Assembly: GCA_030248295.1 (NCBI GenBank)
Contig: JASANH010000812.1
Location: 744,001 to 808,000, forward strand
DNA from: Mesodorylaimus sp. YZB2_4
Lineage: Eukaryota; Nematoda; Enoplea; Dorylaimida; Dorylaimidae
Reading direction: 5' to 3'
Length of the DNA: 64,000 nucleotides
Positions 1-64,000 of the stretch are shown here, in pieces. A program made the position numbers and the translations under genes. The notes beneath the pieces are model-generated. The model saw only the letters and a list, made by a program, of their open reading frames with translations. It did not search any database and was not told where the DNA came from. Numbering within the stretch: the first letter of the stretch is position 1; every line of letters begins with the position of its first letter.

Positions 1-1200
1 TAAGACCTCAGCAAGTGGCTACTGGTGCTATGTTTTTAGTGGAATGAATGGATACCCCGAAAATGGCCGCTATGGTTATATCCTCGCTAATGCCATCGGT
101 TATTTCAGAGTAAGCATATTATTTTCACTGCCACGCATAGCTGCTTCAACTCAGTTTATTTCAGGACTTGAACATGGATTTCAATCTTATCGGGGACTCC
201 GTTGAAACTTCTACTCCATGGGACAAGTAGGCCTAACTAAAAATACTTAGCAACATTGACGTGAAAAACTGTCTTCATTCATTTAGAATCATGCCAGCAT
301 GCAGCGCTGTCTCAAATTTACTACAGGAGGAATTTGGGAAACTTGATCTTCCTTACAGTTTATCGTTCAGGTAAATAGTCCTCATTTTACGTGAGTCACT
401 CTTTCCTTGCAAAATCGCGTCTGAAAGGAGCCTCTAGCCTAGACTATCCTCATGCATTATCTATGGGCACACATTACAGGTGGGGGGGGGGGGGGAAATT
501 TGGTAAAATGGTAGTGGGGAATTCTTTCAGGCGCCATCTGGCGGACCTTGTCTGACACCAGTGGCCAGAAAATAGGCTCCCATAGAAAGTTACCTGTAGA
601 CCCGCAGTATCTTCTTACATTGCTATCCCCACGAGGTTAGCCCATATGTACATGGGGTCAACCACGCAAGATTTTTTTGCAGGCTGTCGCAAGCTTACGA
701 TGCTGGCGTTTGCATTTACATTTATTACTCATTCAATTACCGCAACTTAAGCTCAAAGGAATATCCGCCTGATGTGGTCTTGAGAATTTCTGTATGAAGC
801 AATATTTCTGTAAAAAACTTTTGCCTAGTCCAGGTTTCTTTTAGAAAATGATTCGGGAGGCCATAATGGCGCTAGGGGGAAGTTTATCCCACCATCATGG
901 CGGTAAGTATTTTGTTCCTCCTACTTATGTACACTCTCATCTTATACACAAAATAAATCAGATCTGAACCAGATAAGTCATGATCAGAGTGGCAAAAGCG
1001 TTATCCTGTGATTGGTCAAGATGAGTCAAACGTTTAAAAGTCTGCGTTTTCGTTTAGTTGGAAAATTAAAGCCGAAACATATGCCTGATTTTCTAAGCGA
1101 ATCAGGCGTATCTGCGTTGCGCGCTGTCAAGCAAGCCCTCGATCCAAATAACGTGTTTGGCAGCGGCAACTGGTTCGCCAAGCCCAAATCGATGCTATGA
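1..1200 (+). CDS. AGPS: Alkyldihydroxyacetonephosphate synthase, 3' exons
   Basis: The product is the FAD-dependent peroxisomal enzyme that swaps the acyl chain of acyl-DHAP for a fatty alcohol, the committed step of ether-lipid synthesis. Six exons are visible: 1-109 (continuing from before the window), 165-226, 287-370, 683-791, 845-902 and 1058-1200, and the phases agree across every junction. The translation follows the C-terminal half of the family. Family landmarks are ENGRYGYILANAIGYFRDL, VETSTPWDK, the YDAGVCIY strand, the catalytic-loop signature SLSHHHGVGKLK across the fifth and sixth exons, and LDPNNVFGSGN near the end. The protein ends KSML. The family normally reaches peroxisomes through an N-terminal PTS2, which would lie outside the window. 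Exon 4 uses a GTATGA donor, the weakest of the set. Family assignment is firm; the exact donor of exon 4 is inferred from frame. Confidence 0.93.
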
Positions 1201-1620
1201 AATCACGGATCACGAGAAAAAATAACAATCGCTTGAAAAAGGGTGTTTTATTGAAGCCAGTTTGTTTATTTCTGGATCTGCCTGTATGTGAGGGGCATAT
1301 TTTCAGGCTTACAGGGCAAGTCGCGTGGGGGCAATCTGGACTTTCTATTACGAATTGTCGCAAATGTTTCTTGGAACCATTATCTTGGCATGCAGACAAG
1401 ATTTTCGAAAATATGTTCAATTATACCAAGAAGTGTTTGACGACCATTTGTAATAGACTCCGTTTTGACATATCGCGATGTTCCTTTTTAGTTTGCAGCG
1501 TAAATCTTTGTAACTTGCAGTCCACGGTGTGCGTTTTTTTTCATTTCTTATTTCAAATGATATTTTATTCTTAGCTTTGAAATATAGCCTAGGCTTCTTT
1601 TCCTGAAATTATGCGCCATA

Positions 1621-1626
1621 AATAAA
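1621..1626 (+). terminator. Polyadenylation signal
   Basis: A canonical AATAAA lies 420 bases after the AGPS stop codon and is the first one downstream on that strand. It would give a 3' UTR of about 440 bases. Confidence 0.5.
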
Positions 1627-1834
1627 TGAGGTGCATGGTAGTTTTTTATTGCGCAATTGAGGCGAATAACTGAAAAATGCTGAAGAATTTGTTCACCATG
1701 GCACATCACAAATTACAAATTTGAACCGTAATTTTACAAAATGTTTTACTATCTTGGCTTGGCATGCCACTTTTTATCCATGGCCAAACATTATACAATG
1801 CATTCGAGTGTTAGGAGCACATCCACTAAGAATC

Positions 1835-1905
1835 ATGTTTACCCAGGCGGGAGTCGAACCTACCCCTGCTAGTGCGCACCTGGCATGAGGGGAAGGCGCA
1901 GTAAC
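1835..1905 (-). repeat. tRNA-derived SINE fragment
   Basis: On the minus strand a pol III B-box-like stretch (TAGGTTCGACTCCCGCC) follows CCTCATGCCAGGTGCGCAC. That pattern recurs at 9287-9365 and 55436-55500, where the loop CTCTCAC suggests descent from tRNA-Glu(CTC). No 7-bp acceptor stem can be drawn, so it is not a working tRNA. Confidence 0.5.
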
Positions 1906-3300
1906 CTTATTAAGTTCAGGTTCGAACTCGCGCATTCAATCTAAAGTGTGCAGCAAATACGGCTATGTTAAGCACTCGAATCAATCTTATCACGGAATTG
2001 TATTCAACGTGGCTTGAACGCATACAATATATATGCGAGATAAAAGAGAGGGCTTGACTATATAGCGCAGCACATCGTCACGTTTTTCATTCCGAGCATC
2101 TGCAGCTACCAGCGACGCAATTTCACGCTTTATCCCATCACTAGCCGCAGCTATAAGCATTTAAGGGTGACGACACATTACTCGAAAGGTTCTCTTGGCC
2201 GCGAGTAAAACAGCCGCCGGTACCCAGATTCCCAAAAAGTATAAATCCAACTGGAATCCTGTATTTCATTCCTGCCATTCCTGGCTGCGGCTATTCCTGC
2301 CCTGTTCAAGACTAATGCAAGTCACACAAAAGTTAATAGTGCAGGAGGTTGTACCGAAAGATCCGCTCCGTAAGTTCACTATCAACGGTAAAAGTCAGGT
2401 TTCTTCATACCTTCAAGATACTTTCAAGATTTTGCCGTGTTTACATAGGAAGAGAGTTTGTATGAGTATTTTTACGGGGCAGGCCTCTTGAATGTATTGC
2501 TCGCAGCATTCACTTCACAAGCGAGTGCATCAACCTTAAGTCCTTCAATATTTGAACGTCCAATATTCATGTCTCGCATCCGTTTAGTACCTACCTCACG
2601 GATGCGACGCGTCACGGATCCAAGGACATTTGTGCATAAGCATCCGGAGTCGGCACCCCTTTGTTTTGAACACGGGCTGGCTGTCAGTCAGGTATGTAGG
2701 CCATCTTGAAGACTGCACAGACAGAGTTCTACGCTGCCTCGGGGAACTTTGTGACGATAGGGCGCCAACGGCGACAGCGACGCCGCACATTGGATACGAG
2801 TAAAAATATGTTTCAGGTAAACTGTAAGAGTTAAGGGCCGTCGACGGCTTTTATTGACAGCGACGGCGACGACAAAGTGAAAATCGGGAAAAGATTACGC
2901 CTAGCTTTTCGGCACGGTTGAAGGAAAAAGTATAGTTTTCTCTAGTTTAGCAATTCAATTCGTATCGATTTTGACATCGAAAGCCGGCAAATCGCGTCAA
3001 GCATGTCTATTTCACTATTTTAACTATAAACTATAACTAATTTCACTATAAACGCGAAAAGAGGCTGACGGTAGAATTAGTACATTTTTCTGCGAGGGCG
3101 CAATCAAGGCTGGCATTCAGGTTCGAAATGAGCAAAAAATCTTGATAACTAATCACCAACCATGTCTAACTACACGGAACATCCAGCGACAAAATTTTAA
3201 ATTCCATACATAAGGAAAGAGGGTCGCTAGACTTCCGGGATGTGAAAGCCGAAGGAAGCCGCGTCTGAATGTTCCAATAGGTCATCTCCGACTGTGACCC
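1906..3300. other. Intergenic, nothing recognised
   Basis: Only short open frames without family motifs or consistent splice sites are seen. The stretch separates the AGPS gene from the receptor cluster. Confidence 0.5.
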
Positions 3301-3324
3301 TTTTTCACATATAAGGTCTCAACA

Positions 3325-4432
3325 ATGCCAAACACCACATGATTATTACTTCAATCCGCATCCACACTTCGTTTTGTCACCAATTTTTCGATTTTCGCTA
3401 TCTTCTACTACAAACCAACAGCATTATGCTTTGATCTGATCTGGCACACTGTGTGTATTTTGGCATTTCAGAAGCAGCGAAAATCGAATAGTTTTTATTC
3501 TTTTCAATTATATGAGATTATTGCCAAATGTTTGGACACTTGCGGCGCTTTCGTTAATTTGCTGCTTTACAATTGGGTGGCCGGTGTCAGTGGCAATAAT
3601 GGCTTTGCTTGGTATCGTAGAAATCACGCTCTGATGTGGTTTTCAGCCAGATTCGGCATAGCTTTCAATGATTTCACGACCAGTGTCAAATTATGTGCCG
3701 CTCTGTGCATGGCCATCGACAGATTCTACGCTCTGGCCAAGCCATTGGAGTATCGTAGTTTGAATCGGAAGAAATGGGAGGCCATCGCCGTCTTCAGCCC
3801 GCTCGGGGCCAGCATTTTGACCAATCTGCTCATGATATTCTTCTATCACGTGGAAAAAAGTGAAGAAGAAGGCTTGTACGAATTGGTCCAAAATGTGTCA
3901 TTCATTTCGAGCGATTCCGTATTGATTCTCATTTTGATTCGAATCGGCAGCTGGGCTGTGGCCATCGCTGCATTGCTAGTGTGCGGAATTGAAATAGTTT
4001 GGTTATATAAACGACGAAGTCAAAAAGTGCTGGAAATGACGTCGCAAGAAGCGGCAAAAGAAAAATCAGTTCTCGATAATGAGAGGACTTTATTTTTGTT
4101 GACCATTTTAAAAATCGTGTCAAGTTTTCAATAAATTTTCTTTTAAAATAGCACACGGGAGCTTGATAATTTTTGAGGCAGGTTTTGTCACTTGTGAAAG
4201 TCTTGTATTTACCTCGATTTGTTTTTTAGAAGTAACTTTATTCAATAGTTTAGATTTTTATCTTATGATCGCTATTAGTAAGCAGTTCAGGAAAAATATT
4301 CGCAGCGCCTTGCCTGGTGGTCGTGCATCCCTCATCGTGTCATCATCTAATTGCTCCGTCCTTGCTCTTTTTTTGCTGCTGGGGGGCTCGATCAAATACT
4401 GGGATCCGAGCACTAAAAATTGTTACCGATGA
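3325..4432 (+). pseudogene. Serpentine receptor pseudogene (paralogue of 7115-8179)
   Basis: This is a close copy of the intact receptor at 7115-8179, with long stretches almost identical at the nucleotide level (for example 3640-4080 against 7440-7900). Two lesions break it. A TGA stands at codon 6 (3340-3342). An extra A in the run before ATCGTG, near 4115, shifts the frame and leads to an early stop at 4132. The remaining C-terminal part, transmembrane 7 and tail, continues in another frame to 4432. The DRF motif after helix 3 and the conserved KPLEYRSLNRKKW loop survive. The copy probably arose by tandem duplication and died recently. An alternative is that it starts at the internal Met at 3451, giving a truncated protein that lacks most of helix 1. 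Confidence 0.85.
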
Positions 4433-5853
4433 TTATAAAAATGCGACACAGCGTTTCTCACAATGAGTTGTTAAAAACACAAAAATTTAACAAAAGAATG
4501 AAAACTTTTAAACACGGAAAAAACGCTGAGGTGCCCTAATTTTAAAAAATGATTAGTAAAAGGTCCACATATATAGTTCGATTCGATGCATCAAATATGG
4601 CGCCCTATTATGCGGGCAAGATTCTGCCTAGCGTCGTATGACACTTTCCCGCGTGGCTGTTTATTCCTTTTCCCTGTTCCATGGCAGCAGGAATAGGAAA
4701 ACTGAGATACTGATACAAAGAAATCGTATTTCAGAACACGAGCTATATCTCTGTCATATGGTCGAATCTTCTACAGCAGCTTCACGCAATTAGATTCCTT
4801 TTAAGGACGTCACTAGACCTGAAGCGATGCTTTAATTAATAATTGAAAAAACGGAGTTACATTTCAAGAGCGTCAACAAGAGAGAAAATCGCGCATTGAG
4901 ATTTGCGAAGATGAGCGTGACTAACATCGTATTAAGAAATAGATAAGGATTAAAATAAATCTGTGTTGACAAGTCTGAAAGCAGAAAGCGCCGTGTCTCG
5001 AAGCAACAAATACTTTCATATTTGATCTTCTAAAGAATGATAAAACTTTCTCTTCAATGCGGGGATAATCGAAAATCTTCGATCTTGCCAGATGTTAGCT
5101 TGTGCGTTGAGTGAAAATGAGTTTTGCGACGCGACCAAACGGGACCCCACCCAGCTCAACCGAATTATAACCTTTTGATTACGCAAAAAAGCGTTTGGTG
5201 TGCTTTGTACCATTTGTGCTTTCGGGACTGAGAAGCACACACTAATACTGAAACTAAAACTGGAAAAAATCCATCCATATACTGTACACCCAAAAATTCA
5301 AAACTCATCACGATCCGTTTCTGTAGAAGCGCTCAGCACTTTATATTACTGATATGAACTGTCCTAAGCATGTTAAAAAGCTGTTTTGCGCTTCGAATCC
5401 TTGGCTCGCCCAGGAAAACTAGGGCTGAGCAGAGGATCGCTGGAACCGCAGGAACCGCAGGAATTACTCCAAGCAGTCCGTGGACACATTGTGCTGGGTT
5501 TATTGCCTTCAGACCACAGATCGGGGAGCAGCATGAGTCAGCCGTCGAACGGGCCTTGACGGACGTGAGCCCGAAATGCTCGCAAGCCACGTTCACACGA
5601 GGAACTCAAGACTAAACCTTACTGACGCCTGCTACCACAGGACACTCGACCTCGATCTCGCTTTGGGTCTCGTGCCAGCTCCGAATTACTGTAGGAGAGG
5701 CAGACTGCTTCCTTGACGCCCATGCCGTTTTCACGCTTTTCGAATGCTGGGCTTATTAAACGCAAAAAGTGTTGTCCGTCCCTACATTCCTTGAAAAGAT
5801 GCATACACATTCCACTATTCCTAACCAAGCGCATGCTTCTTGAAAGAAATCTG
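4433..5853. other. Intergenic, no gene seen
   Basis: No exon with plausible splice sites or a family motif was found. A short GGAACCGCA tandem lies near 5440-5462. Confidence 0.45.
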
Positions 5854-6129
5854 CTTTAACCCTCGTGCCTGGTAGGCCATGGTGAGAGTCATCGATCTTC
5901 CATAACTGGGAAACTACTTTTCTGCTCCACACGATTCCCTTGTGGTGTGGTGCCAGTGTGACCAAGCTTGGCGTGGTTGGTAGGGGATGGCGACCAATGT
6001 CGATGGGTAAAAAGTGCGACTAGAAAAGGTAAATCTTGTAGCTTTGTATATCCGCTTACAGCTGAAACTAGCCAGGGAGATCAATGTCTCCCTCCCACTT
6101 GCCATGGCCTACAAGGCACGAGGATTACA
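5854..6129. mobile_element. MITE-like element, family A copy 1
   Basis: The ends are imperfect inverted repeats. The left end reads AACCCTCGTGCCTGGTAGG with GCCATGG after it. The right end, read on the other strand, is TGTAATCCTCGTGCCTTGTA with GGCCATGG after it. A related, shorter copy sits at 19144-19312. No open frame is inside, as expected for a non-autonomous DNA element. I could not define a clear target-site duplication. Confidence 0.6.
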
Positions 6130-7114
6130 TTGTTATCAAAGACGCTGGCAGTCAGTTCTGCCAATCTGACAAAATCAGGCCTAGGCACAAAGAAGGGCAT
6201 GCACTAGCTTTCCTTCATGTGTATATACGGCATTTACACTCACTAGAACACTGGCTTCCTGACATCACTTGAACCTGCTCCTTCATATCAATCCTCCAAC
6301 ATATCCTTCAGTACCACCAGGGCCTTAGCCTCGAAGTGTAGACAGCCGAGAACTTCTTTTGACTCCTGTGTCTTCTTAGAATTTACGGCACAAGTTTCCA
6401 ATGTTTCCGTGTCGAATGGCGCATGGAAAAGGGCTCCAGCCACCGCCGCGGTCACGTTGACGCTCCCTCTCAAATACCGCGTCAATATGACCCACGCGCG
6501 GTGGTCGCCCCTCTCAAATTCCATCCCCACGAACTAAATCCTAAGCCATTCATCTTGTGCTGTTTTATCAAAATGGCATTACTCGATTATTGGGCATATT
6601 CAATTTTCAGGCAAAGATACAATAGAGACGGCTCCATAAAGTTAACGGATCAATTCATTGGGCTATAATAATTATATATTCCTGATTTTGTTTTATTTCT
6701 GTTCTTTTTGACAATCTTTGCTCGCTCGAGAATATTCTGTGAGCTCTGTGAGGGCTTCTGAGGGCTCTGTGAGCGTACAAAGGTGAGCCAAAACTTGCCT
6801 TTCAATGTTCCCTGAAGCGACCTGAGCAAAGCAGCTTAACACAACGAAGATTCTTGACAAAAACGTCACTCAACTGAAGATATGCTGGATTATCGCACAA
6901 GATTACATTTTCTGCTCGTCGGCGAATGTCACTAAGAAGTTTTGCATCGCTGATGAAATTAAGGATTGAAGATTCTCTTAATTAAAAGAACTCACCGACA
7001 AGACGCGATCCTATTGCTCACTATTCGCCTTCTCAAAGAAGCTGTTGGACAAAATATCACCTTGCCATTCAGTCCTGTCCTCGTTTCTGTTCATACCGAT
7101 ATAACAGGTACAGA
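6130..7114. other. Upstream region of receptor gene, no gene seen
   Basis: No coding exon is supported. A GAGGGCTCTGTGAG-type short tandem lies around 6738-6775. The 5' UTR of the receptor at 7115 presumably begins within the last few hundred bases. Confidence 0.4.
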
Positions 7115-8179
7115 ATGTCGAATACAACAGTCGAAAACAACACTTGTCCTCTGATGCAGGCTGAATCGACTCGCCAGCTTGTGAATGAATTGTCGAATTT
7201 TGTAGTTTTTTATTTCAAACCCATCGCACTGTGTTTGGATCTGATTGGGCACACTTTGTGTATTCTGGCATTTTATAAGCAGCGTAAAACAAATAGTTTT
7301 TATTCTTTTCAATTATACGAGATTATTGCCAAATGTTTGGACACTTGCGGCGCTTTCGTTAATTTGCTGTTTTACAATTGGGTGGCCGGTGTCAGTGGCA
7401 ATAATGGTTTTGCTTGGTATCGAAGAAGTTACGCTCTAATGTGGTTTTCAGCCAAATTCGGCATAGCTTTCAATGATTTCACGACCAGTGTCAAATTATG
7501 TGCCGCTCTGTGCATGGCCATCGACAGATTCTACGCTCTGGCCAAGCCATTGGAGTATCGTAGTTTGAATCGGAAGAAATGGGAGGCCATCGCCGTCTTC
7601 AGCTCGCTCGGGGCCAGCGTTTTGACCAATCTGCTCATGATATTCTTCTATCACGTGGAAAAAAGTGAAGAAGAAGGCTTGTACAAATTGGTCCAAAATG
7701 TGTCATTCACTTCGAGCGATTTCGCATTGATTCTCATTTTGATTCGAATCGGCAGCTGGGCTGTGGCCATCGCTGCATTGCTAGTGTGCGGAATTGAAAT
7801 AGTTTGGTTATATAAACGACGAAGTCAAAAAGTGCTGGAAATGACGTCGCAAGAAGCGGCCAAAGAAAAATCAGTTCGCGATAATGAGAGGACTTTATTT
7901 TTGTTGACCATTTTAAAATCGTGTCAAGTTTTTAATGAGTTTTCTATAAAAATAGCTCATGGGTGTTTAAATATATTTAAAGCAGGCTTTAGTACTTGTG
8001 CGGGTATTTTGTTTGTCTCGATTAGGTTTATCGAAGTAACCACAGTGAATAGCTTGGATTTCTACGTTATGCTGATTATAAGTAAGCAGTTTAAGAAAAT
8101 GATTCGCAGTGCTTTGTGTGGTGGAGCAGCCTCTGTTACTGTAGGTAGCATTCGTGTTAGGGGCGCTCGTACTTTGTAA
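7115..8179 (+). CDS. Serpentine receptor (7TM GPCR), intact paralogue 1
   Basis: An uninterrupted 354-residue single-exon frame. The N-terminus carries two N-glycosylation sequons (NTT, NNT) and no signal peptide. Seven hydrophobic helices follow: about 28-53, 66-89, 118-137, 153-176, 196-228, 262-290 and 300-325. The helix-3 end has DRF at residues 137-139 in place of the canonical DRY, followed by a KPLEYR intracellular loop. The helix-7 region reads NSLDFYVMLIISKQF where rhodopsin-class receptors have NPxxY, followed by a short basic tail. This fits the nematode-type, FMRFamide-receptor-like or Srsx-like branch of rhodopsin GPCRs; the ligand cannot be inferred. It is the intact member closest to the pseudogene at 3325-4432 and a diverged relative of 10440-11480. 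The start is the only Met before helix 1 that keeps the sequons. Confidence 0.85.
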   Translation: MSNTTVENNTCPLMQAESTRQLVNELSNFVVFYFKPIALCLDLIGHTLCILAFYKQRKTNSFYSFQLYEIIAKCLDTCGAFVNLLFYNWVAGVSGNNGFAWYRRSYALMWFSAKFGIAFNDFTTSVKLCAALCMAIDRFYALAKPLEYRSLNRKKWEAIAVFSSLGASVLTNLLMIFFYHVEKSEEEGLYKLVQNVSFTSSDFALILILIRIGSWAVAIAALLVCGIEIVWLYKRRSQKVLEMTSQEAAKEKSVRDNERTLFLLTILKSCQVFNEFSIKIAHGCLNIFKAGFSTCAGILFVSIRFIEVTTVNSLDFYVMLIISKQFKKMIRSALCGGAASVTVGSIRVRGARTL

Positions 8180-9165
8180 TTTGGCTCTAGTAAGGTTCAT
8201 ATGTTGAATTCTACTTTTTTTTTGTTGGCATCAATGTATATCATATTTTAGTTCAATTGTCTCAATTTTCTGTGACGGTTTTTTGTATTTTCTGTGCCAT
8301 GCTGCGACGGACTTTTATACAGGGTTGTGCAGTTCATGTTTTTAGTCTGCACTTTGGTTTCTCACGTCACCCGTTCTGTTTCCTGAGTGTGCAGTATTTG
8401 CAAAGTGGACTTGCGGTTTTGTCAAAGTTCAGTGGCTAAACCGAAAGGATGGGAAAAAGGCTATATATCAATTTATCACTGACCAGACATCACAAGAAAA
8501 GCAATCCCAGCTTGGGAAAAGGCAGATAACTAGAGCTGAAGGGAGCCCAACCAAGGCACATCCCAATATACTCAAGCACACTCGCAAGCAAATGAGTGCC
8601 AATCCTTAACTTTTGCAGCTCTAACTACCGCTCAACACTTTCGTCTCGCAAGCAGACATACAACAAATTGGCGGCACATTCAAACTTCCTAGACGAAGGA
8701 CAACTCACAACTTTATCAAAACATGGCTACTGGGTGGCCCTAGGCGGATCAGGCTGGAAGTCCTGTGGAGAACTAGTAGTTAAACTACTAGTTCACAAAG
8801 TTTTGAAAAAAAAAACTTTCAGCATGAATGAAGCAGTCAAGTTTTCTGTTCTGCGTATTTTTGACTAGAGATGACGACTGCATAAAAATGTGCAGCAGTT
8901 CAAGTTTGTATGCCATCCAAGCATTCAATGTGCAGTATTGTACTATAGTTGCCACCTGCTACAACACTGCGCGTTGCTATCTTTCACCGTTTTATAAACT
9001 GGATGGGCGACTCTAGTTTTGACAACTGCTGATAAAATGGACATTATAAACCATTGCAAGATGTACTGTCGAGATTTTGTAGGTAAGCTTAACCACATAA
9101 GAAATGTCCACTAGTGCACATGTAACACCAAAATGACGGATATAAGTAGAAATTGAGTCGTCTTT
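8180..9165. other. Intergenic, nothing recognised
   Basis: Open frames here are short and carry no motif. A small palindrome (AACTAGTAGTTAAACTACTA) lies at 8771-8790. Confidence 0.4.
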
Positions 9166-10103
9166 AAATAAGACATTATTCATTACATTTTTCATTTTCG
9201 ACGTTTCGTCTTATCTTCAGACATCATCGGGAACTGATAAAACACTTCGTAAGGCGAGCAACGCATCAATGAGATTGATTTACCGTGCTCGTGGCCTGTT
9301 AGGTTAGGCGTCTGCCTCTCACGCCAGGCGCGCAGTTACAGGCGAGTGCTCGACTCACGGGCTGGTAAATCATTTCGTGTGACTTGTGTCCCTTCACCCT
9401 CGAGTGCGCATAAGCGTTTGGTGATGTGGTAAAGCATGAACATGAACATGAATCCTATGGTAGCGCACACAATGTTGGTTCTCAGGTAGCTACAACCTAT
9501 TCGTCTGTACCGGCTTCCCCATCAAGCATATCCACATATCGATTTTCGCTTGATCTTCACCACGTGCGAAAGAATTGGCGATCGTTTCAACATCAAAGAT
9601 CGCCTGCCCCGTTTACTCGCCTCCAACGTCATCTATTCGTTCACTTGTCGTTGCTGTAATGCAACGTATGTTGGAAAGACGATCCGACACTTGGGCGTGA
9701 GAATTGGCGAGCACACAAGCACTTCTTTCCGAACGGGGAAACGTGTTTGAGCCACAGCGGATTCGGGTTTCTTAGATCTCATGCTTCAAGCGGGACATGA
9801 CGCTGGCTGTGATGATTTTCGCATCATCGATCGCGCAAATTACGACAAACTTCTGAAGATCAAAGAAGCCATCCACATTGTGACCAAACGTCCTTCTCTA
9901 AATCAGCAGAAGGACTTTGAAACACTAACGCTTTTTCAATAGGTAGTCGCTACCTGAAAATCAACATTGTGTGCGCTACCATAGTTTTCCAGCTCATTGA
10001 TGCGTTGCTCGCCTTATTACGACGTGTTTCATCATTTCCTGATGATGTCTTAAGTTAAGACAAAACGTCGAAAACAGAAAATGTAATAAATAATGTCTTA
10101 TTT
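9166..10103 (+). mobile_element. Penelope-like retroelement remnant with inverted terminal repeats
   Basis: Two arms of about 110 bases, 9166-9273 and 9993-10103, are inverted copies of each other. Extra inverted matches (TATGGTAGCGCACACAATG near 9457 and its complement near 9963-9985) continue the symmetry inward. Between them, 9560-9942 encodes a broken GIY-YIG-type C-terminus: VIYSFTCRCCNATYVGKT, then a stop near 9748, then FRIIDRANYDKLLKIKEAIH and RPSLNQQKDF in another frame. This order is that of the Penelope-like endonuclease domain. No reverse transcriptase remains, so this is a truncated 3' fragment. Each arm holds a hammerhead-like core described in the findings. Confidence 0.75.
9280..9455 (+). 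mobile_element. tRNA-derived SINE inserted in the Penelope arm
   Basis: Comparison of the two Penelope arms shows that the left one is interrupted after CATCAATGAG, and the homology resumes at CTATGGTAGCG. The insert starts with a pol III-like head (GTGGCC, then GTCTGCCTCTCACGCC) and ends in a short tandem tail, three copies of CATGAA. The head matches the SINE fragments at 1835-1905 and 55436-55500. A target-site duplication is not clear. Confidence 0.6.
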
Positions 10104-10439
10104 GAGTAGTTTATAGATCTTTTTGTTCATTTGAAAATAACATCATAATGGGTAGGATACGGCTTCAGATGTTGACATAAATATGGGCGAAATACAGTTC
10201 CTAGTCCAAACTGTTCAAACGATAGAAAATTGAGCAGCAACAGCTCCTTAGATGTGCAAGTTCATATATTCAGGGGTGGTAACGAATACAAGCAGGCGAA
10301 TAAGAATTCGTCTGCACATGAAAGCGTCAAAAATATACCAAAATCAGGGAAACAACACCGACTTTGGGCATTATATATTTCAGAGACAGCAAAGCACAAC
10401 ACAATACCTCTTATATCAAGCATGTTTTGCGAGGTGGTT
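10104..10439. other. Short intergenic stretch
   Basis: This lies downstream of the minus-strand receptor stop and holds its 3' UTR at most. No other feature was recognised. Confidence 0.35.
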
Positions 10440-11480
10440 CTATGCAGGTATACCTTGACTAACATTCACAGTCGCCCCTCCACCAGGCAAAGCGCTACGA
10501 ATCATTTTCTTAAACTGCTTACTAATAATTAACATGATATAAAAATCTAAACTATTGACTGTGGTCACTTCTATAAATCGAATCGATGTAAATAAAAGAC
10601 CTTCACAACTGATGAAACCAGCTTTAAATATATTCAAACACCCGTGGGTAATTTTCACTGAAAATTCATTCAAAACTTGACACGATTTCAAAATGGTTAG
10701 TAAAAATAAGGTTTTTTCATTCGATCGCCTCAACTTGTCTTTTGTTGTTTCTTGAAATGTCATTTCTAACACTTTTTGACTTCGTCGTTTGAATAACCAA
10801 ACGATTTGGATTCCGCAAATGACCAACACCAAAATTGCTGTGATCCAACTTCCTATGCGAACTAAAATAAGAGTCAATGCGAATCCGCTCGTCGTGAATG
10901 ACACATTCTGCACTAATTTGTAAAGACCTCCTTCTTCTATTTTTTCCACATTATAGAAGAATGTCATGAGCAAATTTGTTAAAATGCTCGCACTTTTCGA
11001 AGTAAAAATTGCAATACTTTCCCACTTTTTTCGATTCAAATTACGATAGGACAATGGCTTGGCCAGAGCATAAAATCTGTCGATGGCCATGGCCATCGCC
11101 GCGCATAATTTGAGACTCGTTGTGAAATCATTTAAAGCAATGCCGAATTTGGCAGAAAACCACATGAGAGCATAATTTCTTCGAAACCATTCCACTCCCT
11201 TGTTAGCTCCGGCCCCGGCTGACCAATCGTAAAAATATAGACTCATAAAAGCGCTGCACGTGTCCAAGCATTTGGCAATGATTTCGTATAATTGAAAGGA
11301 ATATAAATTATTTGATTTACGCTGTTTACAAAATGCCAAGATACATAAAATATGACCGAGCAGATCTATGCTCAAGACTGTGGGTTTGTAGTAAACGCCC
11401 GCAAAAATGGACAAATTGCTGACAAATCGACGAGTGGTCTCAGATTGCAAAAACGCGCATGTGTTATTTGTATTTGACAT
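10440..11480 (-). CDS. Serpentine receptor (7TM GPCR), intact paralogue 2
   Basis: An uninterrupted single-exon frame of 346 residues, on the strand opposite to its paralogues. It shares the whole architecture of 7115-8179: a short sequon-bearing N-terminus (NNT), seven helices, DRF after helix 3, a KPLSYRNLNRKKW loop, and a helix-7 segment NSLDFYIMLIISKQF. It differs at many positions in the extracellular loops (SAGAGANKGVEWFRR against VAGVSGNNGFAWYRR), where ligand specificity would reside. It is clearly older than the duplication that made the pseudogene. The ligand is unknown. The chosen Met is the first in frame and matches the paralogue start. Confidence 0.85.
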   Translation of the reverse strand: MSNTNNTCAFLQSETTRRFVSNLSIFAGVYYKPTVLSIDLLGHILCILAFCKQRKSNNLYSFQLYEIIAKCLDTCSAFMSLYFYDWSAGAGANKGVEWFRRNYALMWFSAKFGIALNDFTTSLKLCAAMAMAIDRFYALAKPLSYRNLNRKKWESIAIFTSKSASILTNLLMTFFYNVEKIEEGGLYKLVQNVSFTTSGFALTLILVRIGSWITAILVLVICGIQIVWLFKRRSQKVLEMTFQETTKDKLRRSNEKTLFLLTILKSCQVLNEFSVKITHGCLNIFKAGFISCEGLLFTSIRFIEVTTVNSLDFYIMLIISKQFKKMIRSALPGGGATVNVSQGIPA

Positions 11481-13435
11481 GGTCGGAGCTTATTGTTCAG
11501 GTTAGGAGTGAGAGTGATTATAAACAGCGGATAGGGCCACAACCACAGTGTCCTCTCGTTGCTGTATAAAATTGTCGTCGGTCAGCTGCATTTTTAAGGC
11601 GATAGGTGAACCTTTTTTAATATGTTCAAAAGAGAGGAACGTCCTTCTCAGCGTGCTCATATGGCCCCTTAGAAAATAATCTCCGAATGTCATAATAATG
11701 AGAATGTTTGAAATGACCCTTATTAGTGAAGATTCCGTAGCGCATGGGCTCCATGTAAAATGATCTTTGCTAAAGGACACTAGCCTTGTCCATGGATGTC
11801 GAAAGAAGAAAATCTGATGGAAGAATGCTTAATTTTTCAAGATTTTTTAGCTCTTTATAAGCCTTCGACAGGGCTTTTGACGCAGGTTAGAAAACGTTGC
11901 TTCAGAATTGTTAAAATCTCCCCTCATAAGAAGGCTTCTCTGCAGAACCCGGGAATTATCTAAGCGTCTTATCTGAGCAACTTTTTCATTTTTAATGAAG
12001 TCATGTGACTTTTTTTTTGAGACGCTGTTCAACTCCGCGCATCGAACAGACAACGAGGCAGGAAGTATGACCGCTCATTGTGTGACCATGTAGGATGCGT
12101 TTCGCGCAAGAGACGGGTGTTGATAGCCAGACCCAAGCAAGGCTGAGGTAATCATGAGTCCACATTTCTGTTCTAGCTGCTAGGGGATGTAGTTTCTGCC
12201 AAAGTTACTCACCCTTGATTATAAAGAAGGAAAAAAGATGTGACCCTAGGGAGGATCGAACCCTGCATTTTTCAGGGCTTCATCAGAAGCTTACTACGGC
12301 GAAGCATTGTCCATTGTCACGTTGATTCTGTGGTGGCCAACAAGTTTCAAAAAGCCTTTTTCCCTTAAACGTTGTGATAAATGCATTACTTCAAGAAAAT
12401 TCGGTTGGAAATGCTTTTACTATTTTAAGTTTAGAAATCAAGATACCTGTACCTTTTCTGTGCTCCGCCCTTTACTGTAGTTGGGAGGTCCCGGGGTCGA
12501 GCTGTTCTTCCGTCGGACGATGTTAAACTCCTGAGTCATGCACACCAGTTAAACAAACAGTCCAGGTGCTAGAAAAGCAATTAATAAAAAGGGACCATTT
12601 CGGTTTGGAGCTTGGACAGTTTTGTCTGCCTTGAGCCCTTAGATTTTTCTGGTATAGGCTTGGCAAGTGCGAAAGTAGCTTCAGCTAAAAATAGTATACT
12701 ACCTGGCACCTCCCTGATTTTTAATTATTTCACAGATTTTGAGACTCTGCTCCAGTGACACTCTGTTTCAGTGGCTGCTGTAAACTGGTCTAGATGCGAT
12801 GGATTTGTGATCCAGGGGGGTGTTCGCGATATGAACATGTTTGACATTTTGACTGCTGGTCAGTGAGTACACGCTTCTTCAATCCCGTGCCTCGACATGT
12901 CAGCTATTATACATTACACATAGGATATTCATTTCATATCTGTCCATCATTTTCTCGCACTATAAAGTCTCTTCGAGAAATAATCATCAAAGAATAATCT
13001 ATCAAAGCGTTTTCACTGGCGGGAGAGGTTAGTTCATGAATTCTGTCTTATAGCACACATTGAGGGATCGGATTTGCATTGGGGTATCCAGAAAATCAGA
13101 CAAAGTTCTTCTGCAAAGGCGATTTTTCTGTCTCCGCATTTGCGCAATTCCTTCATTATTCGCCAGCAGGATTTCTCCAGACACCTCGCCGCTGAACATT
13201 GTTGGATTAGACTATCTGACTAATCCAAGAAAAAAGAAAAACCCATTCATTATGAGGAAAATGCACGGACTGCTTCATCGAATGCAGCCGAAATCTGCCG
13301 AAACATGTCAAACATATACTCGTACTTAGAACATAAATCGTCTGTTCTTAATTTGAAATGAGTTTCCCACCGAAGGATGGGTATCGTACTGTATATATGA
13401 GTAAATTGGCCTGGCAATTAAAGCCATAAGCTATT
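11481..13435. other. Intergenic region with a pol III-like scrap
   Basis: On the minus strand near 12249-12272 a GGGTTCGATCCTCCC B-box-like sequence suggests another tRNA-derived repeat fragment. It has no closing stem. No gene is supported in the remainder. Confidence 0.35.
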
Positions 13436-14436
13436 ATAGCACAGGGGATAATCTTGAAGAAGGTAAGAGTGCTGTGATATGAAGTCCCCATGTAAACTAA
13501 TCGTAAGGTTCGCATATATTGTTTCACTCAGATCCATATCCCCGTTTTTTAAAATACGAGAATCGAATTTAAGAGAAAGTTGAATTGCACGCACTTCGCG
13601 CTTTTTCGACTGTGATGCGCAGGATATCAGAGTACTGTAACCGCAAAGGATTTTCAGTAGCATTAGTAAAGAAGTGGGAGCTATTTTTTTCTCGGTTTCT
13701 TTGAGATTTAACAACGTATTTGATCTTATTCGTGATTTTTGAAATAAAACTGTGCTTCCGCCAAATATATCAATCTAGGTCAACAATAATGTGGCAGATG
13801 TTTTTATTTTTATGCTCCCGTTTTGGTGCTGAAACTGTGAACGACTCAACGGCAAGAGTTTTACGCTCACCGGCACTCAGAATGGCAATAATGTGAAAAG
13901 GAGGGGCGCGATAATTTTTTATCGATGTCTGGAAATTGGAACATATAAAAAATTGATGAAAATGTGTTGAAACCCAAAGAAATAAAAGCAGATGTATCCC
14001 TCCGCTAAAGCATGTGAGTATTCCTGTCGAAATTGTTCGTATCTTATCACTAAAAATTTCATATAAAAAAATCATATATCACTATTTAAACTTACCCCTA
14101 GAATGGACAGTTGGACATAAAATTGACAATGACTCGTTTTGGAATACTTTTCACCAACCTTCGCAGTAATTGTAATTATGCAGAAACACTGAAAACAGTT
14201 GATTTTGATGAGGAAACGGCGGTCATACAGCGGTTACAGTATTATCTGCTGCCTGCGCATCAAGTCGAAAAAGCGCCGAGTGCGTGCAATTCAACTTTTT
14301 TGAAAATTCGACTTCCGCTTTTTTTAAACGATGACACCGATCTGAGCAAAACGACATGTGCCAACCTTATTTTACATGGGGACTGCATATCACAGCATAC
14401 TCACCTTCTTCGAAGTTACCCCCCTGTGCTACTATC
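13436..14436. mobile_element. Foldback/MITE element, family B copy 1
   Basis: The arms at 13436-13642 and 14228-14436 are inverted copies of each other over about 205 bases. Shared landmarks are TAGCACAGGGG at the ends, GTCCCCATGTAAA, and TTGAATTGCACGCACT with GCGCTTTTTCGACT nearer the inside. The 590-base interior has no coding potential that I can support. A related copy is at 42980-44140. Confidence 0.75.
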
Positions 14437-15855
14437 AACAGGCGCGGTAGCTGCCTGTTTAGCTCAGCCAGACAGACACGCAACCTTAAGCGGGCAACTT
14501 TGCCAGTCAATAACTTGACAAGAAATTAACAAAAAGGCACAAACCCTGTGGGATAAACAATTTTTGCTATGGCCAATGATCGTGCGAAATTTTGTTGGAA
14601 ACGGATTATCCGTTCTGGAGATTTAAAATGCACGTTTTGCTGCTCCAGAGATGACGACGGAAGACAACAACGACGACGAAGTACCTACTTAAGTCCTGTC
14701 CACAGCAATAACCACTGAAGCTACGGTCAAAAGTGTTGGTTTTTCTGGAAGCTCTCATAGCGGGAGTTTTTCTTTTGAGGATGTGATTTTAAGTTTCGAG
14801 CTAATTATTTTTTTGTGCTTGAAAAACTGGATTTTAATGCATACCGCCAGCAGGCGGAATATTTTTATTAGCCGTGCGGCGCGTAAGTGCTGTTTCCGTT
14901 AGTCGTATTTCCCTCGGCGGTGATTGTTGAAAAATTGTGATCAAACAATTGCTACACTGTCACTAACAAAATGTGCAACAGGGCGTGTGCTAGACATACA
15001 GTACTCTGGCTGTCACGACAGATCCAACCTTACTGCAGCAAGTCCTCACTGTTTCCCAAGTAGGTTCGAGGTAACAAAAGGTAATCTTGTTCCGAAACCA
15101 CCAACTTCCGATCTTACTCCAAAATACGAATAAGTATATTTATGTGGGTACTATATAGCCTTTAGTGAAAAACAGACAACGAAACCCGCAGGGAGTCTAC
15201 TCCACTGCTCCACGATGCACCAAGTACATCACAGAGGCATGCATTGTGGGTGAGTGTGAGAGTACAATCCTGAGCCTCGCACTGAACGTAACATAAACTT
15301 AGATATATCACATCTACATAAGTATAACCCACTCAAGCATGTGTCGCCGAGGGAGCCCAGTCAGCCGTCCCGCCTTGCATTTGGTCAGAGTAGGGTGCTG
15401 GCTAATTATTTCGTTGTCTGATCACAGATTTTTTAGAATAGCATTAAGGACTCGAGTCTTACTCGCCCATACTTTCGCCTCCTCTTTTCTTAGAAGTACG
15501 AGCTCTGAACAGCATTATAGAGCTAGTTGGAGTTATTAGCTTCCGCTCCACTCTTGGCTCTTCTGCGATCTGCGAACTATCTCCTATTTGAAATCCGAGG
15601 GGAAAGCATTTTTTGAAATTCCATTTGCCAGCTTTAATTATAGTTTTTATAATTCTTCACGCGAAGATGTAAATTAATTACGCGCATATATTGCACGAGT
15701 AAGTTTCAGAGAGTGTAACATGGGTGCAGAAAGAAGTTTGCGCAGGCGCGCTTTGTATCCTCAATCTTTCCCAGCGCTGATGGGACCCTGTAACGGCAGA
15801 AAGAGTATTTTTCTTGAAAGTTTAAAAACTTCATTAAGCCAAGCTGACTTCAACG
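14437..15855. other. Intergenic, no gene seen
   Basis: No exon is supported. Short open frames here have no motif or signal peptide. Confidence 0.4.
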
Positions 15856-16101
15856 ATGAAACGTTACTTGTATTCTGGCTTTTTTATTCTGGTAGTGATA
15901 CTTTATGGAGAGTTGACGTTCACTCGGGACCATTCGTTCGGCTTCATGCTGTATGATGCTGCTCCTACTGTACAGTTTAGCGACCCCAAGGCACTGGACT
16001 ACCCACATGCTTATCATGGCGCAGCCACCGTAATTTTAGTGTCTACAGAAGATTCTAGTTCGACAAACATATTGTCACTGCAGTCAAAGCCAGATTCGTG
16101 A
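15856..16101 (+). CDS. Possible small secreted protein
   Basis: An 81-residue open frame starts MKRYLYSGFFILVVILYG, which looks like a good signal peptide (basic start, then a run of F, I, L and V). The remainder is polar, acidic and Cys-free, and resembles no family that I know. It could be the first exon of a longer gene or a chance frame; neither a TATA box nor a clear splice donor decides. It is kept because the signal sequence is strong and the frame sits just downstream of the secreted-repeat gene on the other strand. Confidence 0.3.
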   Translation: MKRYLYSGFFILVVILYGELTFTRDHSFGFMLYDAAPTVQFSDPKALDYPHAYHGAATVILVSTEDSSSTNILSLQSKPDS

Positions 16102-16272
16102 CTCGTGAAAACTGCAAAAGAACCTATACTAAAAATTTTTATAATTTTCGTACATCACACAAGCGCATAGTAAACATATGACTTATTACATTATCCTATC
16201 CACTTCAAACTTTTCCATTGATAAAATCGCAGAAATGGCACAATTTGCGCGAATCTAACCCAAGTTTTCTTT

Positions 16273-19200
16273 TTACCCGAAAAGTCTCCCTAAATGACCG
16301 AGCAGCCCACCATGCCAACCAGACTGGACAACAGCGGGACCACTACGATGCCAAATCCAGTGACCGTCATCAAACCAATAGTAATTCCCATCGTAGCTGT
16401 CGCGACGTTCTTCGTGATCTGAAAATTGACAATTACACAACAGAAGCCGGAAACTGCATACATGCTGTGAAATTACCCCCCCCCCCCCCAATCCCGCAAA
16501 AGCTGACCATGCACTGATCCTTTACCCACTGATAGCCCCCATCGCAAAAGGCAGCGCAGCAGCAATGTGTGACCTGTTCCGGTAAGGCGCACTTATAGTC
16601 GACAAAATTTCTACACCTACACCTCGGGTAGGGGTAATAGCACGCGCTTAAGTATATGGCCATTACACCCACCCTAGGGGTAGGAGTAGAAATTTTGTCG
16701 ACTATAAATGCGCCTGTAGACGCGAGTGCCAGAGCCACTATTGAGATAGGTGAAAACCAAGAACAGGATTCAAGCGTGCACAAAAAACACGTTCGAATCC
16801 CATCCCTGTTATTTGAATTTATTTTTTCTAAGGTACACCATCGTGCAAACTGCTTACAGTGTCCATCGTCCCAATGAAGATGATCACCACTTGCATCAAC
16901 CCATCTGTTGTGACTTCTATCATAGCGATACCACTTTCTTGAATCTCTGTCCCAACGTTCTTCGTGCGCTACAAAAGACATATAACGTAACATAAATGCA
17001 AAAAAAATGCAAAACTCATACAGTCTGTCCCACGCCCCCAATTTCTTTTTCTGCCCCATCGATTCCCCCAACTAGATTCGCGGCGATCATTTCCACCACC
17101 TCTGCCACTGCGCGACCAAACCCAATGGTCTCGTCGATAGCGATAATAATTTCCGTCTGAATCATCCCAACGCTCTTCGCCTTCTGAAATTGAGACATCA
17201 TAGAGTACTCCTATTAGCCTGGTCCTAAGCATCGCATTGCGGCTGTAGACTTGAAGCTTCTGTATGATGTAGCTTATAATACTGTATGTGTGTCAAGTCA
17301 CAGGACGTCCTACCGCTGTATATAATTATATTTATGGGTGATACTAGGAGGAGTAGCGAGAACAACTTTGTGGTATGATGGCTGAAACGGATTTAGAATT
17401 TTAAGTCTGAGTGATAAGCACGAAAAGTATCTTATAGCTTTATGTATCTTCGAGACAATCATGATTTTAAATTTGCCGCTGTTCGAATTCGCGTCGAATT
17501 TGCATCAAAAAACAGTGGGAAATTTAAAGTTATGCATTTTGAAGTGTTCTGAACTTTGCATTCCCGTTTCTCGGCTTGAGCAGATTCCAGATGTCTCTAA
17601 TGATAGGCTGACGATGAGTCCGCGACTTATCACTTTCACATGGCAATGGCTATTCATGGGAGGCACATGTGAGATAAAACGAGGTATCTTTTTCAGTCTC
17701 AGGGCCTGATAGTCCTGCTGACGTGAATTTTGAGCAGCCTGGTGGGGGAGGTGAGAATGAAGCAAGTGGCAATCAATTGTGGGCGGAGTCGAGTGAGCTT
17801 GTAGGAGCACTGTATCACAGCTGTGTTTAAAAACCACCATCCCATGCGCAAGACAAAACAAACTTTTCAAATAATCATCAGGGGCATTTACCACTCACCG
17901 CGTCCACTGCCCCACTTCAGATGATCTCCACGTGCGTTGACCCACCTGTGGTGCCCCGGGTCGTAGCGGTACCATCTCTTAGAATCTCTGTCCCATCGCT
18001 CTTCATGAGCTGAAAAAATCATCCATAATCAACGGATGAAATGACAAAAGAAGTAGCACTCATACAATCTTTTCCAATTCGCCAGTTTCTGCGGCTACCC
18101 CATTGGTTGCCCCAACGAGATTCGCGGCGATCATTTCCACCCCCACTGCCACTGCGCGACCACACCCAATGGTCTCTTCGATAGCGATAATAGTTGCCAT
18201 CGGAATCATCCCAACGCTCTTCGCCCTCTGAAAACAACTATGTTGATCGTTCTCGACAGTATGCACTGCATGTGTGTGCCTTACCGCGTCCATCGCCCCA
18301 CTTCAGATGATCACCGCGCGCATTTTCCCACCGATGGTGGCCTGGGTCATATCGGTACCACCTCTTCGAATCTCTGTCCCATCGTTCTTCATGCGCTGAA
18401 AAAAAACCGTCGGTAAACAAAACAACTGGGAAAAGGAGACTCCTTCATACAATCTTTCCCATCTCCCCAGTTTCTGCGACGACCGTATTGGTTGCCCCAA
18501 CGGGATTCTCGATCATTTCCACCCCGTCCACCACTTCTTGTCCAAACCCAATGGTGTCTTTCATAGCGATAATGGCTGCCATCAGAATTATCATAACGTT
18601 CTTCTCCATCTGAATTTTACTTTTTCCTGCATCATCTACAGAATGCACAGCCAGAGCTTACCCCGTCCATCGCCCCATTTCAGATGGTCTCCACGTGCAT
18701 CAACCCATTTGTTATGACTTTTATCATAGCGATACCATCTCTTCGAATCTCTATCCCACCGTTCTTCGTGGGCTTAAAAGCCTTGTTTTTAGACATTGTC
18801 ATACAAGAAGGGGAGGCAAATATCATTACAATCTTTTCCTCGACCCCAGTTTCTTCGACTGCCGTATTGTTCACCCCAGTGGGAGTCGTGGCTATGACCG
18901 CCTCTCCCATTGCCATTGCGCGACCAAACCCAGTGACCACTCTCATAGCGATAGTAACTGCCATCGGAGTTATCGCGACGCTCTTCACCATCTGCAACGA
19001 ATGGACTAGTAAGGCTGGAGTGACCCAGCGACAGGGGAGTCAATCTCATCTTGGGTGATCTTATTCATGCATAAGTCATCATTTGTTGCCCCAAGACAAG
19101 ACAATATGATTTTAGAGGCCATGGAACAGTCTTTAAAGGATTTGTGTAACCTTTTTGCCTGGTGGGCCATGGCGAGTGGGAGAGAAAGTCATCGATAACA

Positions 19201-19875
19201 TCAACCCAAGAGGAACCTTGGCTGGCAGAATCAACCTCTCAGGTTGATGTTTCAGACGTAGGGGAGAGTATCAAGTATTCTCCCTCCCACTCGCCAGGCA
19301 CGAGGGTTACACTTGATTACTCTGGCCTTGCAGTACCGGAGTGGAAAAACTAGGGCGACTGCTGCTAACTGCAACTTACTGCGTCCCGTTCCCCACTTGA
19401 CGTGATCTCCACGTGCCTCAGTCCATCTATTGTGGCTCTGATCATATCGATACCACTTTCTTGAATCTTTATCCCAGCGTTCTTCGTGAGCTGCAATCAA
19501 AATATCAAATCGAGATCAAATGTAGCCGTGCCTGCTTGCAATAAAATTAAATATAAAAAATATATATTTTAGGCTATTACTTACAGTTTCGTCCCCTTCC
19601 CCAGTTTCTTCTGCTGCCATATTGATTGCCCCACCGTGTTTCGTCGCTTCTACTGCCGCTACTGCTTCGACCGCCACCTCTGCCGCGTCCATTTCTGTTT
19701 CTTCCCCGCCCACCCCTGCCGCCACCCGGGTCACATGCAACTATAATCAAAGAGTCCACGTACTTATCACATCACGACTCGACTCGCTGTCATCCCGTCA
19801 TCGCTTACCAAAAACCACAAGCCAAAGCACTATCAAGAGAACAAAACCAGCTGACCGACCCATCGTGCCGCTCAT
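16273..19875 (-). CDS. Secreted protein of alternating Trp/Tyr/Arg-rich modules
   Basis: Twelve exons give 522 residues: signal 19875-19809; A1 19740-19585; B1 19490-19380; A2 18991-18830; B2 18772-18662; A3 18609-18451; B3 18395-18285; A4 18227-18066; B4 18009-17899; A5 17183-17022; B5 16968-16858; A6 16418-16273 ending in TAA. Every intron is phase 1. Exon 1 encodes a signal peptide (FVLLIVLWLVVF). B modules are 37 residues and all 111 bases long; A modules are about 52-54 residues. Both start with [G/H]EERWDxDS, then YRY, then HxxW or HxW. A continues with a Gly/Arg/Asn stretch and RRNWG; B ends ARGDHLKWGDGR. A1 is Gly/Arg-rich and diverged; A6 is truncated and ends GHLGRLFG. One Cys follows the signal peptide and the repeats have none. 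A faint WW-domain likeness (W, DG, YY, W) is noted, but I know no matching family. It is likely an extracellular structural, adhesive or defence protein, but function is unknown. Confidence 0.85.
16585..16715. repeat. Intronic hairpin in the B5-A6 intron
   Basis: Arms of about 55 bases (16585-16639 and 16661-16715) are inverted copies at roughly 85 percent identity with a loop of about 20 bases. The core TATAGTCGACAAAATTTCTA is shared by both arms. It may be a tiny MITE, or a structured RNA if transcribed with the intron. Confidence 0.65.
19144..19312. mobile_element. MITE-like element, family A copy 2
   Basis: The termini GTGTAACC and GGGTTACAC are inverted, and the GTGCCTGG and GCGAGTGGGAG motifs are mirrored inside. 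It is homologous to 5854-6129 and lies in the intron between modules B1 and A2 of the secreted-repeat gene. Confidence 0.6.
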
Positions 19876-20655
19876 AATTATTTCTCATAGACTCCATTGT
19901 TTCTTATTCGCGGATCTATGTCATGGCTTCTACCTACGCACACTGCACTATTTTCGTGTCTACATGCCTCGGGCAATTTGTGTTGACTGGCTGAACTGGA
20001 AACTAACGTGTTAAAAAAATAAGACAAAAGGTATGTAACAGGTTTAAACACGGATGTACGTGGTGTAGAGGCGATATTTATATTTGTAATAATGGAAATG
20101 ACCAAATGCATTTTGCCAATGGGCAGGGCGTGCTCTTAACTGTGATATCAACATGAGTAAAGGAAACTGTTTTTGACACCCCCGCTCGAGTTCCATCGTT
20201 CTTTGCATAACAAAGGAAACTACCTGGCCTATCACACTGTCCAGTCAGGCAGCTGTGTTCGAAACCAGATTTTACCACTTTTACTGCGCAGTACTAACTG
20301 TAAAATACTCTTGCATCGGTGCTTATTTCTTACTGGACACCCAGATACTCATGGTTGCCACTTGGCAGCCAAGCACTTCAAAACGCGATGCGAGCAGAAA
20401 ACGCCATTCATTCACACAAACAGAAAATCGCAAGGTAGAAAGAAGGCTGGCCAAAAGAAGGAACATAAGAGAAATCGCAAATTGAGCAATCAATAGTCAC
20501 AAATGGACAAACCAGCAAGCGTGCACTCCAGCAGAAGGCAACCTGGGCGTAAGACATACTCGAAACGGGCCTGTCAAAAATCCAGAGCTTGCTCAATTTT
20601 TAAAGGAATAATGTGATTTGCAACTGTGTTCCTGCTGTATAATAAGCAAACAAGA
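19876..20655. other. Upstream region of the secreted-repeat gene
   Basis: The promoter of the minus-strand gene should lie here. I see no clear TATA box. Open frames on either strand lack motifs. Confidence 0.35.
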
Positions 20656-20843
20656 TACAGTCGACCTCGAATAATTGCTACCGCTCGGGACGCCAAAATG
20701 AGTTGCAATTAGACGAAGTTGCAATTATCCGAGGTTGAAGTACACGTAAAACATACTATAGCTTGAAAATCGGGGAATGGGGACTTGTTACAATTATCCC
20801 GAGCTCGCATTATCCGAGGTGCAATTATCCGAGGTCGACTGTA
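20656..20843. mobile_element. pogo/Tc1-like MITE
   Basis: The inverted termini CAGTCGACCTCG (20658) and CGAGGTCGACTG (ends 20841) are flanked by TA on both sides. This is the target-site duplication typical of Tc1/mariner and pogo elements. Internal copies of CAATTATCCGAGGT repeat the terminal motif. At 184 bases it is non-autonomous. Confidence 0.75.
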
Positions 20844-22314
20844 GAGCAAAGCAAGCTGGCGATGAGTACATAACCGCATCCTGAGCAGTTACTGTTGGTA
20901 AGACGGGTAAAAATACTTGATTTGAATGCGGTTGCCGATGCGTATTGCGTAATGCGCTCCTTACGTATACTCCAAAAAGTATGTGTATTGCGTATTTTTC
21001 CTGTAGTAAGTAGCTTAGTGCATCCAGCATATCCAGTCCCATACAGTAACTATTTGTCTGTACTGTAACCAGTCCCATATGTGACCTTGTGAGCGAATAG
21101 CTTACCACTCCGGAGACCATAAACGCATCCTGAACTGAAAATATTGCTGCTGTTGGATCGTGAATTTTGATGTATAGCAATTTCAAAATCGTGTTTCTCA
21201 TGCAGACACCTCGTCAAGTGAAATCAGCCTGGCTTGCAATGGGAAAACGAAATTCAAGCAGATCTATGCACGACTGATCTCAGCATCCATGAATAAAAAT
21301 TGCGATTATCGCGAGTGGTAGAACAGCACTTGGCGAATTTTCTCGACATATCAGCGAAATAGACTCGTTTTCCGAACACAGAGCTGGTAACTGGAGATTC
21401 CGTGGGACAATGTAGGCGGACATTGACTCAATTCACAATATCAATTGGTCAAACAAAATCCGGGAACCTCGCGACAGCAATGGCGCAAAAATTCAGCGTT
21501 GCTCCCCTACTACTCTTTCATACAGTTTGCGGGAATCCAACTTTCCGCCCTTTCCAGTTATTTCGGGTGGTCAGGATAAATGGTACGTGCGATTGCAAGC
21601 GGCTTTGGTCAGAGTGGGAAGCAGTTCGCAGTGAGAGCAGTTCTCACTGCAGTTTGCTGTAAGAGCAGTTTGCATTGCTTGGAATGGTCCCAGATTTTCA
21701 TGTTCGAGGATCACTGTACTCTGTCGCAGACTTCATTGGAACCTGGAAACTCAGGCATCAGTATAAATGCATAAAAATTGGGAGATTGTGTATAAAAGCG
21801 ACCAAGCCTAGGCGTCAGTATTGAGTGGTCGATCGGTGCCCCTGCGCGCTCTGTCCCGGCGTTTTTGCACAAAAAGTCAAACTTCGTGCATCCCTGGAGT
21901 CATTTAATCGATTCTAAAAATCGACGATCGCCTTAAAAATTTTGAGCAGAATGTTTAACAGCTTTTATTGCTGAGTCCGAAAATGAAGTCAAAATTTCGG
22001 TTTGAGAGCGATGTTGATCTGTATTTCCTTATTTTCCGAACCTAGCTTTCCACCTTCAAAGAGCTCACTCTTTGATGCTCAGAGCATTGGCTACTGTATG
22101 TCTGATTTATTGATCATGCTCCTGAATTCGAGTACTCGATTGATCATCGTGACCATTTGATCGGTCAGTATAATCGATCTGATCATTTCTATCAATTGAT
22201 TGATTGATCGGGTGATCGATCACTCAATCTGTTGTTCGATTCACTTAATAATATGATTCATCGATCGATCCATTAAAAAAAACAGGGAACTGTGTTGGCA
22301 GAAGAAAAGAGCTT
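20844..22314. other. Intergenic, GATC-rich tract at its end
   Basis: No gene is supported. 22130-22270 is enriched in TGATCGAT-type words and looks like a decayed simple repeat. Confidence 0.35.
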
Positions 22315-22510
22315 TGAGTGGTACGACATCGGGATCACAAGCGGAAGCATGCGGGTTCGAATCCCGGTAACCTGACACATTTGCACTGAGCAACGTCACT
22401 AAAGCGGAGCCCTCCGGGGTGGCTGCGTTAGCGTTGCATCCGATCCCTGCCAGCCACGACAGGGCATGCTGGTTAAATCTACCTACAAAAACTTGATAGG
22501 TATCTTCTCA
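22315..22510 (+). mobile_element. tRNA-Val-like SINE head and body
   Basis: GAGTGGTACGACATCGGGAT, then ATCACAA (an anticodon loop with CAC) and GCGGGTTCGAATCCCGG form a recognisable D arm, anticodon arm and T arm. The acceptor stem is missing and two anticodon-stem pairs are broken. It is best read as a tRNA-derived SINE or tRNA pseudogene. Confidence 0.5.
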
Positions 22511-23619
22511 CGAGTAAGTCTTTTGCTCATTTTTTACCATTATGGACTAAAAATATTACGGTAGAAAACCTTGTGGTTTGACCGTGGCCATGGGTGGATT
22601 TACTTACTGGAGAATTCTATCGCAGCAATATTCGACCTGATGGCTGTACTCTCATTTTACATTTGGTCATCAAATCTGATGGCGCGGCTTATTATAGCGA
22701 AATTAGAATACGTACAAAGTTTTAAAATCCTGTTATGATGACGCTTTCACAAAGTCAGAAAAAGCCACTATACAAATAGTGACTGGTAAGAAAGATTCTT
22801 TAGCTTATGTTTCTTTGCATTTTTCACCGAATTTTGAGGCACCAGCTGCCAAGCTAAAACGCTAGTCAAAATATTGGCTTTGTTGCGTGCAGCCTGGAAA
22901 ATATCTATAAAGTACATGCTCTAACTTTTTCAACTGTATTTGACCCCCTGCCCGCGTGCACCTGCCAATACGGTTTATGGAAAGAGTGATGGACTTTGTG
23001 CGTTCGCTGCAATCATATTTCGAAACATATGACCATATCATACATTAGTCTCCGGGGAGAGAGCGTGATACGAGTACGAGTCTTCGTCCCAGTCCAAGGT
23101 TCAGGTTGCTATTATACAGTCTTGGTCAGGCTGGCCCCCCAGTACATGTCCGCGAGTACGAATAGCCTGTGTGCTGGTCGTTGCGGGTGATGGCTGCCGC
23201 AGGAGATTTACTGGTTGGAGTGGTGTGGTTACGCGTAAGCTCTGCCAGTTCTGGAATAAATGGAGATTGACACTCATGCACTGCAGTGTTGACGGCTGAA
23301 GACACCGATGTTCCCTCAACAAAAGAGGATAGCAGCTTAGAGCTGTAGAGTGGCAGGTCCACTGACTGGCAGATGATTAGAGCGTCTCTCTCCTTCTTCA
23401 TCATCACCCTACACAAATATACAACATCATCACCACCAACATTTCACTCGCAACGCAATGCGCTTACTTATTCTAATAAAATGGAATACCAAATTCTGTG
23501 CATAAAGCAAAACATATCAAGGAAAACAGTAATTTGCCCCTGCATTCATTTTTCTCTTTTTTTATCACACTCGGTTTTCTAACCAAACCATTAACCTTGG
23601 ATGCACGCCAGGCTGTGGG
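22511..23619. other. Intergenic, no supported gene
   Basis: A 96-residue minus-strand frame (23126-23416) has plausible composition but no motif or splice support, and part of it shares words with the local repeat family. It is left uncalled. Confidence 0.35.
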
Positions 23620-24480
23620 TGACTCATCCGGTACCGCCTATGTGGTTTCGAGTGGAGAGACGGAAGTAAAACGACGAGACAGTCTCGACTGTCGCTACTC
23701 ACAGGGCTCACAGTCAACGAGCCATCGTCCGAGGAAGCTGGTTCGTGGTCCAGGATGCCTTCGCGTGGAGGTTTTCCGAGTGGAGGGGGAGAGGGACGCA
23801 GCAGTGTGTGCTGGTCCCCTCCCCACAGGCTTTCTTATAAGGTTTTACTGCTGACCGGCTATAGGCAGCATGGATTGAAAGTTCTGTGGGGGGGGGGAAA
23901 AGCTCCTTCCATCCAGCTGTCAGAGTAGATCGCTATCGACTGACGAATGCAGTCGGGCCCCCTCCCCAACCTGCATGAGTGTCTAAAGCTGGCGCTTTTT
24001 GCACTGGACTAAGCTCTTGTCTGCGCAATGGCTCAGGGCAGTCAGACGGACAGGCAGTCTAAACTCCGCACCAAACTGGTCCGTATTTCTTTAGTATCGG
24101 AACGGATATCTGATTCGATCCGGACGAATAGGATCAGAGCAGAGCTGATCCGATCCGGACGTGACATTAAGTTTTTGGAATCAGTAAGAGTTAAAAAATT
24201 AAAAGCTCAGGGCTAGAACGTGGAACTATCCACTTGGTGGGATTGTAATACGACTGGTCCATATTACTTGAGGGAGTGACCAGAGGAGCTTGCACCACGC
24301 CACAAACCCAGAGGAGCCTACCAAGTCTTCCGACCTAGTACATGGCTGAAACGTCACCCTGACGGGTGATGCTCCTAGCTGCAGGCTCTGTGCAGAGCAT
24401 CGATTGTCGAGCCTCTACAAGCGGGCAGTAGACCCTCACTCACTAGCAGTGGGAGCGGTCTATACGCAAAAGTTGACGAT
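23620..24480. repeat. Dispersed repeat family C, copy 1
   Basis: 23640-23870 matches 63260-63485 in the same orientation (CAGTCTCGACTGTCG, CCGTCGTCCGAGGAAG-type and TCGCGTGGAGG words). 24260-24400 matches 63555-63700 in reverse orientation (GTCACCCTGACGGGTG). The mixed orientation suggests a composite or rearranged transposon. No protein is encoded. Confidence 0.55.
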
Positions 24481-25430
24481 GGCTAATGGTATTTACGGCT
24501 GCAGGCATTGGTGACATACCCAGTCAAGTTTTCCGTGGGCAGCAGCTGATTTCCTCCACAATGTTTAGGCGATCAGATTATTTGAGCAACTACTCAAGGC
24601 ATGCGCAAAATGGCATAGTCGACATGAATGCATATTTGGTACAGTATTGCCCAAGGGGGTATCCAACAATGAACTTGGAACCTAGGAACAATTGTGTCAG
24701 ACCGAATCTGGCGGCACGAAACCTCCGAAGCTTCCGAACCTATGAACCCCAGGAAATGCGAGTCTGCGACTACACCTGCGGCTGGAACGTCAGCTGGAGT
24801 GGTAGGCGTCTTCAAGCCAGGCGGGACTGGTAATTCTCTCGCCCATGCGACCCTCTGGCAGCCCATGGGGAAGAATGCGGCAGGTCAAAAGTGGTGGGAT
24901 AAGAACTCTGGTTGCATCAACGAGCCGGTCGACTACATTTCACCGCGGCTGAAACATCAATTGGAGTGGTTGATATCCGCCAGTCAGGAAAGATCCATAA
25001 TCCACTCCCCTTAACTACGGCAAGGGTCACTCACCATGCGCTAGGGTCACACTGGCGGGCTCCTAGTCTGAGACCTACCCCCCCCCCCCCGCTGATGTTA
25101 CCATGACCAACACGACCGACCAGGGCAACAGACCCAACAATGCACCAGTGCTTATCTCCTGTAAGAGGACATCCAACCCGTTTCAGAGCCTCAGACCAGT
25201 CACACCACCACCCACTTTACAATTCTTTTCCAAAGTTCGCTCTTGAGGACGGGCACCCCAAATATTATTTTTTACTCTCCCAAAGGAGACAACCCCGCAC
25301 TGAACTAGTAAAAAAGCGAAAATTATAACTGGAAAAAGGTTAATTCTCAAATTATAAAATCGCCCAAAGCTATTACATAATACATGAAAATTTTGATTAG
25401 TAAACAAGAATAAATTCATCGAATTAGCCA
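24481..25430. other. Repeat-like intergenic stretch
   Basis: Diverged words of family C (GGCTGGAACGTCAGCTGGAG and GCTGAAACATCAATTGGAG) recur at 24780 and 24945. A 13-C tract is at 25078-25090. The 3' UTR of the Ki-67-like gene occupies the right end. Confidence 0.35.
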
Positions 25431-27922
25431 CTACTTGCCTCCCTTTTTCGGCTTGATCGCTTGGCTGTCACCCGCTGCGTACGTCATCGTATTCATCCTA
25501 ATTCCCTTCGATTTTCGTGTTTGTCGTGCATGACTACTCACTTCTTCATTCCCTTCCAAAAATTGATTTGCATCGTGCAAAAGAGCGCGAATTTCATTCA
25601 TCCGGATGCCAGGTTTCTTGCGACGAGGAGGAGATTTAAACAAATTCGACAAGCCATCCACTCCATCTGGAAATTTATCTTTCCCGCCAATTCCATCCGT
25701 GTTACTAGTTTTGAATAATTGCGCGATTCCAGTCAAATTCGGCGACGAAACTGGTTTCATTTCTTCAAATAAGTTCGAGATGCAATTGAGCGCTGGCGAT
25801 TCAGAAACACTGACTTGCTGAAATAATTTCGATAAACCGCCCAGCCGTGGCGATCCTGGTGGTTTCTCTACTTTGAACAAATCAGCGACACCAACGTAAT
25901 CAGGTTCTTTTTGTTCTTTAATTTTTTCTTCTGGCAAGTTTCGATTATTTTCGTGCAATAGCTGAGCGATAGCGACCAATTTCGGTGGCACCACTTTTTG
26001 ACGATGAGCGAACGAACGACGAGGTTTAGCAAGTGATGGCATTTCGAACTTTGGCACAGAGGGATCAACTTTTCGAACCAGTTGACTAAGATCGAATGGA
26101 TTTGGCGACAATTCATTTTCTTCAGTTTCCATACAAGGAGCTGAAAATCAAGTCCCGTAGTCAGGGATTTTTGAAGCGTTTTTGACCAGAAGCTCAAAAC
26201 TTTTTCAAACACTCACCTTCATTCTTTTGCTCATCGACTATTGGCAAACGTGAACTTTCCATCACCGGTTGACCATGTGGTTCTATTTCAAACACGAACG
26301 GACGATCGATAGTGATTGTAGCCGTGCCAGCACCAGCCACTACCTGATCGCTGTCTATCGATCCATTTGTGACGACGCTAATCGTTTCAGTTTCGATTAC
26401 TGATTTTCCATAACTTAAGATAGGGATCTTCGAATCACGGCCATTAATTACAGGCGGGAATAATTGTTTCTTGATCGAAACTGAGCTTGAATGCTTCGAA
26501 AAACCAGGCGTTAAATTTTTTAGAAATGGTGTTGAAGAATTTTTTGATCGGATCGATTTCATACGATAATTACCCCCTGTAGTAATGTTGCCCGCCTTCG
26601 ACAGCTTTCGATTTCCGCTAGGTTTTAAACAAGTTTTCAAAACGCGATGCAAAAAATTGATCGATTGAGCAACTCTAGGCGCTGATTGCGGATATCGAAT
26701 AAATTCTTGTTGGGCTGCCACAAAACGATACGTACGACTGACCACTGTAAATACGTCGCCATCTTTCAACTTATTCGGTGCCCCTGGTACAACTTGTTCA
26801 CCATTCAAAATAGTCGGCCTTTTGCAATCGATATTGATCAAAAAAGCCTGAAAAACCATTGATAAGGAACTAAGCATCAAGAGGGAACATCACTACACAC
26901 TTCTTTTTTGTCGTTGAATTTCAATTCGCAATGCACTGGCGCTACTGATGCGTCGAAAATTCGAATACAGCATGCATCTGAGCTGAAAAGAATAATGAGA
27001 CATTTTTATAAAACTCGATGAGAAAAAAGCAGAATGGAGTAAATAAAGGGAATCTCGTGTCCTAAACATGCTCATAAACAACCGCCGTTCTTGAAATGAG
27101 GCTGAAACGCAACACCAACCGATATATCGGCTGACCGGTAATATTGGCCGACAGTGTGGATTTCTCATCGTCAGTCAATTCGAGTTCTGGGCGAATTCAG
27201 GGTTTGCTATGTAAAGTGAATACGCCGAGGAACAGCTAATTATTCAGTGCCAAAGAGTGCATTTCCCAAGAAAAAAGTTGGACGACACTACCCGTGACCG
27301 AAACAGGGTTCATACAAGCTAAAATATTTTCACATGTTCTTCTAGGTTTATCAGAAAAGAATTTGATTTTCCCTGATTTCCCGCAGCACCAACTACTAAA
27401 CCAATTTTAACTGATTTACAGCATGATTACCTTCCTTGATCGAACGGATTCGCAAAATCTGATCGATCAGATAAAAAGTTTGACTTTCTCCAGAATGATT
27501 ATACTCAGGAAAAGTGAGTGATTAAAAAATTTGAAGCCTCAAAACGCAATTTCTCAAAGCTCTCCCCTTCGTCGGTCCCTGTGGAATCATCAACCATGTG
27601 CGTCCGTTGCCTCGCGGCAACTGGATATACACTAGGGTGTACGGATAGCATAAATCTCGCACCCCACCCCCTCGGATACACATCAAAAATAATTGTAATG
27701 GGATCTTATTAAAGCATTCAATATCTTCTCATAAGGATTTCAAAAACTTTAGAAAGGCTTCGGTTTTCCACTAGGTACTGTATCTACGATACAATTCTGT
27801 CTGGCTGTCAGTTTTACAGCTTACCTTCCGATCTGGCACAGCTTTGTGGTCAGCGGGTATTCATATCCAGCGACGCCACCAGTCGAGTCTATGATCGTTC
27901 CGTAAACTGGTCGGTACGGCAT
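25431..27922 (-). CDS. Ki-67-like FHA-domain protein
   Basis: Four exons (27922-27825, 26982-26901, 26847-26217, 26140-25431) give 506 residues with consistent phases. Residues 1-85 form a forkhead-associated domain that binds phosphothreonine: CCIRIFDASVAPVHCEL matches the Ki-67 segment around its SKQHC motif, and RPTILNGEQV plus LKDGDVFTVV match Ki-67 PTQVNG and LKHGDVITI. The last exon carries at least five short units of the form SPxLxGIxxLF (about residues 351-441: GVADLFK, GGLSKLFQ, NCISNLFE, TGIAQLFK, DGLSNLFK), like the GFxELFQTP core of Ki-67 repeats. RRSFAHR near residue 311 sits where Ki-67 has its PP1-docking RVSF. In vertebrates Ki-67 coats mitotic chromosomes. The start is the first Met after a likely 5' UTR acceptor. 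The protein is far shorter than vertebrate Ki-67. Confidence 0.75.
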
Positions 27923-28861
27923 TTGCGTTTTATCTAAAAAGCACAGGCTCGGTGATTATTACGGGCGTAAAAATATTTTACGCAGAACGATGCATACTTG
28001 CGGGAGTTCTTGGATCAAAAACCAGAAACGCGTTCGCAGCGTAATAAAAAATAAAACGAGATAAAAAATGGAGCTGCCGACGATAGAACCAGGACGAGAA
28101 CGAGGCAATGAACTTTACACTGCCTGACCACGAAGGAACTTGTTTCGTGAAGTAAGCACGGCTAACAGAAATTCTCCGCGTACACACAAAACCTGGAGAC
28201 GCTTTATTCCATTTTAGCGGGAATTCAAAATCGCTTTTGCCAAAAATCGAAGATGCGATTTGTACTCGAGAATTTAGATTTTCATCGTGCATTTAAAGAG
28301 GGCTTCTGCGGGTCCAATCCTAATGCACTTGGGGAATTTTTCAATTAGGGCAACTATTGAAATGTTTAAAGGGCTGTATTATTGCCTCACAGGACATGGT
28401 AGAAGTTTGATTATCAGTCAGGCCATTGTTAGTGTTTTTTCTACGATTGAGGTGTCTGTCGCTCTCTACACTCTCCAATTCACGAGCTGTTAGCATCATC
28501 AACCCGTGTACGACCAGCTCAGTTGTTTCCTAAGTCTCAGAACTTACAGCAGCATTGGAATACTCTATCTTTGGATCATCATCATAAAAATAAGATGCAG
28601 ACAGCTTGTCCAAAAAGCAGTTACTCGCAGCTGCTACCCTAACCACCTCCACTTCGAGTCTGCCTCATCTCCCACCACGCGTGGTCGGTCCAGAACTGGC
28701 ACGCTGCGGGTGGGCCATCGTTGGATCAGAATCGAGTCGTCTTTTCGAGCTTGCACTGACTAACCTGACTTACTGTAAGTAACTTCTGTGCAGAGAGGAC
28801 GGAATTAGGTAGCATTGGGGATGTGAAAAACTGATGAAGTTTTGGTACATTTAAGGTTATC
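27923..28861. other. Shared upstream region of Ki-67-like and PAN genes
   Basis: These two divergent genes leave 939 bases between their starts. It contains the E2F/CHR-like element at 28217-28230 and no further coding exon that I can support. Confidence 0.4.
28217..28230 (-). promoter_or_regulatory. E2F/CHR-like composite site
   Basis: Read on the minus strand it is TTTTGAATTCCCGC: a TTTGAA box (the CHR, bound by LIN-54/LIN54) directly joined to TTCCCGC (E2F/DP). It lies 295 bases upstream of the Ki-67-like start codon, as expected for a DREAM-controlled mitotic gene. Binding is inferred. Confidence 0.5.
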
Positions 28862-29420
28862 ATGGCCCTTAGTTTATTTTTATCGATATTTGCATCTTTC
28901 CTTATTCTAACCGCAGCACAAACAGAGGACGAGATCATTGAGGATCTAATAATTGACGAGAGTATGTGAGACTTGCTCTGATATCAAGTATCCAGTATTA
29001 ACAGCTCACAAAATCAGTGCAAACCTTATTTTTTAAGGTGTGAAATGCCCCTTCAGCAATTTCACCTACACCAACACGACATGGAGACAAGGTGGCATCC
29101 GTGAGTACTATGTCAGCAAGGGTAGAAGGGACACGTTCGATGCCTGTGTCAACGAATGTTCACTTCAAGAAGACTGCTATTTCGCCACTTATACCAGTAC
29201 CAAGAGCTGTTATCTCCTGACCACAACGTCGTCTGCTGCTTGTCGTACAGCCCAACCAAGCGGCCACTACGGTCCCATCACGGAATCATGCGGTCTGTTC
29301 AGACCGTGTCCCAGTGCTTACAAACGGTGCAAAGTGCCGAATTGTGGCCTGCTTTCTATGCTCACATTATTTTGTGCGCGTAATTTTAATTTGACCCAGG
29401 TTATTGAAAAATGCAGTTGA
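28862..29420 (+). CDS. Secreted PAN/apple-like protein
   Basis: Two exons (28862-28961 and 29038-29420) with a 76-base phase-1 intron encode 160 residues. Exon 1 gives a signal peptide (MALSLFLSIFASFLILTAAQ) and an acidic spacer. Exon 2 carries a single Cys-rich domain: FDACVNECSLQEDCYFATY, then SCYLL, as in PAN/apple modules that bind protein or carbohydrate. Extra cysteines near the end (RPCPSAYKRCKVPNC) fall outside a standard PAN module. The protein may be complete, or the 3' end may be spliced differently. An extracellular location is likely; the partner is unknown. Confidence 0.7.
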
Positions 29421-30282
29421 TGCAGGATATAACACTAGTTATATAAGCAACGTGGGAGCGAGTAAACTCGAGATACCTGAAGGCGTTTTGGAAAGTCTGT
29501 CGCTTCTCTGAAGAACAGCAATTCTGAAACGAAATTCGCGATTTGGCATTTTTGCGCACCAGAACTATACTCGTTTGAACTTAAGGAAATGCGAGCAGTA
29601 CTTCCACAGACTATTTCAAAAATGTCCAAACATCTCAATGTCCACAAAAGCCCCTAGTTACCCTTTTCTCTAGCATCGGAACAGTGATCTACTGTATTGG
29701 AGGCTTGCTCATGCGAAAAGGCCAGCAATCTCTCATCGACAACTGCACCAAAACCCAGCTTCGCAGCAACACAGAGTGTTTTTGCGATTGTTTTAGAAGT
29801 TAGATTAAAAACACTTCGATGCTATAACCCAACTAACTGTCATAGCAACTTAAAGTTTTGAATTTCCCGCTGGTGTCGCTGAAGCACTGTACAGCACGCT
29901 AACTCTTCTCTAAATTAAGAAGTGCTAGTAAAGATGCAGCTAGACTTCGCTAGATCTAGCGGATTTTTTCCAGAAAGGGGGAAAACCAGCGGATTTTGTG
30001 TTTTAGCGGAATCTGCAGCAGATTTTGGTTCTTTTGGCGGATTCTGGCTGGCGGAGTTTTGTAAATTTTTGCACAAGTAGCCTCTGCGACCGGTTTCGAA
30101 ACAGCGCACTCTTTTTTGTGACCTGCAGGGTACATGATGCGCTTTGCACAGGAACACTTCTAACCTTTTTAGCTCCATGGGACGCACCAAGCAACTATAT
30201 CTTCGTGGTTCAACCTTTTTCGAGTGTTTGGCAACTGTAAAATTATTATTCACTGGGTACATAGACTTGGCATAAAATAAAA
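29421..30282. other. Intergenic between convergent genes
   Basis: No gene is recognised. A TTTTGAATTTCCCGC element (29856-29870) is one more instance of the composite motif, not near any start codon. The tandem TCTAGCGGATTTT and TTTGGCGGATTCTG words at 29955-30055 look like a decayed repeat. Confidence 0.35.
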
Positions 30283-30842
30283 TCACAAGCTCGGCGCTTG
30301 TCCAGTTGGGGTCTTCACAAAGTTTTTTTCAGTCAGCCCGGTTCTATTCTTGAAGATTTCAAAGGCAAAGTCGATTTGACTTTGGGGCAAATTTTGTTGT
30401 CGTCCCAAAATCCATCCTGCTGTTTGTTTGAACAAGCCTAGAATCTTGCTCTCGCTGTAGATGACAGTGATGTTGGTGTAGTCGGTGTAGAGGACTCGGT
30501 AGTCGCCACGTGGCTGCCACCAATAGAACTTGAGTGACAGGTGAGCAGGTTGGCTCGGATTGATGATTCGTGCTGTTCCCTCGATTTTATTCCATCGCTT
30601 CTTCTTTGGATCGAATTGGCGATTTGTAACATTGAGTGAGCCATCGGGTTTGATGGTGTAGTAGGCCTCGATATCGCTGCCATGCTCGAATCGAATATTT
30701 TTTGAATGGTAATTTTCGAACCATTTACCCTGATATCGAGATATATCGAAATTTTCCTGCAATGGAATGTCGCTCTTGCTCTTGGCCATCGCAACATGAC
30801 CAATGGTCAGCGAAAGGAGTGTGAGAACGACATTTTCATCAT
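30283..30842 (-). CDS. Lipocalin, signal-peptide frame interrupted
   Basis: A calycin-fold carrier of small hydrophobic ligands, similar to 32437-33006. Motifs in order are GKWFENY (lipocalin GxW), RVLYTDYTNITVIY (TDY motif), and WILGRQQ (conserved Arg of the third motif). The open frame from the Met at 30789 starts just before the mature part and has no secretion signal. Upstream in the same frame is VVLTLLSLTIGHVAMA, an evident signal-peptide core, but its initiating ATGATGAAA (30842) is one base out of frame. I infer a one-base deletion, a sequencing error, or use of the internal Met for a cytosolic form. A TATA box is at 30923-30930. Single coding exon. Confidence 0.8.
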
Positions 30843-30922
30843 GTTTGAAAGGAAGATTTGGGAAGCTTAGGCCAGATAGTCAGGGATATTCAGACGAAAT
30901 ATCCCATCAAATTGCACCTGGC

Positions 30923-30930
30923 CTTATATA
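30923..30930 (-). promoter_or_regulatory. TATA box of the minus-strand lipocalin
   Basis: TATATAAG on the minus strand, about 85 bases above the first ATG, leaves room for a short 5' UTR. Confidence 0.5.
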
Positions 30931-32177
30931 GGGACAGCCCTGTTTACTTTGTGATTACTTTGCTCTGAATGAATGGATTATGTCGACGTTAGCTCCATGT
31001 CATAAGTCACAACTGTCCTTATCAAGGAAAAGGGAAAATGAGATTAGGCACCTAGTTTAAACAGCTCTTATCTTGATAGCACTCAGGTGCACGTCTGGAC
31101 TGACGCAATTCAGTCGCCTCATGGTAACCTCCTTATCGTAAACGTGGTTTCAAAAAAAGGTCCTCATGATCACTTTGTCACGCACTACTCTCCGCACCGA
31201 CTGTGGGGGTGCACTCTGACAGCTACTTGCGTAGACGACTTGCACTCGGGTCCTATCAGATCAGAACTTTCTGGATTAACAATAAGCCGTACGGCATAAC
31301 TGGATACAGAATGATAAATAACGTCGACATAATCCATTCGTTTGGAGCAAAGTCGCATCACAAATAACGTTGATACAGTTTTGGAAAAAAGATTCAGTTT
31401 CAGTTTCAATTAAGTTAACTGAATCTCTGAATAGATTCAGTTTCAGTTTCAATTAACTGAATCTCAAAAAAAAAATAGTTGACTGAATTTAACTGAATGA
31501 TTCAGTTTTTCCTTATAAAGCATTTCGCATGTAGATGTGAAGACTTGACGACAACAATTCCCGCTTTTCTTCAGTCAAATAACTGCTCTTCCGAATTTGA
31601 GACTTTAAACAGCTCACAAGGCGCAGTAAAGACTGAAGTCAACACCAGAGGGTCCTTTAAGAGCACAGCGATGCACGACCATGTCTCGACAATCCACCCA
31701 CCAACAAATCTGCACACAGACCAGGTACCTGAATCTTGTAACCGTTCTAATTTTAATGCCAAAGCTCATGATTGTAATTTCTTTTTGTCCGAAAGAAAAC
31801 TCGGCGCAAAATATTTAGCTCGTTTGGGCAACTACTCGGCAGAGGTCAGCGGCCGAAGATGTGCAAATTTTTGGAAACATTCTCGCTGTGTAAATAATGA
31901 ACAGTAGATGGTGGCTCAAGTTCAGCATTCCTTTGCTCAGGCACTGACTGACTGATGGCTACGCCCATTGCACTCGATTTTTTAAATGCTTTAAGGCCTC
32001 TCTTTCTTTCGATCATGTCAGTGCACTTTGTGGAGTCAACACATTTCCTGTTCTCTTGTCTTTTCTATTTTGTTCGCCAGTTGAGAATCAGACTGTCATA
32101 GTCTCTCTTGAACAATTTTGCTTGACCCATTTGAAGCGTCTAAATTATGAACCGGAGCTGCTGACTACCTCAGCATA
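30931..32177. other. Intergenic between divergent lipocalins
   Basis: 31397-31510 is a run of TTCAGTTTCAGTTTCAATTA units with inverted TTAACTGAAT words, a small degenerate repeat. A 136-residue frame at 31497-31907 has no motif and is not called. Confidence 0.4.
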
Positions 32178-32400
32178 TTCGGTCAGTGCAAATCTGGTTT
32201 ACTGGGGAGGGGGGGGGGAGAATATATATTCTGTATCAGTTTGGATTCTTCGTCCCCAGTCAATTGCACTTTACTTCTCCTGACAACTTCGTCGAGTGCA
32301 AGCTAGGTCAGTGCAAATCTGGTTTTGTGAGGGTTATTATATATTCTGTAAGTCTAGATTATTCTTCATTCTCACTTCACCTCTCCAGTGCATCTCCAGT
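32178..32400 (+). promoter_or_regulatory. Tandemly duplicated lipocalin promoter segment
   Basis: GGTCAGTGCAAATCTGGTTT begins at 32180 and again at 32307. Each copy is followed by an AT box (AATATATATTCTGTA and TTATATATTCTGTAAG) and a TTCTTC/CACTT tract. The second copy lies 30-120 bases above the lipocalin start and is probably the working one. Confidence 0.55.
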
Positions 32401-32436
32401 TTCAGAGCGGTATTTCTCTAATCTTTCATGCAAAAA

Positions 32437-33006
32437 ATGGTGGGCTCTGAATTTTTGGCAACGGGTTTGGCGGTAATTTGCTGCTTAAGCCGAAGTGTCA
32501 CGATGGCCGCGAACGATATTCCGCTTCAAGAAAATTTTGATGTCAAAAAATACATGGGGAAATGGTTTGAGAATTATCGCTCAAAAGAGATCCCATTCGA
32601 GTCAGGCACGGATATCCAAGCAATTTATACGCTTAATCCCGACAACACTATCAATGTCACCAATCGACAATACATGCCAGACAAGAAGGTATGGGATAGA
32701 ATAGAAGGAACTGCCCGCCCGCTAAACCCTAATCAACCAGCTCATCTTTTGGTGAAATTTTTCTCCTGGCAACCGCCTGGCGATTACCGCGTCCTTTACA
32801 CCGACTATACCAACATCAGTGTGGTCTACAGCGAGGCTTCAGTTCTCGATTTGTTCGACGTCAAAGCGGGTTGGATTTTGGGACGGCAACAAAATTTGCC
32901 TCAAGTTCAAATTGATCAAGCATTTGAAATATTTGAGAATATAACTGGATTGAGTAGGGACGAGTTTTTGAAAACACCAACTGGAAAAGCACCTTCGTTA
33001 GACTGA
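32437..33006 (+). CDS. Secreted lipocalin
   Basis: A single-exon gene of about 190 residues. A signal peptide (MVGSEFLATGLAVICCL) precedes the mature domain. The lipocalin motifs are in order: GKWFENY, RVLYTDYTNISVVY, and WILGRQQNLP. Family members of the apolipoprotein D and retinol-carrier type bind lipids, pigments or odorants; the ligand is not predictable here. It pairs head to head with the lipocalin at 30283-30842, and the two mature parts are close in sequence, so they came from one local inverted duplication. The Met at 32437 is preferred over the one at 32428 because it gives a more typical signal peptide; either is possible. Confidence 0.88.
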   Translation: MVGSEFLATGLAVICCLSRSVTMAANDIPLQENFDVKKYMGKWFENYRSKEIPFESGTDIQAIYTLNPDNTINVTNRQYMPDKKVWDRIEGTARPLNPNQPAHLLVKFFSWQPPGDYRVLYTDYTNISVVYSEASVLDLFDVKAGWILGRQQNLPQVQIDQAFEIFENITGLSRDEFLKTPTGKAPSLD

Positions 33007-35123
33007 TTGTGAGAAATATTTTGTGTTAAAATAAGCTTCTTTACTAGTATTCTGAAAAATTACGATTTTTGCTATGGGCTGTCTATTTGCAGCTACTGTG
33101 CTGTAGAAATCAAGAGAAGGTACAAAACGTATGGGGCTTATTTAGCCTTATGATCCCTGATTTTGTTTGCGCAATCTTGAGAAAACGCTGGATTTGGTCA
33201 CTGATCACCGTTCTCTCTAAAAGCCTCCGAAGTACGCGAAGGCGTGATTTCGGTTGAGCGGCTCCTTTCAGGGGAGTATTTGCGCACTGATGCACATTCT
33301 CTTATCTGTTGACCGGCGATAGAAATACAAGAGCAAGCCAAATTTATTCGCAGAGAAATCAAACCAAAAAAAGACCCAGCTCAGCCCACCCCCAGGTCCA
33401 ACCTAAGGTCCCAAAACCGACCTCAACCCGTTCTTTGGGCTTTTGGGCTGGCTTGGGTCGGGTTTATAGACAGGGTGGTTTTGGGCTGCGTGGGTTGACT
33501 TTTTTCCCGCCCAGCCCAAAAAAATTAATTTTTCCACTTGGGCTCATTGTCAGCCTTATTCGTCAGCATGAGAATATGGTTGATTGTCCATACGTTAGCT
33601 TTGAATTCAATATTTAAATACGCATAAAACTGCAGCCAACTACAGGAAATTTTCGGAAAAATCCATTTCTGTGAACCTTGCTGGACAGGTCGTGGAACCA
33701 AACATTTATTTTCAGAAAGAGCATAAAAATGGCGTCGATTAGTTTTTTCCGGTTGAAACGTGACCGATCGGTGACTTCTAATTATGAAAGTGGAGGGGGA
33801 AAATTTTGAATTTTCTTTTCATTTAGAACCCTAAAACAGTGAGTACATGTGACCAGCCAGGCCAGGCAGGATCTTTCTTGATCACCTCTTGTCAGCCGGG
33901 ACAGGCCTGCTCCGAAGGCGCATCAAACCACATGTACTACCTTTCCCAGTTTCATTTCATGCTAGCAGATTTCCGCTCATTTAAGGATAACCACCAAATA
34001 TTTCGAAAAATCATTGGTACACACCTTCCCCAACTAGTCTCTCAAGTTCAAACCAAATTTTATCGGGTTTGGCCTCACGACTCGCGAGTTATTGCAAAAA
34101 TTAAAAACACCGTCGGTATTTTCGCCCCCCGCACTCCTAGTATGAGTGGAGCCCGAATGGATAGAGATTCGAAAAGTCTTTCGACAGAACTTAATTTAGT
34201 GCAAAGCACTAAATTAAGAAACGAAACTTAATCGCTTTATGACATCACGCTGTTGAGATATTACTGCTGGCGTGGCTCATGTACTACATGGGGGACGCAA
34301 CCGCGCCCCCCCATGGATATAGATGTGCATCTTGATAGCCTTGAACTGGCCAATGACGATGTGCATTTCTCGCATGCGGGACCAAATTTGTATAATTCAC
34401 AAACAAGGTTCATTTAATTCGACTACAATATTAGACATAAAATTACACAAAGTAATAAGGCGCTTGGCGCCATATAACTAACTGTATTATAAATTAAATA
34501 CCTTGCACTACTTCGATTCGATGAATAAAGATGACCTCTGCCTGGATTACCACAAACATGTAATAACCCAGTACGCAACGCTGCATATTATAAACCGCAT
34601 CTGATACACTGGGAACTTCTGTCCAGGACGGATATACAGCACATGTGGACCTAAACTGTACACAATTTTGTTCGTCATGCACATATAGAAATATGAAATT
34701 AGTGCAGTTGTAATGATGATAAAAATACCAAAACTGATTATACTCGAAATTGAGCCAATCCCGAACTACAAATAAAAAAGCTATATACAGGCATAAACAC
34801 CAAATTGGCAAATGAAATATAAATGTAACGATGCTTCAAAAAATATTACAATAAGTAAAATGATTAAAGTAGTTTAGATGCATAAAAACTGATTTTGAAA
34901 GATATAAAAAATATTCACATCACCCGCTCACAGACGCCTTTGGCAACAATGAATCGATTTTATCTGATCGAATTGATCGATAAATAACTTTTAATTAAAA
35001 GCTATAAAATTATAATTTTCTCGATATATAAACACATAAAATAAACATTTTTCCACAGTTTAAAAAACAGTCAGCTTACTTTGAAATTTTACTCATTGAA
35101 CCACTTTCAATCATTTTTCGATG
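33007..35123. other. Intergenic, one GGGTTGG/CCAACCC-rich block
   Basis: 33365-33545 is rich in GGGTTTTGGGC-like and complementary words and may be a MITE remnant. 34200-35100 is strongly AT-rich. No exon is supported. Confidence 0.35.
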
Positions 35124-36977
35124 CTACAGCCTTGGAATTGTGGGCGCTGGGCCAGAAACTAAAAATGACCAAAAATTACAAAAAGCTGAAGATGAGGAAA
35201 TAAAAAATTTACAAGTAATTGGAACGTAGGATGCGAAAGGCGGATACGCGGAAATAAACTGTTGACATTGCAGTGGGCCACCGTTCACTGCATTGGAGAC
35301 TGGTTGGAAAACTGGCGCACCACCCTTTTCTAATACGGCTCGTTTAGCCGATGCATTATGCGCCATCTGAAATACGCCATCAAAAATTTGATCTTTGAAA
35401 ACCAAAAAAATTAATCAATAATTAATCAATTACCTCCATCCTTTCAAATCTTACGTTCGAAGATTTTTGAGCTTGGTCGATCGTTGCCAAGTGTATCGGC
35501 GTCTGAGTTGCTGGTCCAGCACTCAGAACTCCATTCATCTGAAAATATTTTAAAAAATATTCTCATCCTTGAAAGATTTCTCGAAAAGTTAATCATACCG
35601 CCCCGAACGCGTCTGGCGACGAAGCGATCATGACGTGATTTGTTGGGTATACGGTGGCTGTGTTCAACCAAGGAGCGTATGGATTATACGCGGCCGAACC
35701 ACCAGCAGGCATGAGAGGAGTACCGGCTGAGCTGGGCTGAAAAATCGATAATTTTCATCAGCTTCAAGTACAAATGTCTCGACTGATGTACTTTTTAAAA
35801 AATGCCGTGAATCAGGACACGATCACACTCAAAATTATAGAAAAAGTCAAGTTAAAATTAATTTTCCCGCCACAATACTATATGCAGGGGTGACAGATGA
35901 CATTTTCGAATTTCCCGCCGAAGTTTTTTCGCGTCTTGCCGCACACTTTATTCTGGCATAACCAGTGATAATAAATTCAGTCAAAAAGTTTTGTAAATAG
36001 TTGCAAATCCTAGTTTTCTTACCACAGTCGCTGCAAATGGAGCCAAGGGTCCAAAATTTGGTGCTGCCATTGATGTAGCGAACGAGGCTGCTGCTTGAGC
36101 ATTGGACATTTGCGCCATGACATAATTTTTCAAAGCGAAATTATTTCGGCCATTATTCAATACTTGCTCTTTCAAATGTTGAGGTGGATGCAGGAATTTG
36201 CAAACGCTCGCGCCTCGAGTGCAACGATTCTGGAAGTGCGTAAAAACATGAAAAACTAGCAAAATGGATCATGTTTCAAAAAAGCTAGAAGTCAATAAAG
36301 CTTAAATATTTTTTACCACTTCGACTAACTTTTTATTGTTTGGTCTCGCCTGTGCGCAAGAGCTCATATTTTTAGCGCGCTTATGTGAGACTGCCGCATT
36401 AATAGCGTCGAAATGTGATGAGAAACTGAGCGCGGGAATTTGAATTTTTCAAGCACGTCTGTTTATAAAAAGTTTTGTCGCTTACTTTGAGACTATCGTA
36501 GCAAGCAATGACTCGCCCATTTTGAACTTCGACATGTTGCAGTGGATGAGCGAATTTGCATTCTTGCTCGTTTCGACTGCATTGACCGCGTTGAAATTCA
36601 CGACACACTTCGACTTGCAACCATGTCGGATCTTTGACATTCATGACATGACTGATCAATGCCATACGATTCATTTGCTGATTCAATACTTGACCTGTTT
36701 GTGGAGCGAAGCCACCATTTTGAGCGTTCAAATTATAATAAGCGAACGATTGAGGAAGATCGCAAGTCGAAACTGGCGAGAATGTGCTTGGTCGTGGACG
36801 AGGGTTCACGATTGCAGTGCCAACAGTGCCACCATTTCCATTGCTCCCGTTGGCCGTCGCACTGCCGTCCGTCGTCACCGCGCCAGCCACTGGAGACGGA
36901 GGATTCGAATTCGAACCATTAGAATTCCCGCTCATCGTCGTGCCGTTCCCGCTGACATTACCGTTTTCGTCGTACAT
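35124..36977 (-). CDS. mbl: Muscleblind-like RNA-binding splicing factor
   Basis: Six exons (36977-36486, 36229-36023, 35736-35599, 35538-35434, 35366-35213, 35158-35124) give 376 residues. A low-complexity Asn/Gly/Ser/Thr N-terminus leads into one CCCH pair: [18 protein letters not shown], then CKFAH, and across the exon 1-2 junction IACYDSLK with [10 protein letters not shown] and [18 protein letters not shown] after the fingers is the conserved muscleblind extension. The fingers bind YGCU-type RNA to regulate alternative splicing. The family in vertebrates and insects often has two pairs; here one is visible. The last intron is only 54 bases, a multiple of three without stops, so retention would add 18 residues in frame. 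An alternative GTAAGA donor lies inside exon 4 near 35453. An upstream noncoding exon is likely, since AG precedes the Met. Confidence 0.9.
36430..36450. promoter_or_regulatory. E2F/CHR-like composite site in muscleblind intron 1
   Basis: GCGCGGGAATTTGAATTTTT joins an E2F core (GCGCGGGA) to TTTGAA with the same spacing as the promoter copies. Function is inferred only. Confidence 0.4.
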
Positions 36978-37020
36978 TCTGCGCAAGATAAGCCAAGCAA
37001 AACAAATTCAGGGCGAAATT

Positions 37021-37091
37021 TCAAAATTCCCGCTAAAGATTTTGAAATATTTGAGTTTCCGAAATTGCGATCACGTGTTTGAATTCCCGCC
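37021..37091. promoter_or_regulatory. Paired E2F/CHR-like sites above muscleblind
   Basis: TCAAAATTCCCGC (37021-37033) and TTTGAATTCCCGCC (37078-37091) are 45-115 bases upstream of the muscleblind ATG on its 5' side. The second is identical, base for base, to the element above cyclin B3. Confidence 0.45.
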
Positions 37092-40000
37092 AAACTGTGC
37101 GAAATATTTTCGGAATTTCAACTAGGCCTACTGTAGCAAAGGCGAAAGCGAGCCCTGTTTAGATAATACGAGCGAGGCGAGCAGCTATGCTGAAGCTAAG
37201 CTGGTTGATCTAAAATTTAAACAGTAAATTAGTGTCATGGTCATGGTTCATGGTCCTTTCATGCTGATTCGCGGAAAAAACAGCTAGAGTAGACCGAGCT
37301 AGGCTAATCGATTATTCTTCACGAAGAAAATTTTGAACGCTTGGAAATCCTGTCACGGAAAATTCAGCTTTTGAATTGAGATTGATTGGGAAAACCCTAA
37401 AAGCGTCGACCGAATTTTTTGCACAGAATGATCACGAATCAGATCGATTTTTAAGCGAACCAAACATTTATTGGTTAGATCGATTCAAAAAAAGTCAAGG
37501 TTTAAGTAAGTAAGGTCAAGAAAATCAGATCATCAATCGATACCTTAAATTTTCGAGCATATGATCGCTCGATAACTTTTTCAATCGATATTTTAAACTT
37601 TGCTTATCAGATGATCAAATCGCCATGACTGACCAAGTATCGAACTATTGGTCATCCATGGCTGCCCAACTGACTGACTAGAAAAACCACTTCAGCAACG
37701 CGCGTTCAGCCGAGTGGTCAAAAGTCGGATCCCATCTTTCATTCGTCTCCACTCTCAAAAACACACCCTGGCTTGGTCTTGGCACCATCTATGGTAAACT
37801 AGATGTGCATAAAACAGATACGCTTTCAATTTTTTCAAATTTTCAAATTCTCTTTCCCCAAAATGGGGTTTCGCACGATCGCCTATTTAGGTCAGTAGGT
37901 CTGTGCGTGGACGAGTGTTGTGGGGGGGGGGGGGGAAGGAATTTTCGAAAAAGGAAAGTTGATGGTATTCATGACTGAAACTAGTCGTCACGGCCGAAAT
38001 GAACGTTCTAATTCCACTGGCCAAATTTGGGCATAAATATGGCGAGGATGGACCAGAAGTGGCCCCGTGCATGTCTCTATTGTCACACTTTTTCTCTACT
38101 TCTACAACGCGCGCCCGATTGGTGGAGTTGTTTTGAAACGAGTGAGGGCTGGAAGACTGGTCAAGTTGACCATCATATTGGAAAGGCACAGACAGGAAAA
38201 GACCAATTCCACGGGGTAGTTGACTCATTCTTGGACGTAATCAAGTAAAGGAGAAATTTACGAGGCAAACATCAACAGAATCCAGTCTGGAGACTATTTT
38301 TCTAAAAATGGATATAGGTTCATTTACGAGCCAGCTTCCTATCATTAACATTGCCCCTAATGCCTCACGCGTCATTGGCAAGAATGTACAAGCGGCCCCC
38401 TCCCACCACCCCTCACATGATAAGATCAAAACCAGGCCATACAATAGTGTAGTCTGGGCTAGTAGCGGGCCTCCGACAGACAGAGAGAGGAGGGAGATGA
38501 CGACAAGCGTACGCCGATGCCATTTCCGGACAGCGCCTTTTATGATCCTATTATGGCGGAACGAAACGATGTCCCATGATGTGCGTAATGCCTCTCCCAA
38601 CAGAACCCAAACTTCATCAACGGTCTCTTTCTATATCCCTCCGTCTCAAAACGGCCACTCTGAACCAAACCGAAATGAGCCAAGAACAAGCCATTTTCAG
38701 TTTCCGTTTTCTTCCCAATTTCAAAGCTCCAAACCAAAATGACCACATTCAATTTCCAACCATACCATTCGCACGAGAAAACAAAAAAGACAGCTTAACT
38801 GCCTCCTCGCATTGCTCATTCTCAAGCTTACCAATGGCGAAGGGATTAGTCTGGGGAAAAAGTTGTTTGAGACCGTTTCGAAAGACACGAAAAATTGTCA
38901 GAGAAGTGTTGCATGAGAAAATGATTAGAGTTTGTAAACTTACGTGAGCTAAGTGCTTACACAATATTCAACTTCTGACTGCTGCACTGTAACATTAGCC
39001 CAGAATTTTGAAAAAAGAACTAAAAATAAGAAATATTTTTAAAAATTTCTAAATTTGATAAACAATTTTTAACACTAATGTCATAAAACCGAGCTAGAAA
39101 CTGGAAATCCAGTGCTGGAGAAAAAGCAAGATTGCAAGATTCGATACTCCTTGAAAGAAAAAAAAATAATACCGGGTTGGCAAGAGATGCTCGCGGATGT
39201 TAAATGGCTATATTTCCCGGGTTGTTTCAAATTTTTGAACGAGACTTAAGCATTGTACTCTACCAAATCTGGGATTTAGTATCTTCAAAATAAATTTTTT
39301 TTCAGTTTGAATCTTCAGAAAATTTTAAATCTTGCGATTACTTGCGTCTTTTTGCTGTAGGTGGACAGGTGAAGGAAGGGAAGCGCATGGATTTGTTATC
39401 ACATCTCAGCACTCACAGCATGGCTGTTGTATCATGTTGGCAGGCCCATTAAAAACTGGTTGGAGGACTGGCTGTCGCAACAGCAGTCGGGCGAGTCGGA
39501 TAGCCGCATCTGAAGTGTTGGTGTCTGCTTAATTTTAGAGTTATCACAAAAACCCTTCGTCCATGAAATCCTTTAGAAACTTGCCCTGAAGTTACAGTCA
39601 ATATTCACCTCGCAACGCCACTATTGTGTAATGCGTTCAAATTTCCCGCTCGCATGCCTGAACATCACTAGTCAAGAAGCAAACAGACAAGAACAGCTAA
39701 CTTTAGTCAGTGATGCAGGGCGGCGCAGTATAATTAAAGTCATTTTTCATAGATTCACTCGACCTGGACAAGCTGCAGTCACTATTTACAAAAAACGCTT
39801 TGTCCTCCCGCCCCATGCAGACTCTACTTCCAGGCCTGTTTACTTACAGCAAAAAGACGAAAAAAGCCGCAAGAGTTTTTGAAAATTTTTTCAAAATCCC
39901 AGACTTGGTACTGTACTCAAGTCTCGTTCAGAACTTTCGAAAAATCCGAGAAATATAGCCATTTCACACCGCAAGCATCTCTTGCCTACCCGGTATTATC

Positions 40001-42979
40001 ACAAAAGCACTAGGCCGCTAAGCTTCTACTCTGACCTATCTTTCATATCGGCTTTCCAAACCATGCACCCGTAAAAACACGCCTAACTCGAACAAAAACC
40101 ATACATTACCCTAGAAGGCCATTTTGTGCAGCAAGTAGAAAACACGTCTTGTGGCCATAGATAACGGCTGGCAGACATGTAGTCGCGGGGGTTGATGAGT
40201 GGTGTGCTGACACTATCGCATGTGATCAGTGCCTGGGTCCCGATATATTCCATACTGATTAGTCACAGCTATGCAAAAAATTAGTAAGCCAGATAAAGGC
40301 TGCTGCTGCTGCTAATTTAAGATTATGGAGGGGAATGGGAATATTTTAGGCGAACAAGGCGAAAGATAAAAATTCTACAGTAGAAGAGTGATTTTAGGCC
40401 ACATGAGACGAGAGAAAATTCTCAAGCTAGCCAGATATAAAAAATGTACATATTTTTGCAAATTTTGCACAGCATCCATAAACCTTAGCCAGCGATCAGA
40501 TCTTGATGGCATTCCACATCTTTGACTCTTCAAGCTCACAAAGTTTCACGCGAGGGGCAACCAAATTTTCTCAACTGTTGATTGTGTATCCTAACTTGAA
40601 AAATTCTGTGAACTTTTTCCACATCCCTCCTCCATTCTTCTTCTAGCCCTCATCAATTATTTTAGACGCAGGCTTTCAGTCTTTGCAATCCTCGAAAGGC
40701 AGCAAAATTCATGGACTCTAATTGGCAGACATAACTTGATAAATTGAGAAATTAGAAAAATCAAAAATTATGCTACAACCTAATCAAAACTGACAAACCC
40801 ACAGAATTGAGCTTTTAGTCGTCATCTTGCAAAAACTCTAAATTTTTTAGCAATTTGTTTTGATGCTATGCAGGATTTTTTGTTGCGAAAAGATTGGCTA
40901 AATTATGTAAACGTATTAAAAATGCAGGAAGAAAAGCAGATTGCGGATGCAAATTTTGTCAAAGTATGCAAAATACAGGTTCCGCACAAATAACAAATTC
41001 AAGGAAGCAAAATCAAGTCACAAGACTCCGAATAAAATATTTTTTTGAAATGCATGATTTATACGAAAGTTGTTGCACAGAAAATAAGCCGTAAGTGGTT
41101 TTGAGCAGCCTTGACATCCCTACCTTACTTGGAACCAGTACATCGGCTCCTCCTCCTCAGATGCCACGCTGCACCCCATCATATCAACTTACTCAACTCA
41201 TCACCCAGCAGGCATCGAGGTATTCGAATCGCGAAAATACTTTCACAGAAGCTAACAAATTCCAGAACTAATTCACAGAATTTTTCACTCAGTCTAATAA
41301 AACTTGCTTCCAAAATCTGCTTTTACTCGTGACGCACCTTGGCACTGGAGAATAAGTACGTCCGTACTGCAAAATTTTAAGACCTCGCAACTACTTCCTC
41401 GTCGTCGTATAATTTCTTGGGCCATTTGGAAATATAGCTTGAACAGAAGCTCTTTCTTGTCGAGCCGCTGGTCCCTTTTACACCCTCACCCCCCCCCCCC
41501 CCTCCCCAAAGCACTTGTCTACCATTACGTATAGTGCCGCGGCGCGAGCCATTGGTATCAAAAGCAGCTTCTTCGGTTGCTGAAGGCGGAATAACGCAAG
41601 AAGGCGCAGCCGGTTGCCACTATTCGACTATAGCTAGCGGGGTATAAATGAATGAATACTGGGGGGGGGGTGATAGACGAGCAACAGCTGTCCGCAGATG
41701 GTGAACGTGCCCCTGATGAATGATGATGATTCAACATATCTTGAGCACACGTAATCCAAGCACGCGTCGGAGAGTAGCCAAGAAGCGTGGAAAAAACTTT
41801 TTGCACAATAAACCTAACGCATTGCATTCTTCATCCATATCAATCGACTCGAAATGGCTAAGAAAAACTTGCCACTTCTTTTGACAATAGAAATATGGCT
41901 CAATTTAGAATTCTAAATCTGTAACACACTTTGCATAAAAAATGTGAGCAAGCAAAAAAAGAGGGGTAGGCACATTGTGTGCGTATATGGAAAACATGCC
42001 TTTGTTTCCTCCTCATCTCAATCAAACTCGACCGCGAATGGTTTTTGTGAAAAAGCCGAGAGCGTGGCCTGGCTTTTTAACATGGTCGAGCTAGTTTCCG
42101 GTGAAGAGGACCAGCCCCGCAATTCGATCCCTCGCCCCACACCCGAGCGCCGTTGACCGAAAAAGGCGCATAGCAGTCGGCGCGGGTGGCTGGCTGGACG
42201 AGCCGAGGCCGCTGGTGGAAGCTCGAATGACGAATTTAGCAAACGGTCTCGCTTTCTTCAGGCCCGTCCAACGATTTACTGTTAATTAAAATAGCTTCGA
42301 TTCTCTTTGGCTCAGCTCGTGCCCCCTTTGGTGCCGCATGAGAGAAGGCGAATTACGAGCTAGTACCAACCAGCAGTGGCCTCGCCCGGCGAGCTGGTGG
42401 GCGGCGAAGAAGTGAGCTAAAGCAGGGATATAATGCCGGCAGATCTATTTCTTTCACTGCCAACCCACCAGCAATTGCAAGAATGGAGTGCGAAAGGGGC
42501 AGGCAGGCCAGGATTCAAACGAGTGTGATTGAGATGTTGCGTGACCAATGTCAGAATAGTGGGGAAAGAGCGTTCAGGCAACATTCGCTCACCAAACATG
42601 GCCAGTGTGTCAGGCCACATGTTGGTTTTTAATAAATTGACTCCCAGTCTCGAACTAGATTCATTTATGTTTTTGTACATTATTCACAAATGCGGGCCTC
42701 TGTGTTCGGCACGCGAAATGATCATTTAGTGATCGCTAGGCGAATGTTGCCGTGACAGGAGGGAAGAAAATGTATTGATGACACATCGATAAAAGAAACG
42801 AATTTTAGTTTTTTCAAGACACTAAGTCGGGACATGGAAAATATAAAATTGTGATTGTGATTTCAAATTTTAATCTGATATTTCCTGTGCTTTTCCGAAT
42901 AAGCTATGTATAGGAGCTGGCGGGGTGGGTCTTTGAAGGAGGTGACTGTGTGTAATTGCAGTCCTCTTTTGAAATGCGA
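37092..42979. other. Gene-poor intergenic region
   Basis: Nearly 6 kb without an exon that I can support. It holds G/C homopolymers (37922-37935, 41489-41502, about 41652-41661), TCGAT-rich AT stretches near 37400-37620, one further TTCAAATTTCCCGC element at 39636-39649, and a GC-richer block at 42060-42420 that could be a promoter or a tRNA-derived repeat. Many short frames on both strands look random. Confidence 0.4.
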
Positions 42980-44140
42980 AAGACGAATTTTCATGAAAAT
43001 TTGAATTGCACGCACTTCGCGCGCTTCTGACTATGATGTGCAGGATATTGGATTACTAAAGCCGCAACGGTGTTGAGCAAAACTGGTAAAAAGTGGATAG
43101 CGACGGTTCACTCAGCGATTTTTCTTGGATGTTTTTTCAGATAAAATACAGTTCTCGTCATCGATGGAGCACTACAGTATGCCAGAATCGACCAATCAGA
43201 GTGTGGGGCCGCCGACCCTGACACGACTCGACTCATCGTTGTACTGTATATTGCGCCTGCTGGCAAGATGACTCTTCTTTGTTGATACAGGGCCATCCAT
43301 AAAAGACATTGCACTCAGGCAGAGGGGAGAGATTGAAGGATTCCGGGCAAAAGGGGGAATGGCGAAGAAAGGATATCCGTTATCGGACTCCTGCCCACGT
43401 ACAAGATTTGCCGGTGTCCGAAGGGGGATATGCGAACAGAAGGTGGGAGATTCAAAAATAGTGTGAAAGAAATACTCGATACCAGGCTAGAGAAAGATAT
43501 TTCGGCAGGAATTTAAAGTTCTCCATCTGGCCCACCCATTATAGCTCGAGTCAGTTCCCCCAGACGGGTCCGGCCTGGGTCGGCGAGTCGGTCGATGCTA
43601 TGCACTACGTTTAAGTTGTTCCCATTTTCGTGCTGTAACTGTAAATGACTCATGACAAAAGTGTCACACTCAAAAGGGAGCAGCAGAGAGCCAAAAAACT
43701 TTCCAAAGACAGAAAAGGAAGACTTTTGTAGGAACTAAAAAATTTCGAACAGCAGAAAAGTCAAAGCAGATGCATCTTTTTCTTTTCTCGAGCATACATT
43801 GACATTTTCTGCAGATTATCACTAAAAATTACGAGCCAGGTACAATATCTACTCTCTGAAATATGTATGTCGCTGGAACAGGTTTTTGAGCCTAAAAATC
43901 AACAACTTTTGTGAAAATTTATCACAAATGAAAAAGGTGCAAGAATAGTAAAAATCACTATAATAAGAAACCTGCGGTTACAGTATGACGTGCTGCCTGC
44001 GCATTACAGTCAAAAGGGCGTGGTATTCAACTTTCTGCTAAACTCTGACTTTCTGATAGACCTGAGAAAAATGGAGAAAGCATATTCACCTTCTAAGAGG
44101 CCCCCCCTGTGCTACTTTGGTTTAAGCCTTGGGGGATCGC
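42980..44140. mobile_element. Foldback/MITE element, family B copy 2
   Basis: The left part (TTGAATTGCACGCACTTCGC at 43005) and right part (GCGGTTACAGTATGACGTGC at 43976, ending near GTGCTACTTTGG) are inverted relatives of each other and match the arms of 13436-14436. The arms are more decayed here. A fragment of the hAT-like MITE (43497-43600) is nested inside. Confidence 0.6.
43497..43600. mobile_element. hAT-like MITE, right-end fragment
   Basis: It matches 59875-59981, with shared words GGCAGGAATTTAAAGTTC-like, GAGTCAGTTCCCCC and GAGTCGGTCGATGCT at the terminus. The left end is missing. Confidence 0.55.
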
Positions 44141-45061
44141 AGCTTAACAGATGCACTCTTACAACCTGCTGGCTCATTCTTGGGCAATATCCTGCTGAAC
44201 TACCTTGGAGCTTTCAAAAGAGCATCATGTGTAACTACAATACACATGAACAATACAGTGTCAACTTCGCGCGTGAAATTTTTTTGTTGGGATCTTCACA
44301 AAAACTGCTGATAAGCTAATTATTGACCACCGATGAATTGACATTTCACTAATTAACAGACCTGACCTTCAATTTTCTTATCCAATATCGTGATAACCCA
44401 ACAAAGTGCGCATGTTCCTAAGGGGTTCAGTAGAATCGGCTAGATTCCTGCAAAGTCCGCGCATGCGTCCTTGCGCTTTTTAATAACACCATAAAAGGAC
44501 ATCATGTGGCAGGCAGCAAATAAAACTGAGTTATAGTAGTTTGTTGAAATATCATTCTCGGAGCTAGCATTCTACGATTAGAGCGATAGCACTTGCTCAC
44601 TCAGATAACCAGGCCAACTTCGCATCTATTTTCTGTCTTCGACGACGAGAAAGAGGCTATCCAAGTATTTTCTAGCTTTCACCTGTCTTTAATAACCAAG
44701 ACCTCGAAAAACAATTAGCACCGAGGTCATTGCTTGCCGAACTCTTTTAAAATCGCCCCTCAAGCGTCACGAATAATAAGTGGTTTTTCAGCTCTATCTG
44801 CGTTTGACGAACGAGAACTTTTATGATTATTTCTTACCGCCATGAGACCGCAATAAAAAAGGTGAGCCGGCCGTATAGCTCATAGTTTGCTAACGTAATC
44901 CACCCCCAGGATTTCTCTGATATAAGCTCAGTAGCTGCCGCTTTCTTCACCTTTCACCATGTGTCATCTTTCACCTCGATCCATCAAACTTGGTCGGAGC
45001 CCCTCAGTTTTAGACCGACTATCATTCTATTGCGTCTTCTGATAAGATTGGTTTCACCAAA
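44141..45061. other. Upstream region of the third receptor type, nothing seen
   Basis: No exon or repeat was recognised. The receptor promoter should lie in the right part. Confidence 0.35.
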
Positions 45062-46070
45062 ATGGCATCGAATAGCTCCAATATTTCCTCGCCTACTTCA
45101 ATGTCAATTCAGTCCTTCAATGATTTCATAATTCAGCAAGTTGGTTATGTCGCGCTCGGCTTCATTGCTTTCATTTCGTCGGCTATAATCACCATAAGTT
45201 TAACATCCAAATCTATTGATTTAAAAAAGGGACAATCTCATATTTTATTAACAATGACAGAGTTGGCCAATAGTGGTCTTAGTTTTAGTTACTTTATAAC
45301 TGGTTGTTTCCGTATCAAATACGCATTAACTGGTGAATACACTCAATTTGTTCCTGCTTGGCAATGTATGTTTGCGCATTTATACCCCACTTTTTATTTT
45401 TACTTTGGAGATGGTCCCTTTATCTCTACTAGCCAATGCGTGTGAACGTTGTTTGTGTATTTATTTTCCTTTTTTTTATTATCAAAAAATTAAAACGAAA
45501 CATCAAATTTTCGTCTCATCATCGATCATATTTTATTGTAGCGTGGTAACAGCGGCAGCTTTTTGTTGTTCATATTTCGCTGATCAAAATCTACTTTGGC
45601 CGTATAATTGTTTGACATCAAATGCTGTAGGAAAATCATTTTCTGCTTACCATAATACTGCACAATTTCTTTTTACTAGTCTAAGCGGAATAGTTTCGTT
45701 AGTGACGGTTGTAAAATTAGGCCAGAAGCAGAAAGTGAACCCAGTGACAGGCACAAATACTCTTGTCCTACCGGTGTCTTATAAAAAAAGACAAGATGCT
45801 TTGACCAAAGCTTTGATATTTTCTACTTTTGTTGTTTTTTCTCTGCTGTGTTTTCCTTTGGGGTTACAATTTGTCACAGCTGGTTTAGGCGTGGGTGGTC
45901 CTAGTGTTAACCAATTGGCGGGACCATATAATAATTTTTTGGTCATATCGCATAGTATTTTCAATGACGCTATTTTATGTTTTTTGAATCAGCAAGTAAG
46001 AGAATCCGTTAAACATTTTTTTCGTTTAGTTTGGAAAATGATAAAAATTTCATTTTTCTGTTGTCGATGA
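45062..46070 (+). pseudogene. Srsx-like serpentine receptor with one frame break
   Basis: A single-exon 7TM receptor unrelated in detail to the cluster at 3-11 kb. The N-terminus has two sequons (NSS, NIS). Helix 1 is followed by KKGQSHILLTMTELANSG. Helix 3 ends in NACERCLCIYFPFFYYQ, the E-R-C-L...P-F-Y signature of nematode Srsx-type receptors in place of DRY. A KKRQDALTKALIF segment leads helix 6, and the tail is Cys-rich and basic. The frame from 45062 stops at 45443; the rest is open in another frame to 46070. Dropping one base of the CCCTTT run near 45415-45420 restores the expected residues after GDG. It may be a young pseudogene or a sequencing error. Confidence 0.7.
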
Positions 46071-47144
46071 TTTTGTGAGACCATTGATCCGTGGCTGAAA
46101 TTTATTGATGGATTATTTGGTCGAAATGATGCGATATAGTTTTTAAGTGCAAAAAAATATTTTGCTGATCCAAGTGCTTTTTGAAGCTTTTGCAATCTTG
46201 CAATGTAAATCTAATAATGGTGTGAATCTTTTCCGGAATGCTTGCGTGCTACTGCAGGCATGTTGCGAAACTTGGTTCAAAAACTGCACAAGGTGCAATC
46301 GCATAATCACACAAACTGGATTTCTGACGAAACAATCTCATGTACTTGTCAAAGGTTTTAAGAGGGCACGTCTCATATTTTTGTACATTTCAACGGTTAA
46401 AATCACTTGTCATCCTAACGACTTATCATACCATTGTCTTTCACATTTGCTCCCCACAAGTGTACTCCAGAAGCACTAAGCCAAGCAGGACAAGCATGAG
46501 GAGGCGGCTAAGATAAAGCAGGGGTGAACTATTGGTCTCTTTCTCATTGCACCAATCCATGGCGCATTGCATTCGATCGCAGCTGTTATTTGCAGATGCT
46601 AATATCGCCAATGGTTCCGACATGCAACCGCGTTTTGTGGCATTATTGGCTGAAATTCAATGCCTGTAGTCATGTAATATTTTCGGCAACGGTCCATCTA
46701 CAGTATATACGTGTCCATCTTCCCACCCACCCTGCTATCAAGGCATATAAGTGGGCCCCCCCCCCCCCCCGGCGTAATAAATCACTTGATTGGACCGTAT
46801 TGATTATTTACTGCTGCTGAGCAGTCGCTGTAGGCAACCAGATTTCACATTTAGACGATGAGTAATACAAGGTAAAACGGTTTACATAGTGACAAAGGAA
46901 AGTACATGGATGGTAGTTTGAACCAGACAGGAATAAGTTGAATATATACTTTAGGCATTTCAGATCTTGATATGTATCTGCTCCCCAAAACTGATATGTT
47001 TATCTCGTTAGAAAATGTAGGAAATATCAGGTTACATCATGAGGTTTGCGAAAAAGAGCTGTAGTTTAAGAAGTGAGGCTTCCTACTGTGAGAAGGAAAA
47101 GGGCGGTGCTAAGAAGGTGCTAAGCAATCAAAGTGTGATACAAA
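46071..47144. other. Intergenic, nothing recognised
   Basis: A 15-C tract lies at 46756-46770. No gene is supported. Confidence 0.4.
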
Positions 47145-47368
47145 TCACTCAAAAAAAGCAGTAGAAATCGCTTCGATGCAATGGCCGGTGCCCATTCCAC
47201 AACCTAATCCTGTACATTGCTGTTGAAGACATTCCTTACGGGGGCATATTTCAAGAAAGCACCCTTCATCTTGACAGATCGTTTTTCCATGAGTTTCATA
47301 TTTGCAATCGCCGTCCATGTTTTTGCATTCGACGCAAGTTACTTTTTTCGACTGGTCGGGAGTACCAG
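47145..47368 (-). CDS. Last exon of a Cys-rich secreted-type protein
   Basis: A 224-base terminal exon opens after TTTTCTAG in phase 1 and ends at TGA 47147-47145. It encodes 73 residues with ten cysteines: TCVECKNMDGDCKYE, then ICQDEGCFLEICPRKEC, then QQCTGLGCGMGTGHC. The in-frame stop just above the acceptor shows that an upstream exon is needed, presumably with a signal peptide, but I could not identify it up to 49.4 kb. The spacing resembles disulfide-rich extracellular modules without matching a family that I can name. Confidence 0.6.
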
Positions 47369-47707
47369 CTAGAAAATACTAATCCTCCTCAAATTCAGTG
47401 TTGACGAGAGTGCATGCACAGGCATGATCTTTTTTAATTTGAACGAAATTTACTGTATCTGTTGTATCTGTTTATTCTCTTTTGTGGAAAACTGGTTTCT
47501 CAGGAAGCCGTACAAGAATTTGGGCAGCAACAGGACTTCAATATTTTCTGAATCTCAAAATCGAGTGTGCGCCTGGGTGCATATATGTCAAAATACCACC
47601 ACGATGATAAGGTCCTATTATAATCTTTACTCTAACTCTTCTGAATGATTTCTTGGTTTTCATATTTTCCTGGGCAAATGGAGTCTCCTGGTAAACCCAC
47701 TGCCCCA
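47369..47707. other. Presumed intron of the Cys-rich gene
   Basis: No coding exon is apparent on either strand. Confidence 0.3.
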
Positions 47708-48000
47708 GGGAAACTAGTTGGAGAACTGGTCGAAGGAAAATCAGGGAAATTAGTTGTAGTTTCCTTAAGAAACTAGTTCTAGCTTCCTTGAGAAACTAGT
47801 TGAAGTTTCCCTGAGAAACTAGTTTCTAGGAACTAGGTTTAGTTTAAGAAACTAGTTTTAGTTTAAAAAATAGTTTTAGTTTGAGAAACTAGTTTAAGTT
47901 CAAGGAACTAGTTTTAGTTTAAGGACCTAATTTTTGTAAGGAACTTGATTTCCTTAAAGAAACTAGTTTTGGGAAACTGGTTAATAAGTAACTGGCTTCT
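47708..48000. repeat. AAACTAGTTT minisatellite
   Basis: About ten units of 22-30 bases built around GAAACTAGTTTTAGTTT and TTTCCTTAAGAAACTAG, degenerate and in direct order. Confidence 0.8.
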
Positions 48001-48117
48001 AAAAAAAGTGCATGAACACAAGCACCAAGACACACTCTTTGGACAATAACAAGTCAGTACTAAATTCAGCCAACGAGCTTCCTAAGACCTCGAGATCGGG
48101 TGGCGCAATCGTGGTGA

Positions 48118-48335
48118 GAAGCTGATCGATAATTCTGAGCTAAATGATTTCGGGAGCATCTGCACGCCAATGCAAGATCAGTGTGCGGCTGGTGCGAAAA
48201 CTTTTTCTCGCGAAGTGCTAGAAGCAAAAGGGGCCAATAAAGTTGACAGCGGCACGAAATGGAAATCACGTGGGAATTTGTGAAAGAGACCACGTGCAGT
48301 GGGCTTGAAGACGAAACTGAATTTTAGATTGGTAC
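48118..48335. repeat. Direct repeat pair, copy 1 (copy 2 at 49064-49262)
   Basis: The two copies share TGATCGATAATTCTGA, GATTTC, GCAAGAT, GGTGCGAAA and CTGCTAGAAGCA-like words in order over about 200 bases. Neither has a convincing frame. Confidence 0.5.
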
Positions 48336-49063
48336 TATATTGTTTCGTGAAATGACACTTCTTCAATCTATGTTACGTGATATGTATCTGTCGTACTGCT
48401 GATATAAATATGGTTATCTATTTCATATCTGATCGATATAGATATTTTTGACATATAAATATCGGAATGATACCCATATCTATCGTTTAGGATATCCATA
48501 TTCATGTCTACCAGCACGTGTGCTAACCGGCAAAACTTTTATAAATTCCGAACAAAATTAGGACATTCCAAATATAATCTTTCGCTTCAATTTGTGTTAT
48601 TTTCTGGAAAATAAGTCCTCCAGGACAACTATATGAAGACCAGCGCAGAGCCGAGAGTTGGCAAAATTAGGACTTCATCATAATGGTGCTATTTTTCGCC
48701 ACACAACATTGTGTGCCTGCGACAAACATGACAATAAGACACCCAATGTCCTATTCTTGGCTCGAACTCTTGGTTCTCCCAGTTTTCTATAAAAAGGCAT
48801 ACGCAGGAGCATCTTGGTACATGCTTGGATCAATAAGATTCTAGTACGATATTCATCAGATACTATGTCTTCCAGCCCGTCATACTGTACCTTTACATGA
48901 AGCCAAAAAAATGAAATCTTGTAACGTTAGAAAAATAAAAAATACTAAACTTCTTGCATATTGCATTTTTTTACAAACAGGTTTACTGTTTACTGTACTG
49001 TACACTAATCGTGAGCAGCGAATGATAAGCCCAGGAGCAGGGGAGCGCAATGGAAGCAGAGGC

Positions 49064-49262
49064 CGATCGATAATTCTGAACTTGACGATTTCAGGTGCAT
49101 ATATGCCGACGCAAGATGAATGGTCGGCAGGTGCGAAACTTTGTTTTCTGAACTGCTAGAAGCATTTTTGGAAGCAGCAATGATGTCGTCAGTGCCACCC
49201 GTGAAGTTGAAGCAGACAGCGTACTGCGGGTTTAAAGACCAACTGCATTTTAGAAGGCTACA
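49064..49262. repeat. Direct repeat pair, copy 2
   Basis: See the copy at 48118-48335. Spacing between them is about 950 bases. The region between holds AT-rich simple sequence (48380-48510) and no gene. Confidence 0.5.
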
Positions 49263-49704
49263 TTGGAGTTTATGGCAGGTTGTCCGTGAGGCTGTTAAAA
49301 AACATTGAGAATTGAGCTTCAATTTTTGACCACCTTTTTTGCCATTAGTTTTTGACTTCATCACTGTTACCACTAATAGATGCATCAGATTCACACAGTA
49401 AAGTTGGGGGTATCGAAAAATGACCTTGCTCGTCTCCGGGTCGAACCCCAGACAGCCTGTTCGGGAGCTCGGAAAATCAAGCAGATAAAACAGGGAACAC
49501 TTTGGTGGTGACTTCGGACATGCCTCATTGCGAAGCTTTACATACTTTTTCGCTCACATATTACATTTTTCGCCCATCTGATTCGCTCGGGATTGTTTGC
49601 CTCTTCTCCAATAGTATCGATTTAGCGTATGGGCACCGCCAGAATTTACAAAAATTTGCAATTGTTACTAACAAAAGCTGACCAAACCACTATCTAACAA
49701 AACA

Positions 49705-49718
49705 TTTGAATTCCCGCC
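49705..49718 (+). promoter_or_regulatory. E2F/CHR-like composite site above cyclin B3
   Basis: TTTGAATTCCCGCC lies 377 bases upstream of the cyclin B3 ATG and is identical to 37078-37091. A 5' UTR acceptor (TTTTGTAG at 50068) lies between it and the ATG, consistent with a promoter here. DREAM/E2F control of a B-type cyclin would be expected. Confidence 0.5.
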
Positions 49719-50094
49719 ATTCGCTTGCGCGCGACGTATGCGTGTCGAGACAATGCCGCCTACAGCTGTCTCGGTCTAAGCAAAACAGGGTGTGCGCAAA
49801 AATCCTGGATTTCGTTTCGTTTCTCCCTTCTGCCTCCTCTTGCAGTGTGGTCCATACTTTTTTATTACGACAGTCGGCTCTTCAAATTGCGTTGGCATTC
49901 ATAGGCCTTTTTTACTTTGTTTACTGTCTTTTATTTCCTATTTGCAAACAGCTCCTCTCGTTTTTCAAAGGTAAGTTTGTGTAATTTCCCAGGAAACTGC
50001 TAAAATCGCAAAGAGGTGTTTTGCTTTCTATCTAGGACCGCAGTAAGCTGCATCATCTCATTTTGTAGGGCCGTTGAAAAAATAAACTGCAGCG

Positions 50095-53000
50095 ATGTTG
50101 ACGCGGACGCAATCTCGCGAGGTAAATATTTTTATGGAATCCTTCGTGGTTCTTCAACAATATTTGAGGTTTCATTTGATTTTATGTTTATTTATGATCT
50201 TGTTTTAGAAAAAGTCGAAAGTCGAAAACAAGGGAGTGCCGAATAAAACTACTACGCTTTGCAAACGACCAGCGGAAAGATCTCCATCCGTGCAACAACC
50301 ACAAAAGAAAAGGGCCGCTTTGGGTGATATTACAAACGTAAGTTTCTTTCGTTTCTTCGCATGTCGTAAAACAGTTTGCCTCAAATTGCTCATAGGGCTT
50401 GCTAAACGAGGACATGGCGGCGCATTCACTTTGCGGTGTGCAGAAAAATTTTACTCAAAAAAATATGGATGTCCCAATCTAGCGCTACGTGCCAAGTTGT
50501 GCTGAGAGAATGTCTGTGTGTAAATATGACCTAGCCCCTGGCCTGGCTGAACTAAAAACTAGTTGATGGGCATGACACGCGGAATGGATTAAGGGAAGCA
50601 AGGCAAGATAGGAATGACAGGAATTAATCGATCAGCTGATGTCAACAGCACCATTTGCGACACTTATCTACTTTAGCGAGCCACCAAAAATTTTTGAAGT
50701 CTGACAGGAGAGAGAGAGAAATATACAAGTCCGAATCTGGCACGCCGAGCGGGGTCGCCTGACTCCTAGAACCAGTCAACGAAAATGCGTCTGGGTAGGC
50801 GTCAGGGTAAATAAACCAGCAAGGTACTGAAGCAGAGAAGAATGAAAAGGACAGTTGATCAGGATGTGAGAAGCGTAGGTTAATGGATGTTAGAAAACCG
50901 CACGGCTGGGGTGGCCCTGGATGATGAAAAAAGAGCATTTTGCATCGTCAATTGCTTGTTTTTTTCGTTGATTCGGCCAGTATGCATGAACACGACTTGA
51001 GAGGATTCCGCTTGAAAGATCTGCATCGTGTGACGAGAACTGAGGAAAGAGCGATCGCATGGGCTCAGCAAGTCGACCTAGTCTGGGGAAATCCTCAGTG
51101 TCAGCGCTGCGGTTACTTGCTGTCGGATGGTCGCTGCAATCGCAGATTTCGATGTCGTCGACAAGGCTACAAGCGCAAGCCATATTTGCCTCTTCGGAAA
51201 GACAGTTTTTTGCTAGTTCACACTTGCCAATCGCGCAGATCATTCGACTTATATATTTCTGGTGTATGGATTGCTTCCATCAGAGCGACTACATGTGTCA
51301 ACTTGTGATCAGATGTCGTAGCACAGTGGCCAATTGTAAGAATTTTTTGCAGAGATACTTTTGTACGGATTACTTCCTGAAAAACCCGATTCGGTAATGT
51401 GGTCCTGGTAAAACAGTTGAAATTGACCAGACAGTCTTGGTAAAACAGAAGTGCAATGTGGGCCAATTGGTGCGGGAGCAGTGGATTTTTGAGGATGCCG
51501 AAGTAGGCAGTAACGAGTGCTTCCTGGTGCCAGTTACGCGACGTGATTCCAAAACTCTAGTGCCATTAGAAAATACTTAAAGCCGGGCACAAAACTTATC
51601 ACAAATGGATGTTCTGTTTTGTAAGAGAGGTGTCCTCATCGATACGCGCATTTATTTGTAATACATGATCATGATTTCGTCGACCCAGTCTCTTTCGCCT
51701 GCACGAATCACGTGGAATCGACCTGGCAAAAGTTTAAGCAAAAGCATCGAGCTCGATACGACACACATCAAACTTTACTGACCTCATATTTGTCGGAGTT
51801 CATGTGGAGGCGCGAATTCGGTGGCCGGGACTCGTTTCACAACTTTTTGTCTCAAGTGCGCGCCAAATACCATGTATGGTCGGTTGATATAGCAAGTGTT
51901 CGCTACTCGCGCAGCGTTGCTTGAAATCCGAGTTTTGGTGAGTTGAATCTTGAGGGACAATGAAAAGTGAAAGGAAATGAGTTAAAGTCAAAGGGCGGAC
52001 GCTTAAATAAATTGGAGAACCCGGTTTTTTTAGCCTAAAATTTGTGCACGATGGGTTTTTTGTATATCCCATCAAATTTATTTAAAAATTTTGTTGGCTT
52101 AGAGGAGGAAGATAGAGATAAAAACAGAACTAACGTTTGTTTATTCCGTTTTCAGGATCTTCGAAACGGTCGTATCGATTCATCGAAAAAACAATTAGCA
52201 GCCGCTACTTTGCGAAGTGCCACGGAGCGAGAAGAATCACGGTCGGACGTGTTCATGCTATTAACAGTCGATGAATCAATGTGCGATGAAACCGTTGCTC
52301 GAATTGACTCGCCTAAATCGAAGAAAAACGCAGCTTGCTCATTGCCTGTAGTGCCGCCTAGATTAGGAATCAGAACGGTACCTATGCTTTTAATTTTTTT
52401 TACCTCTTATGCGAGTTTTGCAGGGTTTATTCAGCACAAAATGAGTATTATCTGGGAAAGTCAGAGATGTGAATTTCAAAGCTAAAATCATTCAAAAATA
52501 GAAACCACCGCTACATTTCAAGGAGTCCAAGTCTTTTTCCAAATTTTTCCTAGCTATACCGTTCATGAGGTATAAAAAACCATTTGTGATCAGGAATCGA
52601 TTATGGGTAAATTATAAAAGTCGAAACCCCCTTTTTTCATTGAAAAAGTAGCATCGGTACCTCATGAAACACCCCAAGTATCGGCACTAAGGACCATATT
52701 GCGCACATGACTGATAACAGCGCGATATTAGGCAGTTGTAGCTGATGATGAGCGATAATTTTAGCTGGTCATCATTCGCGCTGATTAAAGGCGCTGATTA
52801 CGGGCTGTCGTGAAGCCCTTGAAAAATTTTCAAACAGTTGTTTCCACGTCAAAATTCGTTCATTTTTACTCGAGATATTGAAGGAAACTCAAATTCGCGA
52901 AAAGCTGCTCACAGTACGCACTTTTAAAATTTCCCGCCCGCGCGCCGCTTATGACAGAAGGGCGGTTTTGGCTGCTTACTTGAAAAACCCAGCACTATAC

Positions 53001-56000
53001 TATATATATATATATATATATATAGTATACACACGCATATAACTTTTTAACATTTTCGCCACGCTTCTGTCTACATAATTTTGTACTGGAGTATCTGTAT
53101 TTTCTGAAAAGTAAAAGGTTATATAAATTATTAGGGATTCCCACAGTAAGCAGCCAAACCCGCTCTTATGTCATAAGCAGCGCACAGGCGGGAATTTGAA
53201 AAAGTGTGTACTATGGGCACCTTTCCCCGAATTCAAGTGTTCTTTATTATCTCGGGTTAAACATTAAACAACTATTAAACAAATTTTGACGCGGATGAAA
53301 CCATTTAAACCTTTTTTTAAAGGGCCATAAGATATGCCATTACTGATCAGCGCAAATGAATTTATCGATCATAGTTAGCTGAAATTGCCGAAATGGGGCG
53401 CCGTGATCAGCCTTGCGCACAATCAATGTTGTCCGTAGAGCGAAAATTTAAGGTGTGTACTGTGTGATGTACTGACCGTAGGCTACTATTTCTGTAAAAA
53501 AGGGGATTTCGGCGTTTGTAATTTGCCTGTAATCGATTTTGTGACTGATCACGGATGGTTTCTTTTGAATATCATCTCGTAAACGGTTTTAGCTAAGATA
53601 CTTTTAAAAAAAGATTTAGATTCCTTGAAATGTTGCAGTCATTCCTACTTTTTTGAAAATTGTTCTAAAAAAATGAGCACCTTTTGATTTTCTGACTAAA
53701 GTGACCTTTTTTACCTTTAACATGCTATAGCTTCATGTATAGGCACTTTACAAAATTTCACTCTCGCCAAGGCAGTCAGTTTTGTGAGTACTCTCGATAG
53801 AGCACATAAAGAAGGTGTCAAAAAAATCCAACTGGCCAGCCAGCCGTCGGTCGCTCAGAAACCCTCTCTTTAAATTTGTGCATGCGATAAATTTTAGACC
53901 CCACCCAGGCCGGCTGCTAGGTTTTTGATGCTGGAATCGGTTAAAGTGAGAATCGAATTCTTGTCTAGGAAAACTGGAAAATTTTGGGAAAATCGTTTTT
54001 CGCTCCCCTTATGAATACTTTTTCCAGGAATACAACCAAGAAAACGAATGGGACCCGTACAATGTGCCGCACTATGCTCAAGATATTTTTGATTATTACA
54101 AGACACGTGAGGTAAGTTCTGGGCGGCTGTCGAAATCCTGAGTTTTCCCACATAAGTTCCCCATTAAGTCATGTTGACCTCGTTTCTTCTAGACTCATTT
54201 TATCGTTGGTGATTACATGGACAAGTTGCAAGTATCGGGTGGTGTTACTCGTCGAATGCGTGCTATTTTAGTCGATTGGATGGTAGAAGTCCAAGAAAAT
54301 TTCAAATTGAATAATGAAACTTTATATCAAGCTGTGAAAATGACCGATTTGTTCCTGGAAAAGTAAGGATTGCAGTTTTAGCTCCCTGCTGCTAATATAC
54401 TCTGATTTAGGGTGGTTGTCGATAAAGAAACTTTACAATTGGTCGGTTCTACAACTTTGCTCATTTCATCCAAGTTCGATGTAAATATGTGGGCGGTGTG
54501 GTTTTGGTTTTTGGCCTGGTGGGTTATGCGGTCTACAGTCAGCCGCCCTAACCATGCGTGTGGCCTGGCGGTGTTGGGGAAACACTTCACGGTGTCATTT
54601 TTGAGAGGAGGTTACTCGTGATGTGTCCTTGCACAGGGTTCCTATAACACTTGAAATCCTAAACCTCCTGTAATTTGGCGTTCATCCTTGAAATCTGCTG
54701 ATATTCAGCATTTGTTGCCTCTCTTTTAAAAAATGTGTGCATTTTTTAGTCCAAAATGAGTCTTATTTGTGCGCGTAAAATCAGGAACCATGCCCCTACG
54801 TTGCCAAAAAAGTCTTCGCCGCATATCTTCTTTTATGTTCGTGTTTAGTCGGTATAATGATTATCAAAAGCCATCAATATCGTTGTTGAGTTTGCACTGA
54901 GAAGAGTTGGAGTCAGTATCTTCTGTTAGGCGGGCTGGCAGTCCAAAGGGTAGACAGACCCGCCCAACAGTTTGGGTAGGCCTCTTGTGAACACAGGGTT
55001 CATGCAAGACCTGAAAAAGTCAAGTAGTCCGAGAAGTGACTGGAAAATCAGGGAAAATGAGTTTCAAGTCAAAATTCTGAGACGCCGCGTTTTGAGGTTC
55101 CAATTTTCTTCTCCGACGACTGAGGAGCCTGAGGTTGAGCGTGCTGCAAGCCAGTAATTTATTAGTTGTGGGACAGTGTGAAAAAAACGACATTATTGTC
55201 TGGAAAAGTTGGGATAATCATTTCCTGCTCCTTTTATGAAGCTTGCAGACATTGGCTCTGATATCGTCTACTAGGTCCGCCTCTATCTTTTGCCCGCTCT
55301 CCATCGACCTGCTCACTAATCCCACAAAAGTTTCTTTTCTTCCCCAAGGCCAAATGGTCCGAGCATGCAATGGGTTACTCGGCTCTGTCATTTAGCCTGG
55401 CCTGGGAATTCTTGTTTGACTATCACTTTTGACTCAAGCGGGTTTCGAACCCCCCTGTGAGTGCGCATCCAGCGTGAGAGGCAGTGGCCACGACCTGGGT
55501 CGATGGGTCGTGTTGACTTCGAAATGATAAGTGGGCACAAAGAAAGGGCCGGGTGCTCATGGACCGCCTCTGTCAGCCTGCTTCACTCACATTGTGCTCC
55601 TGGATAGTCTATACCAATATCAGTTTTTGGTGTCTATAGTGTCTTTTCCAACCAAACTCTGAGCGATTGATCCAGTGAAATCTGGACTGAACATCCAGAT
55701 TCTGATTTGACGCTAAATTGCATTTTATAGTAAAAAATGTCTTAAAATTACTGATAATCCCCCAAAATCCTTGAAAACCTGCTGAAATTTTAGCGTCATG
55801 CCCTGGTGGGAACCCTCGAACAGCTCAAATTGATTCTCGAGTCTTTTCCAGTCTGGCCTGATGGTTTAGATAACAATTTTTTAGGAACATCGACCGCCAT
55901 CGATATACAAGTTTGTGCAAATTTGCGATCATGCTTATACTCGCGAACAAATCACGGATATGGAAAAAATGATTTTGAAAACGTTGCAATTCGATATTGG

Positions 56001-56973
56001 ATTTCCTTTATCTTATCGATTTTTGAGTCGATATGCAAATGTATGACTATTGTTGCATTTTCATTAATTTACCAGCCAATTTTTGGGTTTCCTGATCAAC
56101 CGACTTTTTCAGGCAACCAAAGCCGATATGGAGACTCTAACATTGGCTCGTTATATTTTGGAAATATCCTTGATGCATTACGAATTTGTTCGTTTGCCAG
56201 AAAGTTTCGTTGCGGCGGGTGCTTTCATGCTGGCTACAAAAATCAAAGGCGAAGATTGGGTTAGTTGTGGCTGCTTTCCAAATTTGGCTGTATGCATAAT
56301 TTTTCTGTGCCTAGACTGAAGCTCACGTTCTATATTCGTCCTACACAGCCGAGCAGTTGGAGCAGATTATGTGGGACTTGAATTCGGTCATCAAGGGCAT
56401 GCCATTGACGAAAAATTTGAATGGTATACGGAAGAAATACTCGCATAAGTGAGTTAAGTTTTGTTCAAATTTAGGTGTGAAAATTGGTCAGATAGGGTCG
56501 ATGAGGTACTTGCGAGGTTACTCATATCGACTTTAGATGTTTGAGCTTGCTTGTTCAAAAATTGAAAGCTGAGCTAAGTAGGCGGTGAAGGGGAATTGGG
56601 TTTTTTAACAAATCCATCTCGTGGGCCTTTTAAACTCAGATAAAAAGTTTTGCACTGAATTTCACTTGATTGTTTGACAATAAAAAGTTTTAGATTGTAC
56701 GATATCATTAAATCTTGTCATAATTTGAATTTCGCGCGTGATTTCAAAATGAAAAAAACCATGCGGTATCTGCTTTAAAATATATAATCGTCATGAACGG
56801 TTAGCTGATGACTGTGGCAGTCCCTTTTCGGAATTGTCTCTACTTGCATTGGTTTCATTTGCAGGTCTTTCTATAAAGTGGCGTCATTGGCACCATTGTC
56901 GGGCTCTCCAGTATCGTCGATGGTCGAATTGGGGTATTCGGATGACTGTTTGTACAAAATGGACAGCAGGTGA
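50095..56973 (+). CDS. CCNB3: Cyclin B3
   Basis: The mitotic regulatory subunit of Cdk1. Ten exons: 50095-50121, 50209-50337, 52156-52377, 54028-54111, 54193-54362, 54411-54480, 55885-56040, 56113-56259, 56315-56448, 56865-56973, giving 415 residues with matching phases. A destruction box RAALGDITN (residues 44-52) marks it for APC/C. The cyclin box starts at [13 protein letters not shown] and contains the MRAxLVDWxVEVQENF hallmark ([18 protein letters not shown]) that separates B3 from B1/B2, then [17 protein letters not shown]. Fold 2 has [17 protein letters not shown] and ends [17 protein letters not shown]. The stop TGA is read straight after MDSR; a 54-base optional intron (56970-57023) could instead extend the tail to TAG 57076. 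Introns 2, 3 and 6 are swollen by transposons. Confidence 0.93.
50940..51925 (+). mobile_element. Merlin/ISXO2-like transposase remnant
   Basis: It lies within cyclin B3 intron 2. A zinc-ribbon part ([20 protein letters not shown], then FRCRR) is followed, in shifting frames, by [53 protein letters not shown] and [11 protein letters not shown]. This is the order of the DDE domain of ISXO2/IS1595 transposases, the family behind eukaryotic Merlin elements. At least two frame breaks and a stop near 51578 make it dead. Termini were not found. Confidence 0.8.
52505..53638. mobile_element. 1.1-kb foldback element in cyclin B3 intron 3
   Basis: The two halves are inverted copies through almost their whole length, centred on a TA run at 53000-53025. 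Paired landmarks include ACATTTCAAGGA near 52515 and its complement near 53630, the CCCCCTTTTTT block, GCTGATTACGG against its mate at 53340, and TTTGGCTGCTTACT near the centre. No open frame spans it. Each arm carries an AATTTCCCGCC-type motif. Confidence 0.8.
54481..55884. other. Cyclin B3 intron 6 with repeat fragments
   Basis: Apart from the SINE piece at 55436-55500 it contains GGCCTGG- and GGCGGTGTTGGGG-type words at 54510-54590 that resemble local repeats. It has no coding exon. Confidence 0.4.
55436..55500 (-). repeat. tRNA-Glu-like SINE fragment
   Basis: On the minus strand GTGGCCACTGCCTCTCACGC is followed by GCGCACTCACAGGGGG and then GGTTCGAAACCCGC (B box). It matches the copies at 1835-1905 and 9280-9455. 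Confidence 0.6.
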
Positions 56974-58263
56974 GCACTGGTTGCTGAGGTTTTGGTGGGA
57001 TAGCGAGGCGAGGCTTGAAACAGAATAGCATTCGTTTGGGACCAGGTTGGGGCGGGGTCCACCTACCCATACCTGTAGGGGACTTGGGCAGTAATGACAA
57101 TAAGAATAGACCTTTCCTAGCCAAGCAGCTCATAATTGCGAAAAATAATCTAGCATTACGTGTCTTTGGGAATTATCTCCTTTGATATTTCTCTTTGTCT
57201 CAAAGTTCGCTGAATTTTGGAGCCTTTTAATTAGCGTACTTTTCAAGTCAGAGACCATAGCTAATCAATTAGTTTCTAGGTAGGATAAAGTTGCAGTTCT
57301 GACAGAATAACTGGGGCTGGCGATGAGCTCGTGTAACCCCCACCTTAGGGGAGCGCGAGTGATAACGTTGTCATGCGCTATAGCACTTTAGTGTGGGTCA
57401 TAAGCGTCCTGTATTGTGCGGGTCATAACTTAGGCCCATCTCTGCAATGTGGTATGAGCATTCGTTCGATGTGCTTTTCTGTACCGGCCAAGGAGTTTTC
57501 AAACCGATCTCGTCTACTCGGTCTCAAGGGGCAAGAATGTGTGTAAGCCCTCTTTTGATCCAGGTGCTTTTGGAAGTCCGGTGATCAGGTGTCCTTGTCT
57601 GAACTGACGCTCCCACTTTCCTCTAGTCAGCGCTGAGTAGTCTGGTCTAGAAGGAGCGTGGGAAAAGTGTGAGGCCGCGGTCGCACTCGCAATTCTTCTT
57701 GGGAACTATTCCGAACCTATGCTCGAGATCTGATTTCGAGAACCCGCGTATCTGACCCCATGAGCGGGCAACATGCCAGTTATGCAGAATAAATTGTTTC
57801 AACACAATCATAAAGGAGACAGCGGACATCGAAAACGACTGCACACCACGTTTTTCACAGATGTAATATTTTGCTAGGATTGTGATAATATTATCTTTTC
57901 CTCGCTGAAACTGTGAGGCCATCTCGCACAAAGCCAAACAGTAGGTGATCAGAAGACCATTGTTTCTCGAAGCACCTCATGCCAGACCCGTTTCGACTAC
58001 TTGCATGTTATAAGCATATGCTCTAACGCCTCACGCGTGGCATTCACTAGACTCGCGAATTTCCCATATGAAAAGCCTCGTGGTCCCCAAAGTGCGGTGG
58101 AGGGCTTTGAATTGGAAGAGTCAACATCTATTTGGCAGTCCGAGCTCCAGAAAAAGTTTCTAACTTTGATCCCATGGGTAATATTTCATATTACTTTTGA
58201 AACATAAATCCACTCACTGGCGATCGAAAGAAATTGAAAAATGGTCAACAGCTATCGAAAGGG
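56974..58263. other. Region between cyclin B3 and ECT2, nothing certain
   Basis: I searched here for the DH-domain exons expected for ECT2 and found none. A minus-strand frame at 57647-57937 (96 residues) is motif-free. Confidence 0.4.
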
Positions 58264-58639
58264 GATCTGAGCTAGCATCGACCGATCCAGGGGGTGGATC
58301 GGTTCCTGATCCGATCCGACCGCTGGATCGGCCGGATCGGCAACTTCACTTTTTTGCGCTTTTTCTGCTGGAAAATAATAAAGTGCTGCATACTATGATG
58401 AGACAGTCCCGTTTCTTTCTCTCAAATCAACATTTAATCCTACTTTAGATGGTCATGTCTCCCGTGTCTTTGGGATGGTCTGATAGAGAGTGACAGCGAA
58501 GAAACAGGGCAGGCTGGTGAGAACTCAATGCCAAACACGTCATCCCCAAGAACCTTGTATTTTCTGAAGCGGATCCACCGGATCGGATCGAGATCGGGAT
58601 CCAAGCCCAGGGTCGGATCGGTCGATGCTGGGATCTGAG
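58264..58639. mobile_element. hAT-like MITE copy 1 with 8-bp target duplication
   Basis: Termini CTAGCATCGACCGATCC (58272) and GGATCGGTCGATGCTGG (ends 58631) are inverted. GATCTGAG flanks on both sides (58264-58271, 58632-58639). It is about 360 bases and non-coding. The 8-bp duplication fits hAT-type transposition. Confidence 0.8.
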
Positions 58640-59504
58640 GTTGTTGTCCGTGATCAAACTATTGCACGCTCAATGGGGAGGCTGGGAAAACTGGTATCTT
58701 TGGTGCTGTTCCAAATGCCCGTCAGTGCGTCACAATTGATGTGACTAGTCCGTTCTCTGAGGTTGACCTTACAGGAAATGATCTGGATTGGAGTTGGAGT
58801 TGGAGTCAAATATATAAGAATGAGGTTGACAGCAAAGTAGAACATGTACCTTTTGTCTTGATATGTTTTGTCTGAACATGTTTGCTACATAAAAATTTGC
58901 GAAACCAAATTTGCGTAGTCCGCGGAGTTGAAGTGATTTGCAGTATTCATGTGGCCTCGCAGACAACTATAGCACCGCCATGATGGGAAATACAAAAAGA
59001 CTCCTCAGGAAGTTCGATTCGCGCATTTGTCAGCAATTCCTTTGCATCCCAACGAGCTTTTGCCGCAGTCTCAATATTTTCCATGAAAAAAATTATGCGC
59101 GCGGCAACACGCTAGAGTCGGATCTGCAGCCAAATGTTTCAAATACTAGCGCACTGTGAGCTCGTTCAGGGAAGCCATCCTGGCTTTTTTCTGGCTTGAC
59201 TCATTTTCACCGAGTTATCACTCAAATGGTCTGGTCTGCTCATAACAGTGCTCCTTGCAATGGATGGAATGGAGTACAGCATTTAGTGAGGTCATTCTAG
59301 TGCCGCGCACTTTTGATGTAAGCAGTTGCGTCTGCTGGAGCGCGCGTAGTTTGTAAGTTGAACTCTGAGCGCGCTCAGGCTCAGTGTTATCATTATATTC
59401 GCTGACAGCGAGTCTGGTCGTCTCCCATGAAATCGACTAACGACCACTATGTCCCTATAGTACACTGATATCATGAAATTACGGTATAATTAGATTACAG
59501 TACT
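58640..59504. other. Intergenic between two MITEs
   Basis: No gene is supported. A GGAGTTGGAGTTGGAGT run lies at 58791-58808. Confidence 0.35.
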
Positions 59505-59989
59505 AGCATAGTCCAGCATCGACCGACCCGTGAGTGAGGTCACCAAACCGACCCGACCCGACCCGATCCAGAACCGACCCGACCCAAACCGACCCGATCC
59601 ACCCGACCCTACGTTGTATTCTGGCTGGAGGCGTCAGTTTAGGAAACCCGTTCTCAGAGAACTGGCTGTGGGCGATTCACCAGAACTGAGGCGTCAGTCA
59701 GGGTTGCCCCAATCAGCCTCTCACAAGCCAAATGAGCCCCCGCGCTCCTATGTGGACGGATGGGGTCGAAACTTGCAAAAAAAACGTCGATGTCATGCAT
59801 GGTTGGCCAGTCCAGTGGGTTGAAGTGTCGATCCTAGCTGCCTGCATGAAGACATGACTGGGCGCCAGAGAAGATATTTTGGCGGGAATTCAAAATTCCG
59901 ATCCGGCCGACCCACAGATTGAGTCGGTTCCCCCAACCGATCCGGCCCGGATCAATGGGTCGGTGGGTCGGTCGATGCTGGAGCATAGT
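59505..59989. mobile_element. hAT-like MITE copy 2 with 8-bp target duplication
   Basis: Termini CCAGCATCGACCGACCC (59513) and GGGTCGGTCGATGCTGG (ends 59981) are inverted. AGCATAGT flanks on both sides (59505-59512, 59982-59989). The left side carries a CCGACCCGACCC array. 59881-59895 carries GGCGGGAATTCAAAA. Confidence 0.8.
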
Positions 59990-60901
59990 TTGCTAGAACA
60001 TTCTGGGCTTCTACCAGAGAATTGTTCTGAACAGACTTCAAGTTCCGTCAGAACATCGAGTCGCCCTCGAAACAGTCGACTCCCATGAAAGTTATTTTTG
60101 GTCTGTTTTCGCGAAAATAGAGGGATGGTTGCACTAGAACTCACGACAAGATTTGTTTTCCAGCTCCAGTGCGACCGCAAGAAATAAACAAAAAATAGGT
60201 TTAGAATTTATTCTCTGTCCTAGTGCGACCGCCGCCTAACCCACATGTCTTCACAAGGGTTCTTCGCCATACGGTTTGAGCCGCCTGGCACATGTTGCCC
60301 TTGCAACTCGTGAGCATTTCCTCGGCTCGATCTCTCTTGAGATAGAGCGAGCCTGGATCTAATCTAGACTGGTTCTAGGACTGGTCGCATAGGTTTAGGG
60401 CTCCATGGCCTGCTGGACTGCCTTCAGTCGGTCTGCGGATCTCGCCATGAGCGGTTGGGTCTATCCTAACCGCCCTCCCCTATTCTGTGCTAGTCGCTTG
60501 GCTGCGCACTCGTGGAGGTATCCACCCATCGGCCTGGTAAAGAGCCACCATTGGTGATGTCTGATTCGGTAGGGACTGCGCAGGGGTGGTCGAACCACTT
60601 GCGCGTGAGGTATCTTCAACCGTAGCTGCGAGGAATATTGCACTCGCTTCGTGACCAGGGTCCTGGAAGGCTCGATTCTGACTGCCGGTCTAGGCTTAGC
60701 ACATGTCCAGTCCAAAATTAGCAGGCAAGGCCCGATGCGGGAACATCTTTCATCAATGGGGTCCTTTGCGGTTACTTTTGCTTCCAAGTCCAAAATCTGC
60801 CAGTCTCAGCATAAGTCCCCCCCCTCCCTCCAAAAAGGCATATATCCAAACCTATCTTATTCGGTTCATAGACATCTGAATGCCATTTTCTTTGATTTCA
60901 G
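59990..60901. other. Intron or upstream region of the ECT2 exons
   Basis: No exon is supported. GC content is higher at 60230-60680. Frames on both strands lack family motifs. Confidence 0.35.
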
Positions 60902-62889
60902 GCATTTGAACGACGAAAATCGCAAAACTGAGTCATGCGCGCAAATTTTTGCTATTGTGGAAGGAATCGAGGACTGTCCGGTAAGGTGGATGATGGACCT
61001 CGTGTCCCCTGGAGTACGCTTGTGTGTACTATGTTCATATTCCAGACTCATTTGCTGTTGTCGCAAAGACAGTTGGTATCGCAAGTGGACGTGGCGGATT
61101 TGAGTGGAATATATTGCAAGAAAAAGTCTTCGACGTTGACGTTTTATTTATTCAACGGCTGTTTGGAAGTGAGTGGGTCGATGGGAGGGAGGTCAAGGCG
61201 GGCGGGGCAATATCTTGGCTTGGTGGGCTAAAATAATAACTGGAGACGTTTCATGGAACTGCTTTGAAAGACTTGTAAGAAATGATGATTTTCTGCTTAA
61301 ACCAAAATTTTATATTAAACAAATCCTAATTTTGGCGGAAAATCAAATTAAACCAAGAAATAAAAACCATATAAAAATCCGCCTTGGATTTTCGAAGCAT
61401 CTGCATTTTTGTTCTGAGAAATTCAGAAATCAGGGTCTGCTCATTTCGACTAAACACATGCCATGTCGCCCTGAATTTATATTGCGCACAGTTTTTGAGG
61501 GAAATATAAATGCCCTACTGAAAATTCATTGGTGTCTTTTTCAACAGTTGAAATGAAGATAAAACAAGAGATTTTTAAGATAATGATGCTATTAAAAAAA
61601 ACATTTAAGTTTTGTCTTATCATTCTTATCACGGATTCGTGATTTGTTGTGTTTTTTTTTAGATTTCCAAGAAGAAGCACAATTCTGGTGCGAGGAGCTG
61701 GGTGCATAAGGATCTCATCCCGCTGCATCGTATTCGCCGGGTGCTTAACGTGTCCTCGTCGGACGGTGAGTGGCTTGTCCAAAGTGCAACTGGTCACCGA
61801 CTGTTCCGCCTGGCCGACAAGTGACCTAATCGTTAGGGTCAAATCGTTCAGCAGTGGCCAGCAGGTGGGACAGTCGGTTACCTGAGACATTCGGCCAGGA
61901 GGTACCCAACCCTGAAGTGTAAACAGATCTCTATCCAGACTCGTCGAATCTGTTTTGTCTGACAATTCGGGACAATTTGAGCGACTCCGATTTTATCTTC
62001 TCGTTTCGGGGCGGCAGTTCATATGATCATGTGCCCAGCAGTTTGGACTCGGCATCGACGAAGAAAGACTTTTTGGAGCAACTGTGCCGACTCGTCATGA
62101 TGGCCACCGATAGGCCAGGATTTCAGTGCGAGCAATACGACCCCAGTTTGAACGGTGACCAGCTGCTGGCAGCGGCCATTGAGAAAGCTATCAAGTGAGT
62201 GCCAGTATGGAATAGTGCGAATAGTCTCTTTTTGGAGTGTTTGAAGGGGTTTCTAGATTTAAAAAAATTTTTAGGGTTAGGCTGAGTGCCGCCCCAGCTT
62301 CCCGCGGGACTTCCCCCCGTTTTACCTACAGCCTGCTAAAAGTCATGATATGGTCAACGGGGAAGTGAGGTGACCAGCTCGCACGGCAGCTTCCCTCTGT
62401 GTGTCTCCACTAGGAGCACCTCCACTTGAGGGCATCCTGTGCCAGCACCAGCGTCCCAGGATACTGCGCGAGAAGGGAGGGGCCTTCGCGACTGGCGGTC
62501 GAGGACCAGTTCCCTGATTTGGCTTCCACCACCTGATGATGAGGGTACCAGACGAGTCGCCCAGAGCCAGGTGTGCAAGGCCAGCCACAGACTTGCTAAA
62601 CTGCCGTCCTCAGCCGGAACAGAACTGCGGCCTCCCAGTCGGGATTGCTGTCCAAAGCAATGCGGGACCAGCATGCTAACCAACTGATCCATCGGCGGGC
62701 TTTCTAGTGGCTGAGCCTACCCATTCCTACGAATGGTTGATGATAATCGACTGTCTTCTATTTTTCAGGCGGGTCAAGTCGGGTGTCGGCATTTTCAGGC
62801 GCACCCTTTCTGTGCAATCAATGGCTCAGCGGGAGCACATATTTTGTAGCAGCATCAGTCACGCCACGTGGGCATGTTGCGTCGCGTGA
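60902..62889 (+). CDS. ECT2: ECT2/Pebble-type RhoGEF, end of DH, PH domain and tail
   Basis: Five exons with consistent phases: 60902-60980, 61046-61168, 61663-61765, 61939-62194, 62769-62889. The translation tracks ECT2 from the end of the DH domain: HLNDENRKTESCAQIF corresponds to HINEDKRKTE of ECT2. The PH domain follows, with DCPTHLLLSQRQLV, LTFYLFNGCLEISKKKH, KDLIPLHRIRRVLNV, NLFCLTIRDNL and FLEQLCRLVM, and then the basic tail AIEKAIKRVKSGVGIFRRTL. ECT2 activates RhoA at the cleavage furrow during cytokinesis. The entry is partial: no BRCT or catalytic DH exons were found between cyclin B3 and 60902. The stop TGA at 62887-62889 overlaps a GTGAGC donor, so splicing to an acceptor at 63011 and a slightly different C-terminus is possible. 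Confidence 0.85.
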
Positions 62890-63259
62890 GCAGCTCGAAC
62901 TCAGCGATGCCACTGCACGGAATTGATAAGAAGGGCGCAGCCACGTTTTCCAAAGTCTGTCCTTCAGTTCATGCTGTGTTTAACTTTGAACTGTATTTTT
63001 CTTTTTTTTAGACCAAGAACAATTGTATTCGTTGATGATTTAGGTTTAGTAATCTTGCCACTCTCGTGCCATTCTCTTTGACTGTTTTATTCGCCCGGTT
63101 TTTGTATAGACATTTTTGTTTTACCCATGGGCGACGTTTTGCTGTCAAAGCCGCCAAAATTTTTTTCTCGACAATTAAAAATGGCGGCTTTCCTTGAGTG
63201 AAATGGGACACAGATATCAAACTCTCAATGCAGGCACTGTGGTCATAATTGATAGCGGG
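62890..63259. other. ECT2 3' region
   Basis: It probably contains the 3' UTR or one more terminal exon after the acceptor at 63011. Nothing else is recognised. Confidence 0.35.
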
Positions 63260-63740
63260 TGCGGCGGGGTAGTGTTCGTCAGGTGTTCCAAGTGGAGAGA
63301 TTGAAAACAAATACAAACGAATAGCCAGTCTCGACTGTCGACAGCGACAGGGCTTACAGCCCACCCGCCGTCGTCCGAGGAAGTCAGTCGATGTGCAGTT
63401 CAGGACGACCTCGCGTGGAGAGGTGCTGCTGTGTGTGTGTGTCCCCTCACAGCTTAAAAGCTTTGACTGCTGGCCAGCTGGGAGCAAAAACCCCAAAAAA
63501 ATTAAAATTAAAAAAGCTCAGCCGGGCACTCCATCAAATAATACGGATCTATTCGTATTACATAGGTGCGTCGGGAGCCTGCAGCTGAGCCACCCGTCAG
63601 GGTGATGTTGCAGCCATTGACTAGGTCGGAGGACTCAGTTGGCTACCCTGGGTTTCTGGCCTGGCGGGAAAGGCGGACTGCTCACTTCCTCCAACAATAC
63701 GGGCTCACAGTCAGGAGTATGTGTGAGGGGCCAGTCATAG
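63260..63740. repeat. Dispersed repeat family C, copy 2
   Basis: It matches 23640-23870 in the same orientation (63260-63485) and 24260-24400 in the opposite one (63555-63700). AATAAA signals follow at 63830-63839 but belong to no gene that I can assign. Confidence 0.55.
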
Positions 63741-64000
63741 TCAGTGGCTCCTCAGGCTCCCACTCGCTCTTATGTGCAAAAAATACGCGAAGTTATTACT
63801 TTCGGGCGATTTTTCTTAAGATTTTAAGCAATAAATAAAGTTGATGTCAACAGTAATTTTGTAGAGAAAAATGTGATCTGTCAAGCTCCAACCTCAATGG
63901 TTGATTTTTTGTTTTCAGTTTTCACTGGAGATTTCTCGTAAATTTTTGCGATTCAAAATAAAAGAATTTAAATGATAAAAATTTGATAAAAGCAGTAAAA

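Follow-up and report, generated by a model that had tools for sequence, protein, structure and literature searches.

A nematode family of putatively secreted proteins built from two related, alternating modules

The gene and its modules

In this study, we describe a gene on the minus strand (16273-19875) of the window, by which we mean the whole stretch of 64,000 nucleotides that was analysed. Rebuilt from the sequence, the gene has 12 exons whose 1569 coding bases contain no internal stop; from 1 to 12 the exons measure 67, 156, 111, 162, 111, 159, 111, 162, 111, 162, 111 and 146 bases. The introns, 11 in number, are all of the GT-AG type and all in phase 1, and most of them are only 52-57 bases long. 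The frame is open from the ATG at 19875 to the stop ending at 16273, and the product has 522 residues counted from this first ATG. The conserved start is probably Met5 (19863), giving 518 residues, because a paralogue on another contig (C27) keeps the MGRSAG found at this second ATG of the window gene while its own upstream ATG is out of frame. The first-pass annotation of this locus had described twelve exons, phase-1 introns, five 111-base exons encoding a module B and an open frame to a stop, and all of these were reproduced on rebuilding the gene. It had also counted six exons encoding a module A; the lengths (156, 162, 159, 162, 162 and a short last one) hold, but exon 2 carries only an A-type tail, and in exon 12 the A-type core is followed only by a short end. 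The features are as follows.

20075..20082, minus strand: TATAAATA box (TATA box), also kept by the C27 paralogue and lying 219 bases before the ATG at 19863
19809..19875, minus strand: exon 1, signal-peptide-like start MSGTMGRSAGFVLLIVLWLVVF (leader judged by eye; conserved start codon probably 19863)
19585..19740, minus strand: exon 2 (156 bases), short Gly/Arg-rich stretch and A-type tail RWGNQYGSRRNWGRGRN, tail only
19380..19490, minus strand: exon 3 (111 bases), B module 1
18830..18991, minus strand: exon 4 (162 bases), A module
18662..18772, minus strand: exon 5 (111 bases), B module 2, its peptide identical to that of C27 exon 3
18451..18609, minus strand: exon 6 (159 bases), A module
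18285..18395, minus strand: exon 7 (111 bases), B module 3, of which 36 residues were used for a structure model
18066..18227, minus strand: exon 8 (162 bases), A module, of which 53 residues were used for a structure model
17899..18009, minus strand: exon 9 (111 bases), B module 4
17022..17183, minus strand: exon 10 (162 bases), A module
16858..16968, minus strand: exon 11 (111 bases), B module 5, with RGD replaced by SGD
16273..16418, minus strand: exon 12 (146 bases), last A core, short tail and stop

The similarity between the window gene and the C27 paralogue extends beyond the coding exons: in a block that runs from exon 2 to a point some 330 bases before the start, they share 72% identity. 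Elsewhere in the family the only TATA match was a TATATA at -58 in one gene on contig C266 (gene X), and no TATA box was found in the upstream stretch searched of a second gene there (gene Z). For neither the window gene nor the C27 gene do the roughly 375 bases that follow the stop contain a poly-A signal (AATAAA or ATTAAA). Just beyond the 3' end of the window gene, on the opposite strand (about 15856-16101, plus strand), there is a short reading frame with a signal-peptide-like start, as judged by eye.

The B module has the consensus SHEERWDxDSxxWYRYDxxxxxWxxARGDHxxWxxGR over 37 positions, 11 of which, including Trp, His, Gly, Asp and Glu residues, are invariant among 16 aligned B modules. 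The A module begins with a B-like core, which is followed by a Gly/Arg/Trp-rich tail of variable length. Judged by profile-profile comparison (probability 95.3, E 2.2e-8, 24 columns), A and B are homologous, and the earlier proposal that both descend from one unit is borne out. The same annotation had noted that the repeats lack Cys, which is correct for the window gene, where the single Cys is in exon 2 and the repeats have none. However, this does not extend to the family, because the C266 genes contain four B modules that are shorter by two residues, three of them with Cys at the position of Trp6. After removal of an assumed leader of 20 residues, the window protein is about 60.6 kDa with a pI of 9.84 and a net charge of about +21, and is composed of 18.1% Arg, 16.3% Gly, 10.8% Asp, 9.2% Trp, 6.6% His, 5.8% Tyr and 0.2% Cys. 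We infer that the protein is secreted because its leader, as assessed by eye, is signal-like; by the same assessment, signal-like starts are present in three of the four genes of the family.

Relatives, selection and the age of the repeats

Searches of the genome's contigs (145 Mb in 1067 contigs) found relatives in two other places and no further clusters beyond these and the window. The C27 paralogue is complete, with seven modules in 8 exons that follow the exon plan of the window gene, and the third cluster, on C266, comprises genes X and Z, whose listed exons are open, together with one broken copy. With the window gene included, the nematode family comprises at least four genes. The module counts in the four genes are 11, 7, 9 and 11 in identical order, which agrees with the earlier view that the A+B pair is the unit of gain and loss. 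The glycine-rich segment that precedes the modules ranges across the family from about 25 residues to an exon of 310 residues; it is short in the window gene, and a glycine-rich region is present in two of its relatives. The 310-residue exon belongs to gene Z, is 54.5% Gly, 14.8% Arg and 9.0% Asp, and contains tandem repeats whose periods range from 18 to 87 bases. Two further pieces were seen beside these genes: a decayed exon-2-like fragment (RDGGRSNEIWWGNRYKLGK) upstream of the C27 paralogue (G000:C27:648405-648455, minus strand), and a secreted-looking protein with tandem units like PKNLLAPNNGLSYGINYDDKAKK that adjoins the C266 module genes (G000:C266:27262-28311, minus strand).

Between the window and C27 genes, dN is 0.085 and dS 0.581 over eight exon pairs (296 codons), a dN/dS of 0.146 that ranges from 0 to 0.39 by exon pair, and therefore the two genes are under purifying selection. 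Since two independent copies are open and constrained to this degree, and since the paralogue is complete and shares the exon plan, this is a functioning protein-coding gene and not a chance pattern.

The age of the repeats is a different matter from what had been supposed. The first-pass annotation held neighbouring units to be nearly identical in their bases and the expansion to be recent, and neither statement survives the comparison. Base identity is about 84% for B exons 7 and 9 as for A exons 8 and 10, the former differing at 17 of 108 sites (dS 1.15) and the latter at 25 of 159 (dS 0.59). Over seven neighbour comparisons within the window gene (four of B and three of A), dS runs from 0.44, for A exons 6 and 8, up to saturation. 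At E 0.01 no intron of the window gene matched a second one within it, which is a weak test as most are only 52-57 bases long, and all eight of the intron matches obtained were to introns of the C27 paralogue. Because dS between neighbouring units is high, the expansion is not recent; on this divergence the repeats are old and are held similar by selection on the protein.

Predicted fold, resemblance to known families and possible function

A model of the B module was made with AlphaFold2 from the 36 residues of exon 7 and five window sequences. It predicts a three-stranded beta sheet (residues 3-6, 11-16 and 21-24) with a mean pLDDT of 76.0, which is 82-87 over the first 20 residues, and a pTM of 0.42. 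The A model, from the 53 residues of exon 8, also has three strands in its core, but its mean pLDDT of 53.7 is poor. In Foldseek the B model gave 39 rows at E up to 10, none of them significant; 11 of these weak rows were WW-domain proteins, such as Pin1, Ess1 and TCERG1, and 3 were LytC, a protein with choline-binding repeats. The A model gave a single row, which was not significant, and VIA-align kept 3 of 42 chains for the B model, none of them WW.

Sequence searches likewise placed the protein in no known family. In Pfam the closest profile to the whole chain was Kelch_6 (E 8.1e-4), at 19.8 bits against a cut-off of 25.3 and with no single stretch passing, and DUF5710 followed at E 0.056; two composite sequences of the C266 genes matched no Pfam family. 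Taken singly and at E up to 10, the 16 B modules gave scattered matches to 6 families, with no family recurring in more than 3 modules, and the 16 A modules gave 1 family, although this listing is incomplete above E 0.1 because the HMMER filters drop most matches beyond that value. NCBIfam contained no match for the window protein and the PDB none, by sequence, for the whole chain or the A profile, while the B profile drew five weak PDB rows with a best E of 0.27. No relatives were found among plasmids, bacterial and archaeal genomes or viral contigs, and a phage collection gave one weak match, to a phage portal protein (E 4). Within the scope of these collections the protein may be undescribed, as the first-pass annotation had it.

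Three known modules nevertheless share features with the B module. The WW domain (PF00397) is a compact antiparallel sheet of three strands that carries Trp and Tyr, a shape which B may share if its predicted strands hold, and a WW-like fold had been put forward for checking in the first-pass annotation. In a WW domain, two Trp residues stand about 20-22 residues apart and a Pro follows the second. In B, however, Trp6, which Cys or Tyr replaces in 4 of the 16 aligned modules, is 17 residues or less from Trp23 and no Pro follows in any of the 16. At E ≤ 10 the WW profile was not listed for any of 16 B or 16 A modules, nor at E ≤ 1 for the full chain. With the fold matches also weak, the modelled shape of B is WW-like in strand count only. 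The Kelch repeat (PF13964) shares with B the Tyr-x6-Trp spacing, the best stretch being residues 83-99. In the Kelch motif a Gly-Gly doublet precedes this spacing, whereas B has no such doublet, the match is under the cut-off, and among single B modules only 1 of 16 matched (E 0.06). Kelch repeats build a closed propeller of four-stranded blades; our models cover single exons only, and the number of modules varies within the family (7, 9, 11 and 11). Choline-binding repeats (PF01473), such as those of LytC, are tandem aromatic hairpins with a W-x6-W-Y motif, a spacing that can be matched by eye in our modules. The bacterial units are, however, about 20 residues long as against 37 in B and 54 in A, and no choline-binding or cell-wall-binding profile was listed for the chain, the C266 composites or the single modules in Pfam. 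A more general likeness may be to glycine-rich, silk-like proteins of cuticle and eggshell matrices, which are also secreted-looking, repetitive and rich in Gly with aromatic and charged residues, and whose symmetrical phase-1 exons are open to gain or loss; the A and B modules differ from this kind in matching no searched family at cut-off. To our knowledge, it is unusual for two related modules to alternate in an ordered row.

We favour the view that these are secreted structural or adhesive matrix proteins, to which we assign a probability of roughly 0.6 from composition and architecture; the family looks like a putative undescribed extracellular building material or glue. Under such a scheme, each module core would fold as a small three-stranded antiparallel beta sheet bearing Trp and Tyr side chains, and the Gly/Arg/Trp-rich A tails would keep the cores apart as flexible linkers. 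Modules would touch one another at many weak points, through aromatic and charged contacts and possibly through oxidative cross-links, so that the chains may harden as a fibre or a glue, or as a layer of eggshell or cuticle; in the relatives the long glycine-rich region would take part as well. It is this region in two relatives that lends further weight to the extracellular structural role suggested in the first-pass annotation, together with the purifying selection, the two further genes with equal module order, the composition, the B strands and the shared TATA box. Gain and loss by pairs is also easier to reconcile with an open-ended polymer than with a closed ligand-binding domain. Against the matrix reading stand the shortness of the window gene's own Gly-rich stretch, the poor A model, the B pTM of 0.42, the missing poly-A signal after the two complete genes, the missing TATA box of gene Z and the mere TATATA of gene X, and the lack of a match to any known structural protein in the collections searched. 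Moreover, 11 invariant positions of 37 exceed the needs of a bulk filler and would also suit a ligand site.

A more specific version, which we offer tentatively, is that a new lineage-restricted module, in which a 37-residue aromatic three-stranded sheet alternates with a 54-residue sister, has been fused to silk-like glycine regions. It might then make up a nematode silk or glue that is so far undescribed, such as a material of the caudal gland, the eggshell or the cuticle surface, held together by Trp, Tyr and Arg contacts where other nematode coats rely on disulfides and collagen. Secreted glues of nematodes are little known at the molecular level, and if the proposal is true, it would give these animals a novel protein module as well as a novel class of extracellular material. 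The four genes, with 7, 9, 11 and 11 modules, are comparable and offer a clear case of protein growth by phase-1 exon pairs, and the B module, at 37 residues, is small enough for synthesis and structure solution.

The main rival is a secreted multivalent binder, lectin-like or of the cell surface, in which each three-stranded module would present a Trp/Tyr/Arg/Asp/His site and the tandem arrangement would give avidity for a glycan, a microbe or a host surface. We consider it unlikely, though the invariant residues of B, the LytC rows and the sub-threshold Kelch_6 match speak for it, since those fold matches are not significant, no lectin or cell-wall-binding family was listed in the profile searches, and long Gly-rich regions such as those of two relatives are atypical of soluble lectins. 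It is still less probable that the protein is a cationic antimicrobial or another secreted defence protein, an option raised by the first-pass annotation that has found little support besides positive charge. The Arg/Trp-rich composition and the small multigene family would suit such a role, but the C27 paralogue is nearly neutral by charge count (about +3, pI 8.83), and the chain is long, repetitive and strongly conserved, with no cleavage plan seen. Similarly improbable is a secretion directed at host or prey, which supposes a parasitic or predatory worm; a secreted-looking multigene family with no relative in the plasmid, bacterial, archaeal or viral collections would be compatible with it, but the selection seen is purifying and not that of fast change, and the relatives are silk-like. 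Least probable of all is an integrin ligand acting through RGD, as only 9 of the 17 B modules that the four genes contain carry this tripeptide, its Arg is replaced by K, S, H, N or D in other copies and its Asp is altered in two, while Gly28 and His30 are invariant in the 16 aligned, so that the loop is probably kept for another reason and integrin binding is unlikely to be a conserved function of the B modules.

Genome context and other genes of the window

With a C. elegans major sperm protein as query, 34 matches were found in the genome, and the 20 that are nearly full length show 45-46% identity. On the strength of these multicopy genes, the genome is that of a nematode. In the PDB, one copy is closest to major sperm proteins (E 4.7e-32, against 2.2e-6 for VAP-A), and two copies that were read encode identical protein across the major sperm protein part. 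Copies lie on G000:C1, C13, C93, C98 and other contigs and are open over the matched length. The abundant (TTAGGC)n repeat is a second mark of a nematode genome. Five repeats of TTAGGS gave 831 and 781 matches, and among the matches listed nearly all were TTAGGC; those listed include (TTAGGC)n arrays on G000:C15, C17, C18, C28, C52 and C60, several of them far from contig starts. The SL1 leader is a mark of rhabditid-type nematodes, and an exact SL1 sequence had no match in the genome. These features would suit a nematode distant from C. elegans, perhaps one of the early-branching enoplean lineages.

Within the window, three related single-exon frames (3343-4134 and 6986-8179, plus strand; 10440-11489, minus strand) resemble seven-transmembrane receptors by eye, and the second of them matches Pfam 7tm_1 at 8.3e-8. 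Two related single-exon ApoD-like lipocalins lie on opposite strands (30283-30879, minus strand; 32422-33006, plus strand), the first matching Lipocalin_2 at 2.5e-19 and apolipoprotein D at 1.8e-25. Frames at 25431-26889 (minus strand) are FHA-domain-like by eye and carry repeated GLSKLF/GIAQLF segments, perhaps of a Ki-67-like protein, and a frame at 36399-37007 (minus strand) is, by eye, like a muscleblind-type zinc-finger exon.
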